From Zasmidium citrigriseum (lineage: Eukaryota; Ascomycota; Dothideomycetes; Mycosphaerellales; Mycosphaerellaceae): 64,000 bases of DNA. Of the stretch, positions 1-64,000 are shown piece by piece. The notes under the pieces were generated by a model, which had not been told where the DNA came from, searched no databases, and saw only the letters and a list, made by a program, of their open reading frames with translations. Made by a program: the position numbers and the translations under genes. Each line of letters opens with the position of its first letter. Within the stretch, counting starts at the first letter, position 1. The stretch covers positions 806,001 through 870,000 of the forward strand of contig NHNW01000010.1 in the NCBI GenBank assembly GCA_002786025.1. Reading direction: 5' to 3'.

Positions 1-2
1 AA

Positions 3-570
3 TACCTAATAGAGGGGGGGAAGAAAGTAGACGAGCTTACTAAATAGGTAACTAACTAGCTTCTATAACGACGACTCGAGTTCGATAAAGTAGTAGAGAA
101 CCTCTAGTACGTATAAGAGCTATAGACTAAGTACTATAACCGTATAGTACTAGCTAAGTACTACGACGTTAGCGAGTAGGTACTCCTAGCGGTAAAGAAC
201 GTTTATATACGGCGGCTATATAAGAAGCTTAATAATAAATATCTAGGCCCTTTTATAATTACTAAGCGGATTAGTAGGTAGGCGTATAAGCTTAACCTAC
301 TACTATTAATAAAAAGGTTCTACCTAGTATTCTATATCTCGCTATTAGAGCTATACTATATACGCCCCGGATACTAGCCGCTACTAGTCGAAGAGCTCCT
401 CGAGGATAGAATAGACCTAGCCTACGAAGTCGAGAAAATCCTAACCTACCGCTACGATAAGTATAGAATAATATAATATTAGATATAGTAGGTAGGCTAG
501 TCTTAAGACTATAACGATTAGATAAGGGAAGAGGAGCTCGAAGGCTATTAGGAACTCCTTAATAAGTACC
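3..570 (+). mobile_element. Ty3/Gypsy chromovirus pol, 3' end (RIPed relic)
   Basis: In the frame starting at position 3, ignoring RIP stops, the translation reads as the end of a Ty3/Gypsy polyprotein. There is a GPFIITKRIS segment typical of the integrase C-terminus, then a VFYISLLELYY segment matching the conserved 'VFHVSLLEPY' stretch. A chromodomain-like stretch follows (VEKILTYRYDKYR ... EEELEGYQELLNKYR, about 385-565), typical of chromoviruses that integrate into heterochromatin. An Arg/Lys-rich tail follows to about 690. The rest of the element lies left of the window. It is a dead copy with many in-frame stops; family assignment rests on motif memory. Confidence 0.75.
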
Positions 571-2330
571 GCTAGTAATACCCTAAGCTCGCTAACCCCT
601 CTCTACTATCTCCCCGCTAGCGACCTATAAAAGAGACGAGGCGTAAGCGAGGGCGTCTAAGAAAAGACGAACGAGAAGAGAGAAGGTACCCCTTATAGTC
701 CTCTCGCTACTAAATTACTATTCGAAGATTTCCTTTATATATTAGAACTAAGAGATTAAAGGATTTATTTATAAGTCCTTACTATTTACTATCTATAGAC
801 CGCTACGACTATTTCGTAGTCTTTCTAGGGCTACGCTAACCCCTCTCCGCTATAGATAGTAAAACCTAAGAACTTAAAGCTAACGAGCTTCTATTATTAC
901 TATCCTATAAACGCCGCCGAGAACGCCTTAACGAGTATACTAGCTATAGTAGACGAGACGCTTCTCGCCGTTATTTAGCGTCTAAAGTACCTACTACTCC
1001 TATACTAAGTTTACTACGATATTAGCTAGGTAGGAACCTAGTAGCTCTCCGCGGCTATCCTTAAAGGCCTTCTTATTCGCCTTACGACTCTTGCGACGAG
1101 CCTAAATCTACTTTAGCTAGGCTGTCTTATTAAACTTCTTAACCTCTAACTCCGCTAAGATATCCTTCTCGAACTATATAATAGTAGTAAATACCTTCGA
1201 GGTATAGTCGCGGAAGGTACTAACGTAGCGCTATACGCGCTTAGCGTCGTTCTAGATAGTAGGGTAGATAGCGAGTATACGTAAGTACTCGAGGATATTA
1301 GCGTAGCGCGCGAGCTTAAAGAGGAGCTAATAGCGGAGTTAGTATAGATAGACGCTAGATAGGGATAGGAGAACTTATAGTAGTATAAGAAGGCTTACTA
1401 CTACTCGACTTATAGCTAGTATAAGGAGTACTATTACTAGCGGAGTACTTCTCGCTAACTAGTAGCTACGTCTACTACTAAATAGTAGAGACTAGCTACT
1501 AACGGCGAATATACTTATAGTAGATAGTACTATAGCGTACCTTTAGAACGCTCTCGAGAGAAGGGGGGTACTTATATATATAGCGAATCTTAGACTAACT
1601 AATACTCGCCTTATAAGGACTATACGCCTATAGCGGTATTTCTATATCCGCTAATAGAACGGGTATATCGCTAAACTAATCGAGTAGGCTAGCTATACCT
1701 ATATCGCTATATAATCCGTTACTACTACCGCTACTACTAGGGGTACGAGGAGTACTACTTATATTACGGAGTAGAGTCGTAGTAAAGTCGGTATTAGTAG
1801 GCGTACGTAGGGAGTTATTATTATTATTATTCTAACTATTAATAGCGTTCTAACCCGATATAGAGGAGAAGCGTAATAGACGGATAGTCGATAGTTAGTA
1901 GTAGTAAGGAGAAGAAGGAAATAGAAGAAGAAGCGGGCTTTTATACCGACGGTAGTATAGGCCCGATAGCGCTACTACTACGTACCTATTACGAGCCCGC
2001 TCCGCCCTTTTTTACGAGGGGTATATTTATTAATAGCTAGAGTTATATACTCGGCTTACCGATAACGCCGTACGTACGTACTAAGACGGCTCCGCCGCCT
2101 TTATAACACCGACTTAGTTTAAGTTAATCGACGAACTTACTCGAGTTAACGATACGACCTAAGGGTAGGCCGCTAAAGGGGGGGGGATAATATAAGGATA
2201 TCTAAGCTAAGAGAGCCTAAGGTAGTAATCTATAGCCTCTCCGCTAGTACTCCGAGGCCGTACTAGTATCTAACTAGAGGCTTAGCGCCTATACTACTTT
2301 TTAGGAGGTTTCTACTTCTCCTCTTTCGCT
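570..2330. other. RIPed DNA between Gypsy relic and Harbinger relic
   Basis: About 570-1000 may be non-coding (LTR or element end), but I could not find paired repeats. On the minus strand about 1430-1000 gives a fairly continuous, Lys/Arg-rich, helix-like reading once RIP stops are ignored (segments such as KRVQRYVSTFRDYTSK). It might be the accessory protein ORF that Harbinger elements carry beside the transposase, but no diagnostic Myb/SANT motif is visible, so this is a guess from position only. 1430-2330 holds nothing I recognise. Confidence 0.3.
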
Positions 2331-3540
2331 CCTTAGATAATACTTAATTAGATATTCGTACTACTTACTCGTATCGCTATTTCCTACTTCTACGCCCTTA
2401 TAAATACCCTCTATAAGGGTATAGAACGTACCCGCGAGTTACTCTTAGATAGCTATTATCTATATAATAATTATCGAATATCTATAGATACCTTTATAGC
2501 CTTACTAGATACCCTTAATAATAAAGGATTAGAGTCTACGAGATTCGTAACTACCGCCGAGCGATTAATATACTTCCTCTTTATTATAGGCTAGGCGTTT
2601 AGATATCGATAGGTATCGCTCTTCTTTAGCCGCTTAATACGAGTTATATACTAATCCTTCTATACCGTCTTAGAGCTACTATAAGAACTATATTACGATA
2701 TTATCTAGCCGCTAGTAAGCGAAGGTAGCTACCCTTAAGACTATATAATAAGTAGCGGTAAGTACTAGCCTTTCTTTAAGGATTATATTAGAGCGCTAGA
2801 CGGCTCTTATATAATTACTTACGTACCTATCGATAAGTAGATAGCCTAGCGTAATCGTAAGGGTACGTTAAGCTAGAATATACTAGTAGTAGTAGACTTT
2901 AATATACTCTTTACTTACGTCTTAGCTAGATAGGAAGGCTCTACGAACGATAGTAGGATCCTATTATACGCCTATAAACTAGACGACTTCGGAGCGAGTA
3001 ATAACGAGAGTAAGTACTACCTTATAGACGCTAGGTATACTAGTTTACGCCTTACGATAGTACCCTATCGCGGAGCTAGGTACTACTTAAAGGAGTAGTA
3101 GGCTAGTAATTAACGGCTAAAGACGAAGGAAGAGCTCTTTAATCTACGATACTTATTACTACGTAACGTCGTCGAGCGGTCCTTTAGTCTATTTAAATAG
3201 CGATAGAAGATATTATAGACGACGACGGGCCCTCGCTTTAAAATAGAGGTATAGGTATAACTAGTATACGCCCTAGTCGCCCTCTATAACTTTATTCGAC
3301 GGTAGTAGACCTAAGATAATACCTTTAACGAAGTAGATAGGTAGGCTAAAGAGCCTATAGAAGATACCTACTAACTAAGGAACTAAGGTACTAGCGCGGA
3401 GAATAGAGGCTATAACTATCCTACTAAGAATCGTAAAATAGTAGCGCTTCGTAAGCGAATTATAGATAAGATATAGGAGTAATATAAGGAAGAGCTCGCT
3501 ATCCGTAGTAGAGGAATCTAGTAGTAATATTCGGTATTTA
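2331..3540 (+). mobile_element. Harbinger-type (DDE_Tnp_4) transposase, RIPed relic
   Basis: Reading through RIP stops gives a transposase of the PIF/Harbinger (HARBI1-like) family. A DYIRALDGSYI segment matches the family's 'DxIGALDGTHI' first-Asp motif. It is followed by VPIDK, RNRKGTLS, DFNILFTYV (about 2895), GSTNDSRIL (about 2950), YYLIDARYTS, VPYRGARYYLKE, and a C-terminal NVVERSFGLFKRRWKIL-like block near 3160-3215. Gln and Trp codons have become TAG, exactly as RIP predicts, so the order of motifs is intact but no protein can be made. The C-terminus appears to run to about 3540. Confidence 0.82.
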
Positions 3541-5497
3541 TACTACTATAAAAGCAAGCTATTATTTCGACGTAAATCTAGCTTTCCCCTCGCTATTAAC
3601 TATAAGCCTAATACTATACTAATTATTATAAAAAGTATATTAGATTATAGCTCTACTCTTATATATAAATCTCTAATATCGTCTTTAGTTAGTAGGTATT
3701 ATAGTAGGTAGATAGTATCGCTCGAAGGTATTAATTTAGAAAGCTAGATTTATAGTAAAATAGAGCTTAGCGGAGTAGCTATAAATCCGAGGAATCCGAG
3801 CTATAGCCGATAGAGTTCTAGTAAGTTATAGTCCTACGCTATCCTAGCGCGAAAGCTCGGAGTAGCTTCCGAGCTAATTAAATAGCTAGAATCTAATAAT
3901 ACCTCTATATAAATTTATAGTATAGATAGAAGCCGCTAGGAAGGGCTAGGATAGTACTATAACCCGACTCTTTAAGGAAATTAAGGGGTCTTAGCGTTAT
4001 AAAGCGGAGATTTAATATACTAACTTCTAATATATATAACTATATAACCTAATACATAACCGTTAGAATAATAAGAAAACTTATACGGAGTATCTTATAA
4101 TACTATTAGTAAAGCCTATTAAAGGACAAGTATAGAGGAAATTATTTAGTAGCGTAGTAAAGGGGTAGAGGTAACAAATCCGAAATATCTTCCTCCTCTT
4201 AAAACTTAATATAGATAGTACAACTATCTATATAGGCCTACTCGCTTCTCGGCTAGTATTTTATTAGCCTTAGGGTTATTAATATAATCGGCTAGTTACT
4301 AATCGAAGTTATTAAGAGCTAGAATACCCTCGACGTCGATACCCTCGTCGTTAGCTAGATTAAGGAGCTAGCGCCTATAGTAGACTTTACTACCTTCTAT
4401 AAAGGTTTAGGCTTTATAGGCGCTATCGTAGAAGCGTCTACTTACTACTTAGTATAGATTATAGTCTAGCTCGTAGAAGTTGTTCTTAACCTTACTATAG
4501 GCTACGGCGACGATTAGTACCTATTTTAGTATAAGTAGTCTAGTCTTAAGAGCTTTACTAAGTACTATTACTCTAGTAGTCTTCGTAATCTTAGCTAGTA
4601 GCGGCGCTAGAGCTAAAGGAAAGGTAGTAGTACGCTTCTTACTAGATTCCTAAATAGGTAGCGTAGACTCCTATAGTTTAGCTAGGATTACTACTAAAGA
4701 TTCGGGTTATTACTAGGCTAATCTAGGTAGATTATCGTCTAGTACTAGGTCGATTTATAGTACTAGAGCGGCTAGACTAGCCGTTACCTTCGCCTTCCCC
4801 TTACCCTTACTATAACCCTTTATATACTCGCTAGTAGTAGTCTAGTTACTAAAGATAGTCTCGTATTATATTATAAAGGGTATTAGACTCTTACGAAGTT
4901 TTCGTATATCCTTGTAGCTAGCTACTAATAGATAGTCCTTCTAAACCTCGGGCTCTATAGTAATAGTACTATTAATATAATTAAGCCTAAAGCTAGACAC
5001 CTTCTTAAGAGTAATAAACGCTCTATATAGCTTCTTATATTAATCTAGTCTACTCTTTAATTAAGTCTAAGTAACCTCTCTTCTAATAAACTTAGATATC
5101 CTCTTATATAAGTCTACTCGTCTATTAGTACGTAGAAGCTTATTACGATACTTATTAAGCTTAATCTTATCCTTATATTTACTTAAAAGGTGCTTATTAC
5201 GAGCGTAGTTCTAGTTTAACTTCTTATCCTATAGGGGATCTTTAACTTATATTTCTTAGCTATCTTCTTCGCCCTAAGAAGTATCGAGCTAAGACTTAGG
5301 CTAGGTTAAGAGAGGATCGTCGGGGTACGCTTATAATTATAATTAAGCGAAGGATTCGGGGTCTAGGTATTAGCTTTCTTATCGTGCCTTCGAGCGGGTA
5401 GTAAGCGGTAGCGGAAGGCCTATTTTAGCTATTTAGTAGGTAGAATAAAAGCGTAAGAGTAGCGCTTTTAGGTAATATATAAATTATCTTAATACGA
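3541..5497. other. RIPed DNA, element not identified
   Basis: Continues RIP block I, with slightly more surviving CA/TG (for example near 3555, 4052, 4125, 4173 and 4471). From about 4830 back to 4200 the minus strand gives a long Ala/Lys/Leu-rich reading between RIP stops, but I recognise no transposase, reverse transcriptase or integrase motif. No paired terminal repeats were seen by eye. Confidence 0.5.
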
Positions 5498-7360
5498 GGA
5501 ATGTGTGATTTTTAGTAAGGTGTTAAAACGAGAGGTGGTAAGCGAGCTCCTAATTGTAATAGATCTAAAGTTCAACGGGCCTATCCGAAGGTCACGTGTG
5601 GGTCTGGCTTCCTTAACGCAGCGTCAAATAAACGCGCCGTGGCATGCCACAGTGGGCTCTACTGCAGTTCTAAATTGCTACTGTACTACTGCGAAAAGTG
5701 ATCTATCTAATAGCCAGCCGCAGCGAGGTTGGGCAGCCGTAGTACAGTGGAAGGCCACTGCAGCGAAGCCGTAGCGACAAATAAACGACCCCTTACGCTC
5801 TATCATACGCTCCATCGTCTGTCGCTTTTTAGGATGTGATTTCGGTTGCGCTCGTGAGCCCTGTTGATGACGCAATTAACTGGGAAGTTGTTCTTGCTGT
5901 ACTCTTCGTTCGCAACGTTCATGCTGTAGTATGAGATACGAAAGACGCTGTTCGCGAACATCGTCGCGCCCTTCAATACATTCCAGAATGTCCCTTCTGC
6001 TCAGTCAGTCAGCTTACAATCTTTTCTCATCTTCAACAACCAGAACGTGGTGGCACTTACCGCAGAATTCGCCGAACTTACACCTCACGAGCCATCCCAT
6101 CGCTTTCACCAGCTTGAGCTGTTCGTTGGAGCAGCCAGTCTCCGCGCCCCGAATGACGCCTATGGGAAGGCCTTTCTGCCATTGGGCATAGACCTTCGTG
6201 CTGATGCAGAGCGGCAACTCGTCGAAGTAGGCGTACCAGATCTCGAGGCGTTGATGGTATGTCGCCCGCAGCCAAGCCCCCTTGCCTTGCCATTCTTGGA
6301 CGCAGGAAGTTCAGGGCCTCATCACTAGCACAATGATTCTACTCCGACTTCCTTGCTGAAGTTGCGCAGTCGAAAAGCTTGTCGTTCGGGTATTCGCCGT
6401 ACACATGATGCGTCTTGTCAATCGCCCATTGCACCTCCTCATGCCACACGGCGCCGTGTCGGAACCCCAGCACCGAGCTCAATGCCTTGATGGCGAAGTG
6501 AAGCATCTCTCATCCTCTTTTGATGAAAAAGATGTCGAGCCGGTGGTTTGTCAAGAGTCGTTTTCAGGAGGTGATGCCCAAACTCCCACTCGCCCCTTTC
6601 CTTCACCACTTCTCGTGCGAACGCCTTTTCTCGCTGTCGCCATTTCTTCGCAGCTCCCCTTACCATCACGATTTATGAAGTTGCAGTCCCACGCAAAAGC
6701 GTTGGTGCGTTTGGTAGCAACCCTGGAGCGGAAATGACGCCCGATTTGTTACCTCACCATCCCAGAAGTTGTCGCTATTAAACCCCGGTACGCACATCGC
6801 GCGCAGTGCACATTCACATGGGTGTATTGGTGGGTTGGTGTCGTAGATTGACAAGCCTGCTCCCGATGGCACAAGATCCGAGTCGAGGAAGCGCAACATG
6901 CAAGATCGCGAACCTCGCCGAAAAGGACTCGAACTTCGAAGCACCAGCACTTTAAGCTATCAACCCGGTCATTGTCCAACTGGCGACTAACATCAACACC
7001 ATCTACGTAATAAATGGTGCAGTAGCAAAGCCTCTGACCACTGACGACAACCAAAATCGATTCCATAGCTGGATCGAATTTGCTGGCGCTTTGATGAAGG
7101 ACCAACTGTCGACCGCGGGTCAAAGCATCCTACAAGCGAAGCGAGCCCTTGATTACACCATCCACGCAAGATCGTGGACCTTTCCATCAAAGGCGGCGTC
7201 AAATCTGACCGCAGAGTTCAACGACCTGTGCGAGTTCACTTGGGAACTTCATCAATTCGCCGTCGAGTACGCCATGAGCTCCGTATTACACATCTTCTGC
7301 TATCCTATTGCGGAAAGGTTCTTGATGGAACGCGTCTCGTAAGGCTGATTCGCACACGCC
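5498..7360. other. Gene-poor stretch, no intact gene seen
   Basis: Base composition returns to normal, but only short overlapping ORFs occur on both strands (none over 125 codons) and none has a recognisable domain. Minus-strand readings between 7340 and 6300 switch frame repeatedly, which could mean a decayed gene. Near-identical 14-mers around 5623 and 5775 (AAATAAACG core) form a weak direct repeat of unknown meaning. Confidence 0.5.
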
Positions 7361-7663
7361 TTATGTCGGCCGGCCTGTCGTTGCGGACGCTGGATTCCTT
7401 GGGGTGTACATGGTGTCTTCCCCATCCTCTGGCTTCTCTGCTTCTTCTGTCGCTTCACTCTTACCACCAGCCTGCGAAGTCGGTCGACCGCCCGTTAGAA
7501 AGCCAGAGATTCGACTTTTCTTGACATCGTCATCCAGAAGTCGAGCCGTCAGCACGTTGATGGTCTCTTTCTGGTTCCAGTTCAACCGCCGCTTGCTGCA
7601 CAAGCTCTTAAATTCGCTCAAGGAAAGGTTGCGGTACGCCAGTGAGCTTTTCTTCTGCTTCAT
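7361..7663 (-). CDS. Small SAP-like domain protein
   Basis: Single-exon 100-aa ORF. Residues about 11-46 (NLSLSEFKSLCSKRR, then NWNQKETINVLTARLLDDD) resemble the SAP helix-extension-helix fold, which binds DNA or chromatin: Leu-x-x-Leu/Phe-Lys spacing, a short linker, then an Arg-Leu ending. The C-terminal half is low-complexity (Gly, Lys, Glu, Thr) and probably disordered. It is divergent to the neighbouring gene at 7931, which carries a similar domain, with 267 bp between the two start codons. The function is unknown, and the gene could also be a truncated remnant. The SAP call is by pattern only. Confidence 0.5.
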   Translation of the reverse strand: MKQKKSSLAYRNLSLSEFKSLCSKRRLNWNQKETINVLTARLLDDDVKKSRISGFLTGGRPTSQAGGKSEATEEAEKPEDGEDTMYTPRNPASATTGRPT

Positions 7664-7930
7664 TTTGGGTGCGCGTAGTTCAGGAGTTGATGTGGTGAGG
7701 TACGGTCAATTCAGACTTACCCCAAGCGTTGACGCGACCATCTCGCGATGCGCGTCCCAGGCGACCATTGCTATCCCACTTTCCTTCCCTCCCTCGCATC
7801 TCTTCTTCCTGTTCAGCTCGCTTTTCGACCAACTCTTACCACCAACGCGCACAATCCCCCATCCAAACAACACTAAGCTTCAGCTCTTCCAAGTTCCCTG
7901 CAAATACCGACCCTCCCTCTCGCCGTCACG

Positions 7931-8258
7931 ATGGCTATCACACAATGGGACGGTCTCAGCCTTGAGCAGCTCAAGCAAGCTTGTCGAGATGGAGGCATTC
8001 CCATCCAGTACCGAGACACTACGATTAAATTGAAGGAGAAACTTGTCGCTGCATCGAGAGCGCAGACCGCCGCACAAGGTGGATTCTTTGCACCTCGACG
8101 CTCTGCACGCAACGTCGACCACCAAGCTACACCCGCTGCCCAGCAGCCAGCTCAAGCACAGGCAGGTCACCGTTGCACTTGCTCTTCACAGTTATCTGAC
8201 CTTTTTTCCAGAACCAGAATTTGCTCACGATGGCCCAATACCCTGCCTTGTTCGATGA
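7931..8258 (+). CDS. Small SAP-like domain protein (two exons)
   Basis: Exon 1 is 7931-8165 and exon 2 is 8212-8258, with intron 8166-8211 (46 nt, GTCACC donor, CTGAC branch at 8196, TTTTTTCCAG acceptor). The product is 93 aa. Residues about 7-42 (WDGLSLEQLKQACRDGG ... TTIKLKEKLV) look like a SAP-type helix-extension-helix, followed by a basic RRSAR patch and a Gln/Ala-rich tail. The ATG has a good context (CACGATGG). Without splicing, the frame instead runs to 8329. Molecular function unknown; DNA or chromatin binding is inferred only from the fold resemblance and its partner at 7663. Confidence 0.45.
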
Positions 8259-8637
8259 GCGAGATCCTCATATCATCCGCTCCAAAGAAATCCTTGGTCA
8301 TGGAAGGGCAGCCACAGCAGAGTACATGACCAGCCACGGCTACACTATCCTCTCGTCTCGCGAGCTCGCCGAGGTCCACTGGAAAAGCCTGTACCATTCG
8401 ACAGTGCATCATTGCGAGGAGCTTCGAAAAAGTGGCTATGGGCTCAAGCCGGAATACCTCAGGCCGGAACAAATGAAGCTCAGTCAAGAAGAGCTCATCA
8501 CCTTACTGCACACCGGCATACCTGTAATCCTCCCTTCCGGCTGGAGGGGTGGAGTCAAGAGCGTGAGGCCAATCTGCCGACGTCCAACACGGAACCGTAA
8601 CGAGCCGGGGCCACATGACTTGATGCATCAAATGTAG
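8230..8637 (+). CDS. Hypothetical ORF overlapping the SAP-like gene
   Basis: ATG at 8230 (context CACGATGG) opens a 135-codon frame, starting MAQYPALFDERDPHI and rich in His, Glu and Leu. It looks more protein-like than the other frames up to about residue 100 and then degrades into Arg/Pro-rich sequence, suggesting an unrecognised intron near 8550 or decay. It overlaps the last exon of the 7931 gene in another frame. I could not join the two frames with a canonical intron of the right length. It may be a separate gene or the true 3' part of the neighbour. Confidence 0.3.
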   Translation: MAQYPALFDERDPHIIRSKEILGHGRAATAEYMTSHGYTILSSRELAEVHWKSLYHSTVHHCEELRKSGYGLKPEYLRPEQMKLSQEELITLLHTGIPVILPSGWRGGVKSVRPICRRPTRNRNEPGPHDLMHQM

Positions 8638-8639
8638 AA

Positions 8640-10923
8640 GACATTACGAGAGGCAGGACTCCTGGAGACCGCAGACGAGGTCATGCCGGAGTAATCGGCC
8701 GTGCGTGGAACGAAAGTTCTAAAGTGTGAGCTACTCACAATCCTTGATGAACGGCGACCACAAGCTTTGATCAGGGACGTTCGGAATATTCTTGCGGAAA
8801 ATTCCGCAGGGCCCACTGAAGAGCGTCTTCAACTTGTCCCGAGGCAGCTATCCAATCAAGGCCAAAGTGCATTTGAAGTTGCCCATAGTACTCAATCCGC
8901 TGGGACGCAGACAAGGATGTAGTGTATTGTGCGGAAGGCTGTACACCAGCAAGTGCACGTTCGCGAGCAACGTCTTCCTCTTGCGTCTATTCCCAACACT
9001 GCAACAATCCACATGTTCCAATGTAAGGGATCAAGGGCACACGAATATTGGTGGTGGCTCGGGTCTCAGGTGTCGTCCGCTCGGGGAAAGAGGAGGCGGT
9101 AATGCCCGTAATGCATCCAGATCCAAGCCATGTCGTTTATTTCATCAGATGCACTGAGTAATCATCAATCGATGTTCACACACGCAGTGCGAGGACCATT
9201 CATGTCCCGTCCCATCGCGTCCGTGTCGGGATCTGAGCGTGGGCTTGTTGAGCTAATTTAGGATGGACTCTTCATGTCCTCGGGAGAAGGTTATGCCGTG
9301 ACGTGAAATGATGAGGAAGATGCAGTAGCTTGTGTCTGAGGATGGTCAACCGTGTCGAGTTGGTAGCCTGTCAAGAACTCAAGGTTGTGATCAGGAGGTC
9401 GGAGCGAGTGGATTTCGTCAGCAAAGCACGGACCTTCCTAACGGCCAAACAACATCACCTTGCCCCTTTCCTTCTGTCCGTACACTCTTTCACCTTCGAC
9501 CTTGTCTGGATCTCGTGAGAAAAAAACTGCCGGCAAGAATTGCGAGAGGCATTCCGAAAGTCGTTACGAGGATCTCTTGATTCTTTCTCGATCCCGTCAG
9601 CCTCACTTCCGCCGTTTGTGTCGTCTTCCAGCGCTGACGAAGTCCTAGTTGCTCCTTACAGCAGCGACGAAGCCTGTGGTACGCTGCGCGATTCCGTTTG
9701 TCCTCATTGCTAATTTGTTTGCGCACGAATCAATATCGAGTCGGGCTATCCTGTTCTGTCTCTGACTTGCAAAACTATAAGGTCTGGCGAAATGCTTGCT
9801 AAGGTGACGGCAGTAAATGCCTTCCGCGCGATGGCTATCGACATACCCACTAATGCGTCATGCTTGAAAGGCGAGGGGTAGGGAGAAATCGAAAAGCAAG
9901 TTTTGCATCGCGTATGTGAAATAGAGCTTCTATCGGTGCCGTTGCCCGATTGCAAGTTGGGATTGGCTTTCCTAAGGTTTGCCTGACGGTCACCAGCCTC
10001 TACCCCAAAAATCTACTGACAGAATTCGATTCTGCATTTTTAAACTCTGCACGCTTATACACAAGGAGGCACCGCAAGCCACTATCAATTCTCCTCCCTG
10101 GTCGAGTCCTCAATCCAGCCTCCGATGCCTCGTAGCTCCCCTTCGATAGCACTCCACTGACGACTCCAGTCATCAAGAAAGTCCTTCACGGATTCTGCGC
10201 TATTTTGCCTCGCACATGCCTCACCAACCAGTCTCTGCTCGAAGCTGTGGGTTTTATTGAGCCATGTCTGCAAAGGAGAGGGTCCTTGAGGTAGCTTGGC
10301 TAACGTGCAAGCAGTCAGGCTGGATCGGGTTAGCCATAAAGGTTTTCGATAACCTCATCTTGGACTGACCATGGAGTCTTTCTCCGAATGGATCCACCGT
10401 TCGAACACATGTCATACGTGGGTCCTTTGGGTCTGTCTTACGTTGGGATCCTGGCTAATCTACATGGTTCTAGTGGGTGCACGGTGCCTTTATAACTTCT
10501 ACATGGGGCCCATGTGCTGCATCGCCTCCTGCAATGTCCAGGAGCCTGATTCATCGTGCACGGTGATGTTGAAAACGGAAAGCAAGATCTCGCAACACTA
10601 GAGGTTGATCAACACGTGACTGTTCAGTCTCACCGTCTGACCGCTGGAGAAGCTGAGTAATCGTAGAGCTTTCATCCGAAATAGGTCCTCTGGCTGATGG
10701 CTTAGCGCAGCACGTACATCCTGGTCAATATTCTCTCGTCGCGAGACACCAACACGATTGCACTTGCCCTGGGAATGAACGGTCATTCGCTGTTAAGAGA
10801 CTGTGAACTGTGTCTGCCCGGCTTCGACCGTCTACTTGGACGAGCCAACAGATGTCTCTTGATGGACGGGTTCGCTCTGATTGCCGCAAAGGTAAGTTCT
10901 ATACACGGGAACTATTTACAGCA
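8640..10923. other. Intergenic, no supported gene
   Basis: Only short ORFs without domains. The minus-strand ORF 10273-10085 (62 codons, MQTWLNKTHSFEQRL start) is moderately protein-like but has no recognisable family and no convincing flanking exons. No RNA gene or RIP signal was seen. Confidence 0.5.
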
Positions 10924-11733
10924 TCACAGCTTTCCTCCGTTCGACCACTTGAAGATGGTGAAGTCTACCACGGCTTTCTGGCCTTCCCTATCATCTTTCA
11001 CAACGACTGTCTCGAGTTCCGAATAGCCCAATTTTCTGTAAAGGCCGGATCCGGAGTCCGCGGCCAGGATCCAGAAGCTTACATTGTCTTTCTTTGCCAT
11101 TACCTCGCCGTACTTGCAAAGTTCTGAGCCATATCCGTGCCGCCAGTAATCAGGATGAACAGCCATGCTATCTAACTCCATCTGATCCGGGAAAAGGCGA
11201 CTACGTATGTCAACATCGCCAACAATCTAGACGGTTCGGAAGCACTTACGCCTTTGCCTGCTCACATGCGTCGCCCAAAAGTTTCTCCCGATACGGATCA
11301 ACGCTGCGGTCTGTCCATTTTGGGTGACTCTGCTGGTCAACATTTTGCTTGAGTAGACCAGCTTGAATATGATCAGCTCACTGCCATGTCTTTAAGGGCA
11401 TCATCGAGACTTACTATTTTCGTGTTGCGCGGACTGAAGTCCCAGCAAAGACGAATTCTTTGCGAGCATCCATGCGGCAACGCCTACAACCAGTTTTTGG
11501 GGCTTGTTCTCGCTCTCCTGCGATTCCGATGAGCTGACCTCGTACACAGTGAGGACCTGCCTAGGGTTGCTCAGAATTTCGCTGTATTCTTCTCTGTACG
11601 AGTTCTCTGCATCTTTTGGATATTCGTCGGCATAACGACGGCTGAATGTCCACCAAGGAGAATATTGGAACCCTCGGAAAGCAACATTGCCAATTGCTGG
11701 GATGTCGGCAGCAGTGGCGAGGCGGACGGCCAT
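10924..11733 (-). CDS. GNAT-family N-acetyltransferase
   Basis: Three exons: 11733-11415, 11361-11250 and 11200-10924. Introns have GTAAGT donors and CTGAT/GTTGAC-type branches; the phases fit and give 235 aa. The N-terminus (VRLATAADIPAIGNVAFRGF) is a typical GNAT first strand and helix. Residues about 150-175 hold the acetyl-CoA site (LDSMAVHPDYWRHGYGSELC), where RHGYGS corresponds to the Q/RxxGxG/A motif. KLGYSE is the usual late strand-helix motif. GNAT enzymes move an acetyl group from acetyl-CoA to an amine; the substrate cannot be told. It is divergent from the Zn2Cys6 regulator, sharing about 350 bp of promoter. Confidence 0.88.
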
Positions 11734-12083
11734 TGTGTCAAAGGAGATGGACTGTGAGAAGAAGGGAAGAGTGTGGACAGGCTGGAGATCATATGGACGG
11801 ATTCACAACTTCACGACTGGCCAGCGGCCGGGCACTGCACTCGATGCAAATCCAGAACGTGCATGTCGTTGCCTTCATGCACGGGGGCGGCCTCAAGCTA
11901 GACCAAACTCGTCTCACCGTGTGGAGCTCATGCACCAAGCTCGGCAGCCACCTGAACTCAAAGCGACCGGGCGACGCATTAGAGCTCAGATATGTAAAAA
12001 GTTGGAACATCCTTTCGCGAGCACAGAGTTTGCTCGAAGTCATAGGCCGACTCGTCTTTGCCTTGCTCTGGCACATGACTATC

Positions 12084-14369
12084 ATGGACGAGCCATGGAC
12101 CGTGTTGTTCAGCCCTTCAGAAAGCTCCCGGGCAGCAATATCCGATGACTTGAACAATCAGACACACCCTCCCGGAGAGCATCAAACGATTGACATGGAT
12201 CTCCTCTTTGAACCTGATGACGATGATCAATGGACAGCAGAATTGCAGCAGGCTCCACCTCAGCGCGATGACACAAGCATTGCACTGTTTGAGGCGCCAG
12301 CCGATTCAAATGGGCCCAACTTCTCACGGGCATGTCCTCCTCTGGACAGCAACGACGACTTCTTCGCTGAGACGTCTCGTCTCGCTGCACAATACCCTGA
12401 CGTGGACTTGGCGTGGACACAAGCCTATACTTCATGGGACGAGGCTGGTTACGGGTTTCTTGACAACCTCGATCCTGATTCGGACTTCCTCACTGCGCTT
12501 TGGGACGTACCCCCACTGCCACCTGCGGATAGACTGCTGAACAGTCTCTCGACTGAAGAAAATTTTGACCAGAGCCAGCAAAAAACCCAGGGAGACATTG
12601 CTTATTCCGAAATTGCTGAGCAAAGGCATTCTGTTCAGGATCAAGGTACTCAAATTCAAAGTTCACGACAGTCCTCGAAGCGCGCTGCGTCTCGTTCTGG
12701 GAGTCCAGTCCACGACATACGAGATGCTATCGCCAAAGCGACTGTTTGTTTCCAAGTCGAAATGCCTTCAATCGATGGGTCGAAGCGTAGGAAAGCGCGG
12801 AAGACATTCAACTCCAACGAAAGGAAGAAGGTGCAAGAAGTTCGCTCTATCAGAGCCTGCCTGAGATGCCGCTGGCTGAAGACTTCGGTGAGTTCTTTAA
12901 GATAAGCACGCATTGATGCTGACACGTGTAGTGCGACGGAGGAACGCCCTGTGGCAGATGTCTGGAAGCCCGTGATAATTGCAACATGAGACTCTACGTC
13001 GGCCCGTGCATACGACTTAACTTGGCTGAAGCTGACTGTTTCCGCGTCGGTCAGCAGACATGCATTTCACAATTTGTGTTGCGTTGCTGATTTTACAGGT
13101 AATTCGAAGTTCGGTCAAGAATTGGCGGAAGTTCTGGCCTACCCTCACTGGTCTCCTGACGCTACCCCAAGAACCCTCGAGCTTGTGCGACCCAAGAATT
13201 TTGCACGCAATTGGCCGGTTGGAGCGCAAAGTCCTACTCTCAACATCATGGTTCGCGAGTTTCGGCCTGGGCCACAAGACCTCACGTGTGAGCGATGGAG
13301 AGACGCTTCAGGCCGTGAGATTATCCTAGAGCTCCCATGCTTCGCAGCCATCAACAACCAACAGACCACGCAAGCATTATTATCTTGGGTCGATAGCACC
13401 TTTGATCTGTACACGCGGGACATGGTGGCACAGGGAGGTGACTTCATCATTAGCGCCACGTTTGACGAGGCCGTGAGGTATTCAGCGACTAGGCCGGTTT
13501 GTCAATCCCACAGTCAAGACTGTCTGCGATCTGACCACTAGTAGAACAGTATAGTCAAGCAAGCTCTGCGCGTCTGGATTGGCTCCAGAATGGCGCAGGA
13601 ATTCTTCGCTCTGCAGGAGAACAACGATCTCGGAATAGGGGTGGTGAATGATCCGATGTCCGTCCATGATCAACAGTGTCCAGTCCCGACTATGCTCGAT
13701 CATCAGTTGGATGTTTTGATGATCGTGGAGATGATCAAGATGAAGAATATCATCCTCAATGAGGCGCGGAAAATGATTGAAGACCGACGACGTAACCAGT
13801 GGTACGAGGTCTACCTAACGATGTTCATCTTCCTTAGCAATCTCCAGTATGTCTTCGAGAGACAGCAGAGATGGTGGAAGCTACATTATGAGACTGTGCG
13901 TGAACTCTTCGAAACGTGCGATACTTCGCTAACTCGTTCTGAAGGGCGTGGGTAACAGCATCGGAAAGGCCAACAAATCTATCAGCTATAAATTCATGCA
14001 GAGATACGACTACTCAGCTCGGAACATCATCGCACACTTTCGATACGCTTTGCGAGGGCCAGTGCCATTCACACTTGACTGGACCAAAGCAGATGTGGCC
14101 AGTCTTGGAGATCTGGATTCTGCAGCGATTAATTATGTCAAGTTCATATCCAGTACAGTCCAGAGAAGAAGTAAGTACCCTGCAAGGACTCGAGTGGAGC
14201 GGAGAAATGACCAGGTACAGCTCTTGAGCTCAGAACGATTGCACAGAATGCGAAGCGAGGCATACTGGAAGGGGACTTGTTTTGGTTGTGTGAGCTTTTC
14301 CTAGACCCTGACATCGACGAGGATTGGGAGCCGGTAGAACTTGGCGAATGGCACACGGAAGTGGCATAA
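12084..14369 (+). CDS. Zn2Cys6 fungal transcription factor
   Basis: Six exons: 12084-12887, 12932-13049, 13099-13472, 13545-13895, 13945-14170 and 14215-14369. All phases agree and give 675 aa. The binuclear zinc cluster is canonical (CX2CX6CX5CX2CX6C, about residues 259-288) and is split by intron 1. It sits after a long acidic, Asp/Ser/Gln-rich N-terminus, an unusual central position. Downstream come the helical segments of this regulator family (VKQALRVWIGSRMAQEF, WYEVYLTMFIFLSNLQY, GPVPFTLDW, ILEGDLFWLCELFLDPD at the end). It acts in the nucleus on DNA; its target is unknown, but it lies between the GNAT and TauD-like genes. The start is uncertain: the frame is open upstream to 11646 and ATG 12195 is an alternative. 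Confidence 0.85.
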
Positions 14370-15034
14370 TGCCTTGTGATATTCTTCAAACAAGATTGCA
14401 CGTGGGCTTGCTTCCATCTCAGAGAGTTCAGTGTTTACCAAGCTCGAGGCCTGGGTTGGCGATGACAGATGCAGGGAAGGGACTCCAGAGGCCTGGACCT
14501 CCGAAATTGAAGATAACGCAGCCTTGCTTGCTGCGCTAGCCTCTCACGCGTCCTTGTGACCTTGATCAGCCTTCTGCCCAATATGCAGCCACATTGCGAT
14601 AGGTTTGACGCCGCCAATAATATTCACAAGTTCACTCTTTACTTGACACGTCACATGTGCGGCCTCGCTCTGTCTAGGCCCCATGCAGACGCAACGGGGC
14701 GTAGAAGGATTCGATCAACAGAGCTTCTTGGACGAGAAAGGCTGTTGAGCTTCGTTGGGTCGAGACCATCTGATCTCGAGTCTCGCTTATCTTGCGAATA
14801 CGTTGGCAGAGACTTCGGGCGTGCGTGCGGATATTGGTCTAGACATTGCCTGCAGACTTGTTTGGCTTTTTTGCTGCAATGATAACCGCATTGTCACTGA
14901 CTGGACGGGTCATATGTCACACTACAAAACCTGCCAGGGGCCCGTGTTGTCCGCTCAGCTTTCTAGTTGACATCCACCAAGGCCTCGCACATCTTTTGCC
15001 TTTCTTCAACCCCAATCAACATTTTGTTCCCATC
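14370..15034. other. Intergenic between regulator and dioxygenase
   Basis: 665 bp with only short overlapping ORFs. It probably holds the regulator's 3' UTR and the promoter of the TauD-like gene. I see no clear TATA box or repeat. Confidence 0.5.
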
Positions 15035-16498
15035 ATGTTGGGTCCCGAAGCAACTCTACTCGGCATCGAGGATGGTATTGGGTGGTTCAGAGGCCTTTTC
15101 GATCGGCCTGCCGAGTATCGAAGCGGAAGGGACGATTTTATTGACAGTGTCAAAGTCGACGTCTCCAAGAAGTTCCGTGGTCCACTTGCGTGGAAGCCTG
15201 ACGAGATGAAAACGCGCAGCGAGGGATTGGTGCTTCATCTTACTCCTCTCGACGTTCAAGAGATCGAAGAGGCTATCAATCATATCACGAGCATGTCTTC
15301 CAATTCCTGTCTTGATCGCTTGCTTGCTGACTGCTATCTAGGTCGTGGAATTGACGCTAATCAAATTACCGTCACTGATTTTCCACTGCCTCATCTGGGT
15401 CAGCGTCTGGTAACATACGCCAAATGTGTTCTGGAGGGCCCTGGCTTCTGCAAGATCAGCGGCCTGGATCCATCCACTTTCACGCCTCACGAAAATTTGA
15501 TTGCTCAAGTGGGGTTGTCCTGCTACTTTGGTGATCTCCGAGCTTTGCAATGGGGAGGGGCTTCCGGCTCTGGTCAGGCCTTGGGTACATCAAGTCCTGT
15601 CGCTGCATTCCGTCCTGCAAGCTGCTGACAATGAACAGTACATGTGACAGATCTCAGCGATAAGCCAAGCCCAGTCAAGAACGACGACTTTCTCTTGAGT
15701 ATCCAGAGCAGCGGAGCTATCGTACAGTCTACCTTCTTCCTCCTTCTCTTATGTGTCGTATCTGTTGTCTAACGAATGAATTTAGGGTTTTCATGGCGAT
15801 CAAGGAGACACGATCTCTCTCTACTGTCGGCAATCCGCCCAGAGCGGCGGTGAATTCTTGCTAGCGAGTGCATGGACCGTATACAATGAGATTGCGGCAA
15901 GTCAGCCAAGCGTCATACAAACATTGAACCGGCCATGGCAGTGGCAGCATGAGCGAACGTAAGTCATCGACCACCTAGTTTGATGGGCTTTGTCTAATGA
16001 ATCATACATCGTAGACCCAATGGCAGTTCGCAACTGCCCAATGCTACGGAGCAGCCCTTGATCTTCGATGAAGATAATCGTCTTATATTCCAATTCATGA
16101 CTGCGCCACTTCTCGGGTCCGACGGATTCCCTCGAGATGAGCGCCTGCAGCCATTAAGTCCCGACCAGATCTATGCACTCGAGACCGTTGACCAAGTTGC
16201 AGCAAGAAACGCCTTGCCAATCAGCCTACAGACAGGCGACATGCTCTTTTTCAACAACCTGGCGATGCTTCATGCGCGGAACAAGTTCACTAATCTTCAC
16301 ACCAAGGAAGGTGAGCTGCGCAGACATTTGACGCGTATCATTGTCCGAGATAGTCGCAATGGCTGGAAAATTCCTGATTCCATCAAATACCAGTGGACCA
16401 AGTGGTACGAGCACGATCCTTCGTCCGAGATCATGGACGAGCTACCGGCGCGGACGCACACATATGAGAATTGCGGCCATGGACAGACCGCAGAGTAA
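15035..16498 (+). CDS. TauD/TfdA-like Fe(II)/2-oxoglutarate dioxygenase
   Basis: Five exons: 15035-15290, 15342-15584, 15639-15721, 15786-15958 and 16015-16498, giving 412 aa. Intron 1 has a GC donor (GCATGT) and a CTATCTAG acceptor. Removing it makes HITSRGIDANQI line up with the family's spacing, although the frame would also stay open unspliced. Iron ligands are H197 and D199 (GFHGDQGD) and the distal His in RRHLTRI (H356). GDMLFFNNLAMLHAR precedes it as in fungal TauD-domain proteins. GGEFLLASAWTVYNEIA is the usual mid-domain block. It should couple 2-oxoglutarate decarboxylation to substrate oxidation in the cytosol; the substrate is unknown. No signal peptide. Confidence 0.88.
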
Positions 16499-18721
16499 AT
16501 AGTCAGCAGCCGACTTCCTTTCTTTCTGTAGATCTTGATCATATTTACTACTAAGCTTTGCACTTCACCAAGTTTGCCTCAGTCGTGTATCCGAAGCCTG
16601 TGGTGTATTGACCCCTAACTTCGACAGGCATTGTTTGGAGACATGGAACCAGGTTGACGCCACCAAACTTCTAGCGAACAACATGTGACTATAACCATGC
16701 CAGAACGATCGGGGTCAGATTCAGCCACCTTGCTGCAAGAAGACTCAATAGTTCTGCCTAACAAGACAGTGCTTCGACTAGCGTAAGCTGCGGCTTGTTA
16801 GTAAATCCTGTAAGGCTGTGCCAGCCAATGCTGCCATGATCCATGATAGAAAGTCGTTTGTGTATGTAAGATTCTCTGATTTCGTATTTATAGTGCAAGA
16901 CAAGCCAAACCTTTTTTTCCTGGTGATTTAGCGGCTTCCCCTGACTGTTTTGATGATTGATTGGAAACATGTGCAGTGTAGCTCTGACCCGAAGTGGGTA
17001 TTAGAGTTTCAAGGCAAACAGCGTAATGAATCCTTCACGCTGAACCCTAATTCCGCATGCATCGTCCACCGATATGCTTCCAATTCAGAGTCGCCCACCC
17101 CAATAAGCTGCCGACATTCGATGTTCGTTTGTGCAGTACGTGGAGCAACGACTAGCAATGAACTGGATCATGAGGCAGCTGATAGGGTTTGTAGATAAGT
17201 CATGAGAGAGATCACGTTCTGGCACTTCGCAAGCTCTTTTCTTTGACTGTAGCAGGAAATCCAAGCAGGATACGTTTTGCGTGCAGGATGTCCCGAGTGA
17301 CTCAGAACCACGTTGAGGAAACCACGACCAGAAGCCTTCTCTCCTAGTCTAGAGGCCTAAAGTAAGATATCGAAAGTTCACTTCTGTATTTTCTCGGCAA
17401 ATCAGCGAATATTGGTGCTCCAGAGAAACTTGGACGGTCGATTCGCAATTGAGATTCGAACGAATCTGCGGAAGCGGTACCTGAAGATGTCTTGATTAGT
17501 ACTGGTCTACTGTACTTGCCAGGGACCATGCAACACGGCATCAGTGTACCGAGTGTAAAGTAATGAAGATGAGGGTTCTCTCATAGTATTCGGTGTTTCC
17601 AGATAATTGAATTTTGGTTCTTATCAAAGACGAGGACGAGGTGAAGTGAAGTCGTCTGGGGCAAATTTGTCAGCACGATTGAGTTTTCGCGAGTTCGAAC
17701 TGATCTCAAATTCCCCCTTGTCTTCTTCCTTGTCTTCTTTCTAGATCTCGAGTAAGCATCTTTGAAGAGCTCATACAGCGACACCATTTCCTTCCACGTT
17801 TACTTTGGGAACTCCTCATCGACAGCCTGCCGTCTGAAGCCAACTGCCACTGCCGCCGAATCCTTGTCTTTACACGCCGGCAAATATCTGACTGATCTAC
17901 TTAGCGATCCGTAAACACGGAGGTACAAACCAATGCATGGCCTCCTCGTACTCATGGCTGCTCTGCGCTCGAAGTCGACCCACGGTGCAGTCTGTCAGAA
18001 GACATATTGCCCTCCATGTTTTGGCCTGCCAGGTGCGGCGGATTCCGGAATCAAAACGAAGAGCCAACGAATACTCATCATCAATGGGTACCCATTGGAG
18101 CACGCCCAAAGGCGGAGAATCCAGAAGCGACTCATGCGTCCACGAGAACGTTGAGTGTGTATAAAGGAGATCGAGCAATGTCGTGCAGTGTTCGATCTTC
18201 GAAGAATGTGCACGTCCCTGACGTGTCTGATTCCGCTCCAACAGATTGATGCCTCACACCGGCATTATCATATTTAGCCGAAGGCATCGTGATTTCAAAA
18301 TTACCGGCGAACAGAGCGCGCCAACATGAGTACGCACGAGTCTCTGTGACACAGATTTTCGTCCCACGGATCAGTCCATCTGCAACATTGAAAACGACAA
18401 CGACATGTAACTCTTGCAGCTGAGAGAACTCGATTTGTCCTGATGCCGCTGACAGCACCTGAATTCGTAGAATACAATCCTGAAAGACTTCGACACTTCA
18501 GTATGGCCGAAAGTAAATGGAGATGTGACTTCTATTGCAAGAATCCACATCTACAATAGGAAGTCGCTGTCATTTGCGACTGACTGGGATTGGACCATCC
18601 CAGGCGTCACATCGAAGCAGTGTTACCGCCCGTTCATCCGAAGCTCGATTTCGTCCAGTTGCCCTTCTACGTCTACGCTAGGGGTTCAAAGAAGCCCTCT
18701 TTCATCCTGTCTTTAGCGTAG
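16499..18721. other. Intergenic, no supported gene
   Basis: Short overlapping ORFs only. The minus-strand ORF 18241-17897 (114 codons) overlaps four other ORFs in the same stretch and has no recognisable domain. The stretch borders RIP block II and may contain decayed sequence. Confidence 0.5.
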
Positions 18722-21700
18722 ATATACAAGGCGTTCTAGATATAATAGGGCTTATTTAAACCTAATAGGGTAGTGTTATCGGGTAGCGAAATTTCGCTAT
18801 CTTAAGCTAGCCGTTTAAGCTATATTAGCTAACTTTCGCTCGGCGCAATATTATAACGTATACTTATAATACTACTCTCGGTTATCGATAGAGCGATTTA
18901 GTAGACTCTTCTAAGTATTTACTATCTACTAATTATATCTATAGAGCGAATATATAAGATACTAGAACCTCCGAAAGTTAATAGCTAATATTAAGCTTAT
19001 AGCCTAAGCTTTAAAAATTTTCTCTTAAGATACTATAATTAATACTATAATAATAACTACTACCTACTCTACGGCCGTAACTACGCCCTCTATTACTAGC
19101 CTCTATAATAAGGAATACCCTTCTTAATCGATCTACGCCCGTAAGACCTCTACTATAATAGCTACTACCTACCGTTATCGTACCCTCGCTTAAAAACTAT
19201 AATTAAGAGTAGTAAGTCGAACCCTTCCCTCTAGCGTTAAGAATCGCCTTCTAGGCCTACCTTTATAAGATACGAGATTAAGCTAAGTTTAGACTTACTA
19301 CTAAGCGATACCTTCGCCTTATATAATAGGTTATACTAGATTAAGAGGTACTTAATAGTATAGGGTTTCTAGTACCCCTTTTAACGAAGTTATTAAGCGA
19401 GCGTCGATAGGTATAGGGGAAGTTTTACTATAATCGTAAGAAGTAGCGTTTAATAGTAGTTAAGAAGGTTAGCGACGCCGTTAGATACTACTAGGTAATT
19501 TAAGAGTACGAGATCTTTAATATACTATCGGCTAAGTACTATACCCTTAGCTATACTCGACGTAGGCCTATATAGATACGTCTACCTATTACTATTACTC
19601 GTAGCTAGACTAACGTTACAAGTAGGCGCTCTCGAAGTAGTACTTCTATAGTATAATCTAACGAGATATCGAGACTATTATTAGATAATATAGGGTATAT
19701 AGATACCTTTAAGCGTAACCTATAATACTAAAGGGTATACCTCTTAAGTATATTAACGTTAAGATAGTCTTAGGCCGAGTATAGTACGATCTAATTAACT
19801 TTAGTAGTAAGCTAGATAGACCCTTCTAATATATCCTTTATATTAAGGATTATAAGACGAAGTTTACTCGTATCTACGCCCTTACCTCGAAGGAATTACT
19901 AGAAGTCGCCTTCTATCTATAGGACTATATCTACTTCTTTAGTATAGTAAAGCTCTATTAATTTAATAATAGTAGTAAGTTTAAGGGCGTTACCGAGAAA
20001 CTACTTAAATCCTATAGTATTAAGATTATCTACGGAGCTCCTTATTATCTACAATTATAAGGACTCGTCGAGTAAGTAAATAGAGTCCTTAAGCGGCGTA
20101 TATCGGCTATTAAACTAGAGCTTAGACTTAAGGGGTAGGTTATAGCCGCCTATAAGGCTTATAGAGTATATAATATTACTTATTATAAGGCGATTAAGAT
20201 AATACCTTTTAAAGCTTTCTTTAATCGCGATCTACTAACGTAGCTATAAATCGCCTTAGCCGAGATCTAAAGACTAGCTATTAAAGATAATAAAGATATT
20301 AACGTTATTATACCTAACGAGTATATACGTCTATTTAAAGAAGAGACTACTACTAGTAGTACGAGTAATAGTCGTAGCGCGAGCGTAGTACCTATAGAGA
20401 CGAGCTCTATAGCTAACGGCTTTAATATTAGATAGACGAGTACTAGTATACCTAAGTTTAACGAGGGTAATAGAGTAGCCGAACTAGCCTAAGAGTATAC
20501 TCTAGATTATAGTAGGTAGACGACTAACTTAGCCTACTTCTAAGAGTAAGAGGCTCGCCGTATAACGTATATTATAAGCGGTAGCGTTACTATAGAAATC
20601 GATAACTTAAGGAAGATCCTTAACGACGTCTTACGAGTTAATTAAGAGTCTATAAACGCGAAGGCTAATAGAATAAGGAAGTATAATAATCTATACTCCT
20701 TTAAGATTAGTAAGATCGTTATTATAATAATTCTAAAGCGCTATAGGATTAAGTTTAGACTACGAGTCGTTAACTACTAGATTATCGAGTAATATAAGGA
20801 CGACGAGGGTAAGTTAAAGCCGTACTAGAAGCTATTATTACCCTAGGGACTTCTAAAGAGATATTATTATACTAAATACCTTATTAAGTTCGAGCCTAAC
20901 GCTATTAACGGCTCCTTTACTATCTTCTTAGGTTATAAGAATAAGGAGATTATACTCTTAGTAGTAGCGAAGAAGTAAGCTAAGATTCCGATATCCTTAG
21001 CTAGTACTTACCGCTATACGAAGGGTTATTAGAATAGCTATTATAGATACTATAAGGTAGGCGAGCTCTACTCTAAGTTATACTATAGCGTTAGTAATAC
21101 CTATACTAATATAGAAGATTACGGGTATCTAACTAACGAAGATATAATAGGCGATAGCTAGCTCTCTAACGAGGACGAAGTAATTAAGATCTAGAGTAAC
21201 GACGATAACGATAGTACGCTACGAGCTTTAAACGCCTTATAATCGTCTAACCGCCTATTTATAAGTAGCGATAAGACAACGACTTTAACTTAGCGTAATA
21301 ACGAGCCTACTTCCTTAGCGAGGCGCCGCTTTAACGAGCTTCTAATACCTAATATAGTCCTTCTACGGCGGTAACGAAAGCTAATATTACGAGTAATTAA
21401 AGGGTAGTAGTAAGAGCGAAGGAAGGGTAAAGCGAGTACTAAGAGAAGTAAGAAGGTACTAGTAGGCGTATAGAAAAGGAGGGTATTAAGGGCGAAGAGA
21501 AATACGCGTTTAGGCGGCGCGTCTCGCTAACGCGAGAATTATACGATAATTATATATAGTTTCTCGGCCTCTAATTAGCTAACGCTAGAAAGGGCGGTAA
21601 ACGTCGATTTAAGCTAGTTTAAGGTTATAGAAGGTATAAGGAGCGGCTATAAGCTAGCTCTAATAAGCTAGCTAGATTTACGACTAGATTAGAGCTATAA

Positions 21701-22010
21701 TACTATACCTAGCGGTTAGATATTAATAATATTATAGGAGGTTATTATATATATTATTGTTATATTCTACTCTTATATAAATATGTCTTAAATATACGTA
21801 GTTAGCGATATATAGGGTAGTAGGGGAAATCTAGCTTTAGACTTAAATTACGATACTAACTTTAAGCTTCCTTTAAACTCTCTATTAAATATACTTATAG
21901 ATAAGATAGGCTCTATTTAATAAAACTCGCCTTAAGATGAATAGAGGCTTATTTAAATTAAGATGAAAGTATTACGTACGAAATAGGGCTTGTTTAATGA
22001 AATAGGGCCT
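18722..22010. repeat. RIP-mutated repeat block II
   Basis: Same chemistry as block I: nearly no CA/TG, CG retained, stops in all frames. Boundaries are sharp on both sides. A near-identical motif (AATAGGGCTTATTTAA at 18743; AATAGGGCTTGTTTAA at 21982; a third, diverged copy near 21940) is followed in the two outer copies by a second AATAGGG 18-19 nt downstream of its start, so it may mark the ends of one element. An integrase-type coding relic fills most of the block. Confidence 0.9.
19250..21243 (+). mobile_element. Integrase-core (rve) transposon relic, RIPed
   Basis: One frame read through RIP stops gives an integrase catalytic core: YDLINFSSKLDRPF (first Asp), YILYIKDYKTKFTRIYALTS, KLYxFNNSSKF (19953-19979), IKIIYGAPYY and GLVExVNRVLKRR (Glu). 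The GAPYYPQ-SQG-LVEQ type of ending resembles the KRBA2/SCND3-like integrases found in some fungal transposons. The second catalytic Asp has become Asn (AAT at 19965-19967), a change RIP makes from TGAT. About 400 further residues of C-terminal extension follow to about 21243, ending in an acidic stretch. Class (LTR retroelement or Ginger-like DNA transposon) is unresolved because no reverse transcriptase is visible. Confidence 0.65.
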
Positions 22011-23039
22011 ATGACAAATGGGCGACAACAGCAGAAGGCAAGCACAATTTGCATGCAAGAGATGCCTGTTATGGTGCATCAGAGCCGTGACGATCATCGT
22101 CAAGAAGCTCGTCATTTCGCCCGGTGGTAAGTACATGTGAAGCTGACCAGCAATTTACAGCTCAGAACTTGATACTTAAGAAAGATTCCTCCTCTCAAGA
22201 TCGTCGTCGTGTCTTCCGTGCAGGGCACGAGCAGCTGCCATACAAAGTTAAAAGAGAAGTCAAAGGCTGTCGGTTTCGAGACAATTCCCTCGGTACAGCC
22301 AGATGCACCGTCAAGACTTCAAGCAGTACAACATGTTCTGTCTTCGCAAGGTCGCAAAAGCTGTCTTCTCCAACACGTAAGCCACGGTTTCATTCTCTTT
22401 AATGCACCTATTTGCTGACATTGTACACAGTGTCAGCATTGGAGCGACGGCTGCATCTGCCTGGGCGGTTCGAGAGGGGTGGTAGAACCTGGGCGAGGCG
22501 GCTTTTGCGAAGCGGCTGGATATCGCCAAACGCAAGAACGAAGTACCGGGCATTCCGTTCGGGTCTGAGGGCGTGAGAGGTCGTCGGTCTCCCATCCCCA
22601 CGTACTCTTCCAGGATTCCTGCGATCTGGTGAAGGATGTCAGGCATACAAGCGGCGTTAACGCATCTTTGATACTGTTCGCTTGAGAACTTCCACAGCTC
22701 CTAGAACATCCCCCCTTCGCTCGTAAATAGCTTAGCAGGGATGCTGCATGTGTGCTCTGTACTATTTAGCCGTTGGATATCGCCCAGTCTGATATGTCGA
22801 TCCTGTCGCCGTCGCCTCACATTCCAATGGTGAACGCCCCGATCTGACTCCATATCCTCCCCTAGAGCACCCATCGACCTCTGCACTTCGTTCAAAACCA
22901 TTTATATCGATTTCTACAGCCTCGCCGGCGTTCGGAGACACTTCGGCGACTCCAGTTGCGCTTACATAAACGCTACCCATCAAGTCTTGGCCAATCATCG
23001 CCACCGGAGCTCAGCCTCCGCTATGCGTGTTCTACGCAG
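22011..23039. other. Intergenic, possible gene fragment on minus strand
   Basis: Minus-strand ORF 22646-22311 (111 codons, starting MPDILHQIAGILEEYVG) is the most protein-like reading and may be a fragment of a larger gene damaged beside the RIP block. I do not recognise its family. Nothing else is supported before the tRNA at 23040. Confidence 0.35.
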
Positions 23040-23218
23040 TCCCACGTGGCACAATTGGTTAGCGCGTGAGACTTTTAATACTGAGAGATCTCAAGGTTGG
23101 GAGTTCGAGTGAGTACAGTCTCTCGATCCCGAGATATCGATGTCGTCGTCGATATCGATGGATCATTCTTGCGCCAGCGACATCTGCTAACAGCGTCTCC
23201 CAGGCCTCCCCGTGGGAG
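23040..23218 (+). tRNA. tRNA-Lys (UUU), interrupted by two introns
   Basis: The 5' acceptor strand TCCCACG (23040-23046) pairs perfectly over 7 bp with CGTGGGA (23211-23217), and G at 23218 is the discriminator. The D-arm (GCACAATTGGTTAGCGC, one A-C mismatch) contains the A box. The anticodon stem TGAGA/TCTCA encloses CTTTTA, anticodon TTT, with a 10-nt intron at the usual 37/38 site (23078-23087). T-stem strands GGGAG (23099-23103) and CTCCC (23206-23210) pair perfectly but are separated by a 95-nt insert in the T-loop. Removing it leaves loop TTCGAGC. With the insert the B box is split, so transcription and function are uncertain; otherwise every stem is intact, unlike a typical decayed tRNA. 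Confidence 0.72.
23109..23203 (+). other. Spliceosomal-type intron or introner-like insert in tRNA T-loop
   Basis: 95-nt insert with GTGAGT donor, TGCTAAC branch point (23185-23191) and CCCAG acceptor 12 nt later, all matching the mRNA introns of neighbouring genes. It contains a perfect 8-bp hairpin, GATATCGA (23133-23140) with TCGATATC (23149-23156), and a 5-bp hairpin TCTCG/CGAGA just before it. Strongly folded, mobile introns of this size (introner-like elements) are known from Dothideomycetes. Boundaries 23110-23204 are equally possible, since the ends are degenerate by one base. Confidence 0.6.
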
Positions 23219-23267
23219 TTACAGACGTAACATCCGTCTTCAGGTGGTTAAATTCCACCAGGCGTTC

Positions 23268-23274
23268 TTTTTTT
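23268..23274 (+). terminator. T7 tract, candidate RNA polymerase III terminator
   Basis: Run of seven T residues 50 bp after the tRNA discriminator base, the first T tract of four or more downstream on the sense strand. This fits a Pol III terminator with a longer than usual 3' trailer. Confidence 0.5.
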
Positions 23275-23528
23275 GATCTTTTCAAGACCCGGGAGGCAAA
23301 GCGTTAACGATGGACTTCTCCAGCGGCAGCGACGTCGAGGCGACAAGGTGCCGACCCGAAAACTTCTTTTTACCCTTCCCCTAGCAGCGGAGTAGCCTAG
23401 GAGGAGCCTAGAACGGTGACAGAGACAGTGAGAATGATATGAGGACGGAGGAGGGGAAACCCTCCATTCACCTCCTTCCGGTTGGCGATGAGGCTGTACT
23501 ACCATCCCAGCCCAGCCACCCTAATTTC

Positions 23529-24458
23529 CTACAACTTCGCATTAACCCTCTCAAGATCCTCATCCAAGAAAACCCCAACATCCCTCGCCACCCTCTCAGC
23601 ATACTGCCACAGAAACCCATGCCCAGCTTTCGGATACACAATCAACTGCGCATTCTCAATCCCCTTCAACAGCTCCCAGCTATGACTCGTAGGAATCAGA
23701 ACATCATTATCGCCATTCAAGATCAAGACCGGCATCTTCAGCTCTCCAAGCCGATGGAATGAGTTCTTCGGATTTGGTTTGTACCAGTCTGCTGCAGCCT
23801 TCATCTGCTCTTTGGTCTTGGGAAGGGAGAGGAAGGGATTTAGCGGTTGTTCGTTGGGGGCGGCGCGAGTGTAGATCCGAGAGAAGTAGTTCTGGGCGGC
23901 GAGACGGCCGGCGTCGGTTTCGGGGAAGAAGGAGACTGTAATTCCTTCTTCAATTTGGGCCTTGTTGTCTGGCTCGGCGGTTGAGAGCAGACCGAAAGGA
24001 CGTTCAGGTCGGACGTCTCTTGGCCAGACGATTCCTGGAACCTGCTCCATTGGTTGGCTTGGTCCGCTGCCACAGATGATCAACTTCCTGACAAGCTCAG
24101 GCGCCGTCAGAGCGACCATCTGGACGGTATAACCACCCATGCTGAAACCCAGGAGATCGATCTTGGGGATTTGGAGGGCGTTGACAAGGGCGATGACGTT
24201 GTCGGCCCAGCCTTGGTAGGTCGTTGCAACGGAGCCACCGCTGCGCCCGACGCCAGCTTGATCGAAGAGAATTAGGGGCCGATGTTGGGCGAGCCCGTTG
24301 ATGAGGATCGGATCCCAGAAGTCCATATTCGCCCGGAAGTGGATGTGCATGACAAGGGGGATTGCGGTGGTGTCAGCTGGACCCAGTCTGCGGTAGGCAA
24401 ATGTGACACCATTGGAGGCGAGGATGTATTGCGTATTGGCGATTTGTTGGGTCGACAT
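23529..24458 (-). CDS. Alpha/beta hydrolase fold protein
   Basis: Single-exon 309-aa protein. The nucleophile elbow GFSMGG has Ser106. The acid is in LNGDNDVLIP (D250 or D252) and the His is H280 in KAGHGFL, so the triad is complete. The oxyanion/strand region reads PLVMHIHFRANMDFWDP and the DQAGVGRSGG block precedes the nucleophile, as in class-1 hydrolases (esterases, lipases, haloperoxidase-like). No signal peptide, so it is probably cytosolic. The substrate cannot be told. A TATATAAA-like stretch sits about 25 bp upstream of the ATG. It is tandem with gtaA upstream on the same strand, separated by 526 bp with no supported feature. Confidence 0.9.
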   Translation of the reverse strand: MSTQQIANTQYILASNGVTFAYRRLGPADTTAIPLVMHIHFRANMDFWDPILINGLAQHRPLILFDQAGVGRSGGSVATTYQGWADNVIALVNALQIPKIDLLGFSMGGYTVQMVALTAPELVRKLIICGSGPSQPMEQVPGIVWPRDVRPERPFGLLSTAEPDNKAQIEEGITVSFFPETDAGRLAAQNYFSRIYTRAAPNEQPLNPFLSLPKTKEQMKAAADWYKPNPKNSFHRLGELKMPVLILNGDNDVLIPTSHSWELLKGIENAQLIVYPKAGHGFLWQYAERVARDVGVFLDEDLERVNAKL

Positions 24459-24984
24459 GATAGCTGATTGGAAATTGGCGTGTATATAAAGGTACTTCTC
24501 GTTAGCAGAAACGATCAGACCTGAGATTGCAATGTATGGGCAATATGAAAGGGAACGCTTGGGCGATACTTATAATAAACCTGGGCTCCCTGGCCTTCAC
24601 CCACCTCATCGATAGAATCGTTCCAGATCTGTTTTACCAGTGCTTAACAATCATACGCAGACGCACCATCGTTCAAGAAATCGTATGGCCATCTTCCAGA
24701 AACGATAGTGGCAGTTGTCGTTGTTGACCAAGACTACCATATGCCTGGGGGCGGCTGAAGGATTCTGGCCGAGGCAGGATTTGATGAAGAATCCTTCCGA
24801 GGTGGCTCGAGACGAGGTCAGCATACAAAGGTATGGACATATATGACCTTGAATATTTCCCAATCAATCTTCATGATACATTCTTTGCGTTGATCAGCAG
24901 CTCGCATCTGGTCCGCGCATGCTGGATTCAGGCCTGTTGTCGTTCGCATGAGGCTTGTATCGAAATCGTTCAGTTCATAACTCG

Positions 24985-27904
24985 TTACGACGGATTCACG
25001 GTACCGCTCGTGGGAGCACCGACAAGCGCCAGTGGTGCATACATGCCTCCCACAACCGGTCTTGCGATGAATGGGCTAGCAGGATAGCTGGAAGATGTCA
25101 GCATCAAAAGGCACATGGTCCAACGACAACGTTCTAGCACTCACTCTCCACTGATCGTATCGTACCAATCCGTGAACGGGAAGTTGGTCGGCGTCAGATT
25201 CAGCCAGTTTGCCACGGCCGAGATGAATTTGCTCTTGGTGCTGGCAGATGCAATTGAGGCGCACCAGATTTCCCAATCGGCTGCAGTAGATCAGACATTG
25301 AAGCTATCGATTGGAATTTACATGAGGAGACCGACCTTTCGTATACGTGTGCCTGGTATCCAAAGGAACCCCATAGGTATTGAACTTCGTAGCATAGAAT
25401 GTGCTCTGCATGTCGTAGACCGATTGAGGTACCAGTTGGAGGCCAAGCTCGCGATCGCCGAACAGATTGTACAACAGGCTGTACGATGAGTCGTTCCCAT
25501 AGTTGAAGGTCGTATGAGGTGGGTTCGCGTTGTAGTTCGTTCCCAGCTTCATCCACTGGGTAACGTAGTCGTGTGCAATCTTTGTGTAGTTTTGGCCGTC
25601 TGCAACGTTGCCCGTGCGGTTCGCAATCTGAGCCATGGCCTCGATTCCGATGATTCCTTTGATGGCTAGGTTGGTCTGATTTGGCGCGGATCCGGCGAAG
25701 TCGTCTTGGAGCATGTTAGCATAGAGAACGAAGGACAAGACTTCGCTGACGGCACCTACCGGTCGAGATCTGGTTCGCTGGGATCAGTGCCTCATCAACG
25801 AGATAGCCGGTCCATTGCTTCAGAATTTGGTAATGTTGAGTCAGATATGCGTTGTCGTTTGCCCGCTGAGCGTACGCTAGCGTCTACACAGAAGAAATCG
25901 TCAGCAGGTGTTGCGGCGGTATGTGATAGAGCGCCTTACCATGATCAGCATATTGCCGCACTCTTCAAGAGGCTGATCTTCATCATTGCCATCGCTGTGT
26001 CCAGTAGCGTTGGGGAAGCTGGAGCCGATGTCGTGAATGCTGTACTTCTTTGGCCAGTTGCCCGCCTCCTGATTAATGAATAGAGGATCCAACAGCCACT
26101 TCAGGATGGTAGCGTTCGTGTAGATTGCGATTGGATGGAACGGCATGATGACATCCACGGTGTTGACATTGCCATCAGAGCTGATCTCCTTCATGAAAAT
26201 CAACGGCTTCGTAGGCGTGTTGGTATATTCGATTGCACCGAAGGCCTGTCTGGCGGCGAGAGCAGTCAACTTGCTCAAGTCGGAGCCACCAGCCGAGTTC
26301 GAATCGGTGGCAACCTGGGAGTCGAAACTGTTGGCCATCGAGAGACCAGTCTGATAGTCGTTATAGAAGTACTGGACAGCGCTAGTGTCGCTTGAGAAGT
26401 AGTTGGTCCACATGCAAGGCAACTTCTGGACGGCGTTCTTGGTTCCTTGAAATTGGATGCAGTTTTTCTGGTGCAGGCTGAGCTGGAAGAGCGTGCTCTG
26501 TGTGCTGGATCCAACTGATCCGAGATTCACGGCAAATCCAAAAACTGGGTATGCATTCTAGTTCGACGTCAGCGGGTGAAGTCAAACGTGTCGTGCGACA
26601 GCTTTGAGCGGCGATAAGGTCGTCTCCAAGCCAGTCGCTCAGAAAAAGCATAATGTCTTCACAACTTACGTTGATCGCTCTGTAATTAGTATCTTGGGTG
26701 TTTGTCAGAGTGCCGCTCTTCATAAAGTTTCCTCGCACAGTCGTATCCGTGCCGGATTGAAAAGTAAGCTTCGAAGTATTGGCAGTGGCATAGTACCTAG
26801 GTATTGTGTCAGCCCAAGTCCTGGTCGAGAGTCTTGACGATCGTACCAATTGCCCCAATTTGCTTGTTGGTTCTCTTCACTGAATTCGAGCTGTTGCTGC
26901 CTGTACACCTTATGGTAAGCAATTCCAGGTGCGGCTGCAACGGCTTCAACTTGGATCGGAGAATAGGTTGGCTTTGCATGATTGTCTGAAGGCGTTGGTT
27001 TGAAACCTTGTCCCGGTGCGCGGATTGGCTCATTGGTGTGTATCACAGCTTCAGGAGCGTTGAATGCCGTTTGAGTACCGTAGACGGTAGGAGCCTGTGA
27101 GGTCGACGTTGCGCTCGATGCAGGCCCGTAGGACTTTGGCCCGGATCTGGAACTGGCGGCAATGTTGCCTACTCTACGTCAGCATGTTTCGACACGACAG
27201 AGTTGTCAAGACGCACCATAGCTCCACTGTGCGGTGGCTGCATGGTTCCCAGAGACCCATTCGGCGCTGATGTCTGTATAGATCTGAACGTTGTGCTGCT
27301 TGCCATCCGTGCTCTGTACAGCAACATTCATGTACGTGTACGGCAGCGATGACCTCAACAGATCACTGGGAGTCACACCGCTGAGGAACGTGACCTTCAG
27401 TTGGACAGGACCAGCAGCCAGCGTAAAGATTGATTGTGTAGAGGTGTACTGATAGGCTGTCTGATTGACATAGCTTGGATTGTTGCCGGGCTTACCCATC
27501 CAAACATACGTAGCGTTGTCGACTGGAGGATCGTAAGCTGCGTTCGATACTTGGAACCTCGTGATTGTTTCTGACCTCGAACCATTCCACACCATCCTGT
27601 TATCTGGCCTCTGTTTTTGTTAGCAAGATCCTCCGCGCCTGCATACTAAACAGCCATACTGCCAAAAGGTAGGCCATTCGCCTGGCAAGTATCCTGTAGA
27701 ATGAGAGTTCAGCAAATGTCTTGAATATCAATCAGAAAGACTTGACTGACCACCGTTCCCGCCATCACTGCCCGCCTGCAGCCAAGTGCTCATATATGGA
27801 GACTTGACTGCAAGAGGAAGAGCAGGTGGACGCAATGGCGAGAAGCTCGACTGTGCCGAAGCTAGAGTGGCTACCGCAGCCACAAGAAATGTAGAGAACT
27901 TCAT
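24985..27904 (-). CDS. Secreted glutaminase GtaA
   Basis: Eleven exons: 27904-27751, 27693-27660, 27610-27576, 27522-27217, 27168-26847, 26796-26670, 26557-25940, 25883-25760, 25704-25336, 25280-25145 and 25087-24985. Phases are consistent throughout and the product is 775 aa. An N-terminal signal peptide (KFSTFLVAAVATLASAQ) precedes the fungal glutaminase domains (DUF4964, DUF5127, DUF4965 and DUF1793 order). Diagnostic blocks are GYLPGEWPTFWQGQITGW, NATYVWMGKPG, EISSDGNVNTVDVIMPFHP, KYSIHDIGSSFPNATGH, PLEECGNMLIMTLAYAQRAN, ISTDDFAGSAPNQTNLAIKG and the terminal FIARPVVGGMYAPLAL. It hydrolyses glutamine to glutamate outside the cell for nitrogen supply. A Ser/Thr/Pro-rich stretch of about 80 residues near 170-250 looks like an extra linker. 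A TATAAG motif lies about 70 bp upstream of the ATG. Confidence 0.93.
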
Positions 27905-30072
27905 TGTAGTGACGTTAGAATAGAGTAGAAGGTATCCCTCGCCTTGCCGGCAAGGCAAAGCATGGGACTCTTATACTGGCGATCGCCGTTCGGGAACTTT
28001 ACCTTCTAACCCCTCCATCCCAGAGAGTGTCGATCCATCTCGACGGGTTCATCAAGTGAACGGTCCGGCTCGATGGTCCAGTGAACCAATGACTGGCAGT
28101 CCGGAAGAGCACGAGCCGCCAGCAACTACAGTTCACTCCAGGCAGCGTCATGGGCGGAAAGAGGTGGGAGGGGAGGGAGCGCAAGCCACCGTGTAGGATG
28201 CAAGTATAGGAACAGACGCATGTATATGCAAGGTACGCGTGTACTTCTGCGACGATCAATAAAATGTAATAGTGGAGGACTCACCCCTCCTTCCAATTTA
28301 ATGATTGATGCGCAGACGCAAGTGAGACGTAATCACGCGTTGAGAAGGTTTCAAGGGCCGTTCTGATGGCATCCCGCCACAGAGAGTTGATGAAGTGGAA
28401 GCATTGTTCGTTTTCAAGGATCCGACAAGTCGTGGCCAGGGACATATTTGCGAGCCTCATTCCCAAAGTCCTGGAGATGGCGAATCGTGGGACAAGTGAT
28501 GGCGCCTGCAGCCTCGGCCCTCCTGGTGGTCGGTGGAGGAGAGCGTTTGGGCACGAAGCCCAAGCATCATGACATGTGCTGGGCACTGCAGCTTGCCGAT
28601 GCTTGTCGTGTCCGTGCGGCCAGCGTACGTCCATAGTCGCGTCGTTCTCTAGCGTCGGTTCACAAGACGTTCGGTAGGTATCTTCGCTCTTCATCTCATC
28701 AGCAGATGTTTCCGCGAAGTGGATTGATTTTGGGAGGTGGCTTTAAGCTTCGCGGGAGATTTGCGGCTCCGGCCATCGTTCTCATCGACAAGGATCACCA
28801 GGTGGTCAGCGCATCGAAAAGCTCCGGACGCAGACCTCGAACGACATCGTTCTCTCCTTCTCCCACATCACCGCCACTACTACGAACAATTGCATGTTGC
28901 TGCTGCCGTGCTGTCGATACAACGGCTGCCATGCGTGTCGACCCGTTCTGCGCCTCAATTGACAGCTCCTGCAAGTTCCCGTCGGCGGTGGTGTGAGAAC
29001 GCCCATCATCGCCAATCTCGCGAGCAAAAGCAATGCGTGGCGGCCAACATCACAGCTGACTCCTGTGGCCTCAGCGAATCTGCATCCCCTTCATCGAAGA
29101 GACGAAAGCGCATCAAACTCTGCGAACGGGAAGATCTCCGTGCGATGGCCAGCTTAGTCTGCATGATCGCGGCCTGAAATCATGAAAGGAGCATTTCCAG
29201 ATACTTCTGGAATGGATATCTCATGCGAGTCTCGCGGGAATCGGATCCAGAACGTACACACCGCTCAAGAACGAAAGCTCAGTCTCGATGGCCCTCACAA
29301 AACGGACGATGAGCATTAGTTTGGCTTGGAATCAAACATGAGCATTTCTGATCTGGGATGTGTACTTGTACGAGGAAACATCACATCGGGTCCTTAAGCC
29401 ATCCGTATTGGCACGTCGATCTTGATCGATCTCTTCCTCCTCGGTTTCGGGCATCCTTCGAAAGTCTAGCCATCGTGAACTCGACTGGCCCATGTGGATA
29501 CCAACAACATCTTGGAAGCCATTTCGACGTTCGAAATTTGGTGAGTAGCGCGGACGAATGAATGCTCCACAATTAGCCGGATCACGGTGTTTGTCCAGCA
29601 GTCTCGCACGAAGGGCGAGCAGCTTCACGCTTTGCATGGCCCGGATAAGAATCCGCTTTGGTTCTTGGATATTGACCAGTGCAAAGCAGTCTTCTCCCAA
29701 GGAACAGGTGCCCCCAAAATCACCTGCATGAAAGTTGTGTATCATTGCTACTGTTGTGTCTGCAGTCTCGAAAATGGTTGGCTGCAAAGGCGTGTCGGAA
29801 AACGACATCCCCTGGTCACGCTCAACTTCTCCGCACAGCAATATGAAGACAAGCACTTAGCGGTATGTCCCCCAGATGGGGTGCATATTGCGGAGGTGGG
29901 TATCTTGTGGGGGTCATTTGCATGGCTAACAGTCTGTTGGCAGAGATAAGTGAGCGTACACTTCGTCTTTGATTCCAAGACCCTTCTCGCTCAAGTTTAA
30001 GGCTTTCAGAATTGTTTCGCTTAATCGAGTTACCGCTCCAGGCTACCAACAGTCGTCCGATCGCCGCTCAAA
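27905..30072. other. Intergenic, no supported gene
   Basis: 2.2 kb holding the gtaA promoter and the promoter of the sugar-type transporter. Unassigned ORFs: minus 28694-28281 (137 codons), plus 28737-29177 (146 codons, with a KRRKRIK basic patch near its end) and minus 29856-29332 (174 codons). They overlap other frames, lack recognisable domains and show no convincing splice partners, so I do not call them. Confidence 0.45.
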
Positions 30073-31692
30073 ATGGTTCAAAAGCGAGGAGCTCTGGGGA
30101 ACTCTTTCCGTTCGATCATGATTGCCACGGCCATCAGCCTGGCTGGATTGCTCTATGGACTGGACACTGGCAAGTCCATGGACCCAATTCTGTGAAGTTC
30201 TCCACTAATCTTCTTGTCAAGGGATCATCGCCACTACCATCGCCCATGACAGCTTCAAGAAATACATGTACGGCTCGCTGGACACAAATACGGCGATCCA
30301 AGGGGCGATCGTCTCTGGATACTACGCAGGCAGCGCCGTCGGTTCTGCAGCGGCTTCATACTGCATGGACCGCATCAGTCGACGATGGAGTCTGCTTCTG
30401 GGCTCTGTCGTCAGCGTGATCGGTGCTATCCTCCAGGCGACAGCGCAGAATCCAGCCATGATGATTGTTGGCCGTGCCTTCTCCGGGTTCAGTACGGGTT
30501 GTGTATATCCAGTTGCCCCAGTCTACCTCTCTGAAATTTCGCCTCCTGAGAATCGTGCCTTCCTTGTCGGCTTAAAGGGTCTCTGGAACACGTTCGGCTT
30601 CTTTCTTGCTGGCTGGATAGGATACGCCGGTGCCTTTGCTGTTGGGGACATCCAGTGGCGAGTTCCACTTGCCACCCAGGCTCCGCCAGCAGCACTTCTC
30701 GCAATCTTAACTTTCTTCCTGCCATACTCACCAAGATGGCTTACGATGAAGGAACGATACGAAGAGGCTGAGGCCACCATGCGCTACCTTCATGCCCATC
30801 GATCGCAAGAATTCATTGCCACCGAGTTGACTGAGATGCAAGCGCAAATCAGGCTGGAGAAGCAACACAAGACCAAGTCAAACTTTCTTCGCCTCTTCAA
30901 GCCACAGTACATCCGCAGGACGCTGCTTGGCACTCTCATTGTCAACATGTGCAAGCTCAGCGGTTCAAATATCATCCAAAACTACCAGGACTTGATGTAT
31001 TCTAACCTGGGCTACGAAGGCAAAGAGGCCTTACTCATCACAGCAATCTATGGGTTCATGGCACTAGTCGGACAGCTGTTCTCTATCTTTACTGTTGCAG
31101 ACCATTGGCCACGCCGGAGGACCGTCATCACTGGATGGCTCACCCTAGCTGGTTGTCTGACCATTCTCGCTGTTCTATCTGCCCTCTATGGCGAGACTGG
31201 GAATCCGAATGCTGCTGGACAGCGTGCAGGAATTGCCTTTATCTTTTTGTTCGCCCTGTCATACAGCGTCTTCTTCAACTCCGCTGTTTGGGTCATTGTC
31301 GCCGAGATCTTCCCTCTTGAACTCAGAGCTGTCGGCGTTGGGTGGTCCACCTTCAGCCAATACCTCACTGCTATCTGGCTGAGCTACGCTGCGAGCTATG
31401 CATTTGACAACATCACTTGGAAGTTCTACGTAAGTCTCAACAGTGCTCCATACGACTGCGAGGAACTATGCTGACTGTGTTGCACAAGTTTGTCTTTATT
31501 GGCACCAATCTCTTCTCGGCCATTGTCTATTACTTTTGGTTTCCGGAGACTAATCAACTTACTCTGGAGCAGATTGCTTCGGCTTTTGGAGATGCCGTTG
31601 CTGATCCTGTCGCTCGGGACTTGGGCAAGACGCTTAAGGACGATGAGAGTGCTGAGCACGTAGAAACAACGCAGATGCAAGAGAAGGCTTGA
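30073..31692 (+). CDS. MFS sugar-porter family transporter
   Basis: Three exons: 30073-30169, 30222-31429 and 31489-31692, giving 502 aa. Intron 1 uses a GC donor (GCAAGT) with a CTAAT branch; only this junction gives GLDTGIIATT, the usual TM1 end of sugar porters. Family signatures are DRISRRWSLL (loop 2-3), GRAFSGFSTGCVYPVAPVYLSEISPP, LPYSPRWL (PESPRWL variant) before the central loop, SGSNIIQNYQDLMY in TM7, VAEIFPLELRAVGVGW, and PETNQLTLEQI after TM12. About 12 membrane helices; plasma-membrane uptake of a sugar or similar polyol by proton symport is inferred. Substrate unknown. Confidence 0.92.
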
Positions 31693-32125
31693 CAAAGATC
31701 TCACAACGCTACGCAAATGTCAAGGAAGCTGCTTCGTGGTATGGCTGTCGCAGGACATCTTGGCCTGCTTAGACGAAGTAAGGGGTAAAGCGTAATACCT
31801 GAGGCAATTGGGAAAGATGCACATCAACAACTTGCATGCTGGCACTGCTGCATGCATTCGTTTGCAGCATTGAACTTTAAAGCAACAACCATTCCGAACA
31901 TTTGCGACTGCTGCTGGTGTCTGCCGTAAAGCTGCAGGTGAGTAAAAGGCGAGGTTGGAGATCGGGCAAACAACCCCTGTGCTGCGAACGGAAAGTTGCA
32001 TGCCACATTCCATTGTGAGATTGCAGCCCTTCCTTTGTTTACAAACTCCAACAGCTCTCCCACTGTCACTCAATTGTACTCTCTTGCCTCATTCTGCTCG
32101 TACATTCGGATCAACTACACGCTCA
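31693..32125. other. Intergenic
   Basis: 433 bp between tandem plus-strand genes. It is open in the frame of the next gene from 31955, but the first ATG of that frame would add residues that do not resemble the Lys-rich N-terminus, so 32126 is preferred. The last 100 bp are C/T-rich, as in many fungal promoters. Confidence 0.5.
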
Positions 32126-34146
32126 ATGGCTCCGAGGAAGACTGCGAAGAAAGACGAAAAGGCTTCATCTCGCAAAACGACTACGACTGCGAACAAGGCT
32201 GCTGAGAAGCCCTCCAAGGTCACGAAGAGAGCTCCCGCGAAGAAGAACTCTGCGCCCAAGCCGGAATCACCAGCTTCTCCAATGGCTCCTGCGAAGAAGA
32301 AGACGGCTGCGACTCGCGCCAAACCTGGCCCGAAGCCTGGAGCCAAAGCTGCGAAGGTGACGAAGACAACCAAGAAGACAACTGCTGCAGCAAAGAAGCC
32401 AGCAGCAGCCAAGAAGCCCGAGGGCAGTGTCTTCGTCGACAGCGATGAGCCCATCTGGAGGAAACTTGACGATCCGAGAGAAACAATCGAAGACATCGTC
32501 AAGGAGATCGGTGACCGAAGAAGACTCACCCAACTGGACAGACATATGCTCGGCAAGCTTGAAGAACTTGAGCGCGGCGTTGGTGACGGCATCGCCGTAC
32601 ACGACAACCTGAGAGGGTTCGAACAGCAGTTCTGCGAATATGGCATACCTATCAATTGCCATGCCAAGATCTATTGGAGATATCGGGTTGTGACTGGTCA
32701 TGAACCGTATGAGGGACTTGAAGATGCAAGAGAGGTGCAATCATCGTCGAAGCAGGCATCTCCAAGAAAGACCACCGGCAGTTCTGTCGCTCGAGGCAAG
32801 TCTGCCAGTCCAACGAAGACTACAAGCCCCCGCGCCAGATCGATGAGCCCGATCAAAGCCACTGCTACCAGCAGCAGAGGTATCAGCAAGAGTCCGACCA
32901 AGTCCACGGCCCGCGCGAGATCGAAGAGTCCTGTCAAGGCAAGCATGAATCGTCCAGTGCGCTCACCAACTAAACCCACGCCCCAGGCCGCAAACTGGAA
33001 CCCCGCAGCCCGCTTCAACGCCGACGACCACTACGGCGAAATCATGCGAAAGAAGGAAGTTTTCGAGTATACGATTGCAAGATTCGGTCTGTACTCCCAC
33101 GAAGCCACCGACGCCAGTCTGGGAATTAATGAGCATAACGCATTGAGTCCCTCGGATTCTGAATACTGTACAAACCGAGGAATTGCGCGTGCGCAAGACG
33201 AGAAGAACATGCAGGAGTTGGCCTATGGAAGAGAGCAATACCGTCCTTCGCGTCTGCCGGAAGTCGACCAGGTGGATTTCAACGGCCTTGTGATGAACCA
33301 CAGATCTCCGGTTCGAGGAAGCCAGAGGATGACTCGTCCGACTGTGTCTCCATCGCCAAAGAAAGTCAGCCCAGCGAAGACCAGTCCAGCCAAGACGAGC
33401 CCAACAAAGGCCAGCAACAGGGGCTCGGCTTCTTCAGCAGCCGGTCGCTCTCCATCCAAGGCTGCGATTCGATCGCCGTCCAAGACTTCGGCTCAATCAC
33501 CAACCAAGGGCACCATTCGCTCTCCATCCAAGGCCCCTATCCGCGCCTCGTCAAAGTCTCCAGCTCAATCCCCAACCAAACCAGACATGACGCCGCTCCC
33601 TCCAAACCAACCCTCCAGCGAAGGCCACGGCACCCAACGCTCGCCAGCTAACCCAGAATTCATTCTGCAAAACACAAAGAAGAACACTTTCTTCGAGACC
33701 ATGCCTCAAAAGGAGGTCTGGCATCGCCGCATGCCGCGGTTCTTCACCTTTGGCGAGACGCCGTACATGGAGAGAATCATTAGCGTTCAGATCGACGAAG
33801 ATCTTGGAAGAAGTGAGTAGACCTGTCATTGCGTGAAGTGATCATGTGTACTGACTGAATTCTTGCAGGCCATGAGGAGAATCTCGCAGAGGAAGCGAAA
33901 CAGGCAAAGAAGTCGTCAGGTTGGAGATTGCCCAAACTCTCTGATTTCAAATTGGGAGGAGGTAGCTCGGAGGAGGAACCTGCACCTATGCCTGAACGAC
34001 AAGCCCCCAAAGACCCCGCGGAGGGCAACGAGGGCAACATGTTGTGGTCGATGTGGAATCTGCCAGAATTGACTCAGGCGGAGAAGGACCAGGCTACGCA
34101 GTCACAGAGATCCATCTCTCGTGGCAAATCGCCGGTCCGGCAGTAG
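32126..34146 (+). CDS. Lys/Ala- and SPxK-rich nuclear-type protein
   Basis: Two exons: 32126-33812 and 33869-34146 (GTGAGT donor, TTGCAG acceptor), giving 654 aa. The first about 105 residues are Lys/Ala/Pro-rich like a histone H1 tail. Residues about 110-210 form the only compact part (RETIEDIVKEIGDRRRLTQ ... IPINCHAKIYWRYRVV). The middle and end carry many SPTK/SPSK/SPVK repeats, typical of minor-groove-binding tails and CDK sites. The C-terminus (after FFETMPQKEVWHRRMPRFFTF) has a conserved-looking aromatic segment. No named domain is recognised. A chromatin-associated structural role is inferred from composition only. Confidence 0.75.
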
Positions 34147-34297
34147 GCCAAATACTTCGTATCTTGAGCTGCTATTTCAGAGCATCTGGCAAGGCGTTTG
34201 GGGGAAATGTACTGGAGATCATCATCAGCTTTTCATAATATCTGTTCATGTAATTCACCATAGATCCGCAATCAACTCTCTAATATTTATAACTGCT

Positions 34298-36198
34298 TTA
34301 CTTCATAATCTCCCTCGCCAGCTTACTCTTCGCCCTAATCTGCGGTCCATACAATAGCAAAACCCACGGCACAGCCGTAAGCAAAAAGCCCACGCCACCG
34401 AGAAAGCCACCGGCGCCCTGGAATGTCATCTTGCGGAACATTTGCCGAGTGAACCTGGAATGCAACGTCAGTAATAGTGCTAGGGTTAGGGTTGTTGGGG
34501 TAACGAAGTACGTACAAGGGGAACGCTCCGGCGAGCATGTTCCGACAGAAGCTTTGTGCGGCGAGAGCGCTGCTGGCGTAGCGGTGGTAGGAATCTGCTA
34601 GGTAGTTGAAGACGGTCAGGTAGATGCTGAAGATGCCCATTGTTGCGCAGGCGACTCCTAGGGCGGGTGTGATCCAGTGGCTCGATGAATATGCTCCTGA
34701 GACGCCGAACCAGACGCATCCGATGGGGAGTAAGACGGATTCCACGCAGGCGAAGTAGAGTCTTCCTTCTGGGCTTTGGAGGATCTTCTTCTGGGACTCG
34801 GGGAGGTATTTCATCCCGATTCTGTCCTGGTAGATTGTGATAAAGGCAAAGATGATACAAGCGATGCATATCGCCGAGAACATGGCTCCACCTTGCTGAA
34901 GATTGAAGCCGAAGGTCGTTTCGTAGATGAGGGGTATCGCGCTGAAGGTCATGTAGAGAATGGCCCAGGAGAAGCTGATCCAGAGGCTGAAGAAGAAGAC
35001 CACTGGCTCCGTGAAGAGCATGTGGAAGGGTCGGACCAGGCTGATTCTGATCATGACGGCGAGGCTGCTGCGCTCTTCGTCGGCTTGACACTTCCATCTG
35101 ATGCGTTGGACGGTTCCTTCCTGGGTCGATGTCGATGGCATGATGAGGCCGTAATAGCCTGCTGCTTCTAGCTGGTCGTACCATTTGTTCAGGGCTTTGG
35201 CTTTTCGTGAGAGGAGCACTGAGCCTCTGGTCTCGTGGAAGAAGAAAACGACGAAGACAATTAGTATGCCGTCAACGATGATTTGGAGGTAGAAGATCCT
35301 AAAAGCGTTAGCAGAGTGCAACGTTAATGAGGAGAGCTCTCTCGCTTACCATCTCCAAGTGGTGTTTTGGGCAATGAAGCCCGAAACGAGAGGCCCCAAA
35401 CCAGTCCCCGCCAACGCTGAGGCCGAGAAAAGTGCCATCGCGGTGTTGCGATCTTTTGCGTGGTAGATGTCACTGAGCACACCTCCCACCATAGTGCTGA
35501 ACGTGCTGCTCATGCAGCCAGTTAGAAACCGGCATACGCACATGCCTGCAAACGTTGGTGTTACAGCACTGACGACTTGGAAGACAACCCAAAGGATTCC
35601 CGTCACCACAAATACAGGTCGACGGCCGTTCAGCTCACTAAATGGAGCGAGTATCATAGGCGCAATCCCGAAGCCACAAGTAAATAGCGTTACACCGATG
35701 AGAGCAACGACTTGCGATATGTTCCAGAGTTCTGTCATTTGAGCGAGGCCGGATGTGTAAGCTCCCGCGTTATCTGTAGCAGTCTAAACGTTAGATGACG
35801 TTCTGAAGAAGACGATGTGAATGTTACGCACATGCCGTAAACATGGTGGCAATGCAGGATAGCCAGACCATGACGCTCTTGCGCCTTTCACTCCAGAGAA
35901 ACGGTGAAGTGTACTTCTTGAGATTCGGACATGTCGGAGGCGGGTTCCGGGTCTGCTTTTCTCGATCGTATTCTGTGAATTGCTGAGAAAGGTATGCTGG
36001 CGTAGGAAGATCGGTCTCGAAGGTCAAGTATCGCCAGACGATTTCATCGCTACCGGGTCCGCCATTCCCCAGACTGCTGGAGGAGTCCTTTGGGTTGTAT
36101 TTCTCGTCGCCACTCTTGGCCGCATCTTGAGGAGGGGCTTCGTAATTCTTCAGCTCTTCGGAAAAGTGTCGAGCGAGCTCGACTTCTGGAACGGCCAT
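34298..36198 (-). CDS. MFS transporter, DHA1 (drug/polyamine type)
   Basis: Four exons: 36198-35832, 35773-35350, 35298-34516 and 34454-34298, giving 576 aa. A cytosolic N-terminus of about 100 residues precedes TM1, as in fungal Tpo/Flr-type DHA1 proteins. Signatures are TAYNAGAYTSGL in TM1-2, PFSELNGRRPVFVVTG (motif A), CRFLTGCMSSTFSTMVGGVLSDIY, ALAGTGLGPLVSGFIAQNTTWRW (motif C region) and FFFHETRGSVLLSRKAKALN. The last exon gives FTRQMFRKMTFQGAG and GPQIRAKSKLARE. It is a plasma-membrane proton antiporter for small molecules or polyamines by family; the substrate is unknown. Intron 3 contains a CCCTAACCCTA telomere-like stretch. Confidence 0.92.
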
Positions 36199-37365
36199 TG
36201 TGTCATGGAGGCCGTGGACCGTAAGGAATGAGGATGAATGCGGGAAGGGTAAATAGAAGGATGGGGTATCATGAGTGAAAAGTGAAGGATGACATTGAAG
36301 GCAAGAAAGTCAGTAGCGCCTACCGTTTGGTCGCTAAGTCCGTCGATCGGTCCTTAGCCATGTGGGCGCCCTGCCATGCAGAAGGGCGCCGACTTTCCGA
36401 ACCCATGTTGATGAAAAAGGTGCTTTGTTGTCCCTCATGGCGTGGCTTGCGGGCTCGGGCGGCATTCGACACTCCGGGGAAAACAACATTTGCAGATGTT
36501 CTTGAGCGTCTCGCACTTTCGGTAGTCATGAGTGCCGTGGTAGAGCAAGACAAGCTTCATGGAGAAGGTCGGCCTCCACAATTCGGCATCGTTTGGCTGA
36601 ATTCCGTTCACTTGATTGGGGGAAGAACGTCCTTACCGGCCGAAGTTCGACCGTGTGTGCAACGCTACTCTTCTTACCTCCGAGTGTGCCTTAACTCGGC
36701 GTTAAGCTTCGAACAATCAATTAACACATAGGTCAAGTCTACGTGTATGTCGATGTGCCATACTTACGATCAGATTGGAGATCATACTGTGACAGCCCGT
36801 CCCGTACGATCGACGTCAGAATCCGTCTGTGAAGATCCTGGCATTGAAAATGACAACGATGTTGATTGTTGCAAGCCGACTGCTTAAGACCGAGCGGTTC
36901 GCGAATCGAAACGACATTCTGGCTGAGGAAAGAGATGTTGGCAGATTTGCAAGAGGTGAAGTTGAATTTGACTTCCGCATTTGACTGGCGAATGAGTGAG
37001 ATGTCAGCGACAAGGCTCGCGCAACGATAGCCTGACTCAGACAAGGATGGAACGACATCTAGGGCAACCTGGACTCTGCTGCTTGTCCAACATTTGGCAT
37101 ACAGGGGACGACTTTGCGCAATCGAATGCCCAAATGCATTGACTTGGAAGTTTTCAATCATCTAAGGGCTAGGAAGCATTCCTCATATCTCCAGGGAGCA
37201 AGTTTTCGCATCAATGAGGATTGATGTCGAGGCCGTGATGATTTCTCTTCGATATTCCAAAAGGGGAGGTGAGAAATCTTGGACATCGCGGTGACCAATC
37301 AAGGAAGATCATTCGAATCGCAGTTCGTCCCAGTCGTCGGTGAATCGTCGTCGAATCGCCATTTT
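36199..37365. other. Intergenic, promoter of the DHA1 transporter
   Basis: 1.17 kb. ORFs 36282-36731 (+, 149 codons) and 37161-36739 (-, 140 codons) are present but show no domain, signal peptide or splice context. I see no repeats. Confidence 0.45.
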
Positions 37366-38409
37366 TCATCCCATACATTCAGTCGTACATCGCTCACAAC
37401 TACATTCAAATCCCCAGACATCTTTTAGCCTTTTCCGACGTTCAGTGACATTCATATCCTTTTCATCGCCTCCCAGATAGGATATGCAACATTCTTCGCC
37501 GGCAGCAATGTCTTCTCCAGCTGTGAACTGCCAACTCCTTCCAACTCTTCGTTTTCTCAGATTGGGCCTGCATGAGTGGTTAAAGTAGCTAGCAGAAGGA
37601 TACACCGCGTAGCCCATGTACTCTTCACTATCTTCGCCTCCAGAGCGGATGCCAAACGCATTGTGGTTGTCTGCCTGGACCATTATCCTGCAAAGATCCG
37701 GGGTAAGCCAGTGGAGCAGCTCAAGGGGCAGGATAGAGATGAGTTGGAGATAGCTATTGCAGCTGGCCTCCAAGTCCTTCCTGGTCTTGTACGGTTGCTC
37801 GTCCATGGCAAGGCTGAGCACCTCGGAATGCCACCTTCCAGGCTCCTGACGTTGGAAGAGCACACCGCATAAGATGTAAGAGAGAGTATCATAGTCGATA
37901 GTTTCCCCCATCTTTCTCATGACGGCCTGAACCGCCTTCCGGACTGTCTTCGACTGAGGCGCCGTAGATTCGCGACACATACGGAGTATCTTTGCATGCC
38001 TCTCCGCCTCTTGCCAGGCCACGTCTATTTCGTCGCGTTCAGGCTTCGGCCCATCACCCATCCACTCGTCGGCATTGGTACCTTTTCCCTTTGCTCTTGA
38101 AAATGTTGCAAGACACTGCCATGCTTGCACACCAACCTCGCCGTGCTCTTTCACCCAATTATCCTGGCACTCGTCCGAACAGAACACTTTGGCGGTCGCA
38201 TTGTCGCGTACGGGCAGCGTTCGGCCGCGGTCCCAAGTGAAACAAAATGCACAGGTCTCCCGGCTATAAATCTTGAAGATGACATGAAAAGCAGGTGGCC
38301 CGCTCTCGTGGATCACCGTCTCTGCCGGCACATTGCAGCGGGCTATGACGCCTCTGCCAGCATTCGGGATGTCCTGGACGACGAAGAGCTCCGAAACGGG
38401 AGGACTCAT
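37366..38409 (-). CDS. SET-domain protein with zinc-binding insert
   Basis: Single-exon 347-aa protein. The SET domain starts near residue 5 (DIPNAGRGVIARCNVPAETVI, the SET-I start). It is interrupted by a Cys-rich insert (C53, C56, C77, C81), a MYND-like position seen in SMYD/SET5-type proteins. It continues to the catalytic YFNHSCRPNLRKRR (N277-C280), with Tyr311 in CCISYLG and a post-SET zinc cluster ECSCERC (C336, C338, C341). All AdoMet- and lysine-channel motifs are present, so an active protein lysine methyltransferase is plausible; the substrate is unknown. It is divergent from the giant gene at 39175. Confidence 0.88.
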   Translation of the reverse strand: MSPPVSELFVVQDIPNAGRGVIARCNVPAETVIHESGPPAFHVIFKIYSRETCAFCFTWDRGRTLPVRDNATAKVFCSDECQDNWVKEHGEVGVQAWQCLATFSRAKGKGTNADEWMGDGPKPERDEIDVAWQEAERHAKILRMCRESTAPQSKTVRKAVQAVMRKMGETIDYDTLSYILCGVLFQRQEPGRWHSEVLSLAMDEQPYKTRKDLEASCNSYLQLISILPLELLHWLTPDLCRIMVQADNHNAFGIRSGGEDSEEYMGYAVYPSASYFNHSCRPNLRKRRVGRSWQFTAGEDIAAGEECCISYLGGDEKDMNVTERRKRLKDVWGFECSCERCTTECMG

Positions 38410-39174
38410 GGTCGACGGGCATCATCCTCGCCCGCTCGAGGCGCGTCTGAAGGTCAGCAAAGACGCACGGACCAGGGCGGTGATGACAGAGACCAGACGG
38501 TACACCTCACTCCATCTCCATCTCCATCCCTTTGCTCTTGCCACTCCCTATCACCACCGTGCTCACCGTGGAGGCCGCATGCCACGGCCCCATCCCTTCA
38601 ACAAGCCTTCTGTCGGCTAACCGAGCCCCGAAATGTCTCGAACATGCGATCTCCCGCCCGCCACGTGCATTTGGGGAGCTGGAATGCACCTCTGGCAACA
38701 AGCAACACCTAGAAGCAGTATCGAAATAGCGGCAGGACTTCCATGGGGACTGCCAGAATTGAAGTGCCGAAACCCCAATTGTCCCGGAGTAATGGATGCT
38801 TCTGGCCTGATGCACGCTTGATGCCTCCTTCCGCCCTCGACCTATACCTTTCTCGACGTGTATCGAACTTCCGCTTCAACAGCACGCATGTTCGACGATC
38901 AAAACAAAAATCCTTGCCACAATGGAGCATACCACTCCTGCCTCCTAGCTGCTTCGTCTGGATTCATCATGAGGCGAATTCCAGCGCAATGGTAGCGGCT
39001 TGGAGTGAAATGACTGGAATGCAAACCGTGTTGTGGACGTGTTGATCCCAATGGCGACGGTCTCGATTCCTGCGCCGCGCCGCATCTTCACCTACAAACC
39101 CCCTTCTCTTCTCGATTCCTTCGCTTCTGCCAGAAAGTACCCATCCACCCACACTCGCTTACCTTTGCGGAAGG
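38410..39174. promoter_or_regulatory. Divergent intergenic region, SET gene / giant wall-protein gene
   Basis: 765 bp between start codons on opposite strands, so it must hold both promoters. The ORFs here (38125-38712 + and others) overlap on both strands and run into the SET gene, so I take them as shadows. A pyrimidine-rich stretch lies within the last about 80 bp before the ATG at 39175. No distinct element can be named. Confidence 0.4.
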
Positions 39175-42100
39175 ATGGTGCGTTTCTCTTCGCACGTCGG
39201 CAAGCTTGCTGGCGCTGCACTCACGCTCGTTACTCTCACAAAAGCACAATACGCTACGCAAACATGGTCTGGGCCGGCGCCAACATGCACCAATTCCCTG
39301 ACAGGAGGGGCAGTCAACGGCACCTATGTTGATCCGACGTTTGGCCTGTCATGGCAAGTCAATTGCGGACAAGACACGCTCGGTGCTGGGTATTACGCCA
39401 CAGGAGGAACCAACGGACAAGGAGTTGCAGCTTGTTTCAAAGGTTGCGCCAAGAGACCTAACTGCGTTGGATTTTACTATGCAGGCCGAGTCGACTCTGC
39501 CAGTGAGTCAATGTGGAGCATGGATTGTTGATTCTCCGCTGACTTGCGCCTTCACTAATCTAGCGACCGGGTCTGGAGTCTGCTACTGTAAGTTGTGTCA
39601 ACCAGTGATTGTCAGTATTGTAGAGCTGACCATGATCAAGACAAGACGAACCCCTTGCCATACTTTGTCCCAGATACGCCCTATTCATACAACGATCAAT
39701 ATGCCAACAACCTGCATTACGCTGGTGTTGCCTTGCTCAACCCTGGATACCGGAGCTTCGCCGTATGTTCTTCGAGTATTGGATATTCGCAAAGTAGGGC
39801 TGACCGTTCTAATAGTGTCCGATGTACAACCAAACCCAATTCAATGATGCATCTGGCAACGTCTGGCAGGTGAGAACTCGCTGATATGGCCTAAGATGTG
39901 ACTCTGAATGACTCTCTCAAGGTTAATTGTGGTGGCCACTACCCTGGTGCTCCGCCTGATTCACTCATGGTTGGCAACATGAATGACTGCCTGAATTCTT
40001 GCAATTCAGCAACTGCGCCTGGCGCATCGTGTACGGCCGTAGAGTATGCGTTGACCACGTTCGAACACATCAACCCTGCGTCAACTACACTTGCAACGTG
40101 TTGGGTACGTGTCTCTCTTGGGATTGCTAACATTAGGGATATGCTAATGCTTACCTTGCGCAGAGATATTCCCAAACAATGACCACGGGGACTGTGTACG
40201 ATGCGAATTATGGATATGCTATCAGGATTGGATCGTCCGCCACGGTCCCCGTCACATATTCACCGCCGTATTACACCAGAGGGGTGTCGACAGTGACTGC
40301 CACGGGCGCCGTGGGAAGCACCGCAACTTCAGGTCAGTCCAATTCTCTCTCGACTTCTGCAAGTTCACCTGCAGCCGCATCTTCCGCCTGTCTGTCTCAA
40401 GACCCTGTGCCAAGTCCACCAGCTGGTCCTTCGTCATGCCCAGCAGGAGCCAACTACACCGTCACGAGTGCTTGCGGGAACACATACTACATCTACTGCG
40501 GCTACGACACATCTGCCACGGATTTGGCCAGTCAACCAGCCGTCAACAGCATCACTGCCTGCATACAAGCATGCGATTCCAACTCTCGATGTCAAGCTGC
40601 CACCTACCAGAGTGGAAGATGCTACTGGAAGACAAGTTACCAGAGGTTGAGCACCTCCACCAACTCCATCAACGTGGCCATCGTCCGTTACATCCCACCC
40701 AATCCAAACTATGCCGTGCCACCAGCGGCTGGCAGTACCAACACTTCCAGTGGTTGTGGTCAAGCATTACCGGCAGGTTTGACACCGGACGGGTCCAGTG
40801 TCTACTACAGCTTGATTGCCCCTGATGGCAAGAATCGCACCTACAAGGTTCACATTCCACGGTTCTACGACATCAACCGTGCCTCACCCCTCATCTTCGG
40901 GTTCCCGGGCAATGACGACACAGCTTCCGGCATCGAGAGTATGACGGGTTTCAACGACGGGACTCTGAACCCCTACGGCATTGCAGTTTACGTCGATGGC
41001 TGGAATCGAGGTTTTCAGTCAAATCCCGATTGGGCGACTGGTGCCAACTACGCCGACGACTTGGGATTCATGAGACAGCTCATTGACACCATGACCTCGT
41101 CTTTCTGCGTTGATACTGGACGCATCTGGGCTACCGGACACAGCAACGGAGGGGGCTTCAGCAATTATCTTGCTTGCGATCCGGAAATGAGCTCGAAGAT
41201 TTCCGTCTTCAGTGCAAGCTGCGGAGCGTTCTACACCAACTTCACATCCGGGAATGCAGCCACTGTCGACCCCGTCAACACGGTCACCCAACCATTGTGT
41301 TCGCCCAGCCGAAATAATGTTCCTTTCCTGGAATTCCACGGCACCAATGATGGCACCATCAGCTACAACGGCGGCGTACGCAGAGGCTATCTCCTACCCA
41401 CGATCCCTCGCTGGATCACCGCATGGGCCATTAGGTCAGGCTACAGCTCGACCGCCGCTACCTCTACTCCCGTCAATGGAGTCACTATGTACCGATACGG
41501 AGGCAGCAACTCTCTCGGCGTCCTCACGCAGTACACGCTCAATGGCTGGACTCACAACTGGCCATCGGACTCTGGAGGTGCCCAGCTGGATGCGGCACCT
41601 CTGGTCATGCAATTCTTCTACGACCAGACCAACTACAGCAGGTTGGTGGCCGAGCCATCATCGACCTCTTCTGTTTCTTCTAGTTCTTCAGGTATCGCAA
41701 GCATACTAACATCTCTCACAGGATCAAGCACCATCACTGGTACAGGTTCTAGCGCTGGGGCATCCACAGGTAGCGGCAGCAGTTCAGGTTCCAGTACCGC
41801 ATCCACTAGCCAGGCGCTGAGCTCGGCACGCCCGAGCTTTGTCTGCCCTGGCACGAACGGTATCGTCGTTGACCAGAATGGCATTTACTACGATGCCCGC
41901 TGCGGTGGGATCTTCAGTGGTCAGGACTTGTTCACCTCCGGAAGTGGATTGAACATGAACGACTGCTTCTACCTGTGCGATGTCAGACCGACTTGTGTCG
42001 GCTTCCAGTTCGCCTCTGGTCCCGGAATCTGCTACATCAAGGTAAGTGTTCCAAGGCCAACTGCTTGGATGAGTCTGACACTAAAGTAGAGCACTTTCAC

Positions 42101-45100
42101 TGGCTGGAGTGTCAGCAGCACCAACCCGAATGCGTTCGGTGCTCAGAGATACAATGGGCCTCCGACCCAGACGGCGACCACACTCACGGTCCCTCAGTCA
42201 GCAGGGTCAAGCTCATCTGTCACAGTATCCGCCTCCTCGTTGTCAACGACGGGTAGTGGCCTTGGCTTGTCTTCTAGCAGCACTACGTCCACGTCTACCA
42301 CCCGGCCACTCAGCACAGTCGCACCAAGTTATAGCTGCCCTTCAGTCAATGGCACAGTTGTCGCTGACCAGAACGGCATCTACTATGAAGTACGCTGCGG
42401 CTACTATGATGTGCAAGGCGTTGGTCTTGGCAGCCGTGGCCCTGACATCATGAGCTTCAATGAGTGCTTCTATATCTGCGACTCGACTGCCGGGTGTGTG
42501 GCGTGGTCGTACGCAAACCAATACTGCTACTTGACGGTAGGAAAACTTACCCTGTACTGGATTCTCATCTGACCATTTTGCAGTCGAACCAAGCTTACTA
42601 CCCAGTCTGGCGGGCTTCGGACAACGCGAACTTAGTGGCTGCTATCCAATACACCGGTGTCATCACCACCACAACTTCTTCGACGAGAACGACGAGCTCG
42701 TCTCCCACGAGCTCGTCAGTGGTGATTACTTCCAGTTCTGCCAGCTCATCTGTGACAACCGCCACAGTGGGCAGCTCAACTGGAAGTTCAACTGGTACGT
42801 CTTCAAGCAGCACCATAACGGGTTCTTCGTCAACCCTCAGCACCCTTTCTTCTTCAACTTTGACCACTTCCCAAAGCTCTAGCGCTTCTGGGTCAAGTTT
42901 GTCATCTTCTACTCCAGGAGGTTCCACCTCCTCTTCGGGATCATCGATTTCCACCTCTGGATCTTCAAGCGTCACGTCGTCTACTTCGACGACGAGTACG
43001 GCAACAACAAGCACTGCAACGACAAGCACTGGAGCAAGCAGCACTGGAACGAGCAGTATGGCAACGAGCAGCACAGCAACGAGCAGCACAGCAACGAGCA
43101 GCACAGCGACATCCAGCTCGCCGTCCAGCTCTGCATCGTCGACTGCAACGACTAATACAGGCACGTCAAGCTCGCTATCAAGCTCGTCTTCAAGCCCATC
43201 ATCGTCAAGTGCAACGAGCGGTACAGGCACGTCAAGCTCGTTGTTAGCAAGCTCGTCCTCAAGTCCGTCCTCAAGTCCGCCCTCGAGCCCAATATCATCA
43301 AGTGCAACGACAAGTACTGGAACGACAGGCATTGCCACATCGAGTTCAGTTTCGAGTTCAGCATCATCATCTGGGACGACGAGCACTGCCACGTCAAGCT
43401 CGTTCTCAAGCTCTTTGTCGAGCTCAGCATCCTCAAGTGCAACGAGTGCTACCGGTACAACCAGTACAGGTGCGAGCAGTACAGGCACGTCTCGCTCCTC
43501 ATTAAGCTCGGCATCGTCGACGGCGACGAGCGTCACTACGATGATAAGCTCTTCGCCGTCAAGCTCGACATTATCAAGTGCAACAACCAGCTCTTCGCCC
43601 ACGTCTTCCAGTATCAGCATTTCGAGCATCAGTAGTTCGGCTTTATCGACTGGAGTGACCAGCTCCTCTTCATCCAGTCCAACTGCCAGCGCGAGTACGT
43701 CTGTCAGCACGTCGAGCTCGATCTCCGTTCCAACGACTTCATCCACGGCATCGTCATCATCGCCTACGTCCAGCCCAAGCACGTCAAGTTCAGGGATCGG
43801 GGCATCCAGCACTGCATCGAGTACGAGTTCAGTCCTGAGCACTTCCAGTCTCTCAAGCAGTACATTGAGCTCGAGCTTCTCGTCCACGCTCTCTATGTCG
43901 TCTGTCGTCCCGAGTTCGTCCAGCACCATATCGAGCTCTTCGGCATCGCCATCGCCGCCAAGCACGAGCAGCTCAAGTAGCTTGTCTACCGCCAGCACGC
44001 TGACAACTCTTACAACGTCTTCCACGCTTGCCACTTCCAGCTCAAGTACCTTTGGAACGTCCAGCTCGAGTACTTTGCCGACGACATCAAATTCAGGGAC
44101 ATCTAGCTCTCTCAGTTCGTCATCAAGCACACTGTCGAGCCCCACGACTTCTTCGTCAACGGCCGCTACTTCCAGCGCTTCCAGTACCAGCAGCACGTCC
44201 AGCTTGTCATCCACAGGTGGAACATCGAGTTCCCAATCCTCGTCTGGAAGCTCATCTTTCCAGACGACCACCCTACCGACATCGTCGACGCTCACATCAT
44301 CCTCATCTTCCTCATCTCCGTCAAGTACTAACAGTGTGTCTACTATAGTCTCGTCTTCAACTGGTATGTCTACCAGTTCTTCAGGAGTCTCCACTTCGAG
44401 CTCCCGTTCCTCTACCGGAACGACAACAACTTCTTCGAGCGCGACGACGTCCAGTTTCTCGTCAATTGCCTCAAGCAGCTCTTCTTCAACGGTGCCAAGC
44501 TCCTCGTCGCCAAGCACAAGCAGCACAAGCAGTACAAGCTCTAGTGCCAGCTCTAGTGCCAGCTCCAGTGCCAATTCTAGCAGCTCATCCAGCGGAGTAT
44601 CAACCTCGTCGTCGCTCTCTTCGTCGACCTCGTCCCCATCTTCAACTGGAAGCTCTACAGCAACTACCAGCGCGAGTTCGAGCCCGAGCACCAGCTCACT
44701 GAGTTCTTCGACCTCAGTAGCCTCGACACCCACGGGATCTTCGACACCCGGAAGCAGCTCTTCATCGGCAATGACGTCTACGGCATCTTCTTCGCCAGTA
44801 TCATCGACAGCATCATCGACAGCATCATCGACAGCACTCTCCTCTACAGGATCATCGACGGTGCCTTCTTCCACAGGATCTTCGACTGTATCGACTTCTT
44901 CGAGTCCTTCAATGTCTAGTCCTTCGTCGACCGCTTCGTCTTCGCCGAGCTCTTCCATGACCACATCGACACTCTCCAGCACTGGAGCGAGTTCAAGCTC
45001 AAGCCCAAGCTCTACATCCAGTGCCGGAAGCACATCATCAAGTGTTTCCTCGAGTACGGTGTCGTCGATCCCTGGGTTTTCGACGACGATCACCTCGTCT

Positions 45101-48100
45101 TCTTCTACTCGAAGCTCAAGCTCTTCGTCCCCAAGCATTTCAAGTGGCTTCTCTTCATCCACTTTTACTGCTGGCGGATCGTCGACTCCTTCAACTTCGA
45201 GCATTGTTCCTACATCTTCCCCATCATCTTCCTCGCTAACGTCTTCCTCCGTGATAGGTTCTCCATCCAGCAGCGTGTCAAGCAGTACGAGTAGCTCAAT
45301 GGGCGCTTCGTCCACTGTCGCATCGCCATCATCGACGACCAGTCTTTCCATTAGCAGCGCGAGACCACCTTTCAGCTGCCCAGCCGTCAACGGTACCAAC
45401 GTCCTTGACGCTTACGGCGTGGTCTATGAAATGCGCTGCGACTGGGACATCCAAGGTGGCCGCCAATACAATGCGACCCAAGTCGCCGAAGGCACCTTCA
45501 ACGACTGCTACAATTACTGCGATGCTGACCCTGCTTGTCTTGGTTTCACGTACTTGGAATTCTACTGTTACTTCAAGGTTGGTCTACGAATGAGGAGATT
45601 CGAGCTTGAGCTGACAATCCATAGGGTTCCGATAATGGAAACAATCCTTACTTCCAAGGTCCTGGTCCGGCTAATGTGATTGCTGCCATGAAACGGGGAG
45701 GTACTTACAACCCCAACGGCGGAATTGGTGCGAGCTCGTCCAGTCTCCCAGGCGTGTCCACAACTGCTGCGGTCTCGACTTCTAGCTCTTCGCCAGCTGT
45801 GGTCTCCTCCAGCACGTCGTCTTCCGTGGTTCTGGTGCCGTCTTCATCGCCAGGCGTGAGCTCAAGCCCGTCCTCATCTATGGCTATGTCTTCATCTACA
45901 CCAATGTCTTCATCGCCTGGCATGAGCTCTTCGAGCAGCATGGGCATGTCTTCCTCGACACCTGGCGTGAGCTCCTCAGTCGTGCCCTCCTTGAGCGATG
46001 TGCAACCTACTCCATCGTCTCCGGCGGTCACCAGCTCAGTGGCTCCACCCACGCCCAGCGTCTCCAGCACATCTAGCTCCACTTCACGAACGTCGTACAC
46101 CTGGACATACATGACTGGAGTGACATTTGCCATCACACGTACTACGACCACGACCACAGGCACGGACACTGAGACTCCAACACAGCCACCTACGTCGTAC
46201 CCAGCACCTCCAGCTTGCGCTCAGCCGACCGATCTCTGCGCGCCCAACCAGGCCGAGTTTGGCACCAACACTTGCTCTTCTGGCGAGGGTCAGGCGTACG
46301 CTGTCAACTGTGGTATCGCCTATGTCGGTACTGAGGTCAATGAGAGCTCCGTCAACTATCCACCGCGTAGGCAGCACAAGCGCTTCACGTTCGAGGCACC
46401 AGACTTCCAATACTGCCAGGACACTTGCGATCTTTCGCCGCCCTGCCAGTATGTCAATTACGACTCCACCAGCGGTAACTGCACGCTACTCAGTGAAGTC
46501 ACCGGATACACATACAGCCCCGGCGCCATCACCGCCGAGCAAGTGCCCAATCCACCACCGCCAGAGCCAGAGGTCGTGACGACAACCACGACCACGTCTT
46601 CATCGGCTACAGCTCCTACAGGCTCGTTCATTCCAGCCTTAGACGCCCGATGTAATCGAGATAACGGGACCTACATTCTGGACAACTGTGCAGTTGGCTA
46701 TGTCCTTGGCTGTGGTCTTGACACACTCCCTGGCGGCAATGACTATTACGAGGTTCCCAACTTCAATGCGTGCTTCGAACTCTGCTCGAGCGACACTGGA
46801 GGACCATGCTCTGCGTTCACCTACGTCACCTACAACAACTTCTGTTACCTCAAGCGCGGTGGCGATGTCATCTTCCGCTGGGCCCCGGAGACGAGTCCGC
46901 TCATTGGTGCTATTCAGCTGCAGTACTACAGCAATGGTAGCCCAGATCCAACCTCTACCAGCCGCGTGTGTACGGTGCCGTCGACAACGGCGACGAGCTC
47001 GACCGCCAGCAGCTCGTCTTCCTCGTCAGCTGCAAGCAGCGTGTCCAGCTCCATCGCATCCTCAACCGAGTCCTCTGCCTCATCGACCATGTCATCGAGC
47101 ATGTCGAGCATGACCAGCTCCATGGAAGAGATGTCTTCGTCGACCACATCTTCGGCAACATGGACCACGAGCCTTGCCGTCAGCACGCAGACACCTCCTT
47201 TCAGCTGCCCTGCAGTCGATCAAGCTACCGTTGCCGATTCGTACGGAGTCATTTACGACACCAGGTGCGACTACACGATCGATGGAGCCAACATCGATCA
47301 AACCCGGGTCGACGGAGACTTCAACGACTGTTTCCAACTCTGCGATGCGAACGAAGAATGTACGGGCTTCACGTACTTGGCCAACTTCTGTTACTTCAAG
47401 GTAAGCATGATGAAGCGAATATTTTTTGGTCAAGTGCTAACATGTTGCAGGGCTCTACTCTCGAGTTCAACAGACCTGACATGAATGTTTTCGCTGCTAT
47501 TCGCCGAGGCGGTTCTTACAACCCATCCGGCACCAGCTCCTCGTCCATGGCTATGAGTACATCTAGCTCATCCGCGGCCGGCATCACGACAAGCACACCA
47601 GGCGTTACATCCTCCAGCTCTGGCTCGATCGGTTCCAGCGTGTCTACTACTTCAAGTAGCAGCTCTTCCCCGATGTCCAGCAGCATGTCCTCGAGTGCCG
47701 TGTCGAGCGCTGCCAGCAGTGCATCGAGCGTACTCAGCAGCATGACGAGCAGCATGAGCAGCGCAATGTCGAGTATGTCGAGCTCTATGTCAGACATGTC
47801 AAGCAGTATGACTAGCAGCATGCCACTTTCCATGTCGAGCAGCATGTCTAGCGCTATGTCAAGCATGTCCAGCAGTATGTCGGATATGTCTTCCAGCATG
47901 TCTTCGATGTCCAGCATGGCGAGCGAATCGATGTCCAGTAGCAGCATGATGGGCGCATCGACATCTTCGCCTACGAGCAGCAGCATCGCTACCAGCTCCG
48001 CCTCTGGATCTGCCGGCCAAGTTTCCAGCCTTACGATGTCCAGCGCTGCCTCATCCACCGTGCTGCCATCGACGTCTGAGTCTGCGGTCTCGACCAGCAC

Positions 48101-49076
48101 TGTCATTGTCTCGCCCTACCCTCCAGGAGAGACATCTTCGACCACGAGCAGCAGCATGGCTTCTGGATCGAGTGCCATGTCGTCTTCTGCCGTTGGCTCA
48201 TCATCGTCGGCGGGTGGCGTCTCCAGCGTTCCTACCAGCGTTGGAAGCTCAGCTGGCAGCTCTTCGCCAGGAGCTCCTACAACGGCGGCGACGTCTGGGT
48301 CTGCCATCACGAGTGGAAGTGTGCCAGTATCGCCAGCGACCTCAGGATCCTCGTCTGGCGGACCACCAGTCTCTCCCCCACCAGGCGGATCCTCTACACC
48401 AACAGGCCAGACATCGATGCCTACGATGCCAAGCGGCTACTTCAACACCTCTTCCTCAGCAGGTGCTTCGCAGTCCGCCCCGGCATCTCAATCCTCCCAA
48501 TCCAGCGGCGGCCAGACCGGACCCGGTGGTGTCTCCACGACTCCAGGCGCAACGACCCCTGGCAGCTCAGGAGGCATCACCACCGGCCCAACACCCACAG
48601 GCGGCAGCGCCACGAGCGGCTCCTCAGTCCCCACGCCTCTCGTCAGCGTATGCCCGGCCTACGACGGCCAGAACTTCACCAACCCATCCGGCGGCACGTA
48701 CGAAGTCGAGTGCGACTCCTCGTACACAGGTACTCGCATCACCGCTCTCAAGGCCCGCCAAGCCTCGTACGCTCCCAACCAGGCCTCGTGCATGGCAACT
48801 TGCAATGCTAATGATGCTTGCGTGGCGATCAACATCACTCCAACCGGATGCGAGTACCTCAGTTCCATCTCCGGCATGAGCAGCGAGCCTGGTACCATCG
48901 CCCTGCTCAAGGTCGATGCCGAGCCTGTGCCGAGCGGTGGAGTCATTACGGTCACTGTGTGTGCGGCTACGAGGACGACTACCATCCTGACGACTGCGAC
49001 GATCACGACGTGTGCAGCCAACCGATCTTGCCCGGCTTCGTCGGCGAGACCGACGATGTATGGAAGGGATCTTTGA
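39175..49076 (+). CDS. Giant secreted apple-domain / CE1-esterase / Ser-Thr-rich protein
   Basis: Ten exons: 39175-39502, 39564-39587, 39641-39762, 39816-39869, 39922-40104, 40164-42041, 42090-42536, 42584-45577, 45625-47400 and 47451-49076. All phases fit and the product is 3143 aa. Order: signal peptide (LAGAALTLVTLTKA); three N-terminal apple/PAN-like Cys modules; a CE1-type (feruloyl esterase / LpqC-like) domain at about 435-720 with GHSNGGG (S564), D633 and H701; then seven more apple-like modules (CxxxNGxxVxDxxGxxYxxRC ... DCxxxCDxxxxCxGFxY ... CYxK) alternating with Ser/Thr tracts, the largest about 900 residues. The design suggests a cell-wall or matrix esterase on a mucin-like stalk. 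No GPI signal or C-terminal membrane segment. It could be two genes, but every junction stays in frame. Confidence 0.85.
42660..45345 (+). repeat. Ser/Thr-rich low-complexity tract in the giant gene
   Basis: About 900 codons of almost only Ser, Thr, Ala and Pro with no Cys. It is built from degenerate short units (TCSAGC-like codon pairs, for example ACGAGCAGCACAGCA repeated near 43068-43105). Mucin-like O-glycosylation is expected, making a stiff extended stalk. Such tracts expand and contract by slippage, so length should vary between strains. The codon pattern leaves the opposite strand free of stops for 933 codons. Confidence 0.9.
47560..47945 (+). repeat. Met-Ser periodic tract in the giant gene
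   Basis: Exon 10 encodes a run of SSMSSSMSDMSSS-type repeats, with Met every 3-5 residues inside Ser. It differs clearly from the Thr/Ala-rich tract upstream. Nucleotide units of the ATGTCNAGCAGT type recur. It flanks the last two apple-like modules. The role is unknown; slippage-prone. Confidence 0.8.
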
Positions 49077-49562
49077 TGGAGGAAAGGAGGATATGAAATG
49101 ATGTGTGTATGGTATGTTTGAGGGAGAGGGGATGGAAGGGATGTATTGCATATTTAAGACTGCCAGTGAGCTGATGGCATCGCCTCTGGCAGCGGATGGG
49201 AGCGTTGTTTTATTGTTTTGAGGAAGGGAAAGCAAGTCGTTGCGATACTTCGATAGTTGGTTTAATGATAGGCTTTTGATGGTTGTTACAGCGTTTTGAG
49301 CGAGTGGCATGTTGGCTTCACCGAGCGTTTGATGGAGGATTCTACGATGGGTGTCAAATGTTGGAGCAACGAGAAACAAATTCGATGAGATACATGACCG
49401 AAATGGAGCTCGTGCTAGAATGAATTCGACGCATCACTTCAATCCCTTGATTGACGCTTCCAACGAAGCAGAACGATTTCAAATGCCCAGAGTCATGCTT
49501 TTGGAAACTCATCAAAGTCGTACCACACCCCTACCATCAATCTCTCCCCCATCGCCAACTTC
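49077..49562. other. Convergent intergenic region
   Basis: 486 bp between the stop codons of the giant gene (+) and the Cys-rich gene (-). It should hold both 3' UTRs and polyadenylation signals. No ORF or repeat of note. Confidence 0.5.
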
Positions 49563-50184
49563 TCAGTACGCCGTAGGCTCAGCACTCACACTCGGCGCAC
49601 AAATACTGACAGTCCTCGTGGCAGGCTTCGTTGGACAGACACAGATGCCCACACCTCCAGCACTCGTCGTAGTCTCCAGAGCACAGCCCTTACAATCGAC
49701 CTAGAAGCAAGTCAGTCATCCGTCCCAATCGAATCACAGTCAATCGACTTACAGTCGTCGAAACATCCACAATCCCAACCCCACAATCCCCACAAGGAAA
49801 CGGATTCCTCTCCGTAACCGTGCTCGTACAAACCTTCACGTCCGGCGTCGTACAGCTCACTTTCTTCGTCAAGGACGGAGTCGTCAAAGGTCCACACTTC
49901 GTGACCGTCGTCGTCTTGCTGGGATCAACAGGCGTCGTCGTGCCGCACCACATCATGCACATGGGTCCCTCGGTGACGATGTCAAGGGCACAGGCTCCAC
50001 AGTCGGTGTAGGAGGTCGCGGTGTGGGCGGCGATTTTGGGGCAGCAGCCTGGTGGATGGGTGATGGTGGAGGTGCAGCTTGGGGCGGTTGGTGCTGGTGG
50101 GTAGTAGGGCAGGATGGACATTTCTTGGGCTGTGGCGGCGATGGCGAGGGTTGCCAGGGAGGCGAGGAGGCGGAGGGGAGACAT
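49563..50184 (-). CDS. Small secreted cysteine-rich protein
   Basis: Two exons: 50184-49753 and 49700-49563 (GTAAGT donor, CTTCTAG acceptor, phase 0), giving 189 aa. Signal peptide LRLLASLATLAIAATA-Q, then a mature chain of about 170 residues with 17 Cys. An internal duplication is visible: DCGACALDIVTEGPMC and DCKGCALETTTSAG, with a third weaker DCGVGI. The rest is Thr/Pro/Lys-rich. I chose ATG 50184 because upstream in-frame ATGs add basic sequence before the signal peptide. Size, secretion and Cys content resemble fungal effectors or wall proteins; no named family recognised. Converges on the giant gene. Confidence 0.75.
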
Positions 50185-50869
50185 GTTGTCGTTGGTGTTG
50201 TTGTTCTGGTCGAGATCAGAAGCAAGTCCAAAACCACCTTCCAAAACCTCACATGCAAATATTAGGGAAGGGACTCGTGCTCGTGCCTTCTCAAAACAAC
50301 CAAGGAACCTTCTCTCACTCTTTCTCCGTTGCTCTTGCCACGTTCCGAGTTTACTTCCTCGAGTCAGTCTTATATGCACCTCTTATAAGTCCCTGCACTG
50401 CAGTCAGTAACACAAAACCCAACTTCAGCTCGCATCCTCATCAGTCGCATTCCTCGCTGAAACCCGCCATGCGACTTCTTCTGGGCAAGCCACTCCTCGT
50501 GTTGGTACAACCCATCGTCATGCCAGCAAAAGCTCTCGTCACTCGAATAGAGGCCGAGCTGTTCGAATGGGGTGATACTCACGAAAAGTAAATTTCCGAA
50601 AGTTGCAAGCCACATGTCACAGAATCCTGGGCATTGGGGTTGCTCGAGCTGGCCTTTCATCAACACGTCCCGTTGGTACAGTCACCTGCCACCGCGGTTG
50701 GATACTTGGCAGCGGGTAGTGATCTAACTGGCCATTGCCCTTGTTGAGCTAGTTTATGGCTGCCAAGGAGGCTCTTAAACCGTGTGATGACAAGGGTGTT
50801 GCAGGGTTATATATTAATTGTTTGGAGCTAGTAAGGGTAGCAATTAGTACGGCTATAAGTAAGTTACAG
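50185..50869. other. Promoter of the Cys-rich gene and flank of RIP block III
   Basis: About 680 bp. The ORF 50079-50591 (+) runs antisense to the Cys-rich gene and I take it as a shadow. CA/TG frequency falls from about 50790 onward as RIP block III begins. Confidence 0.4.
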
Positions 50870-52690
50870 CCGGGTAGGGGGTCGCCCTACCTTACTCGAT
50901 AAGATAGGTAGTTTAGTAAGTAGCAGATAGATATTATAAAGGCTAAGTCTATAGATATTACCTACTATAGAGCGTATATATTTAAGCGCTTCGTATAGCT
51001 AGAGTCGTAGCTAGTATAGTCGTAGAGTCGTAATAGTTTTATAGAAGCGTATTATAGTAAGTTATATAGATAAAGAGCGACTATAAGCTAGTAATAGGCA
51101 CCTAGCTACCGCTATAATATATATAAAGACTCTAAGGTAGTAGAAGTTAGCTATCTTACTTACCTTCGTTATCTATACTATAGATCGTATCTAGAGGGCG
51201 TTAACGCCTTTAAGACGCCCTCGTTATAAGACACTACCCTCTTAAATTATCGTTTCTAACGCTAACGACGAGTATAACTCGGATAAAGCCTACCTACCTA
51301 CCCCCTTACCTACTAATACTCGTAAGTATATTAAATATAGTATACGACGCTTATATAAGGTTCTATTAGATATCTAGTATACTATTAAGACTCTATATTA
51401 ACTAGTAACTTAGCTACTAGGCCGTATCGCTTCCTTCCTTAACGAACTCTATACTACTATCTATATAATTACTCGAGAGCCTTATACGCTAGTCTAAGCC
51501 TTAGGCTATAGGCTAAGGAAATATAGTATACCTATCGCTAATCGTATTATCTACTTTATTACCTCTTCTATAGAAGGCCGCTAGTCTACGTATAAGGAAA
51601 TTAAAGAGCGGCTTAATTTAGCTTACTCTAAGGTATAACTCTAGCGTCTTACTCTTAATCTAGGCTCTTACTTATAATCGTAGTCTACTATCCGTCGATA
51701 TCTTAAAGAGCGTAGCTTCTTCCGTCGTATTATAAGGGTACTACTATATATCTCTAAGGAAACTAAGGTTAAGCGTATCTAATTTAGATACTTTAGGCTT
51801 AGGCTCTATAATTAGAAGGTCCCCCTTATCTTCGGCGATAGTATTACCTTTAGTAGTAGTAGTAACGGCGCTTCTATAATACGTATAACTTAGCTTAATA
51901 GTAAGGCGTACCTACGAGACTATTAGAGGCCTAGATATAGGCGTATATAGAGTAACTTGTGCTTTAAGTTTATTTATAGGCGTTTAAAGTTAGCGTTAGT
52001 ATATTTTAAAGCTCTAGCTCCTAGATTTACTACTAATTTTATTAGTTCTTTTAGGATAAGGCTACTATAGGCGATACTATTAACTCTAAAGGCTTTACGA
52101 CTTATATCCTTCTAGTCGCTATTAACTTCTTTAATCGCTACTACCTCTAGGCGATAGACGACGTTAACGATAGATAGGCCGCCGCCGCCGCCGCTTCTTC
52201 TTTATCTTCTAACGCCTTTAATCTACCGCCCTACCCTCTTAATACTATCGACGACGACGAGCGGACTATCGATAATAAGACCCTACCTATACTAATACTC
52301 GATAGTACCTCGATCTATACCTTTACTTATATATAATACGCCTTTAAGTATTACGGAATCCCTACTAGTTTAGACTACTAGCCGCTAAACAGTCTAGATC
52401 TTAACTTAATTAAGAATGTCTAGGCTATTATAAAGTATCGTATTCGCCGCCTTCTAATCGCTCGTAATAAGTAAGAGCGAAGATAGTAGATATAAGAGGT
52501 ATAGGATACCCTTACTCTAGATAAGATTACTAGGTATACTACCTCTTTTAGAAGCCGTTGTAAGAAGGTTATCGTAAATAAGGGTCGTTACACTAGATAT
52601 TAAGGTTAGTAGAGGCAGTAGAAGGTACGTTAGTAAAGGAATCTAATAGATTCGTCCGCTCTTTAATAGATTTAGTTATAGTATTACTAC
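50870..52690. repeat. RIP-mutated repeat block III
   Basis: CA/TG-depleted, CG-retaining block like blocks I and II, with stops in all frames. It carries a Tc1/mariner-like transposase relic. The right edge, near 52690, is 460 bp from the 3' end of the UBE2S-like gene. Confidence 0.9.
51430..52640 (+). mobile_element. Tc1/mariner-like (DDE_3) transposase, RIPed relic
   Basis: Reading through RIP stops gives, in order: a helix-turn-helix part (STYKEIKERLNLAYSKV, then STIRRYLKERSFFRR), a VPLIFGDSITFS segment that matches the family's first-Asp 'SDExxF' block, an YLRDYxRPRYRR segment, and a C-terminal block LDSTSIYTFTY ... LNSLDLNLIKNV that matches the 'EDNAPIH ... NSPDLNPIENVW' end of DDE_3 transposases. 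The last part (RRLLIARNK, QEVQDTLTLDKITRYT) is the usual C-terminal helix. Catalytic surroundings are altered and frames shift, so the copy is dead. No terminal inverted repeats seen. Confidence 0.72.
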
Positions 52691-53150
52691 TACTAAGAAT
52701 CTTAGCAATAGCATGAGGTATGACAATAGAAGCCCATTAGATCGCTTGATATACCTTAAATGGCACCTAATATGCAAGGGTGGCCTGCAGTGACAAGGAA
52801 GAAACCATGTCACCAACCGTGTTGTGAGGTGACTGTACGTTCTGCGCCAAGATATAAGCAATACTTGGCCCATCAGACTCGGTGACCTCTTATTCGTATT
52901 GCCGGAATGCGCAGCTGAGTCTGGTTTGATCCTTTGGCTCCTGAAATGGCAGATGGTGAACCAATTTGTGCTTTTGCAGAAGTCAAGTCGGCAAGATACA
53001 TGCCATCCTACTTTTGAGGGTGTTGGACCTGGTTTCCTCCTCATACCTACGTAGGATCCCACCATCTCTGAAATAGCCCAGTTGGGGTATCATCGCGATC
53101 CAACCCAATGCACCTGCGCCAATGCCGCTTCCCATCGTAACAGACCAGAA
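52691..53150. other. Short intergenic flank of RIP block III
   Basis: 460 bp with a 129-codon minus-strand ORF (53065-52676) that runs into the RIP block and has no recognisable domain. It probably holds the 3' UTR of the UBE2S-like gene. Confidence 0.45.
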
Positions 53151-54638
53151 TCACCACCTCGCTGCCTTCTTCTTGAACGGCTCTCCATCAAAGTCGCCCC
53201 GATTCCACCGCTTGACGTCTCCTCCACACTGCATCCACAGCCTGGCATTGGCCTCCGCATGTGCTTGCTCTGCCGCACTTTCGCGGGCACCAGGGGAGGG
53301 CGACTTCCTCTTCGTTCTCATTGCGCTGTATTTTATGCTGGAAGTGATTTGCGTTCCGCTACCAAGCACGTTCTTACCGATTCGCTTCGGTGGTGTGTCG
53401 AAGAGCTTGCGATGTGCCTTGCGTGGTTGTATAGATTCGTCATATGTAACGTCCATCATGAAAGAAGAATCCTCAGCAAGCGGCATGTCGTTGAGATTGG
53501 GCGGCGTGATGTTTGGAACTCGGAAGACAGCGTCTCGGCTGGCCTCTGGTCGCTCAAACGTGGAGTTGAGATTGAACAGCTGCGCCTGCTTCCGTTTCGG
53601 AGGGCTTTTCGAGGGGCTCTTGCGTGGGCTTGGTGGGTACTCGGGCTCCATGTCTCCAGAGACATCCTCATCTTCTTCCTCCTCGTCCTGCTCCATGATC
53701 AGCTCTCCAAGAGGGACAGCAACTCCGTGAGGCCGTCGTGGTGTTCGAGTCGGTTTCGGTGTGGTAGGCTTGGAAGGTGATTGCAACGAATCATTCTCCT
53801 GCCCCCCCTCGCCCATGCTCTCATCATCTTCCTCAATGCGTCGGGCAGTTCCATTCATCCGTGGAGGCGGACCACCAAAGACATCGTCTGCTTCCGACTG
53901 GACAACGAATGGCTGACTTGGTTGAGGTCGGTGTTGTGTGCGTCGAGCGGCTGCACCCGTTGGCGAAGTATCTGTCCTGCGTGCAGCTCTTACTTGCGCG
54001 ATAGTGCGTCTTCGCCGTACTGGGCCCTGTGTGGCCTGTGCCGAATGCTCTGCAACCTCGTCTTCCTCGGGCTCTTGTCCTCTGTTCTGAGCTTCGCGAA
54101 CAGTGCTCGCTAGCGATGCAGGTATGAGAGCGTGTATACTCGTCATGAGCTCCGCCCTCTTCGCAAACGAATCATAGCTTTCTTGGATCAGCGCACCAGC
54201 ATCTGCATTCAGTGCACTGTCCGGATTCGGCTGTATCAAGAGACATGATATCGTGATGAGCACATCCCGCAGCGTAAGCTTGCTGTCCCAGTCGCGCTTC
54301 AGCGTTTCTACACAAACACCTCCAGACTGTGGATCGACATTCGGGTGAAATATTGGCGTGCGAAAGTTGGCGGTCGGGGGTTGTTGCGGGTATTGAGGTG
54401 GGATCGTCAGGTGCAGCTTCCACACGCCTTTGACAAAGGGCGTGTGCGTTGGCCCGGCAAGCAGGATGTCGAGTTGCGTCAAGTCGTCGGTATGGCTGGA
54501 TGCGGCAGGGAAGAGGTAGTTCGGCGGGAGGTCTTGATTATGCAAAGCGGCGTGGTCTGCTGCCAGCCGGCGTAATGCTCGTGCGTTCTGTAGAGGTCAG
54601 AGCCGTGATGTAGGACTGCAAGCAGGTACCCGTACCAT
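53151..54638 (-). CDS. Ubiquitin-conjugating enzyme E2, UBE2S-like
   Basis: Exon 1 codes only the start Met (54638-54636). Intron 54635-54588 has GTACGG donor, CTCTGAC branch and CTACAG acceptor; exon 2 is 54587-53151. The product is 479 aa. The UBC fold starts ARALRRLAADHAAL; IFHPNVDPQSGGVC carries the HPN motif and the catalytic Cys93. LKRDWDSKLTLRDVLITISCLL and PNPDSALNADAG match UBE2S, which extends Lys11-linked chains with the APC/C, better than other E2s. The 300-residue C-terminal tail is acidic/basic and Pro-rich (TPPKR, SPRKSPSKSPPKRK: CDK sites and possible nuclear signals) and ends KKKAARW rather than the LRRL-type tail of animal UBE2S. Confidence 0.85.
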
Positions 54639-55248
54639 GTTGGAAAGTAAGCAAACTCGATTAAGCGCTGAAGCGGTATGATTCTGTCGTGGTATGCAAT
54701 TCTAGTCCAATGCCAGCAAGGAGAACTCAAGCCATGTCGCGGGTGGAAGGGCACAGGTCGAGTAGTCGAGTCGCAGGTTGAAGGTGTGGAGTGAAGTAAA
54801 GTGGCAGCTCAAAGCCAGAAGGCCGAGGTGGACGCGTCTGTGCGCGTCGACGGCATTGAGTGAATGGGACGCGGTTGTCCCGCTTGTCAGCCATCGCATT
54901 ATTATTGAAGTCCTAGACAATATGTGGAATTGAACGTTTTGTACGGAGTAGTTTCGTGATTTGATCAATTGTTGGTTCATTCTTTCATTACGCATAATTC
55001 ATACAACCATTAGTTCTGTACAACAACGCAGCAGAACGCCCGTGTTTTCGATAGCTTCTCATGCCATAATGCGTATTCCACGCAATTGAATGCATATCAT
55101 TCCTCTTGCCCAGTCAACCCCCCGTGATATCCAGTATGCCTGGCATTTCCATTCCTTTATGCATCCATTCCCAGCAAATTTGCCCGTTCCCATTTCTCGT
55201 AGCACTGCTCATGTCAATTCAGATCTTCAAGCGCCTCGGAGAACTTGC
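54639..55248. other. Intergenic, promoter of the UBE2S-like gene
   Basis: 610 bp between two minus-strand genes. Only short ORFs. No repeat or clear core promoter motif. Confidence 0.45.
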
Positions 55249-56251
55249 TCAAGAATCGACCTTGATCTCTGGCGCCTGAGTGCTCTCCGGTTTTGGCGCC
55301 TTCGCGACCTCTCCATTCTGCTGTACTTTTGCTTGCGCCTTGTCCTGCGCTTCGGGCTTTGCTGCTGCTTCGGGCTTTCCTGCCTCAGACTTCGCAGCTT
55401 CAGGCTTGACTGCCTCCGGTTTGACGGTCTCTGGTCGAATGATTTCAGGTTTCGGCGTCGCCTCTCTCTTAGGGATTGCGCCCAATTCGGAGCCTTGTCC
55501 ACTTTGTCCTCGCTTTCGACCTGTGATCGTGTTCCATACGCCTGTCTTCTCTCCACTCGACTGCGGTCGGCCGTTCGCTTCGTTGTGGTCGTCACTGTCT
55601 AGCATCCGCGCGAAAATACCGCGCTTCTTCTGAGGTTGAGGCTTTGGGTCGTCGATGTTCACATCCTCAAACTTGTCTTCCTCTTGTGTATGTGGAACTT
55701 GCAGCGGGCGGTGGAAGGAGTTGGATGTGCGCGGCGGGGGCTGGAAGGTTCTGCTGTCGAGCGATGCGCGTGGGCGACCCTCGAGTGGTTGGATTACGGG
55801 TGATCGTGCAGAGATATCCTGAAGCACGTATCAGTGCGTGCGATAGTAGATGGTTCACCTGGAACGACTCACAAATGACCTTCGATACGAATCGAATGAT
55901 TCTCGTGAAATATTAAACTGTTCATTCTCGTCGAATGCGCATCGATGTAACGACGACGATGTCGTTGATCGCGACGACGTCGTTCCCCAGAAGCTCTTCT
56001 TCTCAGTCGGCGACGGAGGCAGGTAGACGCCCGAGTCGTTGATCTCTGAAGCGGCCGTCAGCTCGCGGCCAGCCACGCATGTCCCAGGCGCATTCCAACT
56101 CACCACTCAACTTGTACTCGACGGGAGTCTTGTCGTTGAGGTCGACCTTGTTGACACTGCTGGTGCTCGGCGCCTTGTCCGGTCCGTTGATGGTCGGTGG
56201 CGGCCGCGCGTTCTCGTCGTTCTTCTTGAATGGGTTGCGCATGATGGGCAT
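55249..56251 (-). CDS. Hypothetical Pro/Lys/Glu-rich protein
   Basis: Three exons: 56251-56104, 56045-55873 and 55818-55249 (GTGAGT donors, TTCAG acceptors, consistent phases), giving 296 aa. The N-terminus begins MPIMRNPFKKND, so Met4 is an equally possible start. A short conserved-looking segment SGVYLPPSPTEKKSFW lies near residue 55. The C-terminal third has tandem KPE(A/T) repeats (about 235-290) and is probably disordered. No known domain. Cytosolic or nuclear by default, as no signal peptide or membrane segment is seen. Confidence 0.7.
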
Positions 56252-57468
56252 CGGCGGGGTAGGATGTCTGTGCTATGGCGATGCTATTGCTGCCCGGGAA
56301 GACTGCTGCGGTGCGATGCGACGTCGAAAAGTTGATCGATAAATAGAGGAGGACCCTGGAGAAAGAGAACCATGGGATTGAGGCAATGGCGCAGTGGAGT
56401 GACTTTGTATGTGGCAGGACCGGATCACGGATGGATCGGTCGGCAGACGGCCGCAACTCAGGACGATCCTTTCGACAAATCAATGCGGCGGGCTTACGGT
56501 TGCACTGTGATTGGAGGAGGTGAGGACGAGATAGGTACTGCGACGGCAGGTATTCATCAGGCACCGTGAGGTTCCACCGCCGCCAACTCAGCCCAGCCAG
56601 CTAAAGATGCACGCCATGTTGTGTTCCCTTGCACGAGTCCATCGCCAAGACGACCGCAGCGATGCATGTCACGCGGTTCGTGAAACGACGACACCACTGC
56701 ATTGTGGTTGGACTCGGTCCATTCTTCTCCATCACTTCTTCTCATTCGACTGCACAAAGGCCGACGGACCGAGAGACGCCGTAGGGCCGCCTCTCACTCG
56801 TCAACAACAGCTCGGCATCTTACTCGATTGTCTCGGCGCGTAGAAGTACCATTGTGGCTATGATCCTTTGACAAAGAGCGAAATGCAGTGCGGCGTCATA
56901 CATCCTGCCAGAGTGACATCGTTCTATCTATAACGTCTGTGGCTTCTCCACAAGCAAAAACATGGACAGCTCGACAGCTTACAGAGACTCCTTTCGGATT
57001 CGGTCGGCATTGCGCCCAAACTTTATGGCGGATCAGGTGGAGGAACCTCACCTGCTGTGTTCTGCTTCTCTCCGGCTTCGTCGTGGAGGTCAGAGAAAGC
57101 GATGAGTACATCGTCCAACACACCAAGTGGCATGAGAGGACTGCGTCGTGGTGTATTGTAGCATCCGGACTTCGTTATCAAGTCGTGAGAGCGGCCAAGA
57201 CCGTTGAGTTTCATCTTCACGTGATAATACGCGAAAATACATTTCGGTCAAAGATTTCCACGTGAGAGGTAGAAACGCTTCCAGTGAGTTCAATCGATTG
57301 CTGTATGAAGTGAGAGGTGCAAACGTAAGTGAATGAAAGTTGGCAAACGTATCGCGTCGAAACGCCATTTGGCTAGCGGCCCGTTTGCTGGCTCGTGCTT
57401 TGAGCCTGGATTCCGAACTTAGAAGGCACACTTCACCTTGCCTGTGGGTCCATCGTCAACATCGCCAC
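56252..57468. promoter_or_regulatory. Divergent intergenic region, hypothetical gene / Sir2 gene
   Basis: 1.2 kb between start codons on opposite strands. ORFs here are short, overlap in several frames and have no domain. The Sir2 frame is open back to 57340 without a better start. No element can be named. Confidence 0.45.
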
Positions 57469-59100
57469 ATGGCTGTACCAACTGTACTGCCCACAGAGGC
57501 CACGCCACTGGACTTTGGGCACAAGCGGAAGCATTCTCAAGTCATAGATCTTACTGGGGACGACGAAGAGGATGTTGCCGCCGCCATCCAACCGCCGCCT
57601 GGCAATCGCGAGGATCAACTTCACCAAGGCGAATCCCAGCATACCGAGGCGACCACAAACGGCAGCACGCCATTCGACGACGACGAGGATGAGATACTAG
57701 AGCAGATGCTAGAGGATCTGGATGGCGCGCAACCCTTCATCGACGGTAAGGGCCTTGTTTTCACTGGTGATACCAAGATGGCAGGCTAACATATCCCCCT
57801 AGACGGTACTCACAACATGACTAGAGAACGGAAGACAGCTCTTCGTGCCATTCTCCGCAATGTGGGCCCCGAGCAGTTCATCAAAGACACTCTCGGAAAT
57901 CAGAGCATGTCTATGCGCGAGCTTGGCTTGGTTTTTAATCTGAACCCTGCTTGGCTCGAAGACGACGACGATACGTACTTCTGTCTGCTCGGCCTGGCAA
58001 TCACCCGTGCCTACTACAAGCGACGGAAGCTGGAGCAGTACAACACGATAGACGACGCAGCGCAACTACTTCGGACAAGCCGCAACATCATGGTCATCAC
58101 CGGCGCAGGTATCTCAACTTCTCTTGGCATCCCGGACTTTCGCTCCAAGAACACTGGATTCTACGACAGTCTCATAGAGGAAGGATTTGAGGGTGGTGAG
58201 GACTTGTTCGACATTAGAAGGTTCGATGAAAACCCCGCCATCTTCTACAAACACGCCGGCGGGATCTTGCCATCCCTCAAGCGCGCGTCGCCGACACATG
58301 CATTCATTCGCCTCTTGCAGGATAAAGATCGGTTGCAGACGAACTACACTCAAAATATCGACAACCTGGAAGAGATCGCCGGGATAGATGAGAATCGCCT
58401 CATACAATGCCATGGCAGTTTTGCCACCGCTACTTGCCGGAAGTGTAAGAACAAGGTTAAGGGCACAGAAATCTACGACGACATCCGGCGAAAGGTCGTT
58501 GCCAGGTGCAAGCGTCCCAGCTGTCAGGACGACAGTGCACGACTGAAGCACGCAGTCCCACCCTTCAAGCGCCAGAAGTCAAAGAATCGCTATTCCGACG
58601 ATAGTGACGAGGACGACGACATACCTGAACAAGGCGTCATGAAACCGGACATCACCTTCTTCGGCGAGCAGCTCCCTACCACCTTCTTCGACCGTTTCAC
58701 TCAGCGCGATGCACAGCAGACCGACCTGGTCATCGTCATCGGCACTTCTCTCAAAGTCGCCCCCGTCAGCGAAATGCCAAACTTCCTCCCGCATCCGGTC
58801 CCGCACATCTACATCTCGCGAGAAGAGATCCAACACGTCAACTTCGACATTCAACTCCTCGGTAACTGCGACGACGTTGTCTTCGAACTTGCCCGCCGCG
58901 CAGGTTGGGATCTCAAACACGACATGATCCCCGTGGGACTCACAGTCGATGTCTCGCCGGTGGAAGGAACAGGCCATTGCTGGCAGCTCGCGCGTAGGGA
59001 GCACGAGATTGCCGCGACGGATTCCGACGTCAGTGAGAACGAAGATGAAGAGGAGGAGTCTGCGGGACCCAGACCTGCGAGGGACGAGGATGAAGTGTAG
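57469..59100 (+). CDS. Sir2-family NAD-dependent protein deacetylase (Sir2/Hst1/SIRT1 type)
   Basis: Two exons: 57469-57745 and 57803-59100 (GTAAGG donor, GCTAAC branch), giving 524 aa. An acidic N-terminus with VIDLTGDDEED (SUMO-interaction-like) precedes a helical region before the catalytic core. The NAD site GAGISTSLGIPDFRS is at about 193-207, TQNIDNLE at 275-282 and the catalytic His296 in QCHGS. Zinc ligands are C304, C307, C328 and C333; ITFFGEQLP and GTSLKVAPV are also present. It removes acetyl groups from lysines, releasing nicotinamide, mainly on histones in the nucleus. An acidic insert (DDSDEDDD) lies after the zinc module and a Glu-rich tail ends the protein. Class I sirtuin; Sir2 or Hst1 cannot be separated here. 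Confidence 0.93.
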
Positions 59101-59377
59101 AATGTTAACCTCATTCTCGATTTTTTCGACTTGGAACGACCAAGGAAGCGGGCGTTGAGGCGGGCTGGGAAGAAACGACATAGCAAGAGGATGGCGCAAC
59201 GGGGAAGACACAATTCTTCACTCTACTGAGTATCAGCATCAGCGAGGCGCACATGATAGATGGAATGGTGGCGGATAGACATTGTTAATATGCAGAAGAG
59301 GCTGGCCTGCTTTTTGGAGCATGCCTATGTGAATTTGACTTCTTGGAATCCATGCACTCCCTCTGTTTCCCTCTTTC
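59101..59377. other. Convergent intergenic region
   Basis: 277 bp between the stops of the Sir2 gene (+) and RRP42 (-). It should hold both 3' UTRs; no other signal. Confidence 0.5.
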
Positions 59378-60514
59378 TCAGCTCTCAACCAATCTCAACC
59401 CATCCATGACCTCTTCTCCCACTCCACCCTTCATCACCACCGCCTGAATCATCTTCGCGACCAGCCCCCGACTCACACCACCTCTTGGAGGTCGCCAGAC
59501 CGTCTGTCCCGCATCCTTCTCCCTCAACTTCAACGTCTCCTCCGCACTCAAGCCGCCCCCAGCACTCGTATTCGCAGCCAGTGGCACACCAGCAGCCGTC
59601 ATCCTCGAAGGCGGATCCACAGTTCTCAATGCAACCATCTTCAGCGCGCCATCACTAGCTTGCGCAGCCGAGATGGCGACCACAGCGTCTGCAACAGCAA
59701 GTTCGTCCCTGCTGGGGTCGAAGAGGATAGTGTTGCCGACCGTCATAACGAGCAACGTAACAGGCGGCTTTGTCTTCGCTTCTCCCGTCTTCAGATCCCG
59801 AGGATACAGGAACGTCGCAGCCTCCCAATCATCATTGAAAAGCGGATCCTCATCCTTCTCCGAAATCAAAGCCGGAATCCTCGTCGACAAAAGCGCGAGG
59901 TGTGTCGTCAGAGACAACAGAGGGAGAGGATACGAGAGCGGTTGAGAGAGGAGGAGGATCTAGAAATTGGAAGACTCACCTGTTAGCATATTCATCATCC
60001 TCAAAACCCCAAGGGCATCGTGTTGGTTGTCTTTACGCACATCAACATACAACCTCCAATGAAACCTCGAATTAATCCACAACCGATCCTTCAACTCCCC
60101 ATCCGCGAGGAGTGCTTCCGTGAGCATAGCAGCCAGAAACACCGGCAGCGCATCGTCGTCTCTCATGCCAGGGATCTCGATCGAGACGTCGAGCCATCCC
60201 TCCTCACCCTTTCCTTTGCTCTCCTCTTCGTCGCCCTCATCCGCCATATCGACATCCTCAAGCTCGCTGCTCAATCCACCCCGCCGCCGACTCTTCTCCA
60301 CCTCCGCCTTCACACCTACGATCGCCTCGGTGCCATCCGCGAAACAGATCCTCGCGCTACCGTTCGCGGAGGGCAGGATGTCTGTTTCTGCGACAAGTGG
60401 TCGGAATTGCGCTGGCGAGCGGCCGTCGGGGCGGATGGACGGGTCTTGTGAGAGGGAGTTGTGGAGGTAGGAGAGCTCGGCGGGCGAGAGAGGGATGTTG
60501 GTGTACGGCGCCAT
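59378..60514 (-). CDS. Exosome complex subunit Rrp42 (RNase PH-like)
   Basis: Two exons: 60514-60041 and 59959-59378, giving 351 aa. The intron (81 nt) runs from GTGCGT after ...WRLYVD to TTTCTAG before ILLLSQPLSYPLPLLSLTT. Only this junction restores the family segment. The N-terminus LSPAELSYLHNSLSQDPSIRPDGRSP and FADGTEAIVGVKAEVE are typical of Rrp42/EXOSC7, a catalytically inactive RNase PH-fold subunit of the six-member exosome ring in nucleus and cytosol. Later blocks are HLALLSTRIPALISEKDEDPLFNDDW, FDPSRDELAVADAV and the C-terminal SRGLVAKMIQAVV. An acidic insert (DVDMADEGDEEES) near residue 90 is non-conserved. Confidence 0.9.
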
Positions 60515-61470
60515 GGTGTGCGCCGTTCAGCGAAGTCTTATTATCTCGATCGCTTCGTCAATCGGCAGCTGATTTGAGCGCAAAGACGCGGAAGTGGGTG
60601 GATGGTTTGGTGTCTAGCAGGTCGAGGTTGTTTGGGTGAAGTCGCAAAATCTCAAACGAAGCTTTCGAAACTCCAAATCGAGCACGCGTTTTGGCACTGC
60701 ACAATGACGTTGACGCGATCGAGCAAGTCTAGTCAACTTCACATGCTCAGGAATGTAGAGGGTTACCTTGAAGACCGTATCAAGTGAAGCGAGAGAGACT
60801 TCAAGTCATAAGAGATTGAGCACGATGCAAGATTTCAAACATTGTACACAGTACAATATATGCCTAGCTAGCCATACATGTCTCCAGATAATCCAAGTAA
60901 CAGTCGAGCGGTGCATTCACACGCTCTTGGGGTATCAGCTGACCAATTTTATGCTTTGTCGACGTCTGCCAGTAACAGAGTCTGCTCTCCATGGAGCTCT
61001 GAACAGAAAACACGCAAGTTTTTGACTCCTTTCCCTCTTTCGCCCAGTCCCTCTGTACACCAGTCCTCCAACCCCGGCCCTGCGCCCTCCCGCAAGCCGA
61101 TAGAGGACATTCGAGACCAAGGAGATATGGCTCGTGTTGAGCTAGATGTGATGCTAAGAAATGGTCCACATGGGCGAGCAAGCTGTATATGCTGCCAGGT
61201 AGAGAGATCCTGTACAAGATGTAACGCCGCTCCGCGCTTTTGCAAGCGAATGTTGTGACCTTTGCCCCGATACTCGCAAAACGCCGGTAGATGGTAATGA
61301 TGTGAGATAGATGCCTTCTCGAGGCCAGCCAGTCGAGGTATATTAAGTAGTCCGCTCCGAGCGCCGAGCAAAGTGCAAGGTTTGACAAAGGAAAAAAGGT
61401 TGATTCAAGTCGATGAGTACGCCGGACGCCGTGGCATAAACTGCGTGCATGAATGGCGGCCGTGAAACAG
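60515..61470. other. Intergenic, RRP42 promoter and kinase 3' region
   Basis: 956 bp. The 223-codon minus ORF 61535-60864 overlaps the end of the kinase gene in another frame and has no domain, so I take it as chance. ORF 60878-61258 (+) is its antisense partner. Confidence 0.45.
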
Positions 61471-63925
61471 TTACTGGTATTGTGCCTGGGTCGCGAATAT
61501 GCTTGCTGCTGCCGCCGACGCCCAGTCGCTCTCATCGTAAGGAGGCGTTGGCCACTGTGGGTTCACCACGGCCTTTTGTTGAGGCCGCATGGGCGGAATA
61601 TCAATGGCCTTGGAAGGCGTGAACTCGTTCGAGGTATACGTCACGTTCATCTGATCCTTCGAGTGTGACGGGGTGAGGTAAGGTGCAGGATACATTGGCT
61701 CCGAGGTTACGTGGCCCATTGGTGGCCGCGTGGGTTGATAGGTACCGGCGACATTCGGCCTGCCCTTGTCAAGACGGGTTGCTGCCGCATGCACGGACGC
61801 GAGTGCCTCGTCGAGGAGCTCGTCCTCTTCGCACGGAGTCTCGTAGCGGCTGCTGGGCGCATGGCGGAGAGATCTGCGAGTTCTATTCGACGTCGATCCA
61901 GCACCAGACTGCGAAGAAGACTCGTCCTTAGCGTAAGGCAGGGAATGATGACGCTTCAGCGAAGGGTTGCTGGCCATCTTGGTGGGATGCTTTGGCTGAT
62001 TGTTCGAAGTGTTGGCCGCAGCATCGAGGCTATATCGGACGTTCTGCAACGCACGATCAAGCTCGGCAAAGTTGGGGTCACTTGAGGGATCTGCTGCTGC
62101 GGGTGCAATCGGCTGAGGCTCTTGGATGGATCCTCTGTTAGAAGACCACGGTGCGCAGCCGACGCTCGCTTCGAGGTCTTCTGCTCCTGGCGACATTGGG
62201 CCTTGGTTCCTGCCAGATAGTCGTCTCGCCCGCTTTCGGAGGTGCGAGAAGAAACTTTCCCGTTGACTTCCGGTCGGCGACTTGAGGCCATTCGCACCTG
62301 TGAGAGCACGCTCGGCCTCCTGTCGGTGGATCTCGGCATAGTGATTGCCCTGCGAGTTGACAGACAATTGGCGGCCAATCTTCTTGCCAGGTCTTTCCTC
62401 TGGCTGCTCAGTGCGGCGTGCATTGGCTTGAGCTACGGACGCATCCGGGAGAGGAGAGATGGGGCGAATCGATGGGAGGATGGGAATCGGTGCAGCGTTC
62501 GGGGCGGCACCATTGGTCCACGTTGCTCGTTTTGTTGCAGCTGGTCTGGTCTTGGTTGCAAGTACTGCTGGGTCGGTGGTGTTGGCGTGAACTGGAGACG
62601 GCCGTGGGGACTGATTCTGGGAGATTTGCATGTGCTCAGGAACAGCTGGCGCTACGTTGGGATCGCGAGCACCGAGTGATTTCCTAAACCACAGTGACGT
62701 CTTGGTCGACAATGTTTGGCCGTCTGCGGGCTCGTTGTTCGCAAGAGTCGATGCTTTGCGTCCCAGCGGACGGCCGCTGCTCTTGGGTCGGAGCGGGTCG
62801 ATTGCGTCTCGAAAGTACTCGTGTTCCAGTGCTTGTCGTGAGTTTGGTCGGACTTTGGGATCCCACATTAAACACCAGGTGACGAAGTGAGCGAGGCTTG
62901 CTGGCCATTGAGGTGCTGGGAGCACTGTTTCCAGGGAGTGTGGTGCCATCTTCGGGAAGGAGAACCCCAGCTTTTGTGCCAGTTTGATGCCATCCTTCCA
63001 CTCACCACCACCGACTTTCTGACCGTGTTTGTTGACCCAAGATCCTGGGCTGCCCATGATCTCGCACACCCTCCATACCTGATCGACCTCGTTACCGCCC
63101 GGAAAGAGCGGCTTCAATGTCGCAATTTCGACGGCCATTGCACCAACGGCCCAAATGTCCACTGGTGCTGAGTATTCGCCTGCTCTCAGCAGAACTTCTG
63201 GTGCGCGGTACCACCGTGTCGAAACGTAGGTAGTGTATGGCACACGCGATTGCGTTTCCCTCGCCAAGCCGAAATCCGCAATCTTGATTGAGTACGCTGG
63301 TGGTGTCGAAGGAGGTGTGACGAGCTGTGAGTATCGCTTGAAGGTGTTTCCCGTATCAGGCGCCGACGTCGAAACGAGGATGTTCTCGGGCTTGATATCT
63401 CGGTGGAAGAAATGGTGTTCGTGAATGTGCTCCAGACCGCCCAGGATCTGGAAGAGGATGCTCTTGACGCTGGTTCCGTCGAGAGGCTTGTGGTCCCTGG
63501 CCTTCATTAATTGGTACAAATTGCCGTCCATGTACTCCATGGCAATGTGGAGCTTCTTGCTCAACGGATCAAGAAAGATATCATAGGCTGGGACAAGGTG
63601 AGGGTGGTTCGGTAGTGACTTCAGAAAGATGACTTCTCGAAGTTCCATGCACTGTGCAAAGTTCTCGAAAGTCTTCTTCATGGTCTTGATGGCCACCTGC
63701 AGGGTGCGTCAGTGGCAGTCGACGAATTCAACGCGTTTTCTGGACACGTACCATCGTGCCTCTTCGAACGACATGGGCGCCAGCGCTCCTCGTCCTCCCC
63801 AGCGAGACGCTGCCGAAGCTGCCATCACCAATATCCTTGATGATCTCAAACTTGTCCTCCAGGCAGGTCGCAGAGTGCGAGCCGGATGACCAGCCGCGGT
63901 ACGACGTGTCATATGCGACGGTCAT
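61471..63925 (-). CDS. Ime2/RCK-type protein kinase
   Basis: Two exons: 63925-63752 and 63696-61471, giving 799 aa. The intron has GTACGT donor, CTGAC branch and CTGCAG acceptor. Kinase domain at about 26-325: Gly-loop IGDGSFGSVSLG, Lys62 in VAIK, HRDIKPEN (D158), DFG (D199), activation loop TTY (213-215) before VSTRWYRAPEVLL, and the CMGC insert. KLHIAMEYMDGNLYQLMKAR and PNHPHLVPAYDIF match the fungal Ime2/Crk1 group of RCK (MAK/ICK) kinases, which act in meiosis, nutrient response or morphogenesis. The 470-residue tail is disordered, Ser/Pro/Arg-rich. The frame is open upstream of ATG 63925 to the region near the window edge, so more 5' sequence may exist outside. Confidence 0.87.
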
Positions 63926-64000
63926 GTTGGACTTGAGGGCTTCGAAGATCGAAGCCTTTGCTCGCACAGTGGATGGTTACTACCGTGGCATAGAGCTGGC

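What the first reader, a model, noticed from the sequence alone, without database searches (positions are those of the whole stretch)
23040..23218. tRNA-Lys gene with an mRNA-type intron inside the T-loop
Seen: acceptor strands (7/7 bp) and T-stem strands (5/5 bp) of a tRNA-Lys(UUU) are perfect but separated by 95 nt inserted in the T-loop. The insert has GTGAGT, TGCTAAC and CCCAG at intron spacing and a strong internal hairpin. Known: eukaryotic nuclear tRNA introns sit almost only at position 37/38 and are cut by the tRNA endonuclease; this gene also has one there (10 nt). Known: hairpin-rich introner-like elements multiply in Dothideomycete genomes. Inference: an introner-like intron has jumped into a Pol III gene, splitting its B box, and either kills the gene or requires a cross-over of spliceosomal and tRNA processing.
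Basis: partly seen in the sequence, partly recalled or inferred. Interest (0 to 1): 0.9.

Follow-up and report, generated by a model that had tools for sequence, protein, structure and literature searches.

The report
tRNA genes split by spliceosomal introns
In this mould, close to Zasmidium, many tRNA genes, including the only initiator-tRNA gene found, are interrupted by introns of the kind normally cut out of messenger RNA, so making working tRNAs appears to depend on the spliceosome.

Summary
Window 23040-23218 holds a tRNA-Lys(UUU) gene with a 10-nt canonical intron (37/38) and a 95-nt GT-AG intron (23109-23203) between T-loop positions 58 and 59; removing it restores a full cloverleaf. 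Its D/anticodon arm has no other match in the 44.4-Mb assembly.

Splice-aware searching of 131 loci of the same genome (nearest named protein relative: Zasmidium cellare) rebuilt 36 nuclear tRNA genes; 22 carry one to three spliceosomal-type introns, 36 in all. Real motifs succeeded in 21 of 117 loci, two decoy motif sets in 0 of 117 each. The introns lie in acceptor, D, anticodon, variable and T arms; 32 of 36 are 48-59 nt. The only initiator-Met gene found has two. All 22 have a T5+ run downstream. All three U6 copies found carry a GTAAGT..AG intron; 25 strong 5S matches are uninterrupted.

Best explanation: Pol III pre-tRNAs spliced by the U2 spliceosome, then by the tRNA endonuclease. A recent introner jump is not supported: no second copy, no intron family. 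RNA evidence is missing and the census is incomplete. My paper searches found no report of spliceosomal introns in nuclear tRNA genes.

The parts
23040..23108 (+). tRNA-Lys(UUU) exon part 1, positions 1-58, including the 10-nt canonical intron
23047..23058 (+). A box TGGCACAATTGG, intact
   Evidence: read; A-box consensus recalled
23078..23087 (+). canonical 10-nt tRNA intron between 37 and 38 (tRNA-endonuclease type)
23109..23203 (+). 95-nt spliceosomal-type intron between T-loop positions 58 and 59 (GTGAGT ... CAG)
23125..23164 (+). hairpin inside the intron
   Evidence: not exceptional against shuffles
23185..23191 (+). branch-site sequence TGCTAAC, ending 12 nt before the AG end
23204..23218 (+). 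tRNA-Lys exon part 2: positions 59-73
23268..23274 (+). T7 run, Pol III terminator candidate 49 nt after the gene
22963..22969 (+). weak TATA-like sequence TACATAA 77 nt upstream
   Evidence: loose pattern without control
30170..30221 (+). comparison: probable 52-nt GC-AG mRNA intron in a sugar-transporter gene, CTAAT branch site, ends CAAG
   Evidence: keeps the frame, but the Z. cellare protein lacks the following 32 residues and does not confirm it
31430..31488 (+). comparison: 59-nt mRNA intron GTAAGT..CTGAC..AAG in the same gene
   Evidence: spliced protein matches the Z. cellare protein across the junction

Best explanation
The insert is a genuine U2-type spliceosomal intron in a working, apparently single-copy nuclear tRNA-Lys(UUU) gene, and the fungus carries such introns in most of the tRNA genes I could rebuild (22 of 36). 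Likely route: Pol III transcribes each gene, using an intact A or B box and probably an upstream TATA-like element (inferred), and stops at the downstream T run. The nuclear spliceosome removes the GT-AG introns, which rebuilds acceptor, D or T arms (inferred from splice signals and restored pairing). RNase P and RNase Z then trim the ends and the tRNA endonuclease removes the 37/38 intron where there is one (inferred from established tRNA biology, recalled). Shown here: gene anatomy, splice signals, restored cloverleafs, T runs, uniqueness by search, and a parallel intron in all three U6 copies found. Not shown: the RNA.
For: 22 rebuilt genes with 36 introns; real motifs 21 of 117 loci, decoy motifs 0 of 117 and 0 of 117; ARAGORN with single introns: 22 locus-strands against 3 and 5 for decoys, of which I do not count 4 of the 22 (L068, L087, L113, L127) and left L100 unresolved. 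For all 36 introns the placements compatible with the tRNA structure (median 7 of 2601) include a GT..AG, 3.3 expected by chance, with the caveat that the set was found using GT..AG. Lengths 48-95 nt (45-100 allowed), 32 of 36 between 48 and 59; nearest branch-site motif 8-14 nt before the end although 4-26 was allowed; 11 of 36 start GTAAGT. T5+ run within 120 nt downstream in 22 of 22 split and 14 of 14 unsplit genes, against 6 of 101 distant same-strand pieces. Initiator-Met and Lys-UUU arms each matched once. U6: 3 of 3 copies found carry a 56-58-nt intron GTAAGT..AG at GGCC|CCTGCACTAAGG. Gln-CTG paralogues: exons 68 of 72 identical with a compensatory T-stem change, same intron position, introns 51 of 81 columns.
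Against: No transcript data. GT..G, branch-site motif and AG were search conditions, so their mere presence in all 36 is by selection. Two of the 22 genes (Val-AAC, Leu-CAG) also have an unspliced cloverleaf only one point worse if the insert is read as something else, and ARAGORN reads six unspliced split genes as some tRNA (L050, L056, L057, L058, L089, L115). Three genes have 6 of 7 acceptor pairs (Met-CAT, Ala-TGC, Gly-CCC), and Arg-CCT and Arg-TCG use several G-U pairs (by eye). Five 3' ends are AAG, though the two mRNA introns also end AAG. TATA-like sequence is in 16 of 22 split genes by a loose pattern without control. The census is incomplete, and a Lys-UUU or initiator gene cut inside the searched arm would be missed.
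Confidence: 0.9

Rival explanations
1. The introns are removed by the tRNA splicing endonuclease at non-canonical positions, as in red algae and archaea, and GT-AG is incidental.
For: Non-canonical tRNA introns cut by the endonuclease are described for C. merolae and archaea (passages of PMC4090602, PMC3978253).
Against: Only 1 of 36 introns has the four-pair central helix of a bulge-helix-bulge motif, 0.83 expected by shuffling (strict form only, motif geometry partly recalled). Decoy motifs rebuild no tRNA (0 of 117 twice).
Confidence: 0.04
2. The split genes are pseudogenes or an assembly oddity, and intact copies supply the cell.
For: Single-genome data; census incomplete; intact Glu-TTC exists beside a split Glu-TTC.
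Against: Paired stems kept across introns in 22 genes, compensatory T-stem change between Gln-CTG paralogues, T5+ runs in 22 of 22, no second initiator or Lys-UUU arm found.
Confidence: 0.03
3. The tRNAs are released from longer Pol II transcripts spliced as mRNA. This shares the spliceosome step with the best explanation.
For: Spliceosomal splicing is normally coupled to Pol II (recalled); the A box is cut in 7 and the B box in 4 of 22 split genes.
Against: T5+ runs within 120 nt downstream in 22 of 22 split genes; U6, a Pol III RNA in known fungi, carries the same kind of intron; no split gene has both boxes cut (0 of 22).
Confidence: 0.1
4. The Lys insert is a recently transposed introner-like element. 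This concerns its origin and does not exclude the best explanation.
For: It has a hairpin and is the longest of the 36; introner-like elements are reported in related Dothideomycetes (PMC4457414, search listing with the start of its abstract and one passage).
Against: No second copy in the genome search (that search skips very common words); best similarity to any other fetched sequence is 14 nt.
Confidence: 0.05

Closest known systems
mRNA-type intron of the U6 snRNA gene in fission yeast
   Same: Spliceosomal intron in a Pol III gene; in this genome all three U6 copies found have one; in fission yeast it lies near the catalytic nucleotides (passages of PMC10484740)
   Different: Host here is tRNA, in at least 22 genes, up to three introns per gene, in many positions
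[quoted passage not shown]
   Same: Many tRNA genes interrupted, several introns per gene, ectopic positions (34 of 43 disrupted in C. merolae, PMC3978253 passage)
   Different: Those are attributed to the tRNA endonuclease and bulge-helix-bulge motifs; here the introns have spliceosomal signals and no excess of that motif
Canonical eukaryotic tRNA introns at 37/38
   Same: Also present in 27 of the 36 rebuilt genes, the window gene included
   Different: Fixed position, no GT/branch/AG requirement
mRNA-type introns in fungal nuclear rRNA genes
   Same: Spliceosomal-type introns in a non-coding RNA gene; known to me here only as a title in the reference list of PMC11782384 and from recall
   Different: Host is rRNA (Pol I), not tRNA
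Introner-like elements of Dothideomycetes
   Same: Spliceosomal introns, related fungi
   Different: No repeat family seen here; host genes are tRNAs

Membership tests
U2-type spliceosomal intron | 5' GT splice site and 3' AG at the exact exon junctions | tested here: met
   window: 1 of the 3 structure-compatible placements is GT..AG; all 36 likewise, with the caveat that GT..G and AG were search conditions
U2-type spliceosomal intron | branch-site sequence at a short, fixed distance from AG | tested here: met
   presence was a search condition; the spacing was not: nearest CTRAY/TTAAY motif 8-14 nt before the end in 36 of 36, 4-26 allowed
U2-type spliceosomal intron | lariat excision by the spliceosome | not testable with these tools
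   needs RNA
Nuclear tRNA gene | cloverleaf with acceptor and T-stem after splicing | tested here: met
Nuclear tRNA gene | Pol III terminator-like T run | tested here: met
   T7 at 23268; T5+ in 22 of 22 split genes
Nuclear tRNA gene | internal A and B boxes (usual, not strictly defining) | tested here: inconclusive
   window gene: A box intact, B box interrupted after GTTCGA; over the 22, A cut in 7, B cut in 4, both in 0
Introner-like element | many near-identical copies in the genome | tested here: not met
   one match only
Endonuclease-type (BHB) tRNA intron | bulge-helix-bulge at the junctions | tested here: not met
   the window insert lacks it; 1 of 36 against 0.83 expected, strict form

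The most novel reading that the evidence does not exclude
A fungal lineage in which the spliceosome has become an essential tRNA-maturation enzyme: most tRNA genes, including the sole initiator tRNA, are split by one to three ordinary mRNA-type introns in Pol III transcripts, so translation of every protein depends on spliceosomal splicing of tRNA, and U6 itself must be spliced as well.
Probability: 0.82. Interest if true: 0.97.

Novelty: new variant of a known kind. Interest (0 to 1): 0.94.

Why it matters
Eukaryotic tRNA introns normally sit at one place and are cut by a dedicated endonuclease; the review passages I read name only nucleomorphs and a red alga as exceptions. Here the mRNA machinery appears to have taken over a step of tRNA making across a genome. 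That gives a natural system for asking whether spliceosomal splicing needs Pol II, how Pol III copes with broken internal promoters, how introns enter short structured genes, and how tRNA quality control tolerates precursors whose acceptor stems do not yet exist. Practically, ARAGORN misses such genes or gives them another anticodon (the two Gln-CTG genes read unspliced as Leu and Gly), so tRNA sets of related fungi may be wrongly annotated.

Tried and rejected
ARAGORN and Rfam on the window: nothing. Search for other copies of the insert: none. Introner family by all-against-all comparison of 36 + 3 introns: only matches of 9-18 nt, many at the 5' end or the branch site. Bulge-helix-bulge test: at chance. 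Hairpin: not exceptional. SRP RNA in the genome: one match of 21 bases at E 1.78, nothing learned. B-box patterns GGTTCGANCCC and GGTTCAANTCC: no excess over the reversed control (52 against 58, 63 against 79), unlike GGTTCGANTCC (133 against 79). Of those 133 only 100 were listed; I fetched the surroundings of 81 in 74 regions, leaving out 12 that looked like pairs of one repeat and 7 already seen. Of the 52 GGTTCGANCCC hits 30 came with loci. Papers on spliceosomal introns in tRNA genes: searches listed none that reports them, judged from titles, starts of abstracts and, for some, passages; the library lacks preprints and most subscription papers. Dropped before the count of 36: 3 of 39 solved loci (L098, L111, L113), judged by eye to belong to a tRNA-like repeat family. 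Unresolved and not counted: L054, L100 (Cys-like), L055/L096, L028.

Full report
WHAT IS THERE. Window 23040-23218 holds a tRNA-Lys(UUU) gene. ARAGORN and Rfam do not see it. Removing 95 nt at 23109-23203 gives a complete cloverleaf with 7/7 acceptor, 5/5 anticodon-stem and 5/5 T-stem pairs, 3 of 4 D-stem pairs, and a 10-nt intron at the canonical 37/38 site. The removed piece starts GTGAGT, has TGCTAAC ending 12 nt before its end, and ends CCCAG. When its two ends are slid freely, 3 of 2601 placements keep the cloverleaf score, one of them GT..AG. A T7 run starts 49 nt downstream.

WHOSE GENOME. The window lies in a 44.4-Mb assembly of 148 contigs. A sugar transporter in the window is 96% identical (93% of the query covered) to a Zasmidium cellare protein and 88% to one of Pseudocercospora fuligena, so the source is a fungus of or near Mycosphaerellaceae (family name recalled). 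The exact species is not known.

IT IS NOT ALONE. An Rfam tRNA search of the genome (63 of 1309 candidates scored) returned genes with long inserts outside the anticodon loop; the first two seen were Val-CAC (variable loop) and Leu-CAG (variable arm), each with GTAAG, CTAAC and CAG. Reading the flanks of the weak hits showed whole tRNAs cut in two to four pieces. The initiator-Met gene is the clearest: introns after position 6 and in the D loop, 52 and 69 nt, and after removal 7 acceptor, 4 D, 5 anticodon and 5 T-stem pairs. Its anticodon arm occurs once in the genome at up to 3 mismatches.

COUNT. I read the neighbourhoods of B-box matches and of Rfam hits and solved them with a splice-aware cloverleaf search allowing up to three introns. 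Of 131 loci given to the last run, some overlapping, 39 had a distinct solution; 3 were dropped as a tRNA-like repeat family, leaving 36 genes: 22 split, with 36 introns, and 14 without spliceosomal introns. Split: Lys-TTT, Lys-CTT, initiator Met, Met-CAT, Thr-CGT, Arg-TCT, Arg-CCT, Arg-TCG, Ala-TGC, Val-AAC, Val-CAC, Leu-CAG, Leu-CAA, Ser-CGA, Gln-CTG (two), Gln-TTG, Glu-TTC, Pro-CGG, His-GTG, Asp-GTC, Gly-CCC. Unsplit: Gly-TCC, Ser-AGA (two), Ala-AGC (three), Thr-AGT (two), Ser-GCT, Arg-ACG, Glu-TTC, Thr-TGT, Tyr-GTA, Ile-TAT. Amino acids are read from the anticodons. The 22:14 ratio is therefore not a genome-wide fraction.

CONTROLS. With real motifs 21 of 117 loci gave a spliced cloverleaf better than any unspliced one; two decoy motif sets gave 0 of 117 each. 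In two of the 21 (Val-AAC, Leu-CAG) an unspliced reading scored only one point less; in the other 19 no unspliced reading reached the threshold. With ARAGORN as judge and single introns, 22 locus-strands against 3 and 5 for decoys. The decoy hits lie in loci that hold a tRNA or tRNA-like gene anyway; 4 of the 22 real-motif hits (L068, L087, L113, L127) are not in my count either, and L100 is unresolved. The free-boundary test gave a GT..AG among the structure-compatible placements of all 36 introns, 3.3 expected; this set had been found through GT..AG, so the test shows only that structure pins the same ends.

INTRON FEATURES. Lengths 48-95 nt (45-100 allowed), 32 of 36 from 48 to 59. 3' ends CAG 25, TAG 6, AAG 5. 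Nearest branch-site motif 8-14 nt before the end. Two introns of a window mRNA gene look alike (52 and 59 nt, branch sites CTAAT and CTGAC, ends AAG); one of the two starts GC, not GT, and is not confirmed by the Z. cellare protein. Positions of the last exon base before an intron: 4 (five genes), 6, 9 (two), D loop (five), 24, 26, 28 (two), variable arm (three), 50, 51, 52, 53, 54, 58, 62 (two), 63 (two), 64, 68, 69 (four). The A box is cut in 7 and the B box in 4 of 22 genes, both in none; about one would be expected if independent, so this can be chance.

TRANSCRIPTION. A run of five or more T lies within 120 nt downstream of 22 of 22 split and 14 of 14 unsplit genes, against 6 of 101 distant same-strand pieces; 125 of 1440 random pieces of the same regions hold the reverse-strand equivalent. 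None of the 36 genes has such a run inside (no expectation computed). TATA-like sequence lies within 120 nt upstream of 16 of 22 split and 8 of 14 unsplit genes by a loose pattern without control; [quoted passage not shown] All three U6 copies found, none above the Rfam cut-off (probably because the intron breaks them), carry an intron of 56-58 nt at GGCC|CCTGCACTAAGG; fission-yeast U6 has an mRNA-type intron near its catalytic nucleotides (passages of PMC10484740). 25 of 28 listed 5S matches score at least 78 bits and span 119-121 bases, so are uninterrupted (coordinates only).

AGE AND ORIGIN. The Lys insert has no second copy and the introns show no sequence family. Two Gln-CTG genes share an intron after position 28; exons are identical at 68 of 72 positions, with a compensatory T-stem change, introns at 51 of 81 columns against a shuffled mean of 50% (maximum 57%), most visibly alike at the two ends. 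This suggests old rather than freshly inserted introns (inference). How they arrived is open; reverse splicing, as proposed for U6, is one possibility (inference).

MECHANISM. Most likely Pol III precursor, spliceosome first, end trimming next, tRNA endonuclease for the 37/38 intron, which 27 of 36 genes have. Shown: DNA anatomy. Inferred: all RNA steps. The endonuclease alternative lacks bulge-helix-bulge support (1 of 36, 0.83 expected).

AGAINST WHAT IS KNOWN. The tRNA-intron review passages I read describe eukaryotic non-canonical tRNA introns in nucleomorphs and a red alga, with the endonuclease as the presumed enzyme (PMC4090602), and 34 of 43 disrupted tRNA genes in C. merolae (PMC3978253). 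My searches listed no paper that, by title, abstract start or the passages I opened, reports spliceosomal introns in nuclear tRNA genes; preprints and most subscription papers were not searchable. I rate it a new variant rather than categorically new because mRNA-type introns in another Pol III gene (U6) and multiply disrupted tRNA genes are both known.

Mended on re-reading the calls: number of unread hits, which real-motif hits I do not count, the selection caveat on splice signals, the near-equal unspliced readings of two genes, and the status of the A/B boxes.

Noticed in passing
L165, L166, L167 (G000 C117:112082, C72:165035, C59:491109): All three U6 snRNA copies found carry a 56-58-nt mRNA-type intron at the same position with diverged intron sequences, followed by T-rich Pol III terminators.
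   Followed up: yes
L068, L097, L098, L111, L113 (five), L127 (two), L131: A tRNA-like repeat family (most members GCTGATCTGG ... CTGGTTCGACTCC..GGTCAGC, grouped by eye) with odd, long anticodon arms, five copies within 2.2 kb on C78; perhaps a SINE-like or tRNA-like element. Excluded from the counts.
   Followed up: partly
L055 and L096: Two tRNA-like genes GGGGAAGTGGTGTAGCGG.., by eye identical outside a 57-59-nt anticodon-loop insert, with no clear anticodon.
   Followed up: no
L005/L059, L007/L027/L080, L008/L013: Copies of one isoacceptor with similar exons differ in their canonical 37/38 intron (0 or 44, 0/31/30, 17 or 40 nt).
   Followed up: no
window 30170-30221 and 31430-31488: Two mRNA introns of a sugar-transporter gene end in AAG, and one appears to be GC-AG; the annotated Z. 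cellare protein lacks 32 residues after the first.
   Followed up: partly
L028 (G000 C49): AT-rich locus (33% GC) with a tRNA-like gene bearing a 92-95-nt anticodon-loop insert and a second, weaker copy; looks like mutated repeat DNA.
   Followed up: no
L054 and L100: Probable further split tRNAs (anticodon unclear; Cys-GCA-like) that my search did not resolve.
   Followed up: partly
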